Positions 1 to 64,000 of a DNA stretch of 64,000 nt are shown piece after piece. The DNA is taken from NCBI RefSeq assembly GCF_004152935.1, contig NZ_SETE01000002.1, positions 1 through 64,000 of the forward strand. The letters run 5' to 3'. Source of the DNA: Brumimicrobium glaciale. GTDB taxonomy: Bacteria; Bacteroidota; Bacteroidia; Flavobacteriales_D; Crocinitomicaceae. The position numbers and the translations under genes were made by a program. Each line of letters begins with the position of its first letter. Positions within the stretch are counted from its first letter, which is position 1. The notes beneath the pieces are model-generated. The model had not been told where the DNA came from, did no database searches, and saw only the letters and a program-made list of their open reading frames with translations.

Positions 1-123
1 AATGTTGGAACTTCATTTGTCGTTTAATCCACCAAGATACGAACCGCCGTATACGAGACCCGTACGTACGGTGGTGTGAGAGGCGTACTCCGTCAGTTTA
101 TCTGGCGGAGCCGTCTACTCGAT
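1..123 (+). mobile_element. 3' end of a group II intron (domains V and VI)
   Basis: Positions 41-79 fold as a group II domain V: the arm ACCGCCGTA pairs with TACGGTGGT (one G-T), enclosing a second short TACG/CGTA helix and a purine-rich loop. Positions 87-110 fold as domain VI (CTCCGTCAG with CTGGCGGAG, one wobble), and the element ends with CTACTCGAT near 123. This is the standard 3' signature of bacterial group II introns. Only the end is inside the window; the reverse transcriptase/maturase reading frame would lie to the left. The intron points rightward, antisense to the gene it abuts, so it cannot be spliced from that gene's mRNA. The exact last base (123 or 124) is not certain. Confidence 0.85.
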
Positions 124-1144
124 TAGCGGTAGTTTTTGTTTTTATATAGTAAATACCAGAGCTTAAACTCGAAACATCAAGTACCAATTTACCACTAAGC
201 TGTTCAATTTTGAGAGCTAATAAAGTGACATCTTGCCCAAGCGCATTATAGATGGTAATCTCAGCCAATTCAGTTGAATTAGCTAATATTGTAATCTGAT
301 TTTTGAAGGGGTTTGGGTACATTTCTATTTGTGAATTTTCCAGTCTTTCAATATTGCTGCTTCTTATTTCTGAGTATTCAAATTGTCCGTCAAAATCAGT
401 TTGCTTTAAACGATAGTAAGATATTCCAATGTAAGGGCGAGTATCACTTGTAGAATAACTTAATAAAGATGAAGAGTTTCCTGCTCCGTCTACTAAGGCT
501 AATTCCTCCCAAGTAGTTCCATTTTTCGAACGTTCAATTGTAAAGTAGTCGTTGTTATTTTCAGAAGCAGTTTGCCATTGTAGTTGAACTATTTCATTAT
601 TGATTGGAGAGGCATTAAAATTTAATAGCTCTATTGGAAGTGCACTTACCAATGAAACTACAATGTTGTCAATTATTAAACCACATGTTCCCGCAGAAGT
701 CCCATTAAAATCAATAGTATGACTTGTAGCTGTGGCAGTGAAATTAAAAATTTCGGCTGTGAAGTTAAACACTCCCGTTCTTGAAATATTTTGGGTTGCC
801 AGCGCACCACCATCAATACCAAAGTCTAATGTTTGGGTTGCCGGACCGCAAGTTGTTCTTCTTGAACAATCAAAAGTAATTTGATACAATGAACCAATAG
901 TAAAGCCAGATATCGTTTGACATAGCCCAACTGCGGCATCCACCTCTGCCACTCGATTTGAACCAGTACCTCCATAAACGGACTCCGGATTTGTTTCTGG
1001 CGAGCAGCCCCACCCTAATGCGGCTGAGGTAAAAGCGCCATTTGTGACAGTTTGAGCACTACTATTTGAACTAACGAATAATATAGCTGCAATTAATATA
1101 ACACTTAATCTATAGTTTTTTGCAGATTGCATTTGATACTTCAT
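98..1144 (-). CDS. T9SS-sorted secreted protein, C-terminus cut by a group II intron
   Basis: The 348-residue frame begins with a signal peptide (hydrophobic core around residues 13-30, ending SSAQ). Residues 32-165 form a carbohydrate-binding-like beta-sandwich region. A fibronectin-like segment (LPIELLNFNA, then WQTASENNNDYFTIERS) follows, a pair very common just before Bacteroidota sorting domains. The Por-type sorting domain starts at MYPNPFKNQ and runs to SSGIYYIKTKT. The protein should be exported by Sec and moved across the outer membrane by type IX secretion. The last six residues (VDGSAR) and the stop codon are read antisense from the group II intron, so the natural last few residues, usually a basic tail, are missing. 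Whether the shortened signal still works is unknown. The ligand is unknown. Confidence 0.8.
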   Translation of the reverse strand: MKYQMQSAKNYRLSVILIAAILFVSSNSSAQTVTNGAFTSAALGWGCSPETNPESVYGGTGSNRVAEVDAAVGLCQTISGFTIGSLYQITFDCSRRTTCGPATQTLDFGIDGGALATQNISRTGVFNFTAEIFNFTATATSHTIDFNGTSAGTCGLIIDNIVVSLVSALPIELLNFNASPINNEIVQLQWQTASENNNDYFTIERSKNGTTWEELALVDGAGNSSSLLSYSTSDTRPYIGISYYRLKQTDFDGQFEYSEIRSSNIERLENSQIEMYPNPFKNQITILANSTELAEITIYNALGQDVTLLALKIEQLSGKLVLDVSSLSSGIYYIKTKTTANRVDGSAR

Positions 1145-1306
1145 GTTTTTTCGATTTAGGTATTTTTATTCAATTAACGCTAACTTATTATATATTCAAC
1201 AAAACTGCACAATAGACTCCATAATTAGAAGTATTGTACAGTTTTAGTGTGTTTATATCTGTAAATATAATAGAAATAAATCTACAAATCATCAATTAAC
1301 CCCAAC

Positions 1307-2041
1307 CTACAAATAAATCTCAATCCCTACATTAAACCCAAGCGCAAATGCCTTTCTAACATAAGCCGACTGCGAATTATAATTATTCATCAATTGTCTG
1401 CGTCCTTCAACCATTGCATAAATTCCGTAATGCTCTGAAAATTTAATCTGAGTTCCAACAGTCGCAACAGCATCCATTAAAAAGAAATTAAACTTATCTG
1501 TTTCTATCGTTTCAACAGTGTTTTCATTATTATTGATATCCAAAGTGGTCAATTCATTTTTCATGGATAAGAATGCTTTTGGAATTACTCCAATTCCTCC
1601 GTAGAATGAAATTTCGTCACCGTAAGAATAAGCCAGGCGGATAGGGAAGGAAATGTGGCGGTATGTATTTACATAACTAAACACAGAATCAGTTTCTTTA
1701 AAATCATACGATTCTCTATTTGTAGCATAGCCAACTCCGATTTCTAGCTTGAAATTTTTGGTCAATTGACTTCTAACGCCAGCATTAAAACCAGTTGTCC
1801 ATTCACCAACTTCGTTTTCACGATAACCCAACTGTTGTCCAAATATTCCATCATTGATTTCTAAGGTGCGAAATGTATAGGCTGGACTTACTCCGAAATA
1901 CAATTCTGTTCCTGTTTTTGGTTTGATTTCTTTTTCAACTTTGACCACCTCTTTTTCTTCGGGAGATTTGTCATTCGTAATGATTTGGGCAGTTCCAAAA
2001 ATGCTTGTTGTTGAGAGTAAGAGAATTAAAATGTATTTCAT
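1307..2041 (-). CDS. outer membrane beta-barrel protein
   Basis: This 244-residue protein has a clear signal peptide (residues 1-19, ending GTAQ), a charged linker rich in Lys/Glu (about 25-42), and then alternating hydrophobic strands ending in an aromatic-rich last strand (FALGFNVGIEIYL). That is typical of the small porin-like/OmpA-like beta-barrels of Bacteroidota. No OmpA peptidoglycan-binding domain or catalytic motif is visible. It is transcribed away from the divergent AsmA-like gene. Its function cannot be specified beyond a probable 8- to 10-stranded outer membrane barrel. It is similar in architecture, but not obviously in sequence, to the barrel at 39623-40459. Confidence 0.7.
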   Translation of the reverse strand: MKYILILLLSTTSIFGTAQIITNDKSPEEKEVVKVEKEIKPKTGTELYFGVSPAYTFRTLEINDGIFGQQLGYRENEVGEWTTGFNAGVRSQLTKNFKLEIGVGYATNRESYDFKETDSVFSYVNTYRHISFPIRLAYSYGDEISFYGGIGVIPKAFLSMKNELTTLDINNNENTVETIETDKFNFFLMDAVATVGTQIKFSEHYGIYAMVEGRRQLMNNYNSQSAYVRKAFALGFNVGIEIYL

Positions 2042-2140
2042 AATGTTTTAGTATATCTTGGCAATTAATAATTGGATATTTCACGTATATTTAGCTAATT
2101 AAAGGATAATTTTAAAATTAAATACCTATAAAACTGTTTT

Positions 2141-5038
2141 ATGTCAACAAAGAAAGATAAAAAGAAGAAATCTGTACTTAAAAGAATTCTTCAAATCACC
2201 GGAATAACCTTCCTATTATTAATTATCGCTATTATTTTAATCCCCATTTTCTTCAAGGATGAAATTAAAGAAATGGCATTGAAAGAAGCCAACAAAATGC
2301 TGAAAGCAAATGTTGCCGTTGGTGATTTCGATTTAACGATTTTCTCTTCCTTTCCTAAAATGAAATTAGCATTTGATGATGTTTCAGTAACAGGAAGAGA
2401 CGAATTTGAAGGCGTGAAGCTAATCGACATGAAAAGCTTTGAAGCGAAACTTGATTTCTGGAGTGTGATTAATATGGAAGACATCGCTGTTCGTTCAGTA
2501 GTTTTGGTTCAACCAAATATTCACGTAAAAATTCTAGAATCTGGATTAGCGAATTACGATATCATGAAAACTTCCGAAGAAATGGCCGAAGAAGATATCG
2601 ATACAACTTCTTCACCTTTTAAATTTTCATTAGAATATTATGAAATCAAAGACGGAAACATCAAATATGATGATCGTTTAGGAAATATGTTTGCTGAAAT
2701 CAAAAACATCAATCATTCAGGTTCTGGAGATATGACAGCAGATGTTATCGATTTTGAAACTAAAACGAAAATTGATGAGCTGACTTATAAAATGGCCGGT
2801 GCAACATATTTGTCTAAAGTGAAAACTGACCTTGTGATGAATATCTTGATTGAATCGAAAGAGGGAAGTGATAAATTTACTTTGAAGCAAAATGAATTGA
2901 CTTTAAATGCATTGAAATTATCATTTGACGGATTCTATGAAATGTTCAAAGGATACGACAATATGGATTTAAAATTGAAAGCTGATAAAACGAGCTTCAA
3001 AGATTTACTTTCTTTAATTCCAGCTTTTTACCACACAGGTTATGAAAGTATGGTGGCGAAAGGAACATTGAGCTTAAATGCTTTTGTGAAAGGTAAATAT
3101 GACGACGTAAATTACCCAGCTTGGGATGTTGCTGCGAAAGTAAATGGCGCTTCAATAGTTTATCCAGATATGCCAGCTTCTATTGATAACATTAGTATTG
3201 TTGGTGGTTCTAAATTCCCAGGAGGAACAGAACTAGATAAAGCAACTGTTGATATTGATCAATTTAAAGCAACTTTCGTAGGAAATACAATTGATGCAAA
3301 TTTCTACATGAAGAATCCAATGACAGATCCTTATTTGAAGTCTAAAATTCATGCAAATATAGATTTAGCAACGATAGGACAAGTTTATCCATTGGCTGAA
3401 GGCGAGCAATATACTGGTAAATTAACTTCTGATATTTCTATTGAAGGGAAAATGTCTACAATAGAAAAAGAAGAATATGATAAATTCAATGCAACAGGAA
3501 CACTTAATTTAAAAGGATTCCATTATGCATCAGTAGATTTACCAGCTCCAGTTGATATTGAAGATTTACTATTTGAATTTTCGCCACAACAATTGAAGTT
3601 GGCTAATTTGAAAGCTACAATGGGTAAAAGTGATTTCTCTTTAAATGGAGAAGTAAAAAACTACATTGGTTATATGTTCAATGAAGGAGATTTACAAGGT
3701 GTTTTCAACTACCATTCTAATTTATTAGATATTGATGAAATTATGCCTCCATCAGCAACGACAAGTGAAACAGCTTCAACAGAAGAAACGACAGCAACAA
3801 CTGATGCTCCAGCAGGAGAGGAAGAAGGAATTCCAGTTCCTAAGAAAATTGATTTTGTTTTGAATACAACGATCAATAAAATTAAATACGACGGAATGGA
3901 TATCAATGCTGTTAAAGGGCGTGTGATTTTAAGAAATGAAGAAGCTATTTTAGAGGATTTGAACATGCAAACTTTAGGAGGTACTGTGGCATTAAATGGG
4001 AAATACAATACCCAAAATAAAGCCGTTCCAAAAATTGAGTTTAGATACAGTTTAAAGGATTTGGATATTCAAGAGCTAACGAAAAACTTCATTACAATAG
4101 ATAAGTTAGCACCAGTTGCGAAATATACATCTGGAAAAATATCTTCAGATTTCGCAATGACGACAAGCTTAAAGCCTTCTTTAGAACCAATTTTTGAAAC
4201 ACTAGCTGGAAACGGTTCATTGTTTTCTAATAGAGTTACAATTTCAGGATTTGGTCCATTAGAGAAATTGGCGGAGACTATTAAAATCCCGAAATTAAGT
4301 AAGCAAACTTTGGACAATATAAGAGCGACATTTGAATTTTCGGAAGGAAAAGTATTGGTAAAACCATTTGATATTAAAATGGGGAAAATCAATACTACAG
4401 TAGGAGGGACGACATCTTTCTTGCAAGAAATTGATTATGAAATCAAGATGAATATTCCTAAAGAAGAAATTCCGGGTGAACTTTTAAAAATTGCAGAACA
4501 AGCGATTGAACAAGCGAAGAAGATTCCAGGATTTAAAATGAAGGAATTACCAGCCAATATTCCAATTACCGCTTTGGTTACAAATACAATTAAAGATCCT
4601 AAAGTGAAAACGAATATGAAGGAGAAATTGATGGAATTGGGTGGGGATATTAAAGGTGGAGTGAAAGACTTAATTGACGATACTGTAGACAAAGCCAAAG
4701 ACAGTATTAAAGGTATAGTTGATGATAAAGTCAATGAAGCGAAAGCAGCTGTTGAAAAGAAAAAGCAAGAAATATTAGATGCTGCACAAAAACAAGCGGA
4801 TAATATCAAAGCTGAAGGAAAGAAATTAGCAAATTCCACAAGAGATGAAGCAGATAAAAATGCAAAGAAATTGATGGATGAAGCTGGATCGAATCCTTTA
4901 AAGAAAAAAGGCGCTGAAATAGCAGGGAAAAAATTAAGAGAAAAAGGGGAGGAAGCTGCTCAGAAAATTGAAAGTGAAGCGAAGTCTAGAGCAGATGATG
5001 TGATGAATAAAGCACGTGATAAAGCGAATAGTCTGTAA
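2141..5038 (+). CDS. AsmA-like inner-membrane-anchored protein with coiled-coil tail
   Basis: This 965-residue protein has a Lys-rich cytoplasmic N-terminus, one membrane helix (about residues 16-36), then an AsmA-type start (VAVGDFDLTIFSSFPKMKL) and a long beta-rich periplasmic body. The conserved AsmA C-terminal region lies at about 570-800. AsmA-like proteins form long grooves thought to carry lipids between membranes; that role here is inferred from family. A Thr/Glu/Ala-rich linker lies at about 534-563. From about 822 to the end the sequence turns into an almost uninterrupted Lys/Ala/Glu/Asp helix with coiled-coil character, an extension I do not expect in the core family. A hairpin terminator follows the stop. 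It stands alone, divergent from the beta-barrel gene. Confidence 0.8.
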   Translation: MSTKKDKKKKSVLKRILQITGITFLLLIIAIILIPIFFKDEIKEMALKEANKMLKANVAVGDFDLTIFSSFPKMKLAFDDVSVTGRDEFEGVKLIDMKSFEAKLDFWSVINMEDIAVRSVVLVQPNIHVKILESGLANYDIMKTSEEMAEEDIDTTSSPFKFSLEYYEIKDGNIKYDDRLGNMFAEIKNINHSGSGDMTADVIDFETKTKIDELTYKMAGATYLSKVKTDLVMNILIESKEGSDKFTLKQNELTLNALKLSFDGFYEMFKGYDNMDLKLKADKTSFKDLLSLIPAFYHTGYESMVAKGTLSLNAFVKGKYDDVNYPAWDVAAKVNGASIVYPDMPASIDNISIVGGSKFPGGTELDKATVDIDQFKATFVGNTIDANFYMKNPMTDPYLKSKIHANIDLATIGQVYPLAEGEQYTGKLTSDISIEGKMSTIEKEEYDKFNATGTLNLKGFHYASVDLPAPVDIEDLLFEFSPQQLKLANLKATMGKSDFSLNGEVKNYIGYMFNEGDLQGVFNYHSNLLDIDEIMPPSATTSETASTEETTATTDAPAGEEEGIPVPKKIDFVLNTTINKIKYDGMDINAVKGRVILRNEEAILEDLNMQTLGGTVALNGKYNTQNKAVPKIEFRYSLKDLDIQELTKNFITIDKLAPVAKYTSGKISSDFAMTTSLKPSLEPIFETLAGNGSLFSNRVTISGFGPLEKLAETIKIPKLSKQTLDNIRATFEFSEGKVLVKPFDIKMGKINTTVGGTTSFLQEIDYEIKMNIPKEEIPGELLKIAEQAIEQAKKIPGFKMKELPANIPITALVTNTIKDPKVKTNMKEKLMELGGDIKGGVKDLIDDTVDKAKDSIKGIVDDKVNEAKAAVEKKKQEILDAAQKQADNIKAEGKKLANSTRDEADKNAKKLMDEAGSNPLKKKGAEIAGKKLREKGEEAAQKIESEAKSRADDVMNKARDKANSL

Positions 5039-5064
5039 TAGACTTTGATTATAACGAATTGAGA

Positions 5065-5093
5065 AGAGGAAAGTGAGAGCTTTCCTCTTTTTT
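5065..5093 (+). terminator. Rho-independent terminator after the AsmA-like gene
   Basis: AGAGGAAAG (5065-5073) pairs with CTTTCCTCT (5080-5088) around a six-base loop and runs into six T residues. It lies 27 bp after the stop codon. Confidence 0.85.
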
Positions 5094-5157
5094 ATGGATG
5101 AAAAAGTTTTGATTTCTCTATGTCAGTTTTAAAGCAATGTTTTCCATAAGTATAATA

Positions 5158-5243
5158 CCCAAATCCTTGCGCAATCTTTCCACGCAGTTAATAAATTCCT
5201 CTTCCTTGAAAAGGATAAGCTTTTACGCTAGGAGGAAAGGGAA
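5158..5243 (-). pseudogene. decayed 3'-end fragment of a DnaE-type polymerase gene (copy 1)
   Basis: Read on the minus strand this gives FPPSVKAYPFQGRGIY, a stop, then LRGKIAQGFGYY. This matches the pattern of the C-terminal OB-fold of DnaE2-like pol III alpha subunits (compare YPIIGMGIYGCFGKI and FGF in the intact gene at 6906-9863). An 86-bp near-copy lies at 6703-6788, with about nine mismatches by eye and the same in-frame TAA. The two copies bracket the T9SS gene at 5324-6586. No ORF survives. The alternative is a dispersed repeat without coding origin, but the protein-level match makes that less likely. Confidence 0.65.
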
Positions 5244-5266
5244 ATATTTTCAGCGGTTATTCCTAA

Positions 5267-5299
5267 TAAAAAAGAGACCAACTATTTAGCTGATCTCCT
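5267..5299 (-). terminator. terminator after the T9SS gene
   Basis: On the minus strand GAGATCA (from 5297-5291) pairs with TGGTCTC (from 5280-5274) with one wobble, followed by six T residues. It sits about 25 bp after the stop codon at 5324. Confidence 0.7.
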
Positions 5300-5323
5300 T
5301 CATTCTTATTTATAGATTTCTAT

Positions 5324-6586
5324 TTATTTGCGAACAACTAATTTGTTCGTTTTGATAATTTCATCTCTTTTATTTCGAATTGTATAAAAGTATACTCCAC
5401 TATTTAATTTACTAATATCAACTTGCTTCGTTCCGTTTGAAAAATTTTGTTTTACAAGCTCTTGCCCAGTAACAGAAATGATCGAGACGGAACCATTTTC
5501 TAGACCATCAATTTTGAAATTAACAAAATTGATTGCTGGGTTAGGATAGATACTGATTTCTTTATATTGATCAGACAAAGACAATGGTGAAGTTAAAGTA
5601 ATTAGATTTGATGCTTCATAAACATTCATATAGCCACTTGCGCCTTCTACTAAAATATAAACTTTCATTTCAACATTCTCAACAATTGGAGTGGGTTCTA
5701 TAATAAATGTTTTTGGATCGGTTCTCCAGTATACCCCAGCTGTTGTGAAATTATATGTTTGATCCGAGCCCGTTGTTGTAGTTTGATTTCCGCTATTCAA
5801 AATGAATCCTGCTCCGTTTCCTAAATCTGCAGGAGTAATACCCGACATTGCGATAACATAATAATTAGAGACTTTTGTTTCATCAGGGATATCAAAAGAT
5901 ACTTCTAAATCAGATCCATCATGATTATCGTTAACGTCACTGGCAATAACATTGGTCACATTAGGAGCGTCTTGTAAAATTATTCCTTCAACTATATTGT
6001 CTACCGCTAACCAAGAACCTGGTGCAATTGTAGAATTAACTGAAGCAAGAACTTGACCTTCGCTGCTAGCTATATTAATCTTATAACTAGCAACATTGAA
6101 AGGGTCATAACTCATGTCTACCGTTACTGTTGCTAATGTCGTTTGAGAACCTCCTAAATATACCTTTCCACTGCCAACTCTTGAACCGCTATTATCGAAT
6201 GCATCGATCAAAATTACTGCTGTATCATTTGGTTTGATATCGTACGTTATATCTAATTCAAAGTTTAAAAACTTGTCTGTAGAGTTGAAACTTTGATAAG
6301 CAACTGAGCCTCTAATTCCATTTGGTAAATTTACAGGATCATTTGTATTCGCTAAATTAAATGATGTCAGTTTTATATAGCTATTCCCTTCTGTTGCTCC
6401 TGTTGTTTCTTCTTTTGCTGGAATAATTGTGTTACCGTTTTCATCTGTAATGTCACCTACACCATTAAAGTTTAACCAATCATCTGGTTCTCCAGTAGTC
6501 CAGTTTTCAAAGCTTGGATTGATTACTTGCGCAGTTATGCTTGTTGATAACACGGATATTAATCCTAAAAGGTAAAAGATTTTCAT
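5324..6586 (-). CDS. T9SS-sorted secreted protein
   Basis: This 420-residue protein carries a signal peptide (1-19, ending STSITAQ), then VINPSFENWTTGEPDDW, the start of a PCMD-like/carbohydrate-binding beta-sandwich (about 20-195). A second, fibronectin-like region spans about 205-320. A complete Por-type sorting domain (IYPNPAINFVNFKI to LVVRK) ends the protein, with the expected basic tail. It should be secreted by the type IX system and perhaps attached to the surface. No catalytic motif is visible, so its substrate is unknown. The gene is flanked on both sides by 86-bp direct repeats derived from a polymerase 3' end, so it may have arrived in, or been trapped by, a local duplication. Confidence 0.8.
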   Translation of the reverse strand: MKIFYLLGLISVLSTSITAQVINPSFENWTTGEPDDWLNFNGVGDITDENGNTIIPAKEETTGATEGNSYIKLTSFNLANTNDPVNLPNGIRGSVAYQSFNSTDKFLNFELDITYDIKPNDTAVILIDAFDNSGSRVGSGKVYLGGSQTTLATVTVDMSYDPFNVASYKINIASSEGQVLASVNSTIAPGSWLAVDNIVEGIILQDAPNVTNVIASDVNDNHDGSDLEVSFDIPDETKVSNYYVIAMSGITPADLGNGAGFILNSGNQTTTTGSDQTYNFTTAGVYWRTDPKTFIIEPTPIVENVEMKVYILVEGASGYMNVYEASNLITLTSPLSLSDQYKEISIYPNPAINFVNFKIDGLENGSVSIISVTGQELVKQNFSNGTKQVDISKLNSGVYFYTIRNKRDEIIKTNKLVVRK

Positions 6587-6905
6587 AATAGTTTGTTTTA
6601 ATTCTTCTTAAATACACTTATTTTTTCTTAAGCTTAGTTATTGCAACCTCCTGTCATCCATTCCTTTCAATTTCACTCGCTGCATCATCCCCAAACTGGA
6701 ATCCCAAATCCTTGCGCAACCTTTCCACGCAGTTAATAAATTCCTCTTTCTAGAAAAGGATAGACTTTAATGCTTGGAGGAAAGTGAACAGTTTCAAAAA
6801 AAATTCCTCCATAATCTTGGAAGGTTCCAAAATTTATAATCTCTCCGCGTTTTGTTCTGGTGGGTTTTATGGCCACTAAATATCCTTAATTTGTAGTGAG
6901 TTATT
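6587..6905. other. intergenic gap holding the polymerase remnant
   Basis: This 319-bp gap between the T9SS gene and the polymerase gene holds the decayed polymerase tail (6691-6885), including the second copy of the 86-bp repeat (6703-6788). Nothing else is recognised. Confidence 0.6.
6691..6885 (-). pseudogene. decayed 3'-end fragment of a DnaE-type polymerase gene (copy 2)
   Basis: On the minus strand the frame reads GYLVAIKPTRTKRGE, then NFGTFQDYGG, then FFETVHFPPSIKVYPF, LERGIY, a stop, and LRGKVAQGFG. This is the C-terminal OB-fold of a DnaE2-like polymerase: compare GKLVTTRFNKTSQGK, STFIDQDGNYFDAVHF and GIYGCFGKITERFGF in the intact gene. It lies immediately downstream of that gene, in the same orientation, but is clearly a different lineage of the family and not a recent duplicate. 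It is interrupted by stops and has no start. It is interpreted as what remains of a former polymerase allele at this locus. Confidence 0.75.
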
Positions 6906-9863
6906 TCATAACCTTGGATCACCTGCGATACTCATTTTCTTAGATTGGATTACATTCATACTGCAAAATCCAAAACGTTCTGTGATTTTGCCAAAACAAC
7001 CATAAATCCCCATTCCGATAATAGGATATTGATGAACTACGTTGGTAAAATGAACTGCATCAAAGTAATTTCCATCTTGATCAATAAAAGTACTTAATCG
7101 CATTAATTTTCCTTGTGATGTTTTATTGAAACGGGTAGTCACTAACTTGCCATATAAAAGCACATTCTTATTTATATGCAGATTCATTTCACTGGCTTTT
7201 GCATGAGGTTTAAATTCCTCTGTGACCAAAGAGAAATAATCATGGATGGTAAAGTCTAACAACTCCATTTCATCGTAAACATCTTCTAACCAATGTGAAT
7301 TCAATTTCGGAATGGTGAAGTTTTGATGCTGCACACGGAATAATTGTACTTGTTCTTGAACTTGACGCTGTTTTGTAGCATTTAATCTAAAAGTCGCTTT
7401 CCAAAGGAGTTCTGTTTTCGGTTTTAAGATAAAACGAAAAGCATTAATGCGAATTAAAATGGTTATTTGCTCAATAGATATAGTAACACGGTCCATGAAG
7501 TCTTCCAAAGACTTAAATTTTCCAAACAGTTGTCTCTCAGTTAAAATCCGTTGAATGACCAATTGTTCTAGACTCTTTAAGTATCCAAAACCTAAGTAAA
7601 TAGTTTTACCGATGACTCTATTTACATGTTCACTTGTATTAATGCAAGGCAATTCAATTTTGGCACCACGCATTTTTGCTTCATGAATATAATGTTCAAC
7701 TGAATAAAATCCACCGCCATTATTTAATACAGCTACCATAAATTCAATTGGATAATAGCATTTTAAAAATAAACTTTGATAGCTTTCTACTGCATAAGAT
7801 GCCGAGTGTCCTTTAGCAAATGCATAGCCTGCAAAACTTTTAATCTGATTCCAAATTTCAAAAATCAGCTTGTCTTCATGTCCTTTTTTTCTGCTGTTAG
7901 AAATGAATTTATCCTCCACAGCTTTAAATTCAGAAGCCGAACGTGATTTACCACTCATTCCTCTTCGGAGTACATCTGCTTCACCTAAAGTTAAATCTGC
8001 GAATTGATTGGCTACTTTCATAACGTCTTCCTGATAGACCATTACACCATAAGTTTCAGGCATAATTCCCAATAAAATAGGATTGGCTTCTTTTCTTTTT
8101 TCAGGATATCTGTGCCTTTTTATGAATTCATCTTTCATTCCCGAACCAGAAACACCTGGTCTAACAATAGAACTCGCAGCGACTAAACCAATATAATTTT
8201 CTGTTTTTAGTTTTTGCATTAATCCGCGCATTGCTGGAGATTCTACGTAATACGCTCCAATTGCTCCACCCGTTTTTAAAAGATTATTTATTTTTTCATC
8301 TTTTTTAAAACGTTCAATATCTGTGATGTCAATTTCAGGTGCATTTGGATTGTTTTCCTTAATTATCTCTAAAGCTTCTTTAATTTTTGCCAAACCACGT
8401 TGACCTAAAATGTCAAATTTGAAAATACCCACATCATCAGCAATATTCATGTCAAATTGAACAGTAGGAAAATCTTTTGGAGGAAGACTAGTGGCTGAAT
8501 AATAATGAATTGACTTGTCTAAAATCAGAATTCCTGCAGAATGTACACTCACATAATTAGGAAAACCTTCAATTAACTTTCCGTATTTTAAAACAAGTTT
8601 AGAAACGTCATCTATTTGGCCTTCTGCAACGCCTTTGCTTAATTTATCGATTTCTTCTTTAGGCAAGCCAAACACTTTTCCCAATTCCCTTACTACAGCT
8701 CTATATTTGAAAGTAACGTAAGTTGCCATTAATGCTACATTATCAAAGCGATCAAAAATATATTGGGTAACGGTATTTCTATCTTTCCATGAAAAATCAA
8801 TATCAAAGTCGGGTGGGGAAGCTCTAAAAGGATTAATGAATCGCTCGAAATACAAATCTAGTTCTACGGGATCTACATCTGTAATTCCCATAATGTAAGC
8901 GACTATACTATTTGCACCGCTTCCTCGACCTACATGGAAAAAGTTATTGCTTTTCGCATATTGAATGATATCATAATTGATTAAAAAAAAGGAAACGAAT
9001 TTTAATTCGATTATCACTTTTAGTTCTTTTTGAAGTCGATCAAGTACTTTTTGAGTCGGATTTTTATAGCGTTCGTAGATTTTTTGATCGCATAAATCCA
9101 ATAGCATTGCGCAATCTTCTTCAAAACTATTCAGGTATAAGTTTTTGTTTTGATTTTCACGTTCATCGTTAAATCCAAAATTGACGTCACACTGTTTGAG
9201 TAGTGCTTCAGTATTTGAAATAATAGTTGGAAACTCTTTAAAGTACTCCTTTAATTCTGATTTAGCGTGCATTTTATCGGTTTGAAAGCATTCTTCTGAA
9301 GTGCACAGCTTACTCAATAAAGTATTGTTGTCAATTGCTCTCAGCAGTCTATGTGCATTAAAATCTTTTTTATCTCTAATCGTAACTTGTTGCTGAATGA
9401 CTAATTTGTCTTCAAATTTTCTCACATAAGAAAACCGAAGTTTATTTATTTCAGCAATAGAAATCCCAATAAATTCATCCTCCGAAAAAGTAGTGAGATT
9501 GAGTTCTAGAACTTTCTCGAAAGGATAAATGATAAAAACATCTTCTAATTTTTTGGGTTTTTCTGGAATAGTAGTTTTAGACTCTAAAAAAGAAGACAAG
9601 TAGCGATTTATGTTTTCAAAGCCAGTATTGCTTTTTGCAAGTGCCACAAATTGCTGATCGTTACCGTTCCTGAAATCGACACCAATAACAGGTTTTATAT
9701 TCACCTTTTTTGCCTCCTGTATGAAATTCATACAAGCAGACGTATTGTTGATATCTGTTAACGCAATTGAATCAATATCATTATCGATTGCAAGCTGCAA
9801 CAATTCAGTTTCGGAGAATGTTCCGTAACGCAAAGAATAATATGTATGACAATTGATATACAT
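6906..9863 (-). CDS. DNA polymerase III alpha subunit, DnaE2-like (error-prone type)
   Basis: This 985-residue C-family polymerase is shorter than replicative DnaE. The N-terminal PHP domain (about 1-200) is degenerate: the usual HxH start reads NCH and the usual TDH reads TDI, so metal-dependent proofreading is unlikely. The palm has PPDFDIDFSW (about 350) and KFDILG (about 481), which keep the catalytic aspartates. A clamp-binding-like QVQLF lies near 840 and an OB-fold fills the last 90 residues. It starts 4 bp after dinB ends and is divergent from a LexA-like repressor, so it forms the Bacteroidota SOS mutagenesis cassette, analogous to imuB-dnaE2. It should carry out translesion synthesis with DinB under repressor control. 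Remnants of another polymerase tail lie downstream. Confidence 0.88.
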   Translation of the reverse strand: MYINCHTYYSLRYGTFSETELLQLAIDNDIDSIALTDINNTSACMNFIQEAKKVNIKPVIGVDFRNGNDQQFVALAKSNTGFENINRYLSSFLESKTTIPEKPKKLEDVFIIYPFEKVLELNLTTFSEDEFIGISIAEINKLRFSYVRKFEDKLVIQQQVTIRDKKDFNAHRLLRAIDNNTLLSKLCTSEECFQTDKMHAKSELKEYFKEFPTIISNTEALLKQCDVNFGFNDERENQNKNLYLNSFEEDCAMLLDLCDQKIYERYKNPTQKVLDRLQKELKVIIELKFVSFFLINYDIIQYAKSNNFFHVGRGSGANSIVAYIMGITDVDPVELDLYFERFINPFRASPPDFDIDFSWKDRNTVTQYIFDRFDNVALMATYVTFKYRAVVRELGKVFGLPKEEIDKLSKGVAEGQIDDVSKLVLKYGKLIEGFPNYVSVHSAGILILDKSIHYYSATSLPPKDFPTVQFDMNIADDVGIFKFDILGQRGLAKIKEALEIIKENNPNAPEIDITDIERFKKDEKINNLLKTGGAIGAYYVESPAMRGLMQKLKTENYIGLVAASSIVRPGVSGSGMKDEFIKRHRYPEKRKEANPILLGIMPETYGVMVYQEDVMKVANQFADLTLGEADVLRRGMSGKSRSASEFKAVEDKFISNSRKKGHEDKLIFEIWNQIKSFAGYAFAKGHSASYAVESYQSLFLKCYYPIEFMVAVLNNGGGFYSVEHYIHEAKMRGAKIELPCINTSEHVNRVIGKTIYLGFGYLKSLEQLVIQRILTERQLFGKFKSLEDFMDRVTISIEQITILIRINAFRFILKPKTELLWKATFRLNATKQRQVQEQVQLFRVQHQNFTIPKLNSHWLEDVYDEMELLDFTIHDYFSLVTEEFKPHAKASEMNLHINKNVLLYGKLVTTRFNKTSQGKLMRLSTFIDQDGNYFDAVHFTNVVHQYPIIGMGIYGCFGKITERFGFCSMNVIQSKKMSIAGDPRL

Positions 9864-9867
9864 GCCA

Positions 9868-11082
9868 TTATTGTTTTCTATGTGCTAAAACTAAAGGTGG
9901 CTCTCCATTAAATGGATTATTAAATCTCCCTATAGATTTCGCACCCATGGAAGATGCTCTCATGATACTTAATTCACCATATTTATCGCGAACAGCATCC
10001 ATAGCATTGTAAAGTTTGAGCATTTGTTCCGTATCATCAAAGAGATTAATTTGATAATTTCCGCTTACAATATCAGAAACCTTAACACCTACTAATCGAA
10101 TGAGTAATCTTCTTTGATATAGGTTTTTAAACAGTTCTAGAACCTTAGGAATGATAATATGGTCTGCGCTTGTGTATGGAATTTTTATTTGCTTATTATA
10201 GGTGTTGAAATCCGAATATCTGATTTTTACACTAATTGTTCCTGCTAGTTTATTCCCTTTTCTCAATTGATAAGCTAAATTTTCAGCCATTGCAAAAATG
10301 GTTGTTTTTAGTTTTTCCATATCAATCGTATCTTTACTGTAAGTTCTTTCGGTGGATAAAGATTTACGTTCATGAAAAGCAATAATTGGTTGAATATCAA
10401 TTCCATTTGCTCGTTTCCAAATCGTTTTTCCATTCTTACCTAAAACACTAATCATCATTTCTAAAGGCATTTCTTGAATTACCTTTACTTTATCTACACC
10501 AAGATTTCTTAAAATATTATAGGTTTTTGTACCCACAGAAGGTATTTTCTTAATAGATAAAGGCGCTAAGAAGTCTTTTTCAAAACCAGCATTGATGAGT
10601 AATTGATTGTTTGGTTTTGCTTCACCAGTGGCTACTTTAGAAACAATTTTATTTTGAGACATCCCAAAAGAAATAGGCAATCCACTTTCTTTGATAATTT
10701 GCTGACGTAATTCAGAAGCATATTTATAGCTTCCAAAATAGGTATCCATTCCAGAAAGGTCGGCGTAAAATTCATCAATACTTGCTTTTTCAAAAATGGG
10801 TACTTTATCTTTGATGATATCTGTAACTATATTGGAGTATTTAGAATAGGTACTTGTATTTCCTCGAATGATAATTGCCTCTGGACATAATCTTCTAGCG
10901 ATTTTCATTGACATACCAGAATGCACACCGAATCTTCTTGTTTCATAACTGCAAGCTGCAACAACACCTCTGTCGCCCGTTCCGCCAACCAATAGTGGTT
11001 TTTTCTGTAAACGACTATCAATTAAGCGTTCGCAGGAAACAAAAAAAGTGTCTAAATCGAGATGTAAAATATTCTTATTCAT
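9868..11082 (-). CDS. dinB: DNA polymerase IV (Y-family)
   Basis: This 404-residue Y-family polymerase has its catalytic residues in place: HLDLDTFFVSCER near the N-terminus (D9, D11) and SIDEFYADL at about 103. This distinguishes it from the inactive ImuB proteins of proteobacterial cassettes. A little-finger domain follows (about 235-340), then the clamp-binding pentapeptide QINLF at about 345 and a basic C-terminal tail. It performs translesion synthesis on damaged DNA. It is the first gene of the dinB-dnaE pair and lies 52 bp from the divergent S24 repressor, with a probable operator between them. The start MNKNILHLDLD matches the family N-terminus. Confidence 0.9.
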   Translation of the reverse strand: MNKNILHLDLDTFFVSCERLIDSRLQKKPLLVGGTGDRGVVAACSYETRRFGVHSGMSMKIARRLCPEAIIIRGNTSTYSKYSNIVTDIIKDKVPIFEKASIDEFYADLSGMDTYFGSYKYASELRQQIIKESGLPISFGMSQNKIVSKVATGEAKPNNQLLINAGFEKDFLAPLSIKKIPSVGTKTYNILRNLGVDKVKVIQEMPLEMMISVLGKNGKTIWKRANGIDIQPIIAFHERKSLSTERTYSKDTIDMEKLKTTIFAMAENLAYQLRKGNKLAGTISVKIRYSDFNTYNKQIKIPYTSADHIIIPKVLELFKNLYQRRLLIRLVGVKVSDIVSGNYQINLFDDTEQMLKLYNAMDAVRDKYGELSIMRASSMGAKSIGRFNNPFNGEPPLVLAHRKQ

Positions 11083-11094
11083 AGTGTAAAACTA

Positions 11095-11131
11095 GCTACA
11101 AATACGTACATTCGTTGCTCAATATTGTAGC
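11095..11131. promoter_or_regulatory. probable operator of the SOS-type repressor
   Basis: GCTACAA (11095-11101) and TTGTAGC (11125-11131) form a perfect 7-bp inverted repeat separated by 23 bp. A TACGTA palindrome lies at 11103-11108, inside the 52-bp divergent intergenic region between dinB and the repressor gene. The position fits autoregulation plus control of dinB-dnaE. The pairing of arms is seen directly; binding is inferred. Confidence 0.55.
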
Positions 11132-11134
11132 ATT

Positions 11135-11908
11135 ATGAGTCATTTATCAAAAAACATAAAACATTTAAGACGGTTAAAGAAGCTAACACAAGAAGTTTTG
11201 GCTGAGGAATTGTCTGTAACAAGATCGAGAATAAGTTCTTATGAAGAAAACAGATCTTCACCAACCATTGAGTTTTTGATTGATTTTTCGACTTATTTTA
11301 AAATTCCAATCGATATTATCATTAAAAATGATTTAACAAAAGCGAAAGATGTTTCATTTATCGAAGTGGGAAATAAAAGAGTTTTGTTTCCAATTACTGT
11401 AGATAGTGATAATGAGAATCTGATTGAAATTGTGTCTTCGAAAACATCTGCAGGATATTTACTAGGATATGATGACCCTGAATATATTGAGCAATTGGAG
11501 AAGATAAAATTGCCGTTTTTACCCACAGGAAAACACAGGGCTTTTCCAATAAAGGGAGATTCCATGTTGCCTATGAAAGATGGTTCCTATGTAGTGGCAG
11601 AATTTGTGGAAGACATCAAAGCAGCGAAAAGTGGACTGTCTTATATTGTAGTCACAAAAGACGATGGAATGACGTATAAAAGATTGGAAAATTTGGTAGA
11701 AGAGAAGCAAACGTTTCTATTGAAGCCTGATAATTCAAGTTACCCACCTTATGAAGTGCCTGTTTCAGAAGTTTTGGAATTGTGGAAATTTACGTGTAGT
11801 ATCAACACACAAGAATATGAGGAGCATGAGTTGAAATTAAGTAGTGTAATTCAGATGTTTAAAGGGTTGGGAGTGGAGTTGGAGGGGTTGAAGAAGTGTT
11901 TGGTTTGA
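11135..11908 (+). CDS. LexA-like XRE/S24 autocleaving repressor
   Basis: The 257-residue protein has an N-terminal XRE helix-turn-helix (about 5-60, with QEVLAEELSVTRSRISSYE). A linker with the cleavage-type dipeptide in TSAGYLLGY (about 104-112) follows, then an S24 peptidase domain with nucleophile S143 in GDSMLP and base K182 in TYKRL. The architecture is that of a RecA-stimulated self-cleaving repressor such as LexA or CI. Divergent placement against dinB-dnaE is the usual Bacteroidota mutagenesis cassette arrangement. After DNA damage it should cleave itself and release the polymerase pair. The ATG is only 4 bp after the operator-like repeat and lacks a Shine-Dalgarno sequence. A 121-bp copy of its 3' end lies at 14585-14705. 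Confidence 0.88.
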   Translation: MSHLSKNIKHLRRLKKLTQEVLAEELSVTRSRISSYEENRSSPTIEFLIDFSTYFKIPIDIIIKNDLTKAKDVSFIEVGNKRVLFPITVDSDNENLIEIVSSKTSAGYLLGYDDPEYIEQLEKIKLPFLPTGKHRAFPIKGDSMLPMKDGSYVVAEFVEDIKAAKSGLSYIVVTKDDGMTYKRLENLVEEKQTFLLKPDNSSYPPYEVPVSEVLELWKFTCSINTQEYEEHELKLSSVIQMFKGLGVELEGLKKCLV

Positions 11909-11913
11909 TGGTT

Positions 11914-11998
11914 GCGCTTTAATGGAACGCGGATGACGCGGATGCAAGCAACGCGGATGATCTCGGTTTTTTTTGCTGGTGGTGTATTCGGATATTTG
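11914..11998 (+). repeat. dispersed GCGGATGA-type repeat, copy 1
   Basis: The motif GGAACGCGGATGACGCGGAT (11924-11943) is followed by GCAAGCAACGCGGATGA. Near-identical copies occur at 14710-14805 (same strand) and, reversed, at 18841-18905. It lies just after the repressor stop codon. Elements of this sequence type are scattered in intergenic DNA of many Bacteroidota; their function is unknown. Confidence 0.7.
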
Positions 11999-12176
11999 CG
12001 GATTTGGAAAAAGAAGTTATTGCGTTTAGTTTAGTATACAATGATGCTGAAAGAGGTATTTTAAATTGAGTAATTGTAGTGGGATTGTGAAAACATCTCT
12101 TCTTTTATCGAGTAATAATCATTTATTCAGGTAGTTAGAAATAATATCTCACAGTAATCTGGGTGTTTTTTTTAGT

Positions 12177-13217
12177 TTAACAGGGGAACTTTAATTTAAA
12201 TTCCCATTCAGCATTTTGAAGTTTTTTCCTTAAGTATTCTAGATTATTGATTAAATCCTCAAAAGACGGTTTAGTCTCTTCATATATCATATCCTCTTTC
12301 ATTTTTGAATAGTCATCAGCCCACGCCTTACGCACTTGTTCAATAGGTGTAGGATTCAATGTTTTAGGATTGTGCAAGTTATAGTCTACATGTCCGACTT
12401 TTGCGTATTTGTATCTATGTGCAACGATGGTTTCATATAGTTCTTGATCATTAAATGCGCTTGCTGTAATACCTTGTTTAGACATTTGATAAATATCATA
12501 TAAATGACGACTTAGTCGATTTACTCTTATTTTTTCTTCTGGACGATGAAATTCTTCATGAAGTAAAAATAGTTTTTCTAAAAAAGTTCGCTCTGGATTT
12601 ACTGTAGGAATTTTAAAGAGATCTTCAACGAAAGGTTTGTCGGTATAAACTTCGTCTACTAGCGCACCAAATGTTTTTTCAGTAAAAGGCTCTCTTAAAG
12701 ATCTGCAACTTATTTCTATTTGAACTCTAGGTAGTATGTAATCAGAGTTAGATTCTATTACATTGGGATAATATATTTCTAAAATCCTTGGATCCTGATC
12801 ACTGTCTTGTGCTTCAATAACTTGAAATTCTAACTCATTTAACCCTTTCTCTTTAAACGCTTCTTTAAGCTCCTCAAAGAAGGTGATAGTTGTATATTTT
12901 CCTGCTTCTTTTCTTAGTTTTTTTATTTGAGATTTAGAAATATCTCCATCATAACCTTCAAAAAACTGTTTATCAATAGCTAAATCAATATCCTCAGAAA
13001 ATCGATGTATTAACTTCCAAGCTTTACTCAATGAAGTCCCACCTTTAAATACCAAATGTTTGGCAATATCCATTTTAAATATGATATCTAAAGTTCGGCT
13101 CACCCACCAGTCTTTTTCTACAGCAAATGGCGTCATGCCCTTTTCATTAGCTATCGAATTAAATATGGCCTCTTTCTCGAGATTGCTTGTATTGTAAAAT
13201 TTTATTTCACTCATCAT
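12177..13217 (-). CDS. abiEii: AbiEii-type nucleotidyltransferase toxin
   Basis: This 346-residue protein has the nucleotidyltransferase signature FKGGTSLSKAW (58-67) followed by SEDIDLAI with catalytic-type D76 and D78. It belongs to the AbiEii family, the toxin of type IV abortive infection systems, whose characterised members block growth by nucleotide transfer to tRNA. Its ATG overlaps the end of the antitoxin gene by 11 bp, so the two are translationally coupled. The pair lies between two copies of the repressor 3' end, which suggests it arrived as an insertion. The start could be either of the first two methionines (MMSEIKF). Confidence 0.88.
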   Translation of the reverse strand: MMSEIKFYNTSNLEKEAIFNSIANEKGMTPFAVEKDWWVSRTLDIIFKMDIAKHLVFKGGTSLSKAWKLIHRFSEDIDLAIDKQFFEGYDGDISKSQIKKLRKEAGKYTTITFFEELKEAFKEKGLNELEFQVIEAQDSDQDPRILEIYYPNVIESNSDYILPRVQIEISCRSLREPFTEKTFGALVDEVYTDKPFVEDLFKIPTVNPERTFLEKLFLLHEEFHRPEEKIRVNRLSRHLYDIYQMSKQGITASAFNDQELYETIVAHRYKYAKVGHVDYNLHNPKTLNPTPIEQVRKAWADDYSKMKEDMIYEETKPSFEDLINNLEYLRKKLQNAEWEFKLKFPC

Positions 13218-13809
13218 TTATTGCTTTTTTCATTATTATCTGAATCCATACTGGAGCCAAAGCTATATCGTGAAGCAAATGTTTTTGATTCTCTTTTTTT
13301 AAGAGCGTTACAATTTTTTGTTCTTCTTGCTCGCTTACTTTTCCATTTCCTATTTCTTTAAGTGCTTGAATGGCTAATCGACTTACTTTTCCTTTTGCCA
13401 TTAGGTTTTTAGGAGTAGTTTTTTTTAATTTTATAGTACGTTTTCCAATCTTTATGACCCTAGGTGACCCATCAGTAAGCAACACAATGTTTAAAGGAAT
13501 TTGTGTACTTAATCCAAGAGCATTTAATGCGTAGCTTCCTGTAGGCACAGTTCTAATTTTATCACGTTTAGCAATAGCTTCGGCAACTTCTTCTGCGGTA
13601 GGAAGAATAGGTCCAATTAATTCGCTTATTTTTGGACGGACATAAATACCATGCGCTACTCTTACAATTACTTTTTTGTCCTCTAAACGCTCTAGTGATT
13701 TTTGGACAGCCTTAGATGTGCCGTATTGCAAAAAGTCACTAGGAAACATCAGTGTGCCTGTTGGTTTGCTTTTAATTGATTTTATTATTTTATTTTCAAC
13801 GCTTTGCAT
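13207..13809 (-). CDS. abiEi: AbiEi-type antitoxin / autorepressor (DUF6088-like)
   Basis: The 200-residue protein begins with a winged helix-turn-helix (about 1-55; LMFPSDFLQYGTSKAVQKSL and HGIYVRP) and continues with a C-terminal antitoxin domain containing PTGSYALNALGLSTQIP. This arrangement matches AbiEi antitoxins, which neutralise AbiEii and repress their own promoter by binding inverted repeats. A perfect 10-bp inverted repeat lies about 20 bp upstream of the start, as that model requires. It is the first gene of the pair. With 200 residues it is at the small end for the family. Confidence 0.82.
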   Translation of the reverse strand: MQSVENKIIKSIKSKPTGTLMFPSDFLQYGTSKAVQKSLERLEDKKVIVRVAHGIYVRPKISELIGPILPTAEEVAEAIAKRDKIRTVPTGSYALNALGLSTQIPLNIVLLTDGSPRVIKIGKRTIKLKKTTPKNLMAKGKVSRLAIQALKEIGNGKVSEQEEQKIVTLLKKENQKHLLHDIALAPVWIQIIMKKAINDE

Positions 13810-13828
13810 TCGTTTAATCTATTTGCTA

Positions 13829-13857
13829 TGTCGCAAATTTAGTAAATATTTGCGACA
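13829..13857. promoter_or_regulatory. inverted-repeat operator of the abiE operon
   Basis: TGTCGCAAAT (13829-13838) and ATTTGCGACA (13848-13857) form a perfect 10-bp inverted repeat with a 9-bp spacer, 20 bp upstream of abiEi. AbiEi proteins are known to bind inverted repeats in their own promoter, so this is the natural candidate site. Confidence 0.7.
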
Positions 13858-14564
13858 AAAAAACAAAATTATTAAATAACACATCTTTAAACCTCAAGTA
13901 TTTAACAAAAATATTCTACGATAAAAACTGAAATCGAACGACCCAAAGAAATGAAAGGGCTTTTACCAAGTTCTGAAGAAATCGCTAGGAGACTGGACAA
14001 TTCTCTGGATTGATACTTTCTAAAAGACTAACTAAGTAAGAAAGTTTGGCTCTTTTAATAAAAAAATGTAAGACCTCCAAAATGGTCACACAAAAACTCT
14101 ACAATGTTGCATGACTTATGCAATATTTAGATATTTGTTGATTATCTAAAATATCTAATAATGAGTAATTTAAATTTAAAGAAGGTTTCAGCAGAATTTA
14201 AAAAGGAAATAGAATATTTTTTTTCTACTGCTGAATCAATAGTAAGAGTAGAAGCTTTTCATAGTCAAATGAAAACTAAAATGTTTAATACCTCTCAATA
14301 TGAGTTTAATGCCCTTCTTCACCGCGGATGATTGTAGACAACTTAAAGTAGATTCAGATCAAGTTGGTGAATTTCTATATCTAGCGAATTATTTGGATAA
14401 CAAGGTAGACGATTTTGAAAAAAAAGAGAGGTTAAAATAAATATTGACAGTTGATAATTAAAACCTCAGAAGTACAATATTCCATTGGAATTTCAATTCA
14501 AGAAGAAGGTTGTTTTGACAAATCTTTAGAAGATTAATAGAATTCTTTCGGAATAGATGGAATT
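13858..14564. other. gene-poor accessory DNA with broken small frames
   Basis: The stretch between abiE and the duplicated repressor tail holds no intact gene that I recognise. On the plus strand 13929-14013 reads KTEIERPKEMKGLLPSSEE and continues in frame to a stop, with no start or family match. A small broken frame (14161-14440) is listed separately. Another readable piece ends near 14539 (ISIQEEGCFDKSLED). It looks like decayed coding DNA in an insertion. Confidence 0.45.
14161..14440 (+). pseudogene. small unknown gene broken by a frameshift
   Basis: An ATG at 14161 opens 56 codons (MSNLNLKKVSAEFKKEIEYF, ending ALLHRG) and stops at 14329-14331. A second frame takes over at about 14327 and continues for 37 codons (DDCRQLKVDSDQVGEFLYLA) to a TAA at 14438-14440. 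Joined by a one-base shift they would give a roughly 93-residue helical, charged protein. I do not recognise it. It could be two unrelated chance frames, or an HGT-borne small gene that has decayed. Confidence 0.35.
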
Positions 14565-14581
14565 TGTCAGTGTTACTGACA
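14565..14581. repeat. short palindrome at the edge of the duplicated repressor tail
   Basis: TGTCAGT and ACTGACA flank a GTT centre, giving a 17-bp palindrome that ends 4 bp before the start of homology to the repressor 3' end (14585). It marks the junction of the inserted segment; a role in recombination is speculation. Confidence 0.4.
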
Positions 14582-14584
14582 AGT

Positions 14585-14705
14585 ATTTACGTGTAGTATC
14601 AACACACAAGAATATGAAGAACATGAGTTGAAATTAAGTAGTATAATTCAGATGTTTAAAGGTTTGGGGGTAGAGTTGGAGGCTTTGAAGAAGTGTTTGG
14701 TTTGA
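14585..14705 (+). pseudogene. duplicated 3' end of the LexA-like repressor gene
   Basis: These 121 bp match 11788-11908 with eight mismatches by eye. In frame they read TCSINTQEYEEHELKLSS, then IIQMFKGLGVELEALKKCLV and a stop. Of seven changed codons five are silent and two conservative (V to I, G to A). The copy therefore descends from an allele that was under selection, and is not a neutral copy. Homology continues about 100 bp past the stop into the dispersed repeat. There is no start or upstream part. Confidence 0.85.
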
Positions 14706-14709
14706 TATG

Positions 14710-14805
14710 GAGGTTGCGCTGTAATGGAACGCGGATGACACGGATGCAAGCAACGCGGATGAACGCGGATTTTTTTGCTTTTGGTGGTTTCGGATACTCG
14801 CGGGT
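14710..14805 (+). repeat. dispersed GCGGATGA-type repeat, copy 2
   Basis: Contains GGAACGCGGATGACACGGAT (14726-14745) and GCAAGCAACGCGGATGAA, in the same position relative to the repressor tail as copy 1. It is part of the same segmental duplication. Confidence 0.7.
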
Positions 14806-14813
14806 TTTAAAGC

Positions 14814-14867
14814 GATTCCCCAAAATGTAGAGACTCACGGCCGTGTGTCTCTACATTTTGGGGAATC
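14814..14867. repeat. 54-bp hairpin repeat (GTAGAGAC family)
   Basis: Two perfect 21-bp arms (14814-14834 and 14847-14867, GATTCCCCAAAATGTAGAGAC and its complement) enclose a 12-base loop that is itself centred on ACGGCCGT. Hairpins with GTAGAGAC...GTCTCTAC arms and a CG-rich palindromic loop recur across Bacteroidota and cyanobacteria. It ends 1 bp before the regulator stop codon at 14869 and may double as its terminator. Confidence 0.75.
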
Positions 14868-14868
14868 A

Positions 14869-15321
14869 TCAAATAATAATCTTCGTAGTATACTTCAACT
14901 CCTCCAACACAATCTGAGACTCAATATCACTGATATTAGAAATCGAAGCTACATCATTCACCAGAAAGTCACGGTATTCTTTAATGCTTGAGAATCTTGC
15001 TTTGGCCAAGAAGTCATAAGAACCAGAGATATGATAAAATTCAGTGATAGAGTCTAAGGACTCCATTTGTTTGATAAATTCTTTTCGTTTTGAGGCGTGG
15101 TGGTCTTTAACAGTAAGGTTTAGGAAGACAACGATTGATTTTCCAAGCAAGTCAGCATCTAATAAAGCGACATATTCCTTGATATATCCAGCTTTTTCTA
15201 GTTTCTTTATACGTTCGTAAATTGGAGTAGTGGTTAGCGAGAGTTCTGAAGCCATTTCTTTAGCTGTCTTTAAACAGTCAGTTTGGAGAATTTCAAGGAT
15301 TCTTTGGTCAATACTATCCAT
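14869..15321 (-). CDS. Lrp/AsnC family transcriptional regulator
   Basis: From the ATG at 15321 the protein has 150 residues: an N-terminal helix-turn-helix (MDSIDQRILEILQTDCLKTA, with LSLTTTPIYERIKKLEKAGY) and a C-terminal RAM ligand-binding domain (about 65-145). An upstream ATG at 15351 would add ten residues (MLFLQLKKLN) that do not fit the family, so the internal start is preferred. Lrp-type proteins sense amino acids and form octamers. It is divergent from the arginine decarboxylase operon, and a candidate operator lies between them. Control of polyamine synthesis is therefore a reasonable inference. Confidence 0.88.
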   Translation of the reverse strand: MDSIDQRILEILQTDCLKTAKEMASELSLTTTPIYERIKKLEKAGYIKEYVALLDADLLGKSIVVFLNLTVKDHHASKRKEFIKQMESLDSITEFYHISGSYDFLAKARFSSIKEYRDFLVNDVASISNISDIESQIVLEELKYTTKIII

Positions 15322-15361
15322 ATTTAGCTTTTTTAACTGTAAAAATAACAACTAGCAGTAA

Positions 15362-15391
15362 AAAATACTAATTTTCATCTAATAGTATTTT
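15362..15391. promoter_or_regulatory. inverted repeat between the Lrp-type regulator and the polyamine operon
   Basis: AAAATACTA (15362-15370) and TAGTATTTT (15383-15391) form a perfect 9-bp inverted repeat with a 12-bp spacer. A GCAAATTTGC palindrome follows at 15407-15416. Lrp-type proteins bind AT-rich dyads of this kind. Binding is inferred. Confidence 0.45.
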
Positions 15392-15481
15392 ATATCGCTT
15401 TTTTGAAGCAAATTTGCAGCGATTTAATCTTTTATAAAAATCAAAACTTCTTCATCGAAGTTTATTTTCCAATAATAAAAA

Positions 15482-16873
15482 ATGAAAAACAAATATCAAG
15501 ATCTTATAGAGCAAACGTTCGACTTTCCGCAAGAGGAATTTAGTGTTGAAAATGGTGAATTGTCATACAGAGGTATCGACATGAATGCATTGATTGAAAA
15601 ATACGGAACCCCATTTCGATTTACGTATCTTCCTGTAATTGGAAAACAAATTGAACGTTGTCGCAATTGGTTTAATACGAGTATCAAAAAACAGGAATAC
15701 AAAGGGAAATATGAATATTGTTACTGTACGAAAAGTTCACATTTCAATTTTGTATTAGAAGAATGTACAAAACACAATACCAATATCGAAACGAGTTCTG
15801 CTTTTGATATTGATATCCTTATTGCTTTACACAAGAAAGGGAAATTAGATAAAGACACTTATGTTTTGTGTAACGGATACAAGACAGAAGTTTACATTAA
15901 AAAAATTAAAGAATTATTGGAGTTAGGCTTTACACGCGTCATTCCTGTAATCGACAACTTCCAAGAGTTTGATATTCTTGATGAACAAATTGATCAAGAA
16001 TTAGAAATAGGAATTCGAATTGCTTCGGAGGAAGATCCAAAATTTGAATTTTATACTTCTCGTTTAGGAATTGGGTATAAAGATGTCGTTTCATTCTATA
16101 ACTGGAAATTAAAAGACCACAAGAAATTTAAACTTTCCATGTTACATTTCTTTGTGAATACAGGAATTCGTGATAACGCATATTACTGGAACGAATTACA
16201 TAAATTCTTAAGCGTTTACGAAAACTTGATTAAGAATGACGCAGATATTACTTACTTAAATGTAGGAGGAGGATTCCCAGTGAAAAACTCATTGGCTTTT
16301 GACTTCGATTACGAATATTTAGTAGATGAGATTGTTGGTCAAATTAAGATGTCTGCAGACCATGTTGGTGCACGTCACCCAGATATTTTTACAGAATTTG
16401 GTTCTTTCACAGTAGCTGAAGCAGGAGGGATGGTGTACACTATTTTGGATCAGAAAAAGCAAAACGACAGAGAGAAGTGGAACATGATTAACAGTTCTTT
16501 CATGACGACACTGCCGGATTCATGGGCAATAAATAAGCGTTTTATTATGCTGCCAATTAATCGTTGGGAGGAAAAATACGAACGTGTTTTCTTGGGTGGA
16601 TTGACTTGTGATAGTGACGATTATTATAACTCAGAACAACACACAAACGCAATTTATTTACCTGTTTACAATAAGAAAGAACCAATGCATGTTGGGTTTT
16701 TCAACTGTGGAGCATATCAAGAATCAATTTCAGGATACGGAGGAATTAAACATTGTTTGATTCCAAGTCCAAAACATATTTTGTTAAGTCATGATGAAAA
16801 CGGTGAGTTGGTAGATGAATTATTCGCACCACAACAAACGAGTGAACAAATGCTTAAAATTTTAGGATACTAA
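15482..16873 (+). CDS. PLP-dependent decarboxylase, probably arginine decarboxylase
   Basis: This 463-residue fold-III (alanine racemase-like) decarboxylase has a PLP lysine candidate in CYCTKSSHF (about 82). A glycine-rich phosphate-binding loop LNVGGGFPVKNS lies at about 258, and GLTCDSDDYY (about 377) carries the active-site cysteine and aspartate near the C-terminus. It is much shorter than E. coli SpeA. Arginine is the likely substrate because the next gene, starting at the last base of this stop codon, encodes an agmatinase that consumes the product agmatine. The product enters polyamine synthesis in the cytoplasm. Diaminopimelate or ornithine as substrate cannot be excluded from sequence alone. 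Confidence 0.82.
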   Translation: MKNKYQDLIEQTFDFPQEEFSVENGELSYRGIDMNALIEKYGTPFRFTYLPVIGKQIERCRNWFNTSIKKQEYKGKYEYCYCTKSSHFNFVLEECTKHNTNIETSSAFDIDILIALHKKGKLDKDTYVLCNGYKTEVYIKKIKELLELGFTRVIPVIDNFQEFDILDEQIDQELEIGIRIASEEDPKFEFYTSRLGIGYKDVVSFYNWKLKDHKKFKLSMLHFFVNTGIRDNAYYWNELHKFLSVYENLIKNDADITYLNVGGGFPVKNSLAFDFDYEYLVDEIVGQIKMSADHVGARHPDIFTEFGSFTVAEAGGMVYTILDQKKQNDREKWNMINSSFMTTLPDSWAINKRFIMLPINRWEEKYERVFLGGLTCDSDDYYNSEQHTNAIYLPVYNKKEPMHVGFFNCGAYQESISGYGGIKHCLIPSPKHILLSHDENGELVDELFAPQQTSEQMLKILGY

Positions 16874-17718
16874 TGAGAACATTTGCAGGAATCCCTGAAG
16901 AATTAGGGAAAGAAGAAAATGCAGCGATAGTAATTATCCCTGTGCCTTATGACGGAACTTCTACTTACGGGAAAGGAGCCGATAAAGGATTTGAAGCGTT
17001 AATGGATGCTTCAGAAAACATGGAGTTGTATGACATAGAAACGAACTCTGAAGTTTACGAAAGAGGAATTTTTGTTGCTCCAGCAGTAATAGAAGCTACT
17101 TCACCAGAAGCGATGTGTAATGCTGTAGAGAAAACGACTGACGTATATTTAGAAACTGGAAAATTTGTAAGTTTATTTGGAGGAGAGCATTCCATTTCAA
17201 TTGGAGCGATTCGTTCATTCAAAAAGAAATACGAGAATCTTTCTGTTTTACAGTTAGATGCGCATTCAGATTTACGTCCAGAATTTCATGGTTCGGCTTG
17301 TAATCACGCTTGTGCAATGCATGCGGCATCAAAAAATACGAATCTTGTTCAAGTAGGAATTCGCAGTATGGATGCTGTGGAATTGCCTTTTGTGAAGGAA
17401 GAGAATTTCTTCGATATGTACCGCATTAATTCTACTCCAGACTGGATGGACGAAGTGCTTAATCAATTGGGAGAAGAAGTGTATTTGACAATTGATTTAG
17501 ATGTTTTTGATCCGTCAATTATGCCATCAACAGGAACGCCAGAGCCAGGTGGAATGTATTGGTACGATGTGATCACATTGGTGAGAAGAGTAGTAGAAGA
17601 GAAAACCTTAGTAGGTTTTGATATTGTTGAATTGGCTCCCGTTGAAGGAGTTCCAGCGCCAGATTTTATGGCAGCGAAATTATTATATAAAATATTATCT
17701 TATAAATTTAATTCATAA
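16873..17718 (+). CDS. speB: agmatinase
   Basis: The 281-residue ureohydrolase shows the binuclear manganese motifs in order: GGEHSIS (about 104), LQLDAHSDLR (about 125-134), DLDVFDPSIMP (about 208-218) and a late glutamate in DIVELAPVEG (about 256). It hydrolyses agmatine to putrescine and urea. It overlaps the decarboxylase stop and the DHS-like start by one base each (TAATG junctions), so the three genes are an operon. The family also contains arginase and other guanidinases, but the upstream decarboxylase favours agmatine. Confidence 0.9.
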   Translation: MRTFAGIPEELGKEENAAIVIIPVPYDGTSTYGKGADKGFEALMDASENMELYDIETNSEVYERGIFVAPAVIEATSPEAMCNAVEKTTDVYLETGKFVSLFGGEHSISIGAIRSFKKKYENLSVLQLDAHSDLRPEFHGSACNHACAMHAASKNTNLVQVGIRSMDAVELPFVKEENFFDMYRINSTPDWMDEVLNQLGEEVYLTIDLDVFDPSIMPSTGTPEPGGMYWYDVITLVRRVVEEKTLVGFDIVELAPVEGVPAPDFMAAKLLYKILSYKFNS

Positions 17719-18686
17719 TGGGAAAAGTAAGAGAGTTTATTGAATACAATTACAGACATTTTAACGCTGCAGCACTTGTAGATGCAGCAAAAGGTTACGA
17801 AAAACACCTTTCAGAAGGAAAGAAAATGTTGGTTTCACTTGCTGGAGCGATGAGTACGGCAGAATTAGGTATTTCTTTAGCGGAAATGATTCGTCAAGAC
17901 AAAATTCACATGATTTCAACTACAGGTGCAAACTTGGAGGAGGATTTAATGAATTTAGTAGCACACAATAGTTATAAGAGAATTCCAAATTACCGTGATT
18001 TAACACCACAAGATGAGTGGGATTTATTGGAGAATCACTTGAATCGTGTGACTGACACATGTATTCCAGAAGAAGAAGCATTCCGTCGTTTACAAGACCA
18101 CGTTTTCAAAGTATGGAAAGACGCTGAGGATGCAGGAGAACGTATGTTCCCACATGAATTCTTGTTTAAGCTAGTGAATTCTGGAGTTTTAGAGCAATAT
18201 TACGAGATTGACCCTAAGAACTCTTGGATGATTGCAGCAGCTGAGAAAAACTTACCTATGGTTGTTCCAGGTTGGGAAGATTCAACTTTAGGAAATATTT
18301 TCGCTTCGTACTGCATCAAAGGAGAATTGAAAGCTTCTACAATGAAGTCAGGAATTGAATACATGATGTGGTTAGCAGATTACTACACAAATAACGCTGG
18401 TGAAGATGGAATTGGTTTCTTCCAAATCGGTGGTGGTATCTCAGGGGATTTCCCAATTTGTGTTGTTCCAATGTTAGCACAAGACTTAGAGCGTGAAGAC
18501 ACACCATTCTGGAGTTATTTCTGTCAGATTTCAGATTCTACAACAAGTTATGGTTCGTATTCTGGAGCAGTTCCAAATGAGAAGATTACGTGGGGTAAAT
18601 TAAGTATTGATACACCGAAATTCATTATTGAATCCGATGCAACGATTGTAGCGCCGTTGGTGTTTGCATATTTGTTGGATCAGTAG
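17718..18686 (+). CDS. deoxyhypusine synthase-like protein
   Basis: The 322-residue NAD-binding protein belongs to the deoxyhypusine/homospermidine synthase family (SLAGAMSTAELG, STTGANLEED, VPGWEDSTLGN, FFQIGGGISGDFP). Bacteria have no eIF5A to modify, so it should act on free polyamines or amines made by the two upstream genes, for example by moving an aminobutyl group. Where eukaryotic and archaeal DHS have the imine-forming lysine (GGG followed by a short Lys-containing segment), this protein reads GGGISGDFP, so that lysine is missing. The region after it (SDSTTSYGSYSGAVPNEK) is intact in family terms. It is the last gene of the operon; its precise reaction is not established here. Confidence 0.85.
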   Translation: MGKVREFIEYNYRHFNAAALVDAAKGYEKHLSEGKKMLVSLAGAMSTAELGISLAEMIRQDKIHMISTTGANLEEDLMNLVAHNSYKRIPNYRDLTPQDEWDLLENHLNRVTDTCIPEEEAFRRLQDHVFKVWKDAEDAGERMFPHEFLFKLVNSGVLEQYYEIDPKNSWMIAAAEKNLPMVVPGWEDSTLGNIFASYCIKGELKASTMKSGIEYMMWLADYYTNNAGEDGIGFFQIGGGISGDFPICVVPMLAQDLEREDTPFWSYFCQISDSTTSYGSYSGAVPNEKITWGKLSIDTPKFIIESDATIVAPLVFAYLLDQ

Positions 18687-18771
18687 GGTAGAGGATTTAT
18701 ATTTTAAGGATAGCGTGGGACGTAGGTTCTGCGCTATTTTTGTTTGGGGTGGTGATCGAGTTTGGGATGAC

Positions 18772-18890
18772 GGAACGCGGATGACGCGGATCTTCGAACG
18801 CTGATTTCCGCTGATTTTTTATAATTAAAAATACATTTTTTTTAAATCCGCGTATATCCGCGCTGCTTGCATCCGCGTCATCCGCGTTCC
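18772..18890. repeat. inverted pair of GCGGATGA-type repeats (copy 3)
   Basis: GGAACGCGGATGACGCGGAT (18772-18791) and its exact reverse complement (18871-18890) form 20-bp arms around about 80 bp. The right arm continues to 18905 as a reversed copy of the element seen at 11914 and 14710 (TGGCGCTGTAATGG, GCAAGCAGCGCGGAT). It lies in the gap between the polyamine operon and the helicase gene and could act as a bidirectional terminator. Confidence 0.7.
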
Positions 18891-18959
18891 ATTACAGCGC
18901 CACTATATTTATATTCACCCAACAATCCCAATCCCAACTTTAAATCGTAATTTTGCACC

Positions 18960-20186
18960 ATGAAATTTGAAGATTATAAAATAGCGAAAGTAATAAAGAC
19001 TGAAATTCACAACTTAGGTTGGGCACGTCCTACGGACATTCAGTTTAAGGCGATTCAACCTATTCTTAATGGAGAGGATGTTTTGGCCATTGCACAAACG
19101 GGAACTGGGAAAACAGCGAGTTTTGTTATTCCTATTTTGAATTCAATTCATAATCAGTTAGAGAAAAAATCAGAGCATTATGTGCGTGCTTTGGTGATGG
19201 TTCCTACAAGAGAATTGGCGGAACAAGTTCAGAAAGTTTTTGCCGAAGTTGGAAAAGGAATTAAAGTTCGTTCTCGTTCTTTGATGGGTGGAGTTTCTCA
19301 AGATGATCAAATAGCTGATTTAGACAATGGAATAGACGTTGTTATTTCAACTCCTGGTAGAATGTTTGACTTGATTTCACAAGGTGTATTAAAAGTTGAC
19401 CGTTTACAAACTTTGGTGTTAGATGAAGCCGATCACATGTTAGATTTAGGATTTATCAAGGACATTCAAGATTTGATGCGTCACATTCCAGAAAAACGTC
19501 AAACTTTGTTCTTTTCTGCGACTATTGACAAGAACATTAAGAAAATCGCTTATAATTTGGTTAGAAATGCGATTCGTATTCAAATTTCACCAAAAGATCC
19601 AGTTGCTAAGAATATTGAGCACGCGGTTACATTTGTTGAAATGGACGATAAACGTTTCTTTTTAGAGAATATCGTTAAAGAAAACGAAGGCTTAAAAATC
19701 ATGGTTTTTGTGCGTACGAAAGTCCGTGCAGAACGTGTTGTAAAAGCATTAGAACGCGTTGGAATCGAAGCGGTAACAATTCACGGAGATGTGGAACAGA
19801 AAGACCGTTTTATAGTTCTGAATAAATTTAAGAACGATGAAGTTTCTATTTTAATAGCGACAGATGTTGCTGCGAGAGGAATTGATATTCCTGGAATTGG
19901 AGCGGTAATTAATTACGATTTACCAGACGAACCAGAAAATTATGTTCACCGTGTAGGTAGAACAGGACGTGGAAAAGAGAAAGGTGTGGCTATTTCATTT
20001 TGTAGTGAAGATGAAAAGATCTTATTGGCATCAATCGAAGCTTATAACGGAACTGAAATTGCAGTTTACGACCTTTCAAAACAAGATTACAGTGCAATTA
20101 TTAGTGACTCAGAAGACGGAAGCAACGATTGGAAACAATTGATGGCGGAAGAGGAGAAGAGAACTGGTAAAGGGAATGAATGGTAG
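18960..20186 (+). CDS. DEAD-box RNA helicase (RhlE-like)
   Basis: The 408-residue protein has the full DEAD-box set: Q-motif region (GWARPTDIQ), Walker A AQTGTGKT, PTRELAEQ, TPGR, VLDEADHMLD, SAT, HGDVEQKDR, and ATDVAARGIDIPG followed by HRVGRTGRG. It unwinds RNA in ribosome assembly or decay. The short acidic C-terminus lacks a basic tail or a DbpA-type RNA-binding domain, which favours the RhlE group. It is monocistronic, and the ATG directly follows an AT-rich leader. Confidence 0.9.
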   Translation: MKFEDYKIAKVIKTEIHNLGWARPTDIQFKAIQPILNGEDVLAIAQTGTGKTASFVIPILNSIHNQLEKKSEHYVRALVMVPTRELAEQVQKVFAEVGKGIKVRSRSLMGGVSQDDQIADLDNGIDVVISTPGRMFDLISQGVLKVDRLQTLVLDEADHMLDLGFIKDIQDLMRHIPEKRQTLFFSATIDKNIKKIAYNLVRNAIRIQISPKDPVAKNIEHAVTFVEMDDKRFFLENIVKENEGLKIMVFVRTKVRAERVVKALERVGIEAVTIHGDVEQKDRFIVLNKFKNDEVSILIATDVAARGIDIPGIGAVINYDLPDEPENYVHRVGRTGRGKEKGVAISFCSEDEKILLASIEAYNGTEIAVYDLSKQDYSAIISDSEDGSNDWKQLMAEEEKRTGKGNEW

Positions 20187-20695
20187 AGTCAATTGATAAT
20201 TGAAAATTAACAATTGATAACTATGAGGGATGAATGTTGAATTATGAATTTGTGGAGCGTTCAATTACGAATTGGTGGAACAGTTTAATTAGGAATACAT
20301 CAGAGATTGACTTCAAATTGATTCGTTTAAAGTAAGAGTTTAGGGTTACTAAGTTAGGTCGCAAATAACTTATTTTAATGATGAACTATTTCACCGATAA
20401 CATCCAAGAAACATATCAATTAATTTTATTTTAAACTGACCCTTTACGAAAAGAAAAAAGGGATTCCTCTGTTATAAAAATCACAGATTTTCTCAACAAT
20501 CGGAATGACAGTTCATAGAGATTCTTGTGGGGAAAATTTCCTCAAGCGGAGCTTGAGGAAATTTTCCCCACCGAAACCAACCAAAGTCTGTTGTCATTCC
20601 GATGAAGTGCAACGACGAGGAATCTCTTTTTCCAATTGTTCATCGATTTTTCAGCGAGTCATTTTTAATTGTCAATTCGTAATTATCAATTATCT
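20187..20695. other. intergenic gap with degenerate repeats and a strong hairpin
   Basis: This 509-bp gap between helicase and nrdA has no gene. It contains AATTGATAATT-type low-complexity repeats at both ends (20190-20300 and 20660-20697), a perfect 20-bp hairpin (20528-20570), and around it a looser inverted pair (CGGAATGACAG near 20498, GTCATTCCGATGAAG near 20593 with GAGGAATCTC). That last sequence is a repeat type often found between bacterial genes. Confidence 0.6.
20528..20570. repeat. perfect 20-bp inverted repeat with 3-base loop
   Basis: TGGGGAAAATTTCCTCAAGC (20528-20547) and its exact complement (20551-20570) are separated only by GGA. It sits between convergent genes and could terminate both, although neither side has a long T-run. 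Confidence 0.75.
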
Positions 20696-22345
20696 TTATC
20701 CCTCGCAGCTTACGCATTCAACCAAGTTCTTAATCACAAACTCTTTTCCTACGCTTTGGCTTCTTTGGTAGTACAAGGTTTTTATTCCTAGTTTCCATGC
20801 TTCAATAATTAATTTATTGATGTCTTTTACCGGAAGATTTGATGGAATATTAAGGTTTAAACTTTGAGCTTGATCAATAAATTTCTGTCTAATTGAAGCT
20901 TGTTGAATAATCTCTAATTGACTAATTTCTTTGAATGTCTTGAATACAGATTTCTCTTCAGCTGATAATTCTTTTAAATGTTGAATACTTCCTTGATTAA
21001 GCATAATGCTTCTCCAAGTTTCTTCATTGTCTAGCTCTTTTTCGATGAGTAGTTCTTTGAGGTATTTGTTTTTTCTTACAAAGTTACCTTTCGCTAACCC
21101 AGCTTTGTAATAGTTACTGCTCAATGGTTCAATTCCTGGGGAGGTTTGTCCTAAAATGCCAGAAGAAGATGTAGTAGGAGCGATGGCAAGAAGCGTTGTG
21201 TTTCTCATTCCGTAATCTTTTAGCAAGTCTGGTTCTCCATATATGTCAGCCAATTCTTTTGATGCAATTTCAGCTTCCTTCTTGATATGAGAGAAAATAG
21301 AAGTCGTTAATTGTTTGGCTTCCATTCCTTCAAATGGAATCCTGTTCTTTTGAAGGTAAGAATGCCAGCCCATTGCTCCTAAACCAAGTGCGCGGTGACG
21401 TTTTGCAAATCTATTAGCAGAAGCTAGATAGTAATTGTTTTCTGTTTTAGCGATGAATTCTTGTAAAACAGCATCTAAGAAAAAGATAGCCAATTGAACA
21501 GCATTTGTATCTTTCCATTCGTCGTAGAGCTCAAGATTCATTGAAGAAAGACAGCAAATAAATGATTCATCTTCGCTTGAAGGCAACATAATTTCAGAAC
21601 ACAAATTACTCGAATTAATGCTCATGCTTTTATCCTTATAAACTTGAGGTTTATTTTTGTTTACGTTGTCCGTAAAGAACAAATAAGGCAATCCTTTTTG
21701 TTGTCGTGATTCCAGTACTTTCGCCCAAATGCCACGCTTTTCCATATCTCCTTCAATCATTTCGTGCATCCAATAATCAGAGATACAAACTCCCGAGAAT
21801 AGGTTTTGCAATGGACTTCCAATGTCTTTAATTTGAAGGAATTCCTTTATATCTGGATGATCAATGTCTAGATAAGCAGCAAAAGCTCCACGACGAACTC
21901 CACCTTGAGAAATTGTGTCCATTGCTGTGTCGAATAGTTTCATGAAAGAAACAGCACCGCTACTTTGTCCGTTGTCAGTCACTGCACTTCCTCGACCTCT
22001 TAACTCACCAAAATAGCCAGAAGTTCCTCCTCCGATCTTGGTTTGCATGATTACTTCACCTAGTTTGTGCGTAATTTCTTCAATTCCATCAGGAACGTGA
22101 ACGTTAAAACAGGAAATTGGCAATCCACGTTCTGTTCCCATATTCGCCCAAATTGGAGAACTCAAACTCATCCATCCTTTTTCGATAAGGTCGATAAATG
22201 GTTCTTTTAATTCAGGTTTGTACAAGCGTTTACTCGCAGCAGTAGCAACTCTTTCTATAGCTCCTTTAACTGTTTCCCCTTTTAATAAATATCCTCGATT
22301 TAGAATTTGCTCACTTTCATCATTGAGCCACCATAAGTTTTCCAT
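20696..22345 (-). CDS. nrdA: class I ribonucleotide reductase alpha subunit (short form)
   Basis: The 549-residue alpha subunit makes deoxyribonucleotides for DNA synthesis. Catalytic residues are visible: LPISCFN (C79, E. coli C225 equivalent), SSNLCSEI (about 248, thiyl-radical cysteine and partner Glu), CCLSSMNL (second redox Cys), KTLYYQR (the radical-transfer tyrosines) and the C-terminal CVSC pair (544-547). It is about 200 residues shorter than E. coli NrdA and begins without an ATP-cone, so dATP activity control through that domain is absent. It lies 71 bp after nrdB in the same orientation, and the two should be co-transcribed under the cobalamin riboswitch. Confidence 0.92.
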   Translation of the reverse strand: MENLWWLNDESEQILNRGYLLKGETVKGAIERVATAASKRLYKPELKEPFIDLIEKGWMSLSSPIWANMGTERGLPISCFNVHVPDGIEEITHKLGEVIMQTKIGGGTSGYFGELRGRGSAVTDNGQSSGAVSFMKLFDTAMDTISQGGVRRGAFAAYLDIDHPDIKEFLQIKDIGSPLQNLFSGVCISDYWMHEMIEGDMEKRGIWAKVLESRQQKGLPYLFFTDNVNKNKPQVYKDKSMSINSSNLCSEIMLPSSEDESFICCLSSMNLELYDEWKDTNAVQLAIFFLDAVLQEFIAKTENNYYLASANRFAKRHRALGLGAMGWHSYLQKNRIPFEGMEAKQLTTSIFSHIKKEAEIASKELADIYGEPDLLKDYGMRNTTLLAIAPTTSSSGILGQTSPGIEPLSSNYYKAGLAKGNFVRKNKYLKELLIEKELDNEETWRSIMLNQGSIQHLKELSAEEKSVFKTFKEISQLEIIQQASIRQKFIDQAQSLNLNIPSNLPVKDINKLIIEAWKLGIKTLYYQRSQSVGKEFVIKNLVECVSCEG

Positions 22346-22416
22346 AATTGTATATCTTTTCTTTGACCAGTTAAAAGATCTAATTGATCAAAGTATTATC
22401 GTTTAATTAACATGAA

Positions 22417-23391
22417 TTAGAATAAATCCGCTGCACTTATACTCTTGTCGTGCTTTGTATATTCTGTTGGACGCTTAGCAAAGAAATCATCCAAAGAATT
22501 CGCGAAAATCTCTTCTTCAAACCAAGCCATTGGTCGATACTGTTCTGTTGAAATATGGTACAATTTTTCTAAGCCAATTTCTTCTAGACTTTCATCGACT
22601 CTAAATTTCATAAAGTGAAGTAAATTCTCTTTACTGATTGAATCGATTTCTCCATCTTCAAAAATCCAGTCTAAGATTTCTGATTCAACGCTAATAGATT
22701 GTCGAACGATAGTTTTGATTTCCTCTATTGTTTCTTCGTCAAAAAAGTCAGGATATTCTTCTTTAATTTTATTGACAAGAAAAACTCCAGCTTTTGCGTG
22801 AACTTGTTCGTCAATGGAAGTCCAAGAAATGATATTGCTGACATTTTTCATCAATCCTTTAAATCTTGTGAAAGACAGAATAATAGCAAACTGACTAAAA
22901 AGAGAAACGTTTTCAATAAGGATAGAGAACAGAATAAGCGAGAAAATATACTTCTTTTTGTCATCGGATTTAGAATGTTGCAATGCTTCTTCTAAATATT
23001 CTATTCTTTTTTTGATGGCTGGAATTTCAATCACATGTTCAAACTCTTCATCGTAACCCAATACGGCTAAAAGTCTCGAATACGCTTCAGAATGACGGAA
23101 TTCACACTCGGCAAAAGTACTACCCAAACCATTGAATTCCGGTTTAGGCATGTGTTGATAAAGGTTTCCCCAAAAGGACTTTACGGAAACTTCTATTTGT
23201 GCAATTGCCAATAAACTTTTCTTGATCGCTTGTTTCTCCTTCTCTTCGAGATGAGAATGGAAATCTTGCGTATCTGCAGTAAAATCTACTTCAGAATGAA
23301 CCCAGAAAGTCCTGTTGATGTTGTCAATAAAATCCAGTACTTCTGGATATTCAAATGGTTTGTAATTAATACGTTTGTCGAAAATGCCCAT
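22417..23391 (-). CDS. nrdB: class I ribonucleotide reductase beta subunit
   Basis: The 324-residue ferritin-like radical subunit shows metal-ligand motifs AECEFRHSEAY, where the Tyr four residues after the His corresponds to the radical tyrosine. ILIENVSLFSQF follows, then SIDEQVHAKAG with the second-half Glu and His ligands. It generates the radical passed to NrdA. The first gene of the operon, its start is about 90 nt downstream of the riboswitch core. The C-terminus (KSISAADLF) has the aromatic/hydrophobic ending used to dock on the alpha subunit. Confidence 0.92.
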   Translation of the reverse strand: MGIFDKRINYKPFEYPEVLDFIDNINRTFWVHSEVDFTADTQDFHSHLEEKEKQAIKKSLLAIAQIEVSVKSFWGNLYQHMPKPEFNGLGSTFAECEFRHSEAYSRLLAVLGYDEEFEHVIEIPAIKKRIEYLEEALQHSKSDDKKKYIFSLILFSILIENVSLFSQFAIILSFTRFKGLMKNVSNIISWTSIDEQVHAKAGVFLVNKIKEEYPDFFDEETIEEIKTIVRQSISVESEILDWIFEDGEIDSISKENLLHFMKFRVDESLEEIGLEKLYHISTEQYRPMAWFEEEIFANSLDDFFAKRPTEYTKHDKSISAADLF

Positions 23392-23479
23392 TGCAAATAG
23401 TTTTTATTAAATAAAACAATGGCATAAAAAATAGGAGAGAAGATGGAGAATTAACTCGCTTCGGAACCTTGTTTTTCAT

Positions 23480-23585
23480 GCGAAAACAAAATTCTACTTG
23501 TTAAGTTTTAGGTAATCTGGCTTATGGTTTTAACCACTTACAGTTGCGCAACAGCTCATGAGTTTAACATGATTCCCCTAATTTT
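23480..23585 (-). promoter_or_regulatory. cobalamin (B12) riboswitch
   Basis: On the minus strand the 5' UTR of nrdB reads TAGGGGAATCATG, then CTCATGAGCTG, TTGCGCAACTGTAAG, a short GGTT/AACC helix, and AAGCCAGATTACCT. These are the conserved core blocks of cobalamin riboswitches in the right order and spacing (GGGAA, GCTGT..CGCAACTGTAAG, and the AGCCAG..ACC B12 box). Binding of a cobalamin should switch off the operon, here by an unseen terminator or by blocking nrdB translation. The core (23499-23581) is certain; the outer ends are approximate. Confidence 0.88.
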
Positions 23586-23639
23586 CATTTGATATTAAGT
23601 ATTCGTAATATCAATATGTCCTAACAAATGGATTTTTGT

Positions 23640-23647
23640 CAAATATA
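23640..23647 (-). promoter_or_regulatory. candidate nrdBA promoter, -7 element
   Basis: On the minus strand TATATTTG matches the Bacteroidota TAnnTTTG -7 element, about 55 bp upstream of the riboswitch core. A clear -33 TTTG is not visible, so this is tentative. Confidence 0.35.
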
Positions 23648-23836
23648 GAGAAGAATGTGAGGTGAGGAGATTAAACTTTTCCGTAGTTATTAACAAAGGG
23701 TATTTGTGAATAGGGTAAGTAATTGTTAAACAGGATATTGTTGGGTTGTAATTTACGAATTCAATAATTACTATTGGTGGGATGCTTATCAGTTGCAAAA
23801 GTGAATTTAGTTATTTCTATTATAAAATAAGAAATT
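23648..23836. other. AT-rich gap between the nrd promoter and the ATPase element
   Basis: I see no gene or strong structure here. A 67-codon frame on the minus strand lacks coding character. Confidence 0.5.
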
Positions 23837-23853
23837 TGCACTGTTATAGTGCA
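23837..23853. repeat. 17-bp palindrome, copy A (downstream of the AAA ATPase)
   Basis: TGCACT and AGTGCA flank GTTAT. Same palindrome as at 25137 and 25169. This copy lies 84 bp past the ATPase stop and begins a 90-bp segment that resembles 25169-25258. Confidence 0.8.
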
Positions 23854-23893
23854 AAATGTAGAAGAAAAGAAAGAAGTGATGTTTTAAATCAAA

Positions 23894-23926
23894 AAAGATC
23901 CTTTGAAATTATGCCAAAGGATCTTT
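23894..23926 (-). terminator. terminator after the AAA ATPase gene
   Basis: AAAGATCCTTTG (23894-23905) and CAAAGGATCTTT (23915-23926) form a perfect 12-bp stem. On the minus strand it is followed by a T-rich run, 11 bp after the stop. A related hairpin lies at 25227-25256. Confidence 0.8.
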
Positions 23927-23936
23927 ATCTATTTTA

Positions 23937-25106
23937 TTAATACATCAAGCCAAAATGCCATAAGGGGATTGTATTTAAATACCCTTTTTCAATATTGTCT
24001 TTCACGATAAAGCCTTTTTCTGCATTATCTAATTGTTTTTGCCCTTTATTTTTTCCACCTATTTCAAATTCTATTTCATCAATTTTGAAGTCGGCAATTT
24101 TTGATGATGTGATTTCATGATTTACTTTCAACTGATTTATGAAAAAAGTTTCTCTGCGATTCCCTACATTCTGATTTTCTTTGGCAAGAGAATAGGCTAA
24201 ATTGGTGTTGTCCAGGTATATTTTATCTATTTTCCCTAATGCTCTAATTCCCTCTGTATTATTTCTTAATTGCGCTACCATTCCTGCTTCTTCCATATAT
24301 AAGAAGTAATCGGCAATATTGTTTCTGCTAATATTTAGCCTCTCAGCAATTTTACTCATGTTTGGTTTAAATGGAACGCTCTCTGCTACAACCGCCAATA
24401 ATTGTTTCAATTTTCTACCTGTTGCCACGTTCATATCGGCATAGGTTGGAATATCAATTTCGAGTGTTTGGTTAACCACTTGTTGCAATTTCAAATTAAA
24501 ATCTTCTTCTATAGCAAAAGGATAATATCCATTTTTAAGATAATCATCAAATAGAGACAATGGATTTAGAATATCTTGATTTTCAACTTCATGATTTAGA
24601 ATTTGCTTTAAGGTGAATTCAGGAACATGTATACTATGAAATAACATTAAATATTCTCTGAAAGATAAACCTTGCATCGAATAAATTACTGCTCGTCGAC
24701 TTAAATCTGCGTTCCCTTTTTTAATATCTAGCACTGAGGAGCCCGTAAATACTACGTTTAAATCCTTGTGATAGTCATAAATTAATTTCAATTCTCTAGA
24801 CCAATCTGAGTATTTATGAATTTCATCAATAAATAAATACTTACCACCTTTCTTTGCAAAAGAATCAGCCAAATCCAATAATCGATTTTTCGCAAAATAG
24901 AAATCCTCCATGGTTACATATAATGTTTGACTTTGTGGAAGATTTTTTTTGATGTATTGAAGAATCATTGTTGTTTTTCCAACACCTCTTGGACCAATTA
25001 ATCCTAAGAATCTATTTTTCCAATTTATTCTATGAAACATATAGCGAGTAAAGTCTGTTTGTGTCTCAGAAATAAGTTTATTCGAATATTTGAATAATGA
25101 CTCCAT
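23937..25106 (-). CDS. AAA family ATPase (DUF4143-like) of a solitary palindrome-flanked gene
   Basis: From the ATG at 25106 the protein has 389 residues (MESLFKYSNKL). An upstream ATG would add 29 residues lying over the regulatory palindromes, so it is not preferred. Walker A GPRGVGKT is at 38-45 and Walker B KYLFIDEIH at about 89-97, followed by a sensor-like FTGSS. A winged-helix region (SKIAERLNISRNNIADY, about 255-275) and a nuclease-fold-like C-terminus (FEIGGKNKGQKQLDNAEKG) complete it. It belongs to the COG1373-type predicted ATPases, abundant and often multi-copy in Bacteroidota and archaea, with no settled function. The gene is bracketed by three 17-bp palindromes and related hairpins. 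Confidence 0.82.
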   Translation of the reverse strand: MESLFKYSNKLISETQTDFTRYMFHRINWKNRFLGLIGPRGVGKTTMILQYIKKNLPQSQTLYVTMEDFYFAKNRLLDLADSFAKKGGKYLFIDEIHKYSDWSRELKLIYDYHKDLNVVFTGSSVLDIKKGNADLSRRAVIYSMQGLSFREYLMLFHSIHVPEFTLKQILNHEVENQDILNPLSLFDDYLKNGYYPFAIEEDFNLKLQQVVNQTLEIDIPTYADMNVATGRKLKQLLAVVAESVPFKPNMSKIAERLNISRNNIADYFLYMEEAGMVAQLRNNTEGIRALGKIDKIYLDNTNLAYSLAKENQNVGNRRETFFINQLKVNHEITSSKIADFKIDEIEFEIGGKNKGQKQLDNAEKGFIVKDNIEKGYLNTIPLWHFGLMY

Positions 25107-25136
25107 AATATACTTTTTACGTAAAATTAATAAAAT

Positions 25137-25153
25137 TGCACTGTCATAGTGCA
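25137..25153. repeat. 17-bp palindrome, copy B (upstream of the AAA ATPase)
   Basis: TGCACT and AGTGCA flank GTCAT, about 31 bp upstream of the ATPase start. Together with copy C, 15 bp further on, it forms a double site well placed to act as an operator. Confidence 0.8.
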
Positions 25154-25168
25154 TTTTTTGAAAATATT

Positions 25169-25185
25169 TGCACTCACATAGTGCA
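25169..25185. repeat. 17-bp palindrome, copy C
   Basis: TGCACT and AGTGCA flank CACAT. It is followed by AAAATGCATAG and then the hairpin at 25227-25256, an order that repeats the downstream side of the ATPase gene. Confidence 0.8.
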
Positions 25186-25226
25186 AAATGCATAGAATAT
25201 TGAAAGAAGTAATGCTATAAAACACA

Positions 25227-25256
25227 AAATCCTTTGACAATAATGCCAAAGGATTT
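25227..25256 (-). terminator. hairpin after the membrane protein gene, related to 23894-23926
   Basis: AAATCCTTTG (25227-25236) and CAAAGGATTT (25247-25256) form a 10-bp stem with loop ACAATAATGC, close in sequence to the hairpin after the ATPase gene. It lies about 30 bp after the stop codon at 25287. The T-run is weak. Confidence 0.6.
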
Positions 25257-25286
25257 AAAAATCAATTATAATTAAGATGAGTTTTC

Positions 25287-25844
25287 CTACTTTATTTCAT
25301 AGAATTCTCTAAAAAACTTCAGTAGTACTTTTTTTAAGTCTTCACAATTAGATTCGTATTCACTCCCAGAGTCTAAAATCAACTGGTTATTGATGCGTAA
25401 CTGCATATTGAAGAATCGAGGAGAACCAGAACCAATTTGTTCGATATTGAATTTAATATCAGAATCTTGGTTAACTACTAATTCTTTTTCTTTATCAAAA
25501 AATCGACTTCTGTAAACGATTTTTTTATTCAAAAAATCAAATTGAGCGTAATTGTATTTTGAATTAAGATAATGAAAAACTGCACCAACACATAGAATTG
25601 TGGAAAGTATTCCTGTCAAAATGCTTATTATGAATTGATAATCAAAAAAAGTGAAATTGACAAATAGTCCTAAAATTAATGCTAAATACAAATAGGCTAA
25701 TTTTAATTTGTATTTTTCTCTAATTGTAAATTTATCTGTTACTATTAAATCTTCAAATGAATTTATACCATCAATTATCCTAGATAATAATGCTTCCCTT
25801 CTTAATACATAGTTTGTTTTGTCAACCGATTTATGCACCATCAT
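25287..25844 (-). CDS. unknown membrane protein with two transmembrane helices
   Basis: The 185-residue protein has a charged N-terminus (1-48), two adjacent membrane helices (about 50-68 and 73-92), and a C-terminal soluble domain with alternating strands (YNYAQFDFLNKKIVYRSRFF) ending in an amphipathic helix. It resembles small membrane-attached PH-like proteins, but I do not recognise the family. It follows the sugar transferase gene by 22 bp and may be the last gene of the polysaccharide cluster. A hairpin lies after it. The start could be either Met of MMVHK. Confidence 0.5.
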   Translation of the reverse strand: MMVHKSVDKTNYVLRREALLSRIIDGINSFEDLIVTDKFTIREKYKLKLAYLYLALILGLFVNFTFFDYQFIISILTGILSTILCVGAVFHYLNSKYNYAQFDFLNKKIVYRSRFFDKEKELVVNQDSDIKFNIEQIGSGSPRFFNMQLRINNQLILDSGSEYESNCEDLKKVLLKFFREFYEIK

Positions 25845-25866
25845 TTAATCCAAACAAAATTATCAA

Positions 25867-26460
25867 TTATCTCAGGATTACCTCTTTAAAAGTCCTAAAA
25901 ATCAACTTAATATCAAACATAAAAGATTGCTGATCAATGTATTCTAAATTGTATTTTAGTTTGTCAGGCATGATGGTTTCTATGTAAACTTTATCAGGAT
26001 CTTCTGCTTTTTCTAGTAGCTCGTTTTCGTTTCTATATTTTATTGATGCAATGTCAGTTATTCCTGGTTTTACTGTGAGAACCCTGAGTTGTTCTTTGGA
26101 ATATAAATCAACATATCTTCTCACTTCTGGTCTTGGTCCAACAATGCTCATGTCGCCTTTTAGAACGTTGATTAATTGCGGTAATTCGTCTAGTTTATAC
26201 TTTCTAATGTAATATCCAGACCTCGTTACTCTTGGATCTCTTCCACCAATTGTAATTAAACTTCCTTTATCGGCATCTTGGTGCATGGAGCGGAATTTTA
26301 GAATTTTAAAATCCTTTCCACCTTTTCCTACTCTGACTTGTTTGTAGAAAACAGGGCCTTTTGAATCAAGTTTTATCCATATAAATACGACCAAAAAAAC
26401 CGGACTTAAAAACAAAAGTCCAATTGCACTGCTCACAATATCGAAAAGTCTTTTCAGCAT
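25867..26460 (-). CDS. sugar transferase (polyprenyl-phosphate phosphoglycosyl transferase)
   Basis: The 197-residue protein is the small monotopic form of the bacterial sugar transferase family (PglC/WcaJ catalytic core). It has one re-entrant membrane helix (about 8-28), FYKQVRVGKGGK, FKILKFRSM, the catalytic KLDELPQLINVLKGDMS with its Asp-Glu pair, and SIVGPRPEV. It transfers a sugar-1-phosphate to undecaprenyl phosphate and so begins a surface glycan. It lies 1 bp after the aminotransferase gene, as in PglC/PglE-type pairs that use diamino sugars. Confidence 0.9.
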   Translation of the reverse strand: MLKRLFDIVSSAIGLLFLSPVFLVVFIWIKLDSKGPVFYKQVRVGKGGKDFKILKFRSMHQDADKGSLITIGGRDPRVTRSGYYIRKYKLDELPQLINVLKGDMSIVGPRPEVRRYVDLYSKEQLRVLTVKPGITDIASIKYRNENELLEKAEDPDKVYIETIMPDKLKYNLEYIDQQSFMFDIKLIFRTFKEVILR

Positions 26461-26461
26461 T

Positions 26462-27676
26462 TTATTTCATTACTGTATTGTAGGCATTTTTAACTGTTTC
26501 GATTACATATTCTACTTCTTCTTCAGTTAATTGAGGATAAATAGGCAATGAAATCTCACATTTATAATTCGCATAAGCTTGTGGGTAATCTTCAATTTTA
26601 AATCCTTGATTCTTGAAGAAAGTCAACATTGGCATTGGAATAAAGTGTACGTTGACTGCTACGTCTTTCTTAGCAATTTCATCAATGATTGCATCACGCT
26701 GATCTTCTGATACATCCTTGATTCTCAAAGCATAAATGTGATAAGAACTTTCTTTTCCATCATGAATCGCAGGAGGAACAATTGACCATTTTTCTTGACT
26801 AAATGAATCATTATAGCTGTTAAAAATTCTTTTTCGATCATTGATTAAATCAGGATAAACGCGCATTTGAGCTAATCCAATCGCAGCGTTAACATCCGCC
26901 ATGTTGATTTTCATTCCTAAATCTGTAATGTCATATCTCCAACCACCGGCTTTACTTTTTGAGAAAGCATCTTTGGTTTGACAATTCAATGTCATTTGTC
27001 TCAACTCCTTATATAATTCTGCATTGTCGAAAGGAGCATGGAAGTTCATACAAATTGCACCACCTTCAGCTGTTGTAACGTTTTTTACAGCGTGTAAAGA
27101 GAAAACAGCAACATCTGTTTCGCTTCCAGTTTTGACACCGTTAGCATAAGAGGCACCTAAAGAATGTGCAGCATCATTCAATACTAAAATTCTACCTAGT
27201 TTTTCTTGAATAGGAGATTCAGCAGTAAACATTTCTTTAATTTCTGAAGCATTAACCAGTTTCATTATTTCGTCGTAATCACAAGGAAAACCAGCGATGT
27301 CGACAGGAATAATGGCTTTTGTTTTTGGTGAAATTGCTTTGCGAATGGCTTCAACTGAAATATTAAAATCTTCATTTGAATCTACCATAACTGGAGTTCC
27401 ACCGGCATGATAAACCGCAAGTGCTGTTGCACTATACGTATAGGCTGGAACGATTACTTCGTCGCCTTCTTTGATTCCTAACCAGCGCAACATCATAATT
27501 GCTCCAGAAGTCCAAGAATTCACACAAAGTACTTCTTGCGCACCAGAGAATTTTTTGATTTCCTCTTCTAAGGCTTTCACCTTTGGTCCAGTCGTAATCC
27601 AACCAGATCTTAGTGAATCAGTCACTTCATTGATAACATCTTCATTGATGTAAGGCGGTGCAAACGAAATTTTCAT
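26462..27676 (-). CDS. DegT/DnrJ/EryC1-type sugar aminotransferase
   Basis: The 404-residue PLP enzyme has SWTSGAIMMLRWLGIKEGDE, VPAYTYSATALAVYHAGGTP, NDAAHSLGA and the PLP-lysine motif HAVKNVTTAEGGA (about 192-204). It converts a 4-keto (or 3-keto) nucleotide sugar into an amino sugar. A short insert (FTAESPIQEKLGR, about 150) is larger than in minimal members. The direct link to the phosphoglycosyl transferase suggests that its amino sugar is the first sugar of the glycan, as in PglE, but no dehydratase or acetyltransferase is adjacent. Confidence 0.88.
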   Translation of the reverse strand: MKISFAPPYINEDVINEVTDSLRSGWITTGPKVKALEEEIKKFSGAQEVLCVNSWTSGAIMMLRWLGIKEGDEVIVPAYTYSATALAVYHAGGTPVMVDSNEDFNISVEAIRKAISPKTKAIIPVDIAGFPCDYDEIMKLVNASEIKEMFTAESPIQEKLGRILVLNDAAHSLGASYANGVKTGSETDVAVFSLHAVKNVTTAEGGAICMNFHAPFDNAELYKELRQMTLNCQTKDAFSKSKAGGWRYDITDLGMKINMADVNAAIGLAQMRVYPDLINDRKRIFNSYNDSFSQEKWSIVPPAIHDGKESSYHIYALRIKDVSEDQRDAIIDEIAKKDVAVNVHFIPMPMLTFFKNQGFKIEDYPQAYANYKCEISLPIYPQLTEEEVEYVIETVKNAYNTVMK

Positions 27677-27679
27677 TTT

Positions 27680-28687
27680 TTATCGATTAATTTGTGCGTT
27701 AAAATTTTTACCGGTAACTATTTTTGATATTCCAACCAAATATCCCCAGCCATAAGCCAAGTGAATAGTCAAAAATATATAAGGTAAATAAATTATTTCT
27801 TTTTTCTCTTTGGCGTCTTTAAAGCTGAAAACTAAAGCAGCAGTAATGTAAAAACTAATTACGCTAATGTATGAATATAGAAAAAAGGGATGAACAAAAC
27901 TCAAAGCTAATCCGAAAATAAGTCCCAAAACGAATAGCATTGGGAAAAACTGCCTGGTTGTAGCTGGACTTCCAATTTTTTCGTTCACCAAAGGTTTAAA
28001 TAAACCATATTGGTAATACATTTTCCGCGTTTTCTTAATTGTATCTCGAACATAATATTTAACGACTAGATCTGGAATTAAGAAAATCTTCCCTCCATTT
28101 TTGATGATTCGGGCGTTGAATTCATCATCTTGATTTCTTGTTAATTCGACATCGTATTTCCCGATTTTATCGAATGTCTCCCTTTTAAAACAACCAAATG
28201 GAACTGTATCAACCTCCATGATTTTATCGGCTCCAATTCTGAAATAAGCATTTCCGACTCCAAATGAACTACTCAAAGCAGTTGCAATTGCTTTGGCTTC
28301 TGTAGTTTGATTCGCTGGTAATGTTAAACAAACTGGTCCAACATTATCTGCATTGAGTTTATATAACTGTTCTTTTAGAACGCTAATATAATTAGGAGGA
28401 AACTCTGAATGTGCATCAATTCGAACGATAATTTCTCCTTGAGAAGCATCAATTCCATAATTCATTGCAAAAGGAACCGTTCTTTCAGGATTGTCAATAA
28501 TCTGAATAAAAGGATGAGTTTTCTGAAAGCCCAAGATAATTTCACGGGTTTTATCCGTACTTCTTCCATCCACAAAAAGCAATTCAATATCCGCCTTATC
28601 AACATCTTGTGAAAGCATAGATTCGATACATTTTTCAATGTACTTTTCTTCGTTATACGTTGGACAAATTATTGAAATCTTAGGCAT
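27680..28687 (-). CDS. family 2 glycosyltransferase with C-terminal membrane helices
   Basis: The 335-residue protein starts with the GT-A fold (ISIICPTYNEEKYIEKCIES), the nucleotide-binding FVDGRSTDKT and a DxD-like RIDAHSEFPP (about 92). A loop FGCFKRETFDKIGKYD and the general-base region RNQDDEFNARI follow. The C-terminus carries three to four hydrophobic segments (about 245-320), which is typical of membrane-attached glycan-chain transferases. It adds a sugar to a lipid-linked precursor on the inner face of the membrane. Donor and acceptor are unknown. Confidence 0.85.
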   Translation of the reverse strand: MPKISIICPTYNEEKYIEKCIESMLSQDVDKADIELLFVDGRSTDKTREIILGFQKTHPFIQIIDNPERTVPFAMNYGIDASQGEIIVRIDAHSEFPPNYISVLKEQLYKLNADNVGPVCLTLPANQTTEAKAIATALSSSFGVGNAYFRIGADKIMEVDTVPFGCFKRETFDKIGKYDVELTRNQDDEFNARIIKNGGKIFLIPDLVVKYYVRDTIKKTRKMYYQYGLFKPLVNEKIGSPATTRQFFPMLFVLGLIFGLALSFVHPFFLYSYISVISFYITAALVFSFKDAKEKKEIIYLPYIFLTIHLAYGWGYLVGISKIVTGKNFNAQINR

Positions 28688-28778
28688 GAATAACGTGACT
28701 TTTTGTTTTATATAATATGTTTTGAATCAATAACAAATTTACTATTTCTTATTGGTTTGATAATGCTCTATTGTTAAA

Positions 28779-29942
28779 TTATGGAGTAGTTTCATTATTT
28801 AGAACTTCCTTATAAAGATTTGCATATTTAAGTGCAATTTTCTTCCAATCTAATTTTGCTACAATCTCTTTAGGCTCAAAATTAAATTGGCCATAATTAT
28901 CAATCATTTTTTTTATTCCGTCGGCGGTTGATTTTATTGATCGTGGATTCACAGCAACACCAATATTTTCGTCATAAACCCCGTCAATTCCTTCATTTTC
29001 TGAATAAAGTACGGGTACTCCTTGGGATAGCGCTTCAGCGTATACTAATCCAAACGTTTCTTTTACGGAAGTCATTGTGAAGATATCAGTTTCATTGAAA
29101 ATACTTTTTAACTCATTCTTGTCATATACGTTTCCAAGAAATTCAAAGTGTAGATTATTAGCGATCAGTTTAAAGATTTCTTTTTCCTGACTACCGCCAC
29201 CACCGACAAATGTTAATTTACAATCTATGCCTTGTTCAATTATGTTTTTAACTGATTTTACTAGTTTAATTACGTTTTTTGTTTCTGTAAAAACACCAAT
29301 ATAGAGCAGCATATAAGGAGAGCTCAATTTCGTTTTCCTGGCTTCGATATTTTTCAACCAGTAAGGATCTAAGCCATTTGGTATAACGACTGTTTTTTTA
29401 ACAATTTCATTTCCAAGCTTTTTTATCTTTTCTAATTCAAGAAAGCGCTCTTGATACCGAGGTGTTATGAAAATTATTTTTGTTGCGTGACTCAAAATCT
29501 CAATTCCTTGATTTTTTAAATGAGGTAACTTCCAAAATTGGTTTAAATCAGTTCCTCTGACTGCAATAATATATGGAATTCCGTATTTTTCATGTAATTT
29601 CAATGCAATCGCTCCATCGCTAAACCATGTATGTGCATGAATACAAGTGACCTTTTTAAAGTCAACTTTTGATTGAATATCCTTATAAATCTTATTTATT
29701 TTAACGTTAAACAAAACCCTATCGACATGCATATTCAGGATATTGCTATAGATAATCTTAGATTCTTTTTCCTTTAATTCAATTAAATTTCCGCCAATAC
29801 TTTTTTTGCTTTTAACAGGAGTATATATAATTTGCTCAATTCCGTTTTGATCTAAATTTGAAATCAAGTTCTTATAAACTGCAGAGTTTGCATAATCATT
29901 TGTAATATGAAGAATCATAATGGGATTATTTCTATTGTTCAA
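28779..29942 (-). CDS. family 4 glycosyltransferase
   Basis: The 387-residue protein is a GT-B enzyme with an N-terminal acceptor domain (HAHTWFSDGAIALKLHEKYG) and a C-terminal donor domain: MLLYIGVFTETKNV, LTFVGGGGSQEKE, and the E-x7-E type FGLVYAEALSQGVPVL. It retains anomeric configuration and transfers a sugar from a nucleotide donor to the growing glycan. The GTG/ATG choice is not an issue, as MNNRNNPIMILHITNDY fits, though MILHITNDY (eight residues later) is equally good. A 91-bp gap separates it from the next gene. Confidence 0.85.
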   Translation of the reverse strand: MNNRNNPIMILHITNDYANSAVYKNLISNLDQNGIEQIIYTPVKSKKSIGGNLIELKEKESKIIYSNILNMHVDRVLFNVKINKIYKDIQSKVDFKKVTCIHAHTWFSDGAIALKLHEKYGIPYIIAVRGTDLNQFWKLPHLKNQGIEILSHATKIIFITPRYQERFLELEKIKKLGNEIVKKTVVIPNGLDPYWLKNIEARKTKLSSPYMLLYIGVFTETKNVIKLVKSVKNIIEQGIDCKLTFVGGGGSQEKEIFKLIANNLHFEFLGNVYDKNELKSIFNETDIFTMTSVKETFGLVYAEALSQGVPVLYSENEGIDGVYDENIGVAVNPRSIKSTADGIKKMIDNYGQFNFEPKEIVAKLDWKKIALKYANLYKEVLNNETTP

Positions 29943-29948
29943 ATTAAA

Positions 29949-30890
29949 TTAGTCAACAACACCTGTAAAGATGCCTTTATTTACAGTTTTATAATAATGA
30001 GTTCTAACAGCATTTATTTGCACATCATTTTGATTGTCATCAACATTCTCAGCTGATAAAGAAATGTTGCTAGTTATCATAATTGGAATATTCACATTGT
30101 ATTTTGACTCAATTTTATAAATAGTTGTGCCTTGCAATTTACTCATTGCATTTAGCCAAACATCGTCTGCCAGTCTACATATATCCATAAAAACATTCTC
30201 ATTAGCAGCCTCTTTACCTAAAGAATGTGCAGGGAAAAAAGTTCCACCACCACTTGTGAAAAGGACATTTTTGGAAGTACTGGAACCTTTATATTCTTTA
30301 GTCCATTTATTGTAGCTATCTAGTTTTTCATTGTTCGATGTCATCATGTGAGCACGGTGACATAAGATAAATGAAGGATTCTTTTGATGTTCTATCATTA
30401 ACTCTTCAATGAGACTAGAAGGATAGAGAAAATCATCATCAACAGTAATGAAATGGCTATCAGGGAAATTTCTTAAGGTGTAAACGTATTTTTTATGTGA
30501 GCGTAAATCACCATCACAAAGTTCGATTTCTAGTCCACGCTCTCTTAATTTTAGTAACCTTTTAGGCAGAAGATTCAAATCTTTGAATTGCTCTTTTGAA
30601 AGCCAAAGGATAATTCTATCAGGTGTATGCGTTTGTCTTAACATGCATTCAATAACAATCCAAATCTTATTGATTCGAGCCGGAAATGTCGTCAAAGAAA
30701 CAATTAGATCTGACTTTTGATTATTCACCAATTTGTAAGATTTACTTTTAGAAGTCCTTAAATAAACCGGTACAAAAAAGTTAGCTAAAAGTTTAATAAT
30801 AGTTCTTTGTGCTCCATAGAATTTAATCTTGGAAAGAAATGGGTTTTTGTTTTCGATTGATGAATAGATTCTAGAGAAAAAATCAATCAT
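29949..30890 (-). CDS. GT-A type glycosyltransferase
   Basis: The 313-residue protein has SLTTFPARINKIWIVIECML, DRIILWLSKEQF, and a DxD-type ITVDDDFLYPSSLIEE (about 140), followed by TSGGGTFFPAHSLG and a late CRLADDVWLNAMSK that provides acidic residues. This matches a family of GT2-like capsule and LPS transferases in Bacteroidota. It overlaps the end of the upstream O-antigen polymerase/ligase gene by 8 bp, so translation is coupled. Donor and acceptor are unknown. Confidence 0.75.
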   Translation of the reverse strand: MIDFFSRIYSSIENKNPFLSKIKFYGAQRTIIKLLANFFVPVYLRTSKSKSYKLVNNQKSDLIVSLTTFPARINKIWIVIECMLRQTHTPDRIILWLSKEQFKDLNLLPKRLLKLRERGLEIELCDGDLRSHKKYVYTLRNFPDSHFITVDDDFLYPSSLIEELMIEHQKNPSFILCHRAHMMTSNNEKLDSYNKWTKEYKGSSTSKNVLFTSGGGTFFPAHSLGKEAANENVFMDICRLADDVWLNAMSKLQGTTIYKIESKYNVNIPIMITSNISLSAENVDDNQNDVQINAVRTHYYKTVNKGIFTGVVD

Positions 30891-32115
30891 AACTATAATT
30901 TTGTTTTTTGAAACAGCTTACACAGTATATACTAGCAAAGAAAACCCATAAAACAGGGTGAAGCAAGTAAATACTGTTTATAATAAATATGAATGGAGTA
31001 GAAAGCAAGAGGGATATTAATATGGCTTTCGGTAAAACTTCAATTTTCGGGATTTTAATAAACATTTTGAAAAATAAAAATGCTACAATTATACCTAATA
31101 CAGCGCCAAATTGAACTAAAAATTCAAGGACTAAATTGTGAGGAACAAAAATAGTTACATTTTTCATTTCTGTCTGAATACTTCCAATACCTGAACCAAA
31201 AAATGGCTTTTGCAAGAATGCATTTATTGCACTAGTAAAAAGTTCTATTCTTCCTTGATCTTCAACTACAGATACTCCAGCTGCAGAACGATTAGTAACT
31301 TGATCAAATAATGTATGAACATGATATTTAATTACAAAAATCGCAATAGGAATAAGTAAAATCAATTTATTTCGAATGTGATGAACTTTCTGTTTTTGAA
31401 CAAATAGGATCCAAATGAAGAGTATTATTCCACCAGCAATTAATCCACCTCTTGATGCATTAATCATCAGTACGAAATAAGAAAATGAGATGATTAAAAT
31501 CGCAACAAATTGAGTAATAAACTTTTTATGTAAATAAAGATAGGTAAACAAAAATGGAAGCGCCATTGTGATAACCATTACATAGGTATTGTAATTTCCA
31601 AAAGTAACGGAAGCATATCTTTTGAAAACGTTTAGATCGTAATAACGAATATGAAAATCATCAGGAATAAGATTTACACTCATGTGTAGACCATAAAATA
31701 TTTCAATAAAAGCGATGAAAGCCGTAAGTACAATCAGTATAAACCAACCTTTAGTTAATGATTTTAAAGGGTTTGTTGCTTTGGAGTATAGTGTTATAAT
31801 TAATAAGAAAATCGAAAAATGAGCAAAATAATATACCACTTCTTTGGTTGCTTCTTCTATGTTTGTTGACCAGAAATAACTAAGTGCAATCCATAAATAT
31901 AGAAAGACACAAGCTAAGTAAGCCCTAAATAATAAGGGATTTCTTTTAGATTTTATAAATTGAATAAACAAAAAAGGGAGGGAAGCCAGCGAAACCATTC
32001 TAATCGGTTGCATTGCTCCACCATACATTCCAAAAGCAACCAAGCATATTAAAATGACTAAAAAATGATCGTATTTATTGTTTTTTAATTCAGCTTCGGC
32101 GGATGATTGATTCAT
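30883..32115 (-). CDS. O-antigen ligase/polymerase family membrane protein
   Basis: The 410-residue protein has about ten hydrophobic helices and the large periplasmic loop of the Wzy_C/WaaL family. Features include the Arg in INASRGGLIAGGII, a second conserved stretch FLQKPFFGSGIGSIQTEMKN, and VPHNLVLEFLVQFGAVLG with the conserved His. It either polymerises repeat units (Wzy) or ligates glycan to lipid A core. Lying beside the flippase gene in this cluster, Wzy is the likelier role. A second member of the family is at 57861-59843. Confidence 0.82.
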   Translation of the reverse strand: MNQSSAEAELKNNKYDHFLVILICLVAFGMYGGAMQPIRMVSLASLPFLFIQFIKSKRNPLLFRAYLACVFLYLWIALSYFWSTNIEEATKEVVYYFAHFSIFLLIITLYSKATNPLKSLTKGWFILIVLTAFIAFIEIFYGLHMSVNLIPDDFHIRYYDLNVFKRYASVTFGNYNTYVMVITMALPFLFTYLYLHKKFITQFVAILIISFSYFVLMINASRGGLIAGGIILFIWILFVQKQKVHHIRNKLILLIPIAIFVIKYHVHTLFDQVTNRSAAGVSVVEDQGRIELFTSAINAFLQKPFFGSGIGSIQTEMKNVTIFVPHNLVLEFLVQFGAVLGIIVAFLFFKMFIKIPKIEVLPKAILISLLLSTPFIFIINSIYLLHPVLWVFFASIYCVSCFKKQNYSYD

Positions 32116-32253
32116 ATAGGTAAAGTAGTATTTTGTAAGATTAAATCTGATTTCGTAATAAAAACGATCAAAAGTAACAATAATTGAGTTTTTATTGGAG
32201 TCATCATTTTATTTAGAATGAATCAATTTAGTTAGATTTCTAAATGGTTCCTA

Positions 32254-33042
32254 TTAAATAAATTTCCTCAATAAATAGAAAAAATTATTCCATTCTTTCT
32301 TTACAGCGTAATATTTCAATTTAGTAAACATGAGTTTTTTGAAATATTTTTTTTCAAACTTATTTTTCATTCTGGAAAGATCCACATCTCTAAAAAAAGT
32401 CTTTCGAATATCTAAAACATTTGAATCACTTCTATTTTCAGCTTCAGTTCTGTAAATTGCAGTGACTTTATTCGATTTAATAATTTTATATTTTCTAGCT
32501 AACCGGGTCCACAAATCAATGTCTTCTCCGCGAACAAAATCTTCATTATATTTTTCCGTTTCGAAACATTTTTTTTTGATTACCACGACATCTGTGCACA
32601 CTAGATGTTCTGTAAGTGATTCTTTGAAATAGTCTTCAATTTCATAATCTTCAACACCTGGACGATTAATGATACTTTCTCGAGGTGTTGAATATTCAAA
32701 ACTAGAAGCAAAAAACAAATGATTTGGATACTTTTCTATAAGGTTTACAAATGTTTCTAAATGGTCTTGTTTCCATAAATCATCTGCGTCTAATAAAGCA
32801 ATCCATTCAAATTTAGCTTCTTCAATCCCTCTATTTCTAGCTGCGGATACTCCCTGGTTTTGTTGATGAATTAGTCGGATTCTTTCATCATTAAATACAT
32901 TCATAACCTCAACGCTGTTATCTGTAGAAACATCATTAATAACGACAATTTCTAAATCTTGAAATGATTGATCAAGAACAGATTGAATTGTATTTTTAAT
33001 ACTTAATTCTTTATTGTATAGAGGGATTACAACTGAAAACAT
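32254..33042 (-). CDS. family 2 glycosyltransferase
   Basis: The 262-residue protein is a compact GT-A enzyme: FSVVIPLYNKELSIKNTIQS, DLEIVVINDVSTDNS, AARNRGIEEAKFEWIALLDADD with the metal-binding DADD at about 89, and RGEDIDLWTRLARKYK as the acceptor/base region. It has a basic C-terminal tail for membrane attachment and no transmembrane helix. It inverts configuration and extends the lipid-linked glycan. Its specificity is unknown. Confidence 0.85.
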   Translation of the reverse strand: MFSVVIPLYNKELSIKNTIQSVLDQSFQDLEIVVINDVSTDNSVEVMNVFNDERIRLIHQQNQGVSAARNRGIEEAKFEWIALLDADDLWKQDHLETFVNLIEKYPNHLFFASSFEYSTPRESIINRPGVEDYEIEDYFKESLTEHLVCTDVVVIKKKCFETEKYNEDFVRGEDIDLWTRLARKYKIIKSNKVTAIYRTEAENRSDSNVLDIRKTFFRDVDLSRMKNKFEKKYFKKLMFTKLKYYAVKKEWNNFFYLLRKFI

Positions 33043-33089
33043 GTTTTAATTTAAATAGAAGATTTGAATATTGATGTAATAATTTCAAT

Positions 33090-34523
33090 CTACTTTTCAA
33101 CTAATTTTTTAATTATTTCAACCATGTTTTTTTCAAAAAGGTATATAGCTCCAAAATATATAATTCCAAATACTAGGCTTATAATTCCCATCATTAAAAA
33201 CCCACTATTAATTGAAGAGAATAAGTATTGATGTGTAAAATAGCTCACTACAGCAGCAAAGAATCCGATTATGAAAAGTTTTGAGACATCTTTTATTTGT
33301 TCTGTTAAGTGATAATTAATTAATCGACCACTAAACCACATATTGGACAATGTAAAAACGAAAGTCACGAAAGTTAATGAAGCTACTAAAGCCATAATTC
33401 CAAATGGAAGCGCAATAATAATGATTATAATTCCAAAGACTTTTTGAACGGATTCAATTTTTAGTAGCAAATCGCTTCGTCCTTTTACTTTTAGAATGTT
33501 TAAATTATATGAGCTGATAGGTCTAATTATAGAAGCAATTGCTAAAACTTGAAAGTAGGGTACAGCTGGAAGCCATTTTTCACCAAAGAGAAACATGAAG
33601 AACTCATTTGCTACAATCATCAGTATTAACATTATAGGTATCACAGCAAACAGGACTAGTTTTAATGTTATTCGGTAAGCAGATTTTAGCTGTACATCGT
33701 TCTTTATGTTTGAGAAAAGTGGATATGTTACTTTCCCCATAGCGTGAAAAATCTGTTTCACTGGAAAAAGACGCATATTTTCGGCCTGATTAAAAAATCC
33801 AACCGATGCGGGCGAGAAGAACTTACCAATAACAATACGGTAAGAATCGTTGTAAATAGTGTCTAATAATCCTGAAAGCGTCAATTTATAACCAAAGTTT
33901 AAATGGTATTTAAATCGGCGTTTATTGAAAACTAATGAAGGTCGCCATTTAATAAAAACCCAATTCAATACAACGTATATCATTGATTGTCCTATGTTTC
34001 CAAAAACTAAACTCCAGACACCGTATCCAGAATACGCCATAGTCACTCCAATGATTCCACCTGAAACTGCAGCAGGAATCTGAAGTTTCATTTGTATTTT
34101 AAAATTCATTTCTTTAGTGAGTTTAGCTGTGTGAACAGCAACTAAAGAGAGAATTACAAATGAAAGCGCATAAATGCGAAGTAAGTTTTTTAGAATTTCT
34201 TGACCATAAAATTCGGCAATATAAGGCGCTGCAATGAATGTTAATCCGTAAACAAACGTACTCACCATTAAATTAGTGATGAAAACAGTAGAGTAATCAA
34301 GTTGATCTGGATTCTTAGTACGAATTAAAGAACTAGTCATTCCACCATCCATTAAAGTCTGGCCAATAGAAACGAAAACACTCAACATGGCGATCAGACC
34401 AAAAAGTTCAGGCAACAGCAAACGCGCCAGAATTATTTGAACTCCAAAGGAAATAAACTGAACAATAAATTGCTGAGAGAATGTCCAAATTGCACCGCTG
34501 ACTGCTTGTTTTTTTAAGCTCAT
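33090..34523 (-). CDS. polysaccharide flippase (Wzx/MOP superfamily)
   Basis: The 477-residue protein has about 12-14 predicted membrane helices and starts MSLKKQAVSGAIWTFSQQF, the usual start of the WzxC-like branch, with ARLLLPELFGLIAMLSVF and MDGGMTSSLIR. It moves undecaprenyl-linked oligosaccharide across the inner membrane. It sits between the glucose-1-phosphate thymidylyltransferase and glycosyltransferase genes, as expected for a Wzx/Wzy-type cluster. Confidence 0.88.
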   Translation of the reverse strand: MSLKKQAVSGAIWTFSQQFIVQFISFGVQIILARLLLPELFGLIAMLSVFVSIGQTLMDGGMTSSLIRTKNPDQLDYSTVFITNLMVSTFVYGLTFIAAPYIAEFYGQEILKNLLRIYALSFVILSLVAVHTAKLTKEMNFKIQMKLQIPAAVSGGIIGVTMAYSGYGVWSLVFGNIGQSMIYVVLNWVFIKWRPSLVFNKRRFKYHLNFGYKLTLSGLLDTIYNDSYRIVIGKFFSPASVGFFNQAENMRLFPVKQIFHAMGKVTYPLFSNIKNDVQLKSAYRITLKLVLFAVIPIMLILMIVANEFFMFLFGEKWLPAVPYFQVLAIASIIRPISSYNLNILKVKGRSDLLLKIESVQKVFGIIIIIIALPFGIMALVASLTFVTFVFTLSNMWFSGRLINYHLTEQIKDVSKLFIIGFFAAVVSYFTHQYLFSSINSGFLMMGIISLVFGIIYFGAIYLFEKNMVEIIKKLVEK

Positions 34524-34568
34524 TTAGAAATTAAGAATATTGAATTTTTTAATTTATAATTTAATAAC

Positions 34569-35441
34569 TTACTCTTTAATCAGCTTTCTTAGGTATTCAA
34601 AATAGTTACCTTTCATTCCATAAACCTGATTTAATAATTGCTCTTTTGAGATCCATTTATTGTTATAAGCGATTTCTTCTAAACAAGCGATTTTCAAACC
34701 TGTTCGTTTTTCTATTGCTTTTACAAATTCAGTTGCTTCTGTTAAAGCTTCATGCGTTCCTGTATCTAACCATGCGAATCCTCTGCTTAAGAATTGCATT
34801 CTTAAATTTTCTTGCTTTAAATAATCTAGGTTCACAGAAGTAATTTCAAGTTCTCCTCTATCTGAAGGTTTTACTTGCTTGGCCACTTCAATTACTGAGT
34901 TAGGGTAGAAGTAGAGTCCAACAACAGCAAAATTAGATTTTGGATTTGTTGGTTTTTCTTCGATACTGATTACATTCTTGTTTTCATCAAACTCTGCAAC
35001 GCCGTATCTTTCAGGATCATTTACATAATTCCCGAATATGACCGCCTTTTGTTCTGTTTTCACTGTTTCAACTGCTTCGTTTAAAAGCTTGTTTAAACCA
35101 GCTCCATAAAATATATTATCACCTAAAACAAGACATACATCATCATTTCCAATGAAATCTTCGCCAAGTATAAAAGCTTGTGCCAAACCATCAGGACTCG
35201 GTTGTTCTTTGTATTCTAATTTAATTCCGAATTTACTTCCGTCACCTAATAATCGTTCAAAGTTGGGTAAATCATGCGGTGTAGAAATAATCAACACTTC
35301 TTTAATTCCCGCCAACATCAATACAGATAGCGGATAATAGATCATAGGTTTGTCGTAGATAGGTAATAACTGTTTACTTACAACGTGAGTTAGGGGGTGC
35401 AATCTCGTTCCAGATCCACCGGCTAGGATAATTCCTTTCAT
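34569..35441 (-). CDS. rfbA: glucose-1-phosphate thymidylyltransferase
   Basis: The 290-residue nucleotidylyltransferase starts [18 protein letters not shown], with [27 protein letters not shown] (metal-binding Asp) and [20 protein letters not shown], all close to RmlA/RfbA. It makes dTDP-glucose, the first step towards dTDP-rhamnose and other deoxy sugars. The partner genes rfbB, rfbC and rfbD are not in the window, so the pathway must be completed elsewhere or downstream sugars differ. It is the second gene of the cluster. Confidence 0.93.
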
Positions 35442-35794
35442 AAGGTAAATATTTAATAAAGTGAACCAATTTCATTAAAAACTGGCATGGCTTCGCCTTC
35501 ACGAGTCCCAATTGGAATGCATCGCAAAGGCTTAAAATAACATTTGCGAATATAAAGAAATTAGCTGTACCAACAATTTAAGCCTAGGTTTGAATGGCGT
35601 AATTTTGATTATTATGAATGCTTTTTTGAAAGAAACTGTGATCTATTGATTTGAGAATAACTAGAAAGTGATTTGAACCACTATTTAAACCAGAAAATAA
35701 GGTTGGAATTTGCTATTCATTGAAGCGTTCAATTGCAAAATGAGAATTAACAAGAGGGATGAAAAAAGTCGAAATACTTACCTAGAAAAATTAA
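35442..35794. other. 353-bp intergenic gap within the polysaccharide cluster
   Basis: I see no gene, strong hairpin or repeat here. It separates the undecaprenyl-phosphate transferase gene from rfbA and may hold the promoter of the rfbA-led run. Confidence 0.5.
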
Positions 35795-36961
35795 CTATGC
35801 TTCTGAATTACTTTGTTGTGCAGCAGTTCTTTGCTTTCTAATATTGCGAAGTTTTATTCTCAAGAACCAACTTGATTTGTTGATAATAAAGAAAAACAAA
35901 GTCAGAAGAATCAGAAGTAGAATAAAGAAAGTCAATAAAATCCAGTTACTGGTTGTTATCGCAAGAAAAGAGATTAAGATAATGACTAAGAAGTTAGAAA
36001 CTCCTAAGACGAAACTAGCTTTTCTGTGTGAGATATTAAACTTATCAATTATAATGTGATGTATATGTGATCTGTCGGGCTTAAATGGATTTTTCTTTTT
36101 AACGATTCGTATCATGAAAACACGAACAGTATCAAAAAATGGAATGATCAAAATGGCACCTGTTACAATTGGAAGATTCTCACCTCTAATAGGCAATCTA
36201 GCGATGTCAGAAGGATCAAGTGCTAAAAATGATATAGCCATTACCCCAAGCATAAAACCAAGAATCATTGACCCTGTGTCACCCATGAAAATCTTTTGGG
36301 TAGAAGATAAGTTGAATCTTAAATATGCTAATAGTGTTCCTATCATTACGATACAAACAGAAAATAGGAAAATGTGATTAATTACATAAAAGGCAAATCC
36401 AAAAGCCGCAAACATTATAATAGATGCAGATGCAGCCAAACCATCAATTCCATCAATCAAGTTAATTGCATTAATGACAGCGACAAGAATAAATACAGCA
36501 ATCGCACCGGCTAAAATAGGATTCAGATCTTCAATTCCCATAAAACCATATAATGTATTGATGGTTTTACTGTAATGATAAACAAAAAGAACTGCGGCAA
36601 TTGTTTGAGCGAGAAGTTTAGAAAGTGGTGCTATAACTAAGATGTCATCTTTTAGTCCAACAATAAAAAGAATTGTTAAACCAGGAATAAGCGCGATTAT
36701 AATATTACTAGGGTCGTAAACATCATTTTTTGCATCTAGACCTAAATATTCTGTAGATGCAATAAAGTAAAATGAAATCATGAGTACAACAAAGAAAGCT
36801 ATTCCTCCTAAGTTTGGAATTGGAACATCATGAGAAGAACGATTATTAGGTTCTGCAGCTAGATTTTTACTTAGCATTAATGTTCTAATTTTAGGTGTTA
36901 AGTAGTTACAAACTAAAAAAGAACAAATAAAAAGAAGGGTGGAATAAATTAAAAAGTTCAT
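35795..36961 (-). CDS. undecaprenyl-phosphate sugar-1-phosphate transferase (WecA/TagO-like)
   Basis: The 388-residue polytopic protein has about 11 helices and the MraY/WecA family motifs: NLGGIAFF near the N-terminus, GLKDDILVIAPLSKLLAQ (the DD pair), NAINLIDGIDGLA, FMGDTGSMILGF, and the histidine-rich cytoplasmic loop KPDRSHIHHIIID. It transfers a HexNAc-1-phosphate, usually GlcNAc, to undecaprenyl phosphate. It is upstream of the cluster and so offers a second initiation route beside the PglC-type enzyme at 25867. It ends with a basic tail. Confidence 0.9.
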   Translation of the reverse strand: MNFLIYSTLLFICSFLVCNYLTPKIRTLMLSKNLAAEPNNRSSHDVPIPNLGGIAFFVVLMISFYFIASTEYLGLDAKNDVYDPSNIIIALIPGLTILFIVGLKDDILVIAPLSKLLAQTIAAVLFVYHYSKTINTLYGFMGIEDLNPILAGAIAVFILVAVINAINLIDGIDGLAASASIIMFAAFGFAFYVINHIFLFSVCIVMIGTLLAYLRFNLSSTQKIFMGDTGSMILGFMLGVMAISFLALDPSDIARLPIRGENLPIVTGAILIIPFFDTVRVFMIRIVKKKNPFKPDRSHIHHIIIDKFNISHRKASFVLGVSNFLVIILISFLAITTSNWILLTFFILLLILLTLFFFIINKSSWFLRIKLRNIRKQRTAAQQSNSEA

Positions 36962-37158
36962 TATCGTTACTTTAAATACTGTATAGTTTAAGTCTTTTAT
37001 CTGTTTTCATTCTATTTATTAAAATTCTAAAACGTTAATCATCAGTATATTTTCAATTTAAGATTAAACAAAAGTAGCATAAACTATTCTAAAAAAGTAT
37101 TTTATTCTTTGCTTTTATTACAATTTTCACTTATTACAACAATTTTTAATGATTCTAA

Positions 37159-37836
37159 TTAAAAATCTAATATATCAGGACGACGTTCTTTTGTTCTTCG
37201 GTAAGCTTCCTGCTCGCGGTATTCTTCAATTTTCTTAAAGTTTCCAGAAAGCAAAACCTCAGGTACTTTTAGCCCTTTATACTCTGCTGGACGTGTATAA
37301 ATTGGTGGAGAAAGTAAGTTGTCTTGAAAACTATCGGTTAAAGCGGAAGTTTCGTCATTTAATACACCAGGCAATAAACGAATGATACTATCAGCGACAA
37401 CTGCAGCAGCTAATTCGCCACCAGAAAGGACATAAGATCCAATTGAAATCTCACGAGTAATAAACAATTCTCTGATGCGTTCATCAACTCCTTTATAGTG
37501 TCCACAAAGTAAAATTATATTTTTAACTCTGCTCAGTTGATTGGCAGCTGCTTGCTCAAAAAGTTCTCCATCTGGGGTCATATAAATGATTTCGTCGTAT
37601 TCTCTTTGAGATTGAAGTTCTTCTATACAGGCTGCAATGGGTTGAATTGACATTACCATTCCTGCGCCACCACCATATTGATAGTCATCTACGTTTTTGT
37701 GCTTGTCGGTAGAATAATCACGGATATTATGAATATGTACTTCGGCAAGCCCTTTATCTTTAGCGCGTTGCAAAATTGAATGACTGAATGGACCTTCCAA
37801 TAAATCAGGAACAACAGTTAAAATATCGATTCTCAT
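37159..37836 (-). CDS. trmD: tRNA (guanine-37-N1)-methyltransferase
   Basis: The 225-residue protein is full length for Trm[46 protein letters not shown], and the trefoil-knot AdoMet site [16 protein letters not shown], followed by [14 protein letters not shown]. It methylates G37 next to the anticodon and prevents frameshifting. In this genome it stands apart from rpsP/rimM/rplS, which are its neighbours in many bacteria. Confidence 0.95.
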
Positions 37837-37908
37837 GATGCAAAAGTAAGGAATTATGAATTATCAAAGACTATTAATTTTAGAGAAGCTAGAAAGAGGT
37901 AATTAAGG

Positions 37909-38200
37909 GTTACGCAGAGGTTCGCGGAGGAGCGGAGATTCGCAAAGAAGAGGAAAGGGAGAAATGAGTCAAGGTTTGAGGAGATGTGTAAGAGGAAGAA
38001 AAAGAATTACGCAGAGGTTCGCGGAGGAGCAGAGATTCGCAAAGAAGAGGAAAGGAAGAAATGTGTCAAGGTTTGAGGAGATGTGTAAGAGGAAGAATTA
38101 CGCAGAGGTTCGCAGGAGGAGCAGAGATTCGCAAAGAAGAGGAAAGGAAGAAATGTGTCAAGGTTTGAGGAGATGTGTAAGAGGAAGAAAAAGAATTACG
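37909..38200. repeat. tandem repeat, three units of about 91-98 bp
   Basis: Units start at TACGCAGAGG (37911, 38008, 38099), giving spacings of 97, 91 and 98 bp, with the start of a fourth unit (TACGCGG) at 38197. Units are nearly identical: TTCGCGGAGGAGC, GATTCGCAAAGAAGAGG, GTCAAGGTTTGAGGAG. Differences are a 6-bp AAAAAG gain or loss and single bases. A 93-codon frame runs through it only because the purine-rich repeat lacks stops. Confidence 0.85.
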
Positions 38201-38427
38201 CGGATTTTTGTTGTGGAGGTTTCGCAAAGCAAGAATTTAAAATGAAGAAATGTTTAAGGCTTTCAGATTCACAAATAATAAAAGAGATTAGTTTTTAACT
38301 TTTAGTAATAATTCGTAATTGTCAATTGTCAATTCGTAATTGACTTTTAAGGAGTATTAACATTTGGTTTTTTATAACAACTTTTCATTTTGAAATATTG
38401 AAGGGCATTCTGATTTATCTTTGTAAT
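38201..38427. other. gap before the transglutaminase-like gene
   Basis: Holds a low-complexity stretch of TCAATTCGTAATTG-type units (38308-38345), also seen near 20662 and 39317. A TATCTTTG at 38417-38424 matches the Bacteroidota -7 element, only 4 bp before the proposed GTG start. Confidence 0.45.
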
Positions 38428-39315
38428 GTGATAACAAAAACTTCGATACACGCCTTAATTAAGCTGATGGATGATCCTGACCAGATGGTTGTGGAGCATG
38501 CGAGGGGAAGATTATTAGAGTATGGGGAAGATATCATTCCAAATCTTGAACACTTAGAAGACGATTGTTTAACTTATCCAATTCAATTGGAAAACATCTC
38601 CGTTGTTTTGGATGCCTTGCGTTTTAAACGTATTAAAAATTCTTTACATTCTTGGTTGAAATCAGAGGATAAAAGTTTAATGCAAGCCGTTTACACAATT
38701 TGTACATATCAATATCCAGATTTAACAATTGAAGATTTTACTTCAAACTTTCAAAACTTAAGACATCAATGCTGGATGGAAATTAACTCTAGACAAACAA
38801 GTTTTGAGAAAGTTGATGCGATTAATAAAGTGTTTTTTGATGTTTTCGATTTTGTAAGAGTTAACGAAGTTCCTCATTCACCATTTGAGATTTTTGTAAA
38901 TTCTGTTATGGAAAGTAGAGAAGGGACAGATATTTCTTTGGGATTGATTTATAGTCTGATTGCTCAATCACTAGATATTCCGATCTATGGCGTGACCACC
39001 ATGAACAATAGAGCACCATTTCTCTTGGCATTTATGGATAAAGATAATTTGTTGCCTATTTTGGATTGGGGAATTGAAAATAATGGTGTCTTATTCTACA
39101 TTGGTGTTGGTACTAAAGGTTTGATTATTGATCCTAAACAATTGAAAGAAGCTTATCTTTCTGAAGGGTTACCGCAAAATAGAGCGCAATTTGAACCATC
39201 ACCAAATTCAATGATCATTAAGAAATATTTAAAGGATATTAAAAGAAGTTATTCCAATCAGGCTCAGTTTAGATACAAGTTGAGAGATTTGGAGGAACTT
39301 TTGGAATTGTTTTAA
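38428..39315 (+). CDS. transglutaminase-like protein (SirB1 N-terminal/core 2 type)
   Basis: From the GTG at 38428 the protein has 295 residues. It begins MITKTSIHALIKLMDDPDQM, a HEAT-like helical region (about 1-90), and continues with the transglutaminase-like core 2 domain (about 95-250): DISLGLIYSLIAQSLDIPIYGVTTMN and NRAPFLLAFMD. The catalytic Cys and His of true transglutaminases are not evident in the usual positions. Proteins of this type in other bacteria sit near prfA/hemK and are of unknown function. A TTG at 38398 could extend it by ten residues, but a -7-like element lies inside that stretch. Confidence 0.7.
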   Translation: MITKTSIHALIKLMDDPDQMVVEHARGRLLEYGEDIIPNLEHLEDDCLTYPIQLENISVVLDALRFKRIKNSLHSWLKSEDKSLMQAVYTICTYQYPDLTIEDFTSNFQNLRHQCWMEINSRQTSFEKVDAINKVFFDVFDFVRVNEVPHSPFEIFVNSVMESREGTDISLGLIYSLIAQSLDIPIYGVTTMNNRAPFLLAFMDKDNLLPILDWGIENNGVLFYIGVGTKGLIIDPKQLKEAYLSEGLPQNRAQFEPSPNSMIIKKYLKDIKRSYSNQAQFRYKLRDLEELLELF

Positions 39316-39622
39316 GACAATTACGAATTCTCAATTACGAATTATTCGAATTGATTTACAATCAGTACTTATAAAAATCAGTGTAAATCTGCGTTCGAAG
39401 ATCAGCGTCATTCCGATTGAAATACGGGACAATATTCCGCCTTTCAATACAGCGTCCTATCTAGATTCAATTAACGCTTTATAATCTGATTTTTTTTATC
39501 AAAACTTATATATTCATCAATAATTCCAACTTGATTTATCAATTTCAAACATAACTTATTTAAACCAAAAAAAAATGACGACCAATTCGATCGTCATTCT
39601 AATATTACAATTTTTCAGGATA
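39316..39622. other. 307-bp gap with repeat fragments and a terminator
   Basis: Starts with ACAATTACGAATTCTC-type low-complexity sequence. It contains a partial GTCATTCCG repeat near 39407 and ends with the terminator at 39566-39598. No gene is visible. Confidence 0.5.
39566..39598 (-). terminator. terminator after the beta-barrel gene
   Basis: AATGACGA (39574-39581) pairs with TCGTCATT (39591-39598). On the minus strand a run of nine T residues follows the stem. Confidence 0.8.
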
Positions 39623-40459
39623 CTAAAAAGTCCAGCTCAAACCTGCTGAGAACGGCATATAATCTGGGCCTTTACCTGACTCAAATAATCCATTTAGTCC
39701 GTAGTTAGCGAAAACGTTAAAGTCTCCAACTCCTACGCGAACACTAGCATCTATAAGGAAAGGATTCAAATGATAATGTCCTCTTTCAATGTCTTTTCTT
39801 TTTTGGTCTTTTGAGACATATTTTTGTTTTAATCGAGAACCAATTCTATAATTTACAATTGCTCCAACAGAAACATGGAAACTTTTATTAGGATCTTTTC
39901 CTGGCATGATGGACAAAAATAATGGAACAGAAATATATGATGTGTTAAAATAATTCTTATCGAATGACTTTAAACTGTCAATTGAGTTGAAAATTGTTGT
40001 GTCATTGAACGATAAGGTTGAATTCGTTGATTTGAAGGCGTATCTATTAAATCGAAAACCTAATCCTGTATAGAATCTAACTTTTTCTGTTCCTCCAATA
40101 CGTGTGTTGAATTCGAATAGATTAAGATTAAATAGAAAACTTTTCGCGTAATCTAATTCTAAATATACGTTAGCAGGATCATTGTTGATTCCAAAATTAT
40201 TATCAGTGAAATATCCATTTACTCCAAATTCTAATCCTCTCCATTGGTTTACATCCCACTTTTTATCATTTTCAAAATCCCCATTAATTGTTGAAATTGA
40301 GTCGCAATCATTTCCAGATGAAATAGTAATGACTTTACCTTTAAATGAAATTGTAGTTTTTTCTTGTTCCTGTTCTTTTTTATTTTCTTCTTCCTCTTTC
40401 TGAGAGAATGAAAATGTCGCAACTGAAAGTGCTAAAATAAATGTAATTGTTCTTTTCAT
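39623..40459 (-). CDS. outer membrane beta-barrel protein
   Basis: The 278-residue protein has a signal peptide (1-19, ending ATFSFSQ) and a Glu/Lys/Gln-rich linker (20-35). Repeated amphipathic strands follow (LEFGVNGYFTDN, FYTGLGFRFNRYAFK, ISVPLFLSIMPG, FHVSVGAIVNYRIGS), and it ends with an aromatic last strand (MPFSAGLSWTF). This is the usual form of PorT-like/outer-membrane-protein-beta-brl proteins of Bacteroidota. No ligand can be assigned. It stands alone with its own terminator. Confidence 0.72.
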   Translation of the reverse strand: MKRTITFILALSVATFSFSQKEEEENKKEQEQEKTTISFKGKVITISSGNDCDSISTINGDFENDKKWDVNQWRGLEFGVNGYFTDNNFGINNDPANVYLELDYAKSFLFNLNLFEFNTRIGGTEKVRFYTGLGFRFNRYAFKSTNSTLSFNDTTIFNSIDSLKSFDKNYFNTSYISVPLFLSIMPGKDPNKSFHVSVGAIVNYRIGSRLKQKYVSKDQKRKDIERGHYHLNPFLIDASVRVGVGDFNVFANYGLNGLFESGKGPDYMPFSAGLSWTF

Positions 40460-40782
40460 GATTTTTAGTTTTGTTTGTTAGTAGGACGATTAACTATTTG
40501 ATTTGTTACAGTGATAAATAAAATAACTTTTCTTTTGAACTCACCCTCCAGAAGAAATTAGTTACCGTCGTCTGGTTTTATTTTGGCTAGTCCCATATAG
40601 AACCAATAAAAATAAGTGTAATAATAACAAATTCTTAAATCTTTAAATCCTTGAATAATCCTTGAATAATCCTTGAATCCTTGGATAAATTAAAGAATTT
40701 GAAGGAATAAACCTCTAGAGTTGACCAAACATTATTATTTTAGCATTCCTAATCATTAATAATCAAATAAAAATTAAGAAAC
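40460..40782. other. 323-bp gap with a short tandem repeat
   Basis: Contains TCCTTGAATAA repeated from 40648 (about 2.7 units of 11 bp, then TCCTTGG). No gene is visible. The region should hold divergent promoters for the barrel gene and the phosphohexomutase operon. Confidence 0.5.
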
Positions 40783-42195
40783 GTGATAGATAAAATAAAA
40801 TTCGGAACGGATGGCTGGAGAGCAGTTATCGGAGATACTTATACAGTTAGAAATGTTGCGCGTGTTGCAGAAGGAACTGCAAAATGGGTAAAAAGTCAGT
40901 CAGATGAACCAAGCATAGTTATTGGTCATGATTGTCGTTTCAACGGTAAATTATTCATGGAAACAGCAATTAAAGTTTACCTGCATCATGGAATCAAGGT
41001 GTATTTTGCTGATGGATTCGTTTCGACTCCTATGGTTTCTATGGGAACAAAACAATACAACGCAAATATCGGAGTAGTTTTAACTGCTTCTCATAATCCA
41101 CCATCTTACGGAGGATATAAATTGAAATCTAATTTTGGTGGACCACTTTTGCCAGACAAAATTCAAGAAGTTGAAGATTTAATTCCAGATACAACTGACG
41201 ATAAAATTTTGTCAATTGATTTAGATAAAGCAATTGCAGACAAAAGATTAATTCAAGTTGATTTAGAAAAAACTTATATTGATGCAGTAAAGGCAAATTT
41301 CGATATTGAAGCAATTAAGAAGTCAGGATTAAGATTGGCTTTTGATGCAATGTACGGATCAGGTCAAAATGTATTGAAACCATTATTTCCAGACATGGCA
41401 ATGTTGCATTGTGAGAATAATCCTGGATTTATGGGGCAAGCTCCAGAGCCAATTGCTAAGAATTTAAAAGAATTAGAAGCATTCATCAAAGCGGATGGAA
41501 ATATCGACGCGGCTTTAGCAACGGATGGTGATGCAGACAGAATAGGATTGTACGGAAAAGATGGTGAATTCATCGATTCGCACCACATCATTTTACTTTT
41601 GATTCACTACATGGTGAAATATAAAGGAATGACTGGAAAGGTTGTAACAGCATTTAGTTGTTCTCCTAAAATCGCTAAAATGTGTGAACATTATGGTTTA
41701 GATCACCAAACGGTAAAAATTGGTTTTAAGCACATTGCTGGAATCATGATTGAAGAAGATGTTTTATTAGGTGGAGAAGAATCTGGTGGAATTGCAACGA
41801 AAGGACACATTCCAGAACGTGATGGAATTTGGATGGGAATGATCATCTGGGAATTCATGGCGAAATCAGGGAAATCTCTTGAATCGCTAATTGATGAAGT
41901 GTATGAAATCGTTGGAGCTTTCAAATTCGAAAGAAGCGATTTACATATTAATGAAGAATTGAAACAAGAAATTATAGCGAATTGTGAAAACAACGTTTAT
42001 ACATCTTTTGGAAAATATAACGTGGAGAAAGTGGAGACCATTGACGGTTTCAAATTTTTCCTTCCGAATGACAGCTGGGTGATGATTCGTCCTTCTGGAA
42101 CGGAGCCAGTACTTAGAGTTTATGCAGAAGCAATCGATTTAGATGAAGTGCGCAGAATTTTAAGTGCTACTGAAGCGACATTACTTAAGAAATAG
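40783..42195 (+). CDS. phosphoglucomutase/phosphomannomutase family protein
   Basis: The 470-residue protein begins at a GTG (MIDKIKFGTDGWRAVIGDTY). It has all four alpha-D-phosphohexomutase motifs: the phosphoserine loop TASHNPPSYGGYK (about 105), the metal loop DGDADRIG (about 248), the sugar-binding GEESGG (about 330) and the phosphate-binding RPSGTEPVLRVY (about 435). It interconverts hexose 1- and 6-phosphates for glycan and central metabolism. GlmM, which starts differently, is less likely. It is followed after 3 bp by aroC. Confidence 0.88.
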   Translation: MIDKIKFGTDGWRAVIGDTYTVRNVARVAEGTAKWVKSQSDEPSIVIGHDCRFNGKLFMETAIKVYLHHGIKVYFADGFVSTPMVSMGTKQYNANIGVVLTASHNPPSYGGYKLKSNFGGPLLPDKIQEVEDLIPDTTDDKILSIDLDKAIADKRLIQVDLEKTYIDAVKANFDIEAIKKSGLRLAFDAMYGSGQNVLKPLFPDMAMLHCENNPGFMGQAPEPIAKNLKELEAFIKADGNIDAALATDGDADRIGLYGKDGEFIDSHHIILLLIHYMVKYKGMTGKVVTAFSCSPKIAKMCEHYGLDHQTVKIGFKHIAGIMIEEDVLLGGEESGGIATKGHIPERDGIWMGMIIWEFMAKSGKSLESLIDEVYEIVGAFKFERSDLHINEELKQEIIANCENNVYTSFGKYNVEKVETIDGFKFFLPNDSWVMIRPSGTEPVLRVYAEAIDLDEVRRILSATEATLLKK

Positions 42196-42198
42196 TAG

Positions 42199-43266
42199 AT
42201 GGCCGGCAACTCGATTGGACATACTTTTAAATTAACCACCTTTGGCGAATCTCATGGAGAAGCCATCGGTGGTATTTTAGATGGAGCTCCTTCTAATTTT
42301 AAACTAGATTTAGAAGCTGTTCAATTAGAGTTAGACAGAAGAAAACCTGGACAATCAGATATCGTTACACAACGCAAAGAATCGGATACAGTGCGATTTC
42401 TTTCAGGAATTTTTGAAGGAAAAACTACGGGCTCTCCAATTGGATTTGTGATTGAAAACGAAAATCAGAAATCGAAAGATTACAGCCACATAAAAGATGT
42501 TTACCGTCCTTCTCATGCTGATTTAACCTACGATAAAAAGTATGGACACAGAGATTATCGAGGTGGAGGGCGTTCAAGTGCACGAGAAACAGCGAGCAGA
42601 GTTGTAGCGGGTGCAATTGCTAAACAGTTTTTACAACATTTAGGAGTTACAATTAACGCTTTTGTTTCACAAGTGGGAACAATAAAGCTAGCAGGTGATT
42701 TAACGAAAATTGCTTTACCGAAACAGGAGAATGATGTGCGTTGTCCAGACAGTAAAGTCGCTCAAGAAATGATAGCCTACATCAAGGCCATTCGCAAAGA
42801 AGGCGATACCGTTGGTGGAGTTGTCTTTGCTCGAATTACTGGAGCTCCAATGGGTTTGGGTGCGCCAGTTTTCGATAAACTGCATGCCGATTTAGGAAAA
42901 GCAATGCTGTCCATCAACGCCGTAAAAGGTTTTGAATATGGCTCAGGATTTTCTGGAGTTGAAATGAAAGGAAGTCAGCACAATGATATTATTCAACCAG
43001 ACGGGACAACTTTAACGAACAACAGTGGCGGAATTCAAGGCGGAATCTCTAATGGAGAACCAATTTATTTCCGTGTTGCTTTTAAACCAGTTGCTACAAT
43101 AATGCAAGACCAAGATTCAGTAAATTCCAAAATGGAAAAAGTGAATGTAGAAGGAAAAGGTCGCCACGATCCTTGTGTTGTTCCACGCGCTGTTCCAATC
43201 GTAGAAGCCATGGCAGCGCTTACGATATTTGACCATTACTTACGCAATAAAATGACACAAATTTAG
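42199..43266 (+). CDS. aroC: chorismate synthase
   Basis: The 355-residue protein starts [20 protein letters not shown] and carries the family signatures: [50 protein letters not shown], and [17 protein letters not shown] near the end. It makes chorismate from EPSP with reduced FMN, the last step of the shikimate pathway. It lies 3 bp after the phosphohexomutase gene and 3 bp before the symporter gene. Confidence 0.96.
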
Positions 43267-43269
43267 AAT

Positions 43270-44661
43270 ATGTCGAAGGAAACTAAGGAGAAGAAGAAAA
43301 AGAAACTCGCATTGCATTGGAAAATCCTCATGGGAATGGGGTTTGGGATTTTGTTCAGTTTGCTTTTATTAAGTACTTCTTGGGGAAGTTCAATGACGAC
43401 TATTAAAGCAGGAGGAGTTGACCATCCTATTTCAAATGCAGAGCTTTTTGTTCGCAATTGGATAAAACCTTTTGGAAACATGTTTATCAATGCTTTAAAA
43501 TTGATAGCCGTTCCATTGATTTTAGGTTCACTCATTAAAGGAGTTTCCGATTTAAAAGACATTTCTAAATTGTCAAAAATGGGTATACGAACCATTTTGA
43601 CTTATCTAGCAACAACAATTATCGCTGTTTCAATAGGTTTATTGATTGTAAATATCGTTCAACCAGGAAAGACCATTACGCAAGAAACCAGAGATAATTT
43701 AATTGAGAATTACAGTGGAGAAGCTGACAAGAGAATTTCAAGCGCTGCAGAACAGAAAGAAAGCGGGCCATTAAGAGCCTTAGAAGATTTAATTCCAGAT
43801 AATATTTTTTCAGCTGCTTCTGATAACGGAAATATGCTGCAAGTAATTGTGTTTGCTATCTTTTTCGGAGTTGGATTAATCCTTATTCCGATTGATAAAT
43901 CGGGTCCAGTAAAAGCATTCTTTGATGGATTTAATGAAGTAATTCTAAAACTCATTGACCTTATAATGTTGGTTGCACCCATTGGAGTTTTCGCTTTAAT
44001 GGCTGGATTAGTTGTGGAATCACCAAGTCAAGATTTATTTGTTGCGCTGCTTTGGTATGCCATCAGTGTAGTCATCGGATTACTTTTGATGATTCTTATT
44101 TATATTCTTTTGGTTTGGGTTTTCACAAAAAGATCTCCAAAATTCTTTATCAATGGAATTTCTCCAGCACAATTATTGGCTTTTAGTACCAGTTCATCTG
44201 CTGCCACACTTCCCGTAACTATGGAAAGGGTGGAAGAGCACCTTGGCGTAAATGAAGAAGTTACCAGTTTCGTATTGCCAATTGGAGCAACGATAAATAT
44301 GGATGGAACGAGTCTGTATCAAGCCGTAGCCGCAATATTTATTGCTCAAGCATTTGGTATGGACTTAGATTTATACGCGCAGCTAGGAATTATTGTCACA
44401 GCTACATTGGCCAGTATTGGTTCAGCAGCTGTTCCTGGAGCTGGAATGGTAATGTTAGTGATTGTTTTAGCGCAAGCAGGTATTCCGGAAGCTGGATTGG
44501 CTTTAATTTTCGCAATTGATCGACCTTTGGATATGTTGAGAACAACGGTTAACGTTACAGGAGACGCAGCAGTTTCAATGCTAATTGCAAAATCTGTCGG
44601 TAAACTTGGAGATCCTAAAGTAAAAGACTGGGACGATAATTATCAGAAGGAAGCAGTATAA
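43270..44661 (+). CDS. dicarboxylate/amino acid:cation symporter (GltP family)
   Basis: The 463-residue protein has a Lys-rich cytoplasmic N-terminus, eight membrane helices and two re-entrant loops. Visible motifs are the serine-rich FSTSSSAATLPVTMERVEE (HP1), PIGATINMDGTSLYQAVAA (the NMDGT sodium/substrate motif of helix 7) and AAVPGAGMVML (HP2), then FAIDRPLDMLRTTVNVTGDA. It takes up glutamate, aspartate or C4-dicarboxylates with sodium or protons. A soluble insert (GEADKRISSAAEQKESG, about 155-170) resembles the periplasmic loop of other bacterial members. Confidence 0.92.
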   Translation: MSKETKEKKKKKLALHWKILMGMGFGILFSLLLLSTSWGSSMTTIKAGGVDHPISNAELFVRNWIKPFGNMFINALKLIAVPLILGSLIKGVSDLKDISKLSKMGIRTILTYLATTIIAVSIGLLIVNIVQPGKTITQETRDNLIENYSGEADKRISSAAEQKESGPLRALEDLIPDNIFSAASDNGNMLQVIVFAIFFGVGLILIPIDKSGPVKAFFDGFNEVILKLIDLIMLVAPIGVFALMAGLVVESPSQDLFVALLWYAISVVIGLLLMILIYILLVWVFTKRSPKFFINGISPAQLLAFSTSSSAATLPVTMERVEEHLGVNEEVTSFVLPIGATINMDGTSLYQAVAAIFIAQAFGMDLDLYAQLGIIVTATLASIGSAAVPGAGMVMLVIVLAQAGIPEAGLALIFAIDRPLDMLRTTVNVTGDAAVSMLIAKSVGKLGDPKVKDWDDNYQKEAV

Positions 44662-45036
44662 ATGTTTGCATTTAAGTTATTGGATACAGCAATTCAGGGA
44701 ACTACTTTTTTAAGCAGTTTGATATTGTTAATGGTATTTGATGCGGAAGGTTATTTCTATTGGATCAATGTATTCTTATTGTTCTGGATTGTCATTAGCA
44801 TGATTTTTAATTTAATCTATTTAAAACCAGTTCATTTACTAAGAATTATCTCCACACTGTTTTTACTTGTTTTGTCCATTATTTTTGTGGCTTCCTATTT
44901 TACAGGAACAACAATTCCTCGCTTGAATTTCTATTTCAAACCTTTTTCTATCATTATCATAGTTTTCTACTTTTTCACCTCAATGTTTGAAATGATTAAA
45001 TTGAAAAGTAGAGGAGAGGTGGACTTAGATTTTTAA
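44662..45036 (+). CDS. unknown small four-helix membrane protein
   Basis: The 124-residue protein consists almost entirely of four hydrophobic helices (about 13-26, 31-52, 59-80, 90-108) with a short acidic tail (SRGEVDLDF). Its ATG follows the symporter stop codon directly with no spacer, so it is translated with it. I do not recognise a family. A role in assembly or regulation of the symporter is possible only from context. Confidence 0.55.
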   Translation: MFAFKLLDTAIQGTTFLSSLILLMVFDAEGYFYWINVFLLFWIVISMIFNLIYLKPVHLLRIISTLFLLVLSIIFVASYFTGTTIPRLNFYFKPFSIIIIVFYFFTSMFEMIKLKSRGEVDLDF

Positions 45037-45063
45037 TATTCTATTATTTCGTATAGATTTTTA

Positions 45064-45232
45064 GTGTTACCACGAGATAAAATCTCGCGGTAACACTTTA
45101 TATAAGGTCGGTAGTCAAAAGAGAGGGTTAAAAAATAATGACGCCGCGGCGTCATTATTTTTTAACCCTCTCTTTTGAAAACACATATTCCCAAAAAAAA
45201 AGTTACCGCGAGATTTTATCTCGTGGTCATCT
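45064..45232. repeat. nested inverted structure with a 64-bp perfect palindrome
   Basis: The centre, 45115-45178, is a perfect palindrome of two 32-bp arms with no spacer (centre CCG|CGG at 45146/45147, ends TCAAAAGAG and CTCTTTTGA). On each side lies a hairpin of the form GTTACC.CGAGAT...ATCTCG.GGTAAC (45064-45098 and 45201-45229). The right hairpin is the reverse complement of the left with one mismatch, so the whole block is an inverted repeat. It separates the symporter operon from gyrB. Confidence 0.85.
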
Positions 45233-47659
<2,427 letters not shown>

Positions 47660-47676
47660 TAGGTTTTGAATGATAT

Positions 47677-47711
47677 AAAAAAAGCCCAGTCAACTTTGAC
47701 TGGGCTTTTTT
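47677..47711. terminator. bidirectional terminator between gyrB and the cvfB-like gene
   Basis: AAAGCCCAGTCAA and TTGACTGGGCTTT form a long stem with a 2-base loop (CT), with A-run and T-run on the two sides. It serves both convergent genes. Confidence 0.9.
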
Positions 47712-47777
47712 GTTGGATAATGTTTTTGAAAGAAGATTTTCAAAGTTGCAATTTAATGCATCTCTATCCAATCTAGT

Positions 47778-48608
47778 TTAAACCAATTCAATTGTTGAAT
47801 CGGTCATATTTATTTTTTTGTTTTTGTATAAATTCCCAACTGCCTTTTTGAATGATTTTTTACTCATTCCTAATTCTGTTCTTATTAAATCAGGGCTTGA
47901 TTTGTCAGTAACTGTGCTCACGCCATTGTTATCTCTCAAATAAGAGAGCAATTGTTCAGAGAACTCATCAAATTTCTCAAGTCCGATTGGAACAAGTGAA
48001 ATATCAATTTTACCATCTTCACGAATAAACTCAACAAAACCTTTTGTGCGTTCTCCATTTCTTAATGGACGAACTAAGCGATCTTTGAAAATTAGTCCGC
48101 TATATATTTCGTTAACGATTACTTTTCTTCCTAAATCTGAAATTTCAGCCACAAATAAATCTACTTCATCACCTTGTTCTAAATCTGTAACTTCGTCTTC
48201 AAGGTAACGGTTGATTCTTGCAGAACCAACTAAACGATTGGTTTGATCATCACGGTAAAGACGGATTAAGTAAACTCCATCCTCAACCATTTTGGCAGTT
48301 TGTTCTTTAAAAGGAACCAATAAGTCTTTTTCTAAACCCCAATCAAGGAATGCTCCGAAATTACTTACAGCTTTTACTTTTAAGAAAGCAAAATCATTGA
48401 GTAAAATCTTTGGAGTTTCAGTTGTAGCAACCGGACGATCTTCTGAGTCATTATAAATATAGACATTGATGGTTTGATTTTCCTCCATGTCATCAGTAAG
48501 GTATTTGTTGGGTAACAAAACCTCGAAACCTTCATCATCCTCTAAAAATGCTCCAACGCTTGTGAAACGATCAATTCTTAAGTCTGCGTATTCTCCAATA
48601 TAAACCAT
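47778..48608 (-). CDS. S1-domain RNA-binding protein (CvfB family)
   Basis: From the second Met the protein has 276 residues (MVYIGEYADLRIDRFTSVGA). It has three tandem S1-like/OB modules (about 1-60, 65-130, 140-215; note VSNFGAFLDWGLEKDLLVPF) and a C-terminal winged helix (LIRTELGMSKKSFKKAVGNLYK). This is the CvfB arrangement. CvfB proteins bind RNA and affect virulence and translation genes in Gram-positives; their role in Bacteroidota is not known. It stands alone. An ATG two codons upstream is also possible. Confidence 0.85.
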   Translation of the reverse strand: MVYIGEYADLRIDRFTSVGAFLEDDEGFEVLLPNKYLTDDMEENQTINVYIYNDSEDRPVATTETPKILLNDFAFLKVKAVSNFGAFLDWGLEKDLLVPFKEQTAKMVEDGVYLIRLYRDDQTNRLVGSARINRYLEDEVTDLEQGDEVDLFVAEISDLGRKVIVNEIYSGLIFKDRLVRPLRNGERTKGFVEFIREDGKIDISLVPIGLEKFDEFSEQLLSYLRDNNGVSTVTDKSSPDLIRTELGMSKKSFKKAVGNLYKNKKINMTDSTIELV

Positions 48609-48645
48609 AATCAATTTTTGCTATTGCAAAGTTAATCTAACTTTT

Positions 48646-49455
48646 TTAGTAATACAGTTTTGAGAGTAACTTAGCATTGACAATTAAACAGGGGAAATTT
48701 CCTTCGTTGGTAATTAAATTTTGAGTGTATTTTTCAAACTGTGAGAAAAGACTTGCAGAATGGTGGGAGACAGCAATCATATCACAATGATTTGCTTTGG
48801 CATATTCAATAACTACGGTATGAAAAGCTTTTTTATCTTTTAATATATGTACTTCTGCATCAATACCTTTTTCTTCAAATTGATTTTTTACTAAAGATAT
48901 ACGCACCTTTAATTGCTGAGATAATCTTTGATCAGACTGATGTTCTGCAATAACATGGATTTTACTGTCAAAAGTTTTAGCTATTTCACCGGCAAAATGA
49001 ATGATTTGCAAACTTTCTTTAGAAGTCGAAATAGGAACTACAATATTGTCGAGTGTTTTTCTTTCAACACCATCTTGAACAACCAAGAAAGGAACAGAAG
49101 AATTACTGACAACTTTCATTGCATAAGATCCAAATAGTTTTTGCATTCCTTTTGCTCCATGCGTTCCCATTATTATTAATCGAGCATCGTTTTCTTTGGC
49201 AATTTCAGAAATATCCTCAAAAATACTTCCCTCAACGACCTTAGATTCAATTGAAATTCCGTCTGGAGGCAATTGTAAATCTGATATGATGGTTTTTAAT
49301 TTTTTATATGCTGACTCCTCATCGCTCTTATTGCTTACTATGTGCATTAGCATGATTGAAGTTCTTCTGGGTTGTGCCAAAAATATAGCATATTTCAATG
49401 CATCGTCTCCAACGCTTGTAAAATCATGCGGTACAATATATAAATTAGCGCTCAT
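48646..49455 (-). CDS. tandem universal stress protein
   Basis: From the internal ATG (MSANLYIVPHDFTSVGDDAL) the protein has 269 residues and two Usp domains (about 1-140 and 145-269). The first keeps the ATP-binding motif IMGTHGAKGMQKLFGS; the second (AVSHHSASLFSQFEKYTQ) has lost the glycines and probably does not bind ATP. It is a cytoplasmic stress or energy-state protein. An ATG 24 bp upstream would add a hydrophobic MITQIFSL that does not fit the family. Confidence 0.85.
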   Translation of the reverse strand: MSANLYIVPHDFTSVGDDALKYAIFLAQPRRTSIMLMHIVSNKSDEESAYKKLKTIISDLQLPPDGISIESKVVEGSIFEDISEIAKENDARLIIMGTHGAKGMQKLFGSYAMKVVSNSSVPFLVVQDGVERKTLDNIVVPISTSKESLQIIHFAGEIAKTFDSKIHVIAEHQSDQRLSQQLKVRISLVKNQFEEKGIDAEVHILKDKKAFHTVVIEYAKANHCDMIAVSHHSASLFSQFEKYTQNLITNEGNFPCLIVNAKLLSKLYY

Positions 49456-49656
49456 AAGTGAAAAAATTTGTGTAATCAAATATAAGAATAAAATGATATA
49501 ATAAGTTGAAAATATATTTACATATTAATTGATAGATAATCAGTAGGTTAGGAGTGGTTGTTAAATTAACTTAAAAATTTAAACATTTTAAGGCAACCTC
49601 TATAAAACAATGGGCGTCTATGTTGCAGGTATTAACACTACTACTAATGAAAGCTT

Positions 49657-49690
49657 AAAAATAAGTCCAAGAAATTGGGCTTATTTTTTT
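49657..49690 (-). terminator. terminator at the end of the methyltransferase gene
   Basis: AAAAATAAGTCCAA (49657-49670) and TTGGGCTTATTTTT (49675-49688), with one wobble and a GAAA loop, overlap the stop codon at 49681. On the minus strand a T-run follows. Confidence 0.75.
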
Positions 49691-50247
49691 TTGCATGTAT
49701 ATACAAAAGCAGGAGGTAAGTTATTTGCTGTGAATTGTATAGATATCGAATTAAATATTTTAACCAACAATTTTCTAGCGTTTAAAGAGTATTGAAATTG
49801 AATATATTGACCTTCTGGTTTCAATGCAATTTCTGCTGATTTTAAAATACGCATTGTTAATTTCTGATCAAAATTCGTAAGCGGTAATGAGGAAATAATA
49901 ACATCTGCAAAATCTTTACCATCAGCCTTTAAATATTTTCTAACATCAGCAGCACTGTCATTGATTATTTGGATCCTATCGTCGTCTTCATATTCTTTTT
50001 GAAGTTTAACAAAAAACGGTTCGTGTAATTCAAAAACATAAAGACTTGCATTAGGATTCATTTCTTCAATGATACGACGCGTAAAAACTCCTGTTCCTGG
50101 ACCAAATTCCACAATTACATTTGATTCTTTAAAGTCAACATTCTTCAGCATTTTATTTGCCAAAGACTTTGAACTAGGACGAATTGCTCCTACTGTTTTA
50201 CGTTCTTTAAAGAATTCTTTTAGAAAATTGTTTTTTTTCTTATCCAA
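49681..50247 (-). CDS. PmtA-like SAM-dependent methyltransferase
   Basis: The 188-residue protein starts FLKEFFKERKTVGAIRPSSKSLANKM, the entry typical of the phospholipid N-methyltransferase (PmtA) and rRNA-dimethylase-like group. AdoMet motif I is IVEFGPGTGVFTRRI (about 46-60), motif II YVFELHEPF, and motif IV VIISSLPLTNFDQ. It ends NLPPAFVYTCKKK, the NxPPA element of these proteins. Methylation of phosphatidylethanolamine head groups is the family precedent. Start is 6 bp after the preceding pyrC-like stop. Confidence 0.75.
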   Translation of the reverse strand: MDKKKNNFLKEFFKERKTVGAIRPSSKSLANKMLKNVDFKESNVIVEFGPGTGVFTRRIIEEMNPNASLYVFELHEPFFVKLQKEYEDDDRIQIINDSAADVRKYLKADGKDFADVIISSLPLTNFDQKLTMRILKSAEIALKPEGQYIQFQYSLNARKLLVKIFNSISIQFTANNLPPAFVYTCKKK

Positions 50248-50252
50248 GGTGT

Positions 50253-51515
50253 CTAATTATTTAAAGTAAGTGTGTTGTTTTTGATGATTCCGATTGCTCT
50301 TCCTTTAAGCTTTTGACCAAAGAAAGGTGAGTTTTCGCTTTTTGACAAATTTGTATCCTTATCTAGTTTCCATTCTATCGTAGGATCAAAAATAGTTAAG
50401 TCTGCTGCATTGTTTTCATTTATGCTAGTATCTTGACTAAAAGAAGCGATTTTTCTTGGTTGAACAGAGATTTTATCAATAAAATCAATTTGATCATTCA
50501 AGTTTTTTTCTACTAAAGAAGCGTAAAAACTTTGTAAAGTAATGCTGCCAAATTTAGCATTATCAAATTCAATGTCTTTTTCTTCTATCGTTTTAGGTTG
50601 GTGATTTGAAACAATACAATCAATCGTTCCATCTTTTATACCTTTCCAAAGTGCTAATCTATCTTCTTCTCTTCTATAAGGAGGGAAGACTTTATGATTT
50701 GTATCGTAATTTAAAGTGTCTAATTCATTGAAAAGTAATTGGTGCACGTGAACATCACAAGTTACTTTTGCGTCTTTTGCTTTCGCTTCACGAATTAAAT
50801 TTACAGAAGCAGCAGAAGAAATTCCAGAAAAATGTAATTCACCGTCTGTATATTCCAATAAACTTAAATCTCGTTGAACTTGAATTTGTTCGCCAATTGC
50901 AGGAATAGCTTTTAATCCTGTTTTCAGAGAAGCTGTTCCTTCATTAACTTGTCCACCAGCACTTATGGATTCATTTTGAGGGAAAGAAATAATTTTACCT
51001 CCAAAATTCTTGACATATAGTAAGGCCCTGAATAAAATCCCAGCAGAAATGAAGTGTGTATTATCAGTAAATAAGCGAACTCCCACTTTGTACATATCGT
51101 ACATTTCAGAAAGACTTTCTCCTTTTGCCGCTTTTGTAATTGCGCCCATTGGATAAAGATCCGTAATGTGATTTGAACTTTCTGCTTTTAGGTAATTTAC
51201 TTGACCTTTGCTATCAATAACAGGAGAAGTGGTTGGAACCACGAAAACATGACCAAATCCGCCATCTGTAGCTGCTGCTAAACCAGTTTGAACATCTTCA
51301 TTGTATTCGAAACCAGGGTCACAGAAGTCGGCTTTTAAATCCACCCAGCTTTGAGAAACATAAAGTTCCTTGCTGGATATTTCTTTAGCAGCTTCCTCAG
51401 ATATAGAGTCTGCTATTTTCGAAATCTTACCCTCTACAATAAGGATATCCTTTCGCTGATTGAAATGAGCAGAAGCACGGTCTAAAATAGTTGCTTGTTT
51501 GAGTAAAATCTTCAT
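50253..51515 (-). CDS. dihydroorotase homologue lacking metal ligands
   Basis: The 420-residue amidohydrolase-fold protein aligns along its length with multifunctional-complex-type dihydroorotases. Catalytic features are lost: the HxH of the DxHxH motif reads DLKADF (59-64), the HCE region reads FPQNE, and the SDHAPH loop with the catalytic Asp reads SNHQPK. It is therefore probably not an active dihydroorotase, but a counterpart of the inactive PyrC' partner that scaffolds aspartate transcarbamoylase in other bacteria. An active PyrC should be encoded elsewhere. It starts 1 bp after the BatA-type gene ends. Confidence 0.85.
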   Translation of the reverse strand: MKILLKQATILDRASAHFNQRKDILIVEGKISKIADSISEEAAKEISSKELYVSQSWVDLKADFCDPGFEYNEDVQTGLAAATDGGFGHVFVVPTTSPVIDSKGQVNYLKAESSNHITDLYPMGAITKAAKGESLSEMYDMYKVGVRLFTDNTHFISAGILFRALLYVKNFGGKIISFPQNESISAGGQVNEGTASLKTGLKAIPAIGEQIQVQRDLSLLEYTDGELHFSGISSAASVNLIREAKAKDAKVTCDVHVHQLLFNELDTLNYDTNHKVFPPYRREEDRLALWKGIKDGTIDCIVSNHQPKTIEEKDIEFDNAKFGSITLQSFYASLVEKNLNDQIDFIDKISVQPRKIASFSQDTSINENNAADLTIFDPTIEWKLDKDTNLSKSENSPFFGQKLKGRAIGIIKNNTLTLNN

Positions 51516-51516
51516 T

Positions 51517-53556
51517 TTATACTTTCCAAAAGATGAGTATTAACATTTCTAAAAGAAAAAACGTTAATGCCAAAATTAAGAGAATTCTCCAAAATTCATT
51601 CGGTTTTTTCAGTGTTAATTGTTGAATATCCGAGAGTGTTGAAATTCCCTCTGTGTTGAGCTTTGTAACATTTAAATTCTTAAAATAGCTTGTTATTTCA
51701 TTTTCAGAGGCATAATCCATATCAGATTCAAAACGATTGTAATTTAAAGCCAATTTCCCAATCTCATTTCCGCTATTTAAAACACTGTAAACACCATCAT
51801 TTATTGATTGATTATCGATAGAATTACGTACAGAAACAGAGGTGAAGCCCCCATTTTTACTCATTTCAGGTATAAATTCGTATTCATCCTGCTTTAAAAT
51901 AAGTGCACTTTCGTTTTGACCAGCCATGCGAATTCTATATTCATCAGACGAGCCAATCGTTAGAGATAAAGGCAATTGACCTTGACTTTTTTCTCCAACT
52001 CTTAATACTAAAGAAGAGAATAAAGCCGATTTCCCAAAGTTGTTAAATTCAGGATTGATAGGAGAGTAGAGCGCATAAACGTTTTTTCCTTTGGCTTGTT
52101 CAACCAATAAAGGCATTCCGTTCTCATATTGAATCAAAAGATTGTAATTGGCGTTCGTATAGGTTGAAGAGGAGATGTACCTTTTTAAAGGTGGCATTCT
52201 GATATTGTCGACATTCCCATCAAACATTCCGCTAAAGAAATCTAGATCAGATGATATTTTACCAATTCTAATTTCCTGTTCAGCAGCTTCTCTAAATAGT
52301 GGAAGTTGAAATGAACTCAGTAAGTTGTTGTAAGATTTACTGTCAAAATCTGCAGATGGAATAATTAAAACATGAATTCCATTTCCAGCCAATTGATTTA
52401 ACTGTGTTTGAATTCCAGAGCTAATTGTATTTAAACCATTGAGCACAATCAAATCAGCCTCATTTAAGGAATTGCTTTTCAATTGTGCTACTGAAGTTTG
52501 TTCTACAGTATAAAAATCATCCGTCGCATATACCATTCCTGGGAAAGGTGTACTTTTTTCATCGTTAATGATTAATACATTGATTGATTCTTCTACATTA
52601 TAATTAAAGTGGAAACGGTTATCAAAGAATAGGTTTTCATCAATTACTTCAATTATTCCTTCTTTAATTCCATTTGACTTATCGGTATAATTCATTGCGA
52701 CAACCGTACTATTATTCGCTTCTAAATCCGTTAATGTTTGACGTTTATTTCCACCTACATTCAAATTTAATTCAACGTTGGTCAATTTTTCATCTCCTGT
52801 ATTTTGAACACGAATATTTAGCGTATTGTTACTGTTTACACGCTGAAAAGGCTGTTCAAACCAAATAGAATCGATGTATAAGTTACGATTGATCTGTGGA
52901 GCAAGCTGCAAGAATGAATAATTTGCACTGGTATCAATGGCTGCTTTGGATTCTTTTATATTGCGTTGTTGAAAATCTGAAATCACATAATAATGCAAGT
53001 TTCCATCATAAGCGATAGAGTTCAAATACTCCTTCATACTTTCCAAAGGATTGGTGATAGAGCGAGAAATAGGCGAGAGGTTAACATATTCTAATTTGTC
53101 TTCCAATTCTGAACGTGTGATAATTCGATGTTCTGTTCCATCCAATGCATTCGTCACCAATAAATAACGCTGCCCTTTTGGGTAAGCATCTGCAATTTGT
53201 TGTACAGTTGTTTTCGCTTGATTCAATAAATTCCCATTACTTCCTTTAGCCGACATCGAAAAAGAGTTGTCTAAATATATAGGAATAAGATTTTCGTAAG
53301 ACTTTGTTTGATTTGAAGTTGGAATATAAGGTTGTGCAAAAGCGAATATCAAGGCTGCAAAAGCCAACATTCTACAAGCTAGAATAAGGTAATGCCTTAG
53401 GTTCTTCGTTGCATTGGTTTCTTTCTCAACCTTTTTTATGAATTGCAGACTTGAGAAATAAAGCTTTTTGTATCGTCTAAAATTAAACAGATGTATGATA
53501 ATCGGAATGATTAGCAACAACAGTAAATAAAGGATATTTGGGTACACAAAATTCAT
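51517..53556 (-). CDS. BatA-type membrane protein with vWA-like domain
   Basis: The 679-residue protein begins with the BatA N-terminal module (FVYPNILYLLLLLIIPIIIHLFNFRRYKKLYFSS, two helices at about 5-23 and 57-77). A vWA-like region follows (IPIYLDNSFSMSAKG, a MIDAS-type DxSxS, about 92-250). Then come a CARDB/beta-sandwich stretch (about 225-310), an uncharacterised region with a glutamine-amidotransferase-like part, and a last membrane helix (about 660-677). Such proteins are common in Bacteroidota beside MoxR/Bat genes, but their role is unknown. No MoxR gene is near. Confidence 0.78.
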   Translation of the reverse strand: MNFVYPNILYLLLLLIIPIIIHLFNFRRYKKLYFSSLQFIKKVEKETNATKNLRHYLILACRMLAFAALIFAFAQPYIPTSNQTKSYENLIPIYLDNSFSMSAKGSNGNLLNQAKTTVQQIADAYPKGQRYLLVTNALDGTEHRIITRSELEDKLEYVNLSPISRSITNPLESMKEYLNSIAYDGNLHYYVISDFQQRNIKESKAAIDTSANYSFLQLAPQINRNLYIDSIWFEQPFQRVNSNNTLNIRVQNTGDEKLTNVELNLNVGGNKRQTLTDLEANNSTVVAMNYTDKSNGIKEGIIEVIDENLFFDNRFHFNYNVEESINVLIINDEKSTPFPGMVYATDDFYTVEQTSVAQLKSNSLNEADLIVLNGLNTISSGIQTQLNQLAGNGIHVLIIPSADFDSKSYNNLLSSFQLPLFREAAEQEIRIGKISSDLDFFSGMFDGNVDNIRMPPLKRYISSSTYTNANYNLLIQYENGMPLLVEQAKGKNVYALYSPINPEFNNFGKSALFSSLVLRVGEKSQGQLPLSLTIGSSDEYRIRMAGQNESALILKQDEYEFIPEMSKNGGFTSVSVRNSIDNQSINDGVYSVLNSGNEIGKLALNYNRFESDMDYASENEITSYFKNLNVTKLNTEGISTLSDIQQLTLKKPNEFWRILLILALTFFLLEMLILIFWKV

Positions 53557-53773
53557 CCTTTCAAAATTAATAGAATTCAGTCGTTTGGGGTAGGTTTAGG
53601 AGGATTTATTTTTTTTAAAGTTAGGAGAGATGGAATCATATACTTATATAATTCGTTAAGTTTGAATAAGAAATGATTTTTTTCGTGAATAAATAGCTAG
53701 ATTTGTATTGTAAATCATACAGTTAATTTATTAAATCTAAATTAATTAGCAGTTATTTTTAACTCTTAGAAAA

Positions 53774-54286
53774 ATGAATACAACAACAAAAAACATCGAA
53801 ATTGAAAACAATAATAGCATAATTGCTTTTTTAGCAGAGCAATACGGTGAAAAAGTTAGAGATTTACTTGGTGAAATACAAAACAGCGTTGTTACTTTAG
53901 ATTACAAGGGAGAAAAAGATGAAATAGCAAAAGAGATTGAACAAATTCACAATCATCCAATTGAGTCAAATTATAAAATGGCATCTATTTCTAAAATGTA
54001 TTTAGGGAATCTAATCCATAGAAAAATGATTGAAGAGATTTTCTCCAAAAGGAAAAAAGAGATAGAACTTTTATTTTTATCAAAGAATAATCTTAATTAC
54101 TATGTGTTAAAACTCAAGAATAACACTTTTGAGAATAGAGATTCTTTTAGAAATGAAGTTCATGAAAAATTTAGTATCAAGCCGTATAGCAATATTTTAG
54201 AGGTTAGCATTGATTTTCTTCCTGAAGAAATTACAAAAGAAGATGTTATTTCTGATGATGTTATTGAAATCATAAATCAAATTTAA
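53774..54286 (+). CDS. unknown protein, first gene of a two-gene unit
   Basis: I do not recognise this 170-residue protein. It is acidic to neutral with no signal or membrane segment. The N-terminal half is helical (FLAEQYGEKVRDLLGEIQNS and IAKEIEQIHNHPIESNYKMA), and the C-terminal half looks like alternating strands and helices (LFLSKNNLNYYVLKLKNN and ILEVSIDFLPEEITKED). Its stop codon overlaps the next start (TAATG), so the two proteins are made together. The context of a small helical partner before a HEPN-like protein is compatible with an antitoxin, but that is only a guess. Confidence 0.55.
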   Translation: MNTTTKNIEIENNNSIIAFLAEQYGEKVRDLLGEIQNSVVTLDYKGEKDEIAKEIEQIHNHPIESNYKMASISKMYLGNLIHRKMIEEIFSKRKKEIELLFLSKNNLNYYVLKLKNNTFENRDSFRNEVHEKFSIKPYSNILEVSIDFLPEEITKEDVISDDVIEIINQI

Positions 54287-54741
54287 TGTCAGATTCATCA
54301 AATAATAAATCTGAATGTCAATATTGTAAACAAGCAGTCTCAAATAATAATTTTCTAGAAATAGTTGAAAATAATAATCCATCTTCATTTTACGATTGGA
54401 AAATTACTATAGTATTCTATTGCGGTTTACATTATATGAAATCATTTGTCGCCTCAAAAGGAGTTAGATTATCCGATCATAAAGATTTTAATACTAAAAC
54501 TCTGTCTCAAGGTGATGGTATTTTTCCAATATTGATAATTGATGGAAAAATAAGACAAGATTATATAAATTTGAGAAGTTTATCTTATCATGTTAGGTAT
54601 GACGGTTGTTTTTCTGACAAAATCAGTAAAGTTTTAGTTAAAGGTAGACTGAAAGATTCGAAGCAATATTTATTAAATGTAAAGAATTGGATAGTTCCAA
54701 GATTAGAAAACGAAAATATTGAAACAAATTATACATTCTAA
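54286..54741 (+). CDS. HEPN-like protein, second gene of a two-gene unit
   Basis: The 151-residue protein has a possible zinc pair CQYC (11-14), then FYCGLHYMKSFVASKGVRLS (about 47-66) with a following DH. It ends with YINLRSLSYHVRYDG (93-107) and a last helix. This order (a helix with xxALHxxKAxLxxxG, an H after it, then L..xSxxxRY) is that of HEPN-domain proteins. R97 and H102 give an R-x4-H arrangement like the RNase motif of catalytic HEPN toxins. R104-Y105 matches the conserved RY of non-catalytic relatives. It could be a toxin or effector; confidence in the fold is moderate, in the function low. Confidence 0.5.
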   Translation: MSDSSNNKSECQYCKQAVSNNNFLEIVENNNPSSFYDWKITIVFYCGLHYMKSFVASKGVRLSDHKDFNTKTLSQGDGIFPILIIDGKIRQDYINLRSLSYHVRYDGCFSDKISKVLVKGRLKDSKQYLLNVKNWIVPRLENENIETNYTF

Positions 54742-54870
54742 TGTAAGCAAGTCATGTTTACAAAATAAGAGTAATTCAAACTTAAAATCAACTTAATAAT
54801 TTTATAAGTCATTTTTATAAAGTTAAATCAACATTCTTTTATGAGCTTACATTATTAAAACCTGAACTGA

Positions 54871-56133
54871 TTACTCATCACTAACAATCAGTTTTCTAAC
54901 TGCAATAACCTCATTTCCTTCTGACAAATGAGCAAAATAAATTCCGCTTGGTAGCTTGTCACGAAATATTGTAATTTGTTTTCCTGAAATATTTTCTATC
55001 TTTTTTACTTCTTGACCATAGGAATTGAAGATGGTAACTTTTCCATTCTTTAAAGCAATCTCGGTTTCTAAAGTTGTCTGATTAGAAAATGGATTAGGGA
55101 AAATTATCGTATTAAAACTGTTGCTTAAATTTTTAATGCCCGCAGTTTCGCCACCGTTAGTAGTTTTATAAATTCCAATTCCACCTAAAGCGTAGCCAAT
55201 AGTATCATTAGCAAAATTAATTTTACCAATGATGGATAATGGAGAAATGTTTTGTACTGTCCAATTTTCGCCTCCATCAATTGTTTTATAAATTCCACCA
55301 GCATTGTTGATGTATCCGATATCCTTTGTAATAAAATGAACTCCACTTAGATTATTGAAGGGATGAATAAAAGATTTAACCCAAGAAACTCCTCCATCTG
55401 AAGTTTTTAGAAAAAGTCCATTCCCTCCAACTGCAAAGCCATAATTATCGTCAACAAAAAACATTTCGTTTATTCTTCGTCTATTCAATCCAGATACTCC
55501 TGTCATTGTATCTGTGTAAACTTCTGTCCAGGATGTACCTAAATCTGTCGATCGAATCATGGAATAAATCTTACTGTTCTGTCCATTGTATTTAAACGTG
55601 CTCAAAATTACATTTGAAACGGAATTAAATGAGATATTGGTTACTGATGAATTAGTGGGTAAGTTTATTTGGGTAAAACTTGATCCGCCATCGGTAGTTT
55701 TTAATATAAAGGGAATATCGCCACTTACAAAACCAAGATCTTCATTTAAAAATTCGATATGCTCAAAATTATAGCCTGAATATGCATTTGATGTGAGTGA
55801 ATCCCAGCTTGCTCCTCCATCAATTGTTTTAGCTATTACATTGGTATGAGTACCGAAGTTTGTTCCACCGCATGTATAACCCACTAATTTACTTGGAAAG
55901 TCGATATCTAAAAACCACGAAGTATTGAAAATTGTCTGAAAGTATGACCAATTTTGACCTCCATCAATTGAGCTGAAAATTCCCCCTTGACCATTGACGT
56001 AAAATAATGAATCATTACTTACAACTGTCATCGCATATGCTTGGTTGGGACTTGGTGTATAGCGAACAATGTTCCATTGTGCAGACAAAAATAGTGGAGA
56101 TAAAATAACGATGATAAATAATATAATTTTCAT
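54871..56133 (-). CDS. T9SS-sorted protein with YCF48-type beta-propeller
   Basis: The 420-residue protein has a signal peptide (1-18, ending FLSAQ) and about seven BNR/YCF48-like blades built around the pattern [TS]xDGGxxW: SIDGGQNWS, TIDGGASWD, TTDGGSSFT, STDLGTSWT, TSDGGVSWV, TIDGGENWT, TTNGGE. A Por-type sorting domain (IIFPNPFSNQTTLETE to KLIVSDE) ends it. It is probably secreted and surface-bound; its ligand is unknown. The sorting domain ends SDE and lacks the usual basic final residues. Confidence 0.85.
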   Translation of the reverse strand: MKIILFIIVILSPLFLSAQWNIVRYTPSPNQAYAMTVVSNDSLFYVNGQGGIFSSIDGGQNWSYFQTIFNTSWFLDIDFPSKLVGYTCGGTNFGTHTNVIAKTIDGGASWDSLTSNAYSGYNFEHIEFLNEDLGFVSGDIPFILKTTDGGSSFTQINLPTNSSVTNISFNSVSNVILSTFKYNGQNSKIYSMIRSTDLGTSWTEVYTDTMTGVSGLNRRRINEMFFVDDNYGFAVGGNGLFLKTSDGGVSWVKSFIHPFNNLSGVHFITKDIGYINNAGGIYKTIDGGENWTVQNISPLSIIGKINFANDTIGYALGGIGIYKTTNGGETAGIKNLSNSFNTIIFPNPFSNQTTLETEIALKNGKVTIFNSYGQEVKKIENISGKQITIFRDKLPSGIYFAHLSEGNEVIAVRKLIVSDE

Positions 56134-56427
56134 TTGTGTAGTGTAAAATTTAATTTTTTTTTTGATGATTTAAAAAGAAAGTCCAAATAAAATATTCAGA
56201 TTAACTCATTCATTATCAACAAAAGTAAAATAAAAAATCCGGTTATACTAATGGGTTGAAATAAAAGAATTATTCAATATTTAGTTATGGCGCTCATAGT
56301 CTAAAAATATAGAACTTAATAATTTCCGAATATAGAGTTTCCTATAAATACAAGCCTTATTAAATAATTGTGATATATTTACTCACCAAGATATAAATCA
56401 CTGCTAAAAGCTTAAAAAAACCATTTA

Positions 56428-56985
56428 ATGATAACATTAGTCTCAAAATTTTATTGGAAAATATTCGGTTGGAAAATTGTTGGAACAATTCCTTCAGAAC
56501 TCAAGAAAATGATTCTCGTTATAGCTCCACACACCAGTTGGGTTGATATTTTAATTGGTTTTGCTTCACGCTCTAAATTAGGAATTCAACACGCGAAATT
56601 CATAGGGAAGAAGGAGTTGTTTGAAGGCTTTTTTGGTGGCTTTCTGAAAAGGATGGGAGGGATTCCGATTGATCGTAAAGGAAAACTTGGAATTGTTGAA
56701 CAAATAGCGAAGTATTATGCTGACAATGATGAGTTTATTGTTGGAGTTTCTCCTGAGGGAACGCGAAAACGAGTGGATAAGCTTAAAACAGGATTTTACC
56801 ATATAGCTAAAAGCGCAAATATTCCAATAGTTTTGGTTGGTTTCGACTATAAAAAAAGACAAGTGATATTAGCAGATCCTATTTATGCAAGTGAAAATGA
56901 AGACGCAGATATCAAGAAAGTTGTTGCGTTTTTTTCAACTATAGAAGGAGCGAAGCCAGAATATGATTTAAGACACTTGAGCTGA
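56428..56985 (+). CDS. lysophospholipid acyltransferase family protein
   Basis: The 185-residue protein has a short hydrophobic N-terminus and the acyltransferase motif HTSWVD (an HX4D at about 32-37). Block II is GKKELFEGFFGGFLKRMGGIPIDRK, block III VSPEGTRKRVDKLKTGFYHIA (EGTR), and block IV IPIVLVGFDYKKRQV. It is short for PlsC (about 240) and resembles the small 1-acylglycerol-3-phosphate acyltransferase-like proteins of Bacteroidota. It should acylate a lysophospholipid or related acceptor at the inner membrane. It stands alone. Confidence 0.85.
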   Translation: MITLVSKFYWKIFGWKIVGTIPSELKKMILVIAPHTSWVDILIGFASRSKLGIQHAKFIGKKELFEGFFGGFLKRMGGIPIDRKGKLGIVEQIAKYYADNDEFIVGVSPEGTRKRVDKLKTGFYHIAKSANIPIVLVGFDYKKRQVILADPIYASENEDADIKKVVAFFSTIEGAKPEYDLRHLS

Positions 56986-57205
56986 AGCATTATAAAATTT
57001 TGGAATAAACTCAAAAATCACAAATTTGTTTCTGAATAAAATGAAAGACAGATAAGAGCTTTCTCAATACTGTAAAAGATAGTCCTATTTTTGTATGTGT
57101 CTGTAAAGTAGGTGTTTTACGATTTTTAATGTGACATAACAAATTCTAGAGTTAGGGTTTTAATTAAATAAAAGTTACTTTTGTTTAAATTAACACTATT
57201 GAATT

Positions 57206-57835
57206 ATGAAATCATTTCTACTTATTTTATCACTTTTACCCATTTCTTCACTTTTTGGTCAATACATTAATGATATTTCTCCAAATGAAGCGGACAATGG
57301 TGAAACATTAAACGTTACTATCACTGGAGCGAATACTTCTTTTAATCAGGCAACAAGCACAGTAATTAAATTTTACTTCACTGCTTCAACGACTACGGCG
57401 ACGCTTCCAAATTCTTTTACTATTCAGAATAATCAAAAAATAGTAGCAAACCTTACTGTTCCAATAAACACGTTAAATGGATGGTATGATTATTCAGTTG
57501 AAAATGATGTTGATGGATTTATATATTCACCTTCTTCTTTCAAGGTAAACAGTTCGGTTGGACTAACAACTTACAATACAAATTCTTCTTTAAAAGTATA
57601 TCCTAATCCATTCAATAACACACTATCTATTGAAGTTTCAAACGACCAAAATGGAAGCGCTAATTTGAGTTTAATTGATATCGCTGGAAAAGTTTTTGAA
57701 TCAAGAACCGTAAACCTAATAAACGGTCAAAATACTTTTGAATTGGATAACCTTAATTTACAACCAGGTATATATTTTGTTCAAGTAGCTTATTCCAATG
57801 GGAAACGATTTAGTACTAAGATTGTAAAGCACTAG
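57206..57835 (+). CDS. small T9SS-sorted secreted protein with IPT-like domain
   Basis: The 209-residue protein has a signal peptide (1-19, ending SSLFGQ). One IPT/TIG-type beta-sandwich follows (INDISPNEADNGETLNVTITG, about 20-115), then a Por-type sorting domain (KVYPNPFNNTLSIEVS to GKRFSTKIVKH). It is one of the smallest T9SS cargo proteins in this window. Its function is unknown. It lies 25 bp before the ATG of the O-antigen-ligase-type gene on the same strand, so they may be co-transcribed. Confidence 0.82.
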   Translation: MKSFLLILSLLPISSLFGQYINDISPNEADNGETLNVTITGANTSFNQATSTVIKFYFTASTTTATLPNSFTIQNNQKIVANLTVPINTLNGWYDYSVENDVDGFIYSPSSFKVNSSVGLTTYNTNSSLKVYPNPFNNTLSIEVSNDQNGSANLSLIDIAGKVFESRTVNLINGQNTFELDNLNLQPGIYFVQVAYSNGKRFSTKIVKH

Positions 57836-57860
57836 TTACTGATTGGTTTTTAATAAATTT

Positions 57861-59843
57861 ATGAATATTATTTTTCAAAAGCTACCGTCTTGGCTTATAG
57901 CCATAACGGTGGTTTTTATACCTTTATTTTCATTTGATAATTTAATAGATCCGAAATTAACTTCAAGACATTTATTGATTGGTATTTTGGCAATCCTGTT
58001 GATTGTTTTCTCTATTGTGAATGTTAAAAAAATCGCAATTCATAAAAGTTATATTTATTGGTGTTTACCTTTCTTTGCTCTCTTCACAGCCTATTTTATC
58101 TCTTCTTACTTTTCTCTTAATATTCCCGAAGCCAACTTCTGGATGGGTAAAATAGGGGTGTACTTTTCTCTATTCACAGTTTTACTTTTACTCCGATTCA
58201 ATGGACTTTTGAATACAAAAATAATAGCTCAGGCAGTTGTGATAAGTGTGTTTATAGGATTGTTCTTGTTTGTTTTTGAGGCAAATGAAAAGCAGTTACT
58301 AAAAACCACTACTCTGATTGACAAAAATCTTTATGCTTTATCAAGTCCTTTTGGGCATAAAAATCTATATGCTTCTTATCTCGTAATTTGTCTGCCTTTT
58401 CTTAGCTTTTTGATACTCACGAATAAGAAGTTTAAGCGCTTAATTTACATTTTTGTTTTGTTAATTGGACTAGGGACTATTATGGTGCTTCAAGCTAAAG
58501 CAGCAATTCTTGGACTTCTTGTTGGTAGTGCGCTACTCTTGCCTCTGGTTTTGCTTAATTTCCGAAACCAGAATAAAAATATCTTTCGAATTCTCTTAAT
58601 TGGTGGTACTTTCCTGCTAATTTCTTCACTCTTGGTTGTTTTTATTTTTCAAGAACATTTCTCATTACTTTTCCAAACAGCTTCTGTTAAAGAACGCGTA
58701 TTGGTTTGGGAGAATACAGTAAATATGATTCGTGAAAACCCTATTACTGGAGTTGGAGGTGGGAATTGGCAATTGTTTTTCCCTAAATATGGACTAAATT
58801 CATTTCACACAGTTAATGAGAAAATACATTTAGGTTATCAAACGTTTCAGCGTCCTCATAATGATTTTCTATGGGTTTTTTCAGAGGCTGGATTACTAGG
58901 GATTATAGCTTATATTTCAATTTTTGTAGCTGGATTTATAGGCGTTTCTACATCTTATAAAAAATCAAATACCAATATTGAAAAAATTATTCCGCTACTT
59001 TTTGGACTTGGTATTATAGCTTATTTGATTATTTCTATGTTTGATTTCCCTTTGGAACGCAGTGAGCATGTGTTTATGTTTATTTTACTTTTAGTGTTTT
59101 CTATTCCTGTTTCTCAAAAAAGCTATATTGGAAAAAAAGACTCGAAGCTTTTGCTCATATTATTTCCTTTATTATTTATTTCAGCCTATTCCGTTGACAA
59201 TACTTTATTGAGAATGCATCAAGAAAAATTGCATTTAAAGGTTTTAATTGCGCATAGAACAGAGGATTGGAAGGCGATGTTAAAAGAAGAAAACAAATCA
59301 AATCATTCAGTTTATGAAATTGATAATTTTTCAATACCAAGAGAATGGTACCGAGGTGTTGCATTTTTTTCCTTGGGTGAACTGGACAGTTCAAGAGATG
59401 CATTTGAAAAAGCATATCATTTAGCGCCCTATCAAGTTCATGTGATAAATAATTTGGCTGGACTTTATCATACTATTGGCGAACATGATAAAGCAAGGGT
59501 ACTTTATGACAAAGCATTGGCTATATCTTCCTTTAATGCTGAAATATTACTTAATAAAAGTGTTGCTTTATATTCAGAAAACAAGATTGAGGCTGCTTTC
59601 GATAATCTTTTAAAGCTTGAATATAGAAAAGAACATCCTGAGAATTACCATCATGCAATGAAAGTTATTTTTAATAAATATCTAGAAGGATTAAAGCAAT
59701 TTGAACCCAATAAATACAATCATAAGAGCTTAAATAACATTCAAAAAAGTGACAGTCTAAAAATTGTATTTCTGTTCGAATATCAGTTTAAGGAGAAGTC
59801 AAAAACAGCACTTCTGAATACTTTTACGATGGATATAGAATGA
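57861..59843 (+). CDS. O-antigen ligase-type membrane protein with C-terminal TPRs
   Basis: From the ATG at 57861 the protein has 660 residues (MNIIFQKLPSWLIAITVVFI); a TTG six codons upstream is not needed. It has about 11-12 membrane helices in the first 450 residues. The Wzy_C loop contains KERVLVWENTVNMIRENP, TGVGGGNWQLFFPKYG and QRPHNDFLWVFSEAGLLG with the conserved His. Two to three TPR-like repeats (SLGELDSSRDAFEKAYHLAP, TIGEHDKARVLYDKALAIS) follow. TPR-bearing members include PglL-type O-oligosaccharyltransferases, so protein glycosylation is possible. It is far from the polysaccharide cluster. Confidence 0.8.
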   Translation: MNIIFQKLPSWLIAITVVFIPLFSFDNLIDPKLTSRHLLIGILAILLIVFSIVNVKKIAIHKSYIYWCLPFFALFTAYFISSYFSLNIPEANFWMGKIGVYFSLFTVLLLLRFNGLLNTKIIAQAVVISVFIGLFLFVFEANEKQLLKTTTLIDKNLYALSSPFGHKNLYASYLVICLPFLSFLILTNKKFKRLIYIFVLLIGLGTIMVLQAKAAILGLLVGSALLLPLVLLNFRNQNKNIFRILLIGGTFLLISSLLVVFIFQEHFSLLFQTASVKERVLVWENTVNMIRENPITGVGGGNWQLFFPKYGLNSFHTVNEKIHLGYQTFQRPHNDFLWVFSEAGLLGIIAYISIFVAGFIGVSTSYKKSNTNIEKIIPLLFGLGIIAYLIISMFDFPLERSEHVFMFILLLVFSIPVSQKSYIGKKDSKLLLILFPLLFISAYSVDNTLLRMHQEKLHLKVLIAHRTEDWKAMLKEENKSNHSVYEIDNFSIPREWYRGVAFFSLGELDSSRDAFEKAYHLAPYQVHVINNLAGLYHTIGEHDKARVLYDKALAISSFNAEILLNKSVALYSENKIEAAFDNLLKLEYRKEHPENYHHAMKVIFNKYLEGLKQFEPNKYNHKSLNNIQKSDSLKIVFLFEYQFKEKSKTALLNTFTMDIE

Positions 59844-59977
59844 TTTTCATTAATTCATGTAAGTTATTTGAGTCTATAAATCGATTCATTTCCAAATCGA
59901 TTTATTGAAATCAAGTATTAAAAGAATTATATTTGAAAATTCTAGTATTATTTCAAATTCCAATATCCATTTCCAAA

Positions 59978-60535
59978 ATGAGTTTAGCTGATTTCTTACT
60001 TTCCTTAATCCCTTTAGACACCGAAGAATTGGAGGACATTTTATCTCATTTTGAAAAGGAGGATATTCCAAAAAACACCATGCTTATTGCTGAAGGAGAG
60101 ATAAGTAAGAGGCTGTACTTCACTGAAAGCGGCATGGGAAGAAGTTATTATCTAAAAAAAGATGGTAAGGAAATTACTCAATGGTTTTTTGGAAGCGGAA
60201 AATTTATGTCTAGCGTAGACAGCTTTTTCCAACAATCGCCAAGCTTTTATTATTTAGAAACATTGGAAGATTCTGTTGTTTTTTCGATTACAAAAGAAAA
60301 GTTAGACCAATTATTTTCTAACTACCAGAAAATGGAACAATTAGGTCGATTGGTGTCGATTGAAATGTTGACCAAAGTGGTGAATAAGTTGAATGCCATC
60401 CAGTTTCAAACTGCCAAAGAAAGATATGAATACATGTTGGAAGAGTTTCCAGACATTTCTTATCGCGTGGCACTTGGACATATTGCGTCCTATTTAGGAA
60501 TGACGCAAGAGACTTTAAGTCGCATCAGACGATAG
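59978..60535 (+). CDS. Crp/Fnr family transcriptional regulator
   Basis: From the ATG at 59978 the protein has 185 residues (MSLADFLLSLIPLDTEELED). It has a cyclic-nucleotide-binding beta-roll (about 20-115; AEGEISKRLYFTESGMGRSY, QWFFGSGKF) and a C-terminal winged helix with GHIASYLGMTQETLSRIRR, the recognition helix. No Fnr-type cysteines and no canonical cAMP-binding Arg are evident, so the signal is unknown. A non-ATG start 15 codons upstream would prepend unrelated residues. It is 390 bp upstream of the efflux operon and could regulate it. Confidence 0.85.
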   Translation: MSLADFLLSLIPLDTEELEDILSHFEKEDIPKNTMLIAEGEISKRLYFTESGMGRSYYLKKDGKEITQWFFGSGKFMSSVDSFFQQSPSFYYLETLEDSVVFSITKEKLDQLFSNYQKMEQLGRLVSIEMLTKVVNKLNAIQFQTAKERYEYMLEEFPDISYRVALGHIASYLGMTQETLSRIRR

Positions 60536-60927
60536 TAACTTCATTAGGGAGTGTTCCAGATAAATGGGCACAGGGAGTCTAGAGTAAAGAGGTGAAATCA
60601 ATTTTCTTTATCTAATTATAAGAGACGAAGATGTTGGTTTTGAATTGAAAAAGTGAAAAAAGTCTTTATTTAATTGATTGACAAAATAATTTATAGCCTA
60701 GACAATAGAACGATTTTAATCCTACCAGCCACAGAGTGTCAAAATGTTATTAGAAAATCAAATAGCAATTACACAAAACCCCAGAGGGCTGACATGTGAA
60801 AATTCAAACCAAAACCACCCATCAATTTTACTCCACTAATTCCAAAATAAAACAGTTTTTGATTTATGTCAAAGGAATAGGTTTTCAATCTCCTGACATT
60901 TGCAGTGTAACTATTAAAACCAAAACA
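60536..60927. other. 392-bp gap before the efflux operon
   Basis: No gene or strong repeat is visible. A GTG-started frame extension from 60796 (44 codons) precedes the TolC-like signal peptide and lacks coding character. Confidence 0.5.
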
Positions 60928-62301
60928 ATGCAAATACATAAATTCATAAAAATCCTTTTGGTCATTCCAATTGTAAGCTTTGTTTCACTTTCTGGATTAT
61001 CTCAGGAATTAGATCCATATCTACAAGAGTTAATCAGCAAAGGAATAAACAAAAGTCAAACTGTTAAAATCAACAGTATCGAAGAGGAGCAAGCAGTTCT
61101 CGATCAACGATTGGCAAGATCAACATTTATTCCTAAAGTCACCTTAAACGGAAGCTTTACACGTTTAGATGATGACATTACATTTGACCAAGAAACGCAA
61201 GACCTTTTGATGGCAACGCAAAAACTGTTGATTAAAGAAGCGGCAGGATTGCCTTTTAATATGCCCTTCCCAGATGGAATTCCTTTGAGAGAATCTCCAA
61301 ATCTTCAAGATAAAAATATATTGAGATCCTCTGTTGATGTAGATTGGATTTTATTCAGTGGAATGGAAGCAACCAACGCAATAAAAGCGAGTAAACACAA
61401 AGCTTCTTCATTGAATTATTTAGGAATGGCGGAAAAGGATAAAATCGCAATTCAAATTATAACGGCTTACGATCAATTGGCCTTGGTTTATGCTTCAGAG
61501 AAAGTTTTAACAACCTCGGAAGACTATTTAAGAGAGCAAGAGTTGTTTGTGAGAAAGGCCATTGAAAGAGGTTTAGCAACGCCAATTGGACGTAAAAAAA
61601 TTGAATTAGCGCAACAACAATTGGAAGGGAAGAAGCTTGAATTTCAGAACAACAAGACATTGCTAATTGAACATTTGAATCAACTCACTGGAGAGAGTAG
61701 AGAGCGTTTGCAAATGATGGCGCCAAAACTCCAAATGATTGGAATCGGAGCAGTCGTTGAAACCGAAAAACGCAATGAAGTTAAAGCTTTAGAAGAAGCA
61801 GAGCAAGCTACTTTATACAAAGCGAAAATGCAAAAAAGTAACTTCATTCCTAAAGTTGCAGTGAAAGGTCACTATGAATTTATCGAAGAAAATCTATCGC
61901 TTCTTGATCCAAAATGGTACGTAGGAGTTGGAATTAAATGGAATGTTTTTGATGGAAATCAATCGCGATTAAAAGCAAAGAAAACAGAGTTAGAAAGCTT
62001 GAAATATCGTGAAAGAATTGAAGAAGCTGAAGAAATGATTGCTTTAAGTGTTGTTAAAGCTGAGATGAATTATTCTGCTAAAGTTCAATCGGTTAAGATA
62101 GTTGAGAAAGAGATTGAATTGGCACAGGACACTTACGATATGGTGAATCAACAATACAAGAGTAACCTGGCTTCGATCAATGATGTTTTGGATGCTTTGA
62201 CGGAATTAGAAAAATCAAATTTTAAATATCAAGAAGCTGTATTTAATCAGCGAAGAGCCATAACAGAATTGTTGCATGCCAACGGAACATTAAACTATTA
62301 A
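60928..62301 (+). CDS. TolC family outer membrane efflux protein
   Basis: From the ATG at 60928 the protein has 457 residues and a clean signal peptide (MQIHKFIKILLVIPIVSFVS, ending LSQ). It shows the two-fold TolC repeat: VLDQRLARSTFIPKVTLNG and ATLYKAKMQKSNFIPKVAVK are matching repeat starts, each followed by barrel strands and long coiled helices. It forms the outer-membrane exit duct for the HlyD-type adaptor and ABC-2 permease encoded next. The substrate is unknown. A longer GTG start would bury the signal peptide. Confidence 0.88.
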   Translation: MQIHKFIKILLVIPIVSFVSLSGLSQELDPYLQELISKGINKSQTVKINSIEEEQAVLDQRLARSTFIPKVTLNGSFTRLDDDITFDQETQDLLMATQKLLIKEAAGLPFNMPFPDGIPLRESPNLQDKNILRSSVDVDWILFSGMEATNAIKASKHKASSLNYLGMAEKDKIAIQIITAYDQLALVYASEKVLTTSEDYLREQELFVRKAIERGLATPIGRKKIELAQQQLEGKKLEFQNNKTLLIEHLNQLTGESRERLQMMAPKLQMIGIGAVVETEKRNEVKALEEAEQATLYKAKMQKSNFIPKVAVKGHYEFIEENLSLLDPKWYVGVGIKWNVFDGNQSRLKAKKTELESLKYRERIEEAEEMIALSVVKAEMNYSAKVQSVKIVEKEIELAQDTYDMVNQQYKSNLASINDVLDALTELEKSNFKYQEAVFNQRRAITELLHANGTLNY

Positions 62302-62336
62302 AAAACTATAACCAAAATTATAAAAAGAGAGAAAAT

Positions 62337-63296
62337 ATGAAATCAATAAAAATACTCATTATGAGCAGCCTTGTTTTATTCAGTGTGAGTTCATGCAGTG
62401 AAAACGAGAAAATCACCTCAAATAGAGGTAAAGTAAAGTTTGAAACAATTTCTATCAGCGGAAAAATCGCGGGAAGAATTTCAAAAATATATGTTGAAGA
62501 AGGACAGCAAGTAAAGAAAGGCGATACGTTGGCTTTCATTGATGTACCTGAAGTTTTAGCGAAAATGATGCAGGCTGAAGGAGCAATTATGTCGGCGCAA
62601 GGTCAGTTAGAAATGGCTTTTAATGGAGCAACTGCAGAGCAATTGAGTCAGGTAAACCAAAAACTAATCTCTGCTAAAGCACAATTAGACTTCGCACAAG
62701 AATCTTTCAATCGTTTGGAAGGAATGTACAAGGATTCATTGGTGAGTCAGCAACAATTCGACGAAGTAAAAATGAAGTTAGCAATGGCAAAAGCACAAGT
62801 AGATGCTGTTGAAGCAAAGAAACAAGAAGTCACTAAGGGAACACGTTCAGAACAAATTAGCCAAGCCAAAGGTCAATTAAATCGGGCTTTAGGAGCGAAA
62901 GAAGAAGTTGCTGTGGCATCGAATGAAAAATACTTGATTGCACCAATCGATATGTCGATTGAAACAATCAGTTTAGAAGAAGGGGAATTGTTGACACCTG
63001 GATACACATTGTTTAACGGTTACAAAAGAAACAGCGTGTATTTTCGTTTTACAATCCCTGAATCTAAGATTTACGACTATAAAGTAGAACAAGAACTGAA
63101 CCTTGTAAATCCTTATACCAAAGAAGAATACGTAGGTAGAATTGTAGCAATAAAACAATTGGCGCAATATGCTGATATCACAAGTACATCGCCTTTGTAT
63201 GAATTGGATGAATCCATTTATGAATTGAAAGTTGTTCCTGTTACTGAAGTTTCGGACCGTCCATTTTACTTAAACAGTACAGTACTTATTAAATAA
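62337..63296 (+). CDS. HlyD/EmrA-type periplasmic adaptor lipoprotein
   Basis: The 319-residue protein has a lipoprotein signal (SLVLFSVSSCSENEK, lipobox Cys at about 21). A biotinyl-lipoyl half (ISGKIAGRISKIYVEEGQQVKKGD) follows, then a long coiled-coil hairpin (about 70-180) and the second lipoyl half with a barrel (IAPIDMSIETISLEEGELLTPG). It links the inner-membrane transporter to the TolC-type duct, in the arrangement of YbhG/YhiI with ABC-2 permeases. It starts 35 bp after the TolC-like gene and ends 8 bp before the permease gene. Confidence 0.9.
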   Translation: MKSIKILIMSSLVLFSVSSCSENEKITSNRGKVKFETISISGKIAGRISKIYVEEGQQVKKGDTLAFIDVPEVLAKMMQAEGAIMSAQGQLEMAFNGATAEQLSQVNQKLISAKAQLDFAQESFNRLEGMYKDSLVSQQQFDEVKMKLAMAKAQVDAVEAKKQEVTKGTRSEQISQAKGQLNRALGAKEEVAVASNEKYLIAPIDMSIETISLEEGELLTPGYTLFNGYKRNSVYFRFTIPESKIYDYKVEQELNLVNPYTKEEYVGRIVAIKQLAQYADITSTSPLYELDESIYELKVVPVTEVSDRPFYLNSTVLIK

Positions 63297-63304
63297 TAAT
63301 TACT

Positions 63305-64000
63305 ATGAAAAAGTTTATAGAATTACTCCGAGTAGAGTTTAAACGTATCTTTTCGAATGGTGTATTGTTAGCAATATTCTTTGGAGCACCCATTGTTTAT
63401 GGATTCCTATTCGGATATGTTTATCAACAAGCGAAAGTAGTTGATTTACCAATCGTTATTGTCGATCAGGACAGAAGTCCAATGTCAGACAAGATTATTG
63501 ATGCTTTTCAAGACAATGAAGGTTTATTGGTGAAAGACGTAAGATTTACCGCTGGAAACATCATCGCAGAAATGCCGATAGAGCAATATGCAGCAGTGAT
63601 AACTTTGCCTAGTGACTTTGAAGCTCAATTGCTACAGAAAAAACATCCTGAAGTGCGTGTGGACCTGAATATGGCGAATATTTTAAACGCAAATACGGCG
63701 AGTAAAAGTATTCAATCTGTACTCATGACAATCAACGCAGGAATAGAAATTGAAGGATTACAAAAGCAAGGAATGCATCCAGATCAAGCGATGACCTCTT
63801 ATGAAAGCTTCAAAATTAATTTCAATAAACTATATAATTCCACAGGAAACTACGTGACATTTATGTTGCCCGGTTTATTGGCTGGGATAATGCAACAAAT
63901 TATCTTATTGGCAATGGCGCTAGTATTTTCACGTGACTTTGAAGATGGATATTTTGGAACTTTGATTGGTCACAGTAAATCATCACTGTATCACATTTTA
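63305..64000 (+). CDS. ABC-2 type transporter permease (partial, runs off the window)
   Basis: The first 232 codons are open to the window edge: MKKFIELLRVEFKRIFSNGV, a first membrane helix (LLAIFFGAPIVYGFLFGYVY) and a large extracytoplasmic domain starting LPIVIVDQDRSP. A second helix follows (FMLPGLLAGIMQQIILLAMA). This is the YhhJ/YbhS/YbhR type of ABC-2 exporter permease. With the two preceding genes it forms a tripartite exporter; a second permease and an ATPase are expected to the right or elsewhere. Confidence 0.9.
   Translation, partial: MKKFIELLRVEFKRIFSNGVLLAIFFGAPIVYGFLFGYVYQQAKVVDLPIVIVDQDRSPMSDKIIDAFQDNEGLLVKDVRFTAGNIIAEMPIEQYAAVITLPSDFEAQLLQKKHPEVRVDLNMANILNANTASKSIQSVLMTINAGIEIEGLQKQGMHPDQAMTSYESFKINFNKLYNSTGNYVTFMLPGLLAGIMQQIILLAMALVFSRDFEDGYFGTLIGHSKSSLYHIL

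Follow-up and report, generated by a model that had tools for sequence, protein, structure and literature searches.

In the window analysed here, a stretch of 64,000 nucleotides within a Brumimicrobium genome (G000:C2:1-64000), a unit of two error-prone polymerase genes and a repressor gene is flanked on both sides by displaced 3' ends of genes. The pattern is probably the product of two separate events, the displacement in place of a native cassette by a foreign unit and the later insertion of an AbiE toxin-antitoxin pair. In the first event a Polaribacter-type dnaE2-dinB-repressor unit would have replaced the native dnaE2-dinB pair beside lrp-speA, a xenologous displacement in place, in the ancestor shared by the window species, B. 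oceani and B. mesophilum. Approximately the last 80 codons of the native dnaE2 persist as a decaying tail, which is detected in the window species only. In the second event, later and in the window lineage, the AbiE pair would have inserted just past the repressor gene, with about 220 bp now present on both sides of it, leaving the repressor gene whole and a displaced tail outside.

The live unit and the native cassette

The live unit is composed as the original prediction described it, as borne out by the list of open reading frames and by Pfam domains. It consists of a dnaE2-like gene (6906-9863, minus strand; DNA_pol3_alpha, finger, HHH_6 and PHP domains), dinB (9868-11082, minus strand; IMS and IMS_C) and a repressor gene of non-canonical LexA type (11135-11908, plus strand) with HTH_3 (48.2 bits) and Peptidase_S24 (35.8 bits) domains, both over the Pfam cut-offs. 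The name dnaE2-like is used because the product scores 441.9 bits against the curated NCBIfam DnaE2 model PRK05672, below its cut-off of 939; against the superfamily model TIGR00594 it scores 501.7 bits, above the cut-off of 434.35. Reading the translations, we find that the resident DinB retains DLD and DE residues, that acidic residues are retained in DinB and DnaE2 alike, and that the repressor has a cleavage site A106-G107 and a dyad of S143 and K182. The roles of the acidic residues, including DLD and DE of DinB, are ones we assume, and K182 is what we take to be the catalytic lysine. No imuA is present among the listed ORFs of at least 80 aa in the region. An integrase or transposase of the cassette was considered and rejected, there being no such ORF of at least 80 aa between 5158 and 14811.

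In each of the three gene trees the carriers' resident gene (dnaE2, dinB or repressor) is nested among Polaribacter-type sequences, with SH-aLRT 100 for dnaE2 (quick method), support of 100/99 for dinB and 100/97 for the repressor, whose clade includes one Tenacibaculum. The same foreign ancestry of the three live genes agrees with the earlier claim that such cassettes are exchanged as units. The resident-type unit occurs in three of the ten genus genomes, the window's included (G000, G002 and G004, that is, the window species, B. oceani and B. mesophilum), and the latter two species are also the congeners with the closest repressor. The AsmA tree unites the three carriers in one clade (100/99), with the native-type G003 as sister. 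Among the matches listed from 399 Flavobacteriales genomes, only the three carriers match the DnaE2 C-terminus at 85% or more, the remaining matches listed being at most 44%, and an order-wide search for further tails gave, among the matches listed, no Polaribacter-type cassette beyond these three. At fourfold sites the carriers differ from one another by 0.27-0.43 across the cassette, against 0.34-0.38 for speA, speB and the deoxyhypusine synthase gene; since the divergence of the cassette is comparable to that of the three core genes, it appears to have been inherited vertically since entry. Most simply, the unit entered once, on the stem leading to the three species, and has descended vertically from then on.

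At the same site, between a gene for a T9SS-secreted protein and lrp-speA, the congeners G001, G003 and G005 carry a native dnaE2, approximately 48% identical to the resident, together with its own dinB. The comparison with close relatives thus turned up the alternative cassette that the original prediction had anticipated, and its view that a sister cassette once stood at the locus and was displaced as a unit is upheld, the polymerase tail being the remnant of that cassette. Beyond the native cassette lies rimO in G001 and G005; the G003 contig begins near the T9SS gene. G008 and G009 have native-type dnaE2 in other arrangements, the G008 copy one gene from rimO, and in G006 and G007 the search of the ten genus genomes found the replicative DnaE alone. 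No repressor stands beside the native cassettes of G001, G003 and G005. Upstream of the native dinB, about 400 bp of intergenic DNA are 89% identical between G001 and G005 (reversed L160 10930-11315; L161 10043-10443).

The tail left of the live cassette (6644-6888, minus strand) is the decayed 3' end of the native dnaE2. It had been placed at 6691-6885, which was correct in kind but too short in extent: translated matches to DnaE2 C-termini, the outcome that the original prediction needed, run over 6885-6644 of the minus strand, and the DNA match reaches 6888 with G001 and 6895 with G005. Its amino acid identity is 78% to the native DnaE2 of G001 and 72% to those of G005 and G003, against 36% to the resident, and in the tree it groups with the native DnaE2s (99/98). 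A sister-cassette origin therefore holds for this tail. Its description as a distant lineage has the relationship reversed: the tail is native and the live cassette foreign. Its reading frame is interrupted by one in-frame TAA and, close to the end, by a frame change. Its differences from G001 are distributed over the three codon positions as 9, 6 and 25, compared with 7, 1 and 22 between G001 and G005; the excess at third positions, along with a higher number of second-position changes than separates the two native genes, indicates that the tail functioned as a gene over most of its past and decayed afterwards.

The 3' tail of the native dnaE2 is present in a second, incomplete copy (5142-5243, minus strand) next to a rearrangement breakpoint. 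This copy lies beyond the T9SS gene (5324-6586, minus strand), which is identified by its Por_Secre_tail domain and by gene order, and a homologue of which adjoins dnaE2 in G001, G003, G004 and G005. An 86-bp portion of this copy (5158-5243) is 89.5% identical to 6703-6788 and 83.6% identical to the native dnaE2 of G001. Because the same in-frame TAA is common to both copies, they most simply parted after the stop arose. A DNA search with 6587-6905 found no further copies in the window's own genome. Near this copy, synteny with asmA ends close to 5095 (interval 5096-5142), and at about 255.9-260 kb of C2 (L183), in the opposite sense, lie rimO, the genes around it and another T9SS gene (58%). 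This marks a rearrangement of about 250 kb at 5096-5142, most simply an inversion.

No remnant of the native dnaE2 was detected in the cassette flanks of B. oceani or B. mesophilum. To the right of the cassette no native dinB was found in any carrier, the one match (22%, E 0.004) falling in another gene, so the right edge of the displacement is unseen. The foreign unit may have replaced its counterpart in one step, or it may have been inserted at the 3' end of the native dnaE2, the rest being lost afterwards. The second route, in which the insertion displaced the tail, the native genes disappeared later and nothing was overwritten, is a serious contender, although we judge it to have somewhat less than an even chance. 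It would account for the presence of the foreign unit exactly at the native locus, and displaced dnaE2 3' ends do lie outside the cassette in Polaribacter L084, L088 and L094. However, those tails are of the resident's own type, not foreign, and none of the ten genus genomes has both cassettes side by side.

The repressor tail and the AbiE insert

Past the repressor gene the window contains a direct repeat of about 220 bp. Both copies are on the plus strand and consist of the repressor 3' end with downstream sequence, the inner at 11788-12005 and the outer, displaced one at 14585-14807. They are 88.8% identical over 223 columns (E 3e-79), and the homology extends past the stop codon; E-values of this kind rule out chance repeats as the source of the tails. 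The 121-bp repressor tail seen in the original prediction is therefore real, 113 of its 121 coding bases matching the resident 3' end and 8 differing. A Lys, a Cys and the TGA stop are private to the tail and the resident 3' end, occurring in none of the 11 other repressors compared, and because it has these changes in common with the resident repressor the tail belongs to the window lineage. Five of the seven changed codons are silent, and at both amino acid differences the tail has the residue of all 11 other repressors, the ancestral state. At three silent sites the tail is unlike both sister species and the same as Polaribacter L085, a pattern not expected if a dead copy had simply decayed, and one that counts against our preferred explanation.

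Beyond the stop codon the homology is partly that of intergenic repeats: a search of the genome with 401 bp covering the repeat stretch gave 53 matches, counting the query itself, and these represent at least two repeat families. Interspersed intergenic repeats of a cgcggat type lie at 11922-11974, 14724-14776 and 18844-18903, and a near-perfect 54-bp palindrome at 14814-14867 has copies elsewhere in the genome.

Between the two repeat copies, with no transposase gene inside, sit abiEii (12177-13217, minus strand), a type IV toxin-antitoxin nucleotidyltransferase gene (Pfam AbiEii 142 bits; PADLOC AbiEii 5.5e-98), and the abiEi antitoxin gene (13207-13809, minus strand; DUF6088). AbiEii and AbiEi homology in tandem identifies an AbiE type IV toxin-antitoxin system. 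An AbiEii homologue at E ≤ 1e-20 is present in none of the nine other congeners, two of which carry the cassette, and in 24 of the 199 other genomes of the draw, congeners included; the window genome itself has a second AbiEii at C6 (51%). Across 80 related loci, in flanks of 10 kb at most and in some cases far less, no ORF is labelled abiE at E ≤ 1e-6, a label that misses diverged AbiE such as the B. oceani pair. AbiE is thus not the travelling passenger of the cassette that it had been taken for. In B. oceani and B. mesophilum there is a single repressor 3' end and no such insert, and the sequence past the stop codon is unlike that of the window.

Several features of the surroundings were also recorded. 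B. oceani has a different, diverged AbiE pair just past the deoxyhypusine synthase gene (L043 17050-18923). An inverted repeat lies upstream of abiEi (13815-13871), and in a comparison with 11 other AbiE loci the DNA homology to 10 of them extends to about 13860, which suggests that the repeat is a candidate conserved AbiE operator. The intergenic spot that AbiE occupies in the window holds a PD-(D/E)XK gene (GxxExxY-type) in B. oceani (L043 10576-11300) and in G005 (L161 10503-11719), between direct repeats of 108 bp at 91% and of 321 columns at 85%, respectively. Between abiEi and the outer repeat (13940-14560) there are short decayed reading frames that, among the matches listed, match the window only.

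The pair may have entered by insertion with a long target duplication, or by capture from a close relative. The former is a known kind of event, for which Nobusato et al. 2000 is reportedly the reference. In the accessible part of a report on restriction-modification genes (PMC3031569), as in the window, a transposase-free insert lies between long direct repeats. The window differs from those cases in that the insert is an AbiE pair, the repeat takes in the 3' end of a gene and no true empty site is at hand.

A second wave of allelic exchange on the right side, in which a near relative's repressor end recombined in together with AbiE and the tail is the former resident allele, seems to us possible but doubtful. 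The preponderance of silent changes and the ancestral residues at both amino acid differences are as expected for a formerly working allele, but a duplication with a later-changed inner copy gives the same pattern, and the comparison comprises just 121 informative coding bases, with no donor known. The original prediction had a single event behind both tails, one older sister cassette being overwritten from the inside by the present cassette plus abiE; the orientation of both tails fits, and the left one does derive from a displaced cassette, but this is very improbable given native cassettes (G001, G003, G005) that have no adjacent repressor, private changes that link the repressor tail to the resident gene, and two congeners, B. 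oceani and B. mesophilum, that have the cassette without a close AbiEii. Both flanking tails are real, but a common origin fails: the left is native dnaE2, and the right is tied by sequence comparison to the resident repressor lineage and not to a sister cassette. Differential loss of two ancestral cassette types, with no transfer, can be given hardly any credence, for although some Bacteroidetes carry two or three DnaE2 genes (in the portion consulted of PMC3919608), the resident genes nest within Polaribacter-type clades, the type is found in three genomes among the matches listed from 399, and both types occupy one locus.

Displaced 3' ends at other cassettes

The displaced dnaE2 3' ends of Polaribacter L084, L088 and L094 lie downstream of the cassette and flank inserts. 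Three of the four tails are closest to their own genome's dnaE2, and the short outer L088 tail is about equally close to two others. In L084 an 828-aa WG-repeat gene stands between dnaE2 and the tail; in L094 there are two larger ORFs, one with ATPase matches under the Pfam cut-offs. In L145 a 163-bp repeat surrounds a 789-aa gene just past dnaE2, the matches of which are also under cut-off. AbiE apart, none of the inserts can be called a defence gene with confidence.

In 93 cassette stretches with 1106 ORFs, 7 ORFs have a displaced non-ORF 3' copy; in 63 control stretches the figure is 7 of 888, and 4 of these control copies lie downstream. The 7 of the cassette stretches divide into 4 of about 141 outer cassette genes and 3 of about 965 others, where the 141 were counted from gene lists and not from the test, and related loci are not independent. 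For the outer cassette genes, Fisher's p is 0.014 pooled, 0.005 for downstream copies only and 0.051 against the controls alone; without the window it is 0.057, and 0.028 downstream only. Under a stricter rule, set after the matches had been seen, the controls fall to 2 of 888, with p 0.002 pooled and 0.0065 within the same loci. In a subgroup picked afterwards, the Polaribacter dnaE2 genes that have 1.5 kb of flank or more, the count is 3 of 11 versus 7 of 888 controls (p 0.0002). The evidence for an insertion hotspot at cassette ends is thus modest and depends on the rule (p 0.002 to 0.057). For 5' ends there are four non-ORF rows in each set, one of those in the cassette stretches falling on a repressor ORF that is over-extended, so the data do not establish that 3' ends are favoured in general.

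We think it rather unlikely, if worth stating, that a single route underlies all of this: the outer ends of Flavobacteriales SOS cassettes would be preferred entry points for genes, with duplication of the 3' end of the outermost gene, and the same route would have landed the foreign unit on its native counterpart, placing core translesion polymerases under a foreign LexA. If true, SOS control would turn over by cassette transfer, besides duplication and divergence of the resident lexA.

Other fragments of such cassettes were seen at related loci. Decayed or partial dinB pieces lie by intact repressors (L148 9398-9940, L132 752-868, L154 9825-9941), as if the polymerase had been lost and the repressor kept. 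In L106, L116, L120, L147, L148, L151, L154, L155, L157 and L159 a repressor without nearby dnaE2-dinB is directly followed by a 442-472-aa gene with an exonuclease-like start; an exonuclease is named in the part of PMC8565304 available. In the genome of L091 an internal dnaE2 fragment (G404:C4:228208-228436; residues about 805-881, 54%) lies far from the cassette.

Predicted regulation and relation to known systems

From its family and residues, the cassette is most likely a translesion module that represses itself and is induced by damage. RecA would prompt the repressor to cleave itself, which would free both dinB-dnaE2 and the repressor gene from repression, and having its own switch would allow the cassette to function immediately in a new host. 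The divergent dinB/repressor promoter contains an inverted repeat, GCTACAA-N23-TTGTAGC (11095-11131), as a candidate operator. By eye, the pattern is exact in 8 of the 21 related loci listed, altered in 10 and not seen in 3. The exact pattern occurs once per carrier genome, at the cassette; as background there is one site elsewhere in G003, and reversed-pattern controls give one each in G000 and G001. These counts hint, weakly, at an operator function. Neither by eye nor with one TACAA/TTGTA pattern was an operator found common to the native dinB and the chromosomal S24 paralogue.

Sanchez-Osuna et al. 2021 (PMC8565304) describe the non-canonical LexA SOS repressors found in Bacteroidetes and operons in which dinB stands with a polymerase III alpha gene, and they document divergence of the operator motif. 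As far as that source was available to us, the window resembles these systems in its HTH_3 and S24 domains, its Ala-Gly and Ser-Lys residues and its adjacent error-prone polymerase genes. It differs in its promoter repeat, GCTACAA/TTGTAGC as against the published GGA-N5-TCC or CTAA-N5-TTAG, neither of which was seen by eye in the dinB/repressor interval, and in that here the unit came from another family and took the site of a native one. DnaE2 is regarded as horizontally mobile, and like the imuA-imuB-dnaE2 cassettes (PMC3919608, in the part available) the unit combines a C-family error-prone polymerase with a Y-family partner under S24 repressor control; unlike them it has no imuA, and its DinB keeps the acidic residues, ImuB being catalytically dead.

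The unit thus appears to have brought its own non-canonical LexA onto the native site, the native cassette being displaced in place. For xenologous gene displacement in situ, Omelchenko et al. 2003 is said to be the reference. The term is used in the part of PMC1274311 available, and its two marks, foreign ancestry of the resident and a native homologue in relatives, are both found here, with a foreign homologue at the native locus and the native gene gone. What is unusual is that a multi-gene unit with its own repressor is concerned and that the edge of the native gene it displaced can still be read. Both displacement in situ and long target duplication are known kinds of event, of which this case is a further instance; in open-licence full texts we found no prior report of this particular displacement.

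The case leaves a physical scar of error-prone polymerase genes and their repressor being exchanged across families at the native site, and displaced 3' ends of this kind provide a sequence signature for finding further cases. The published model for change of SOS control is duplication and divergence of lexA (PMC8565304, in the part available). Transfer of a self-repressed cassette over a native one would be a second, testable route to such a change.
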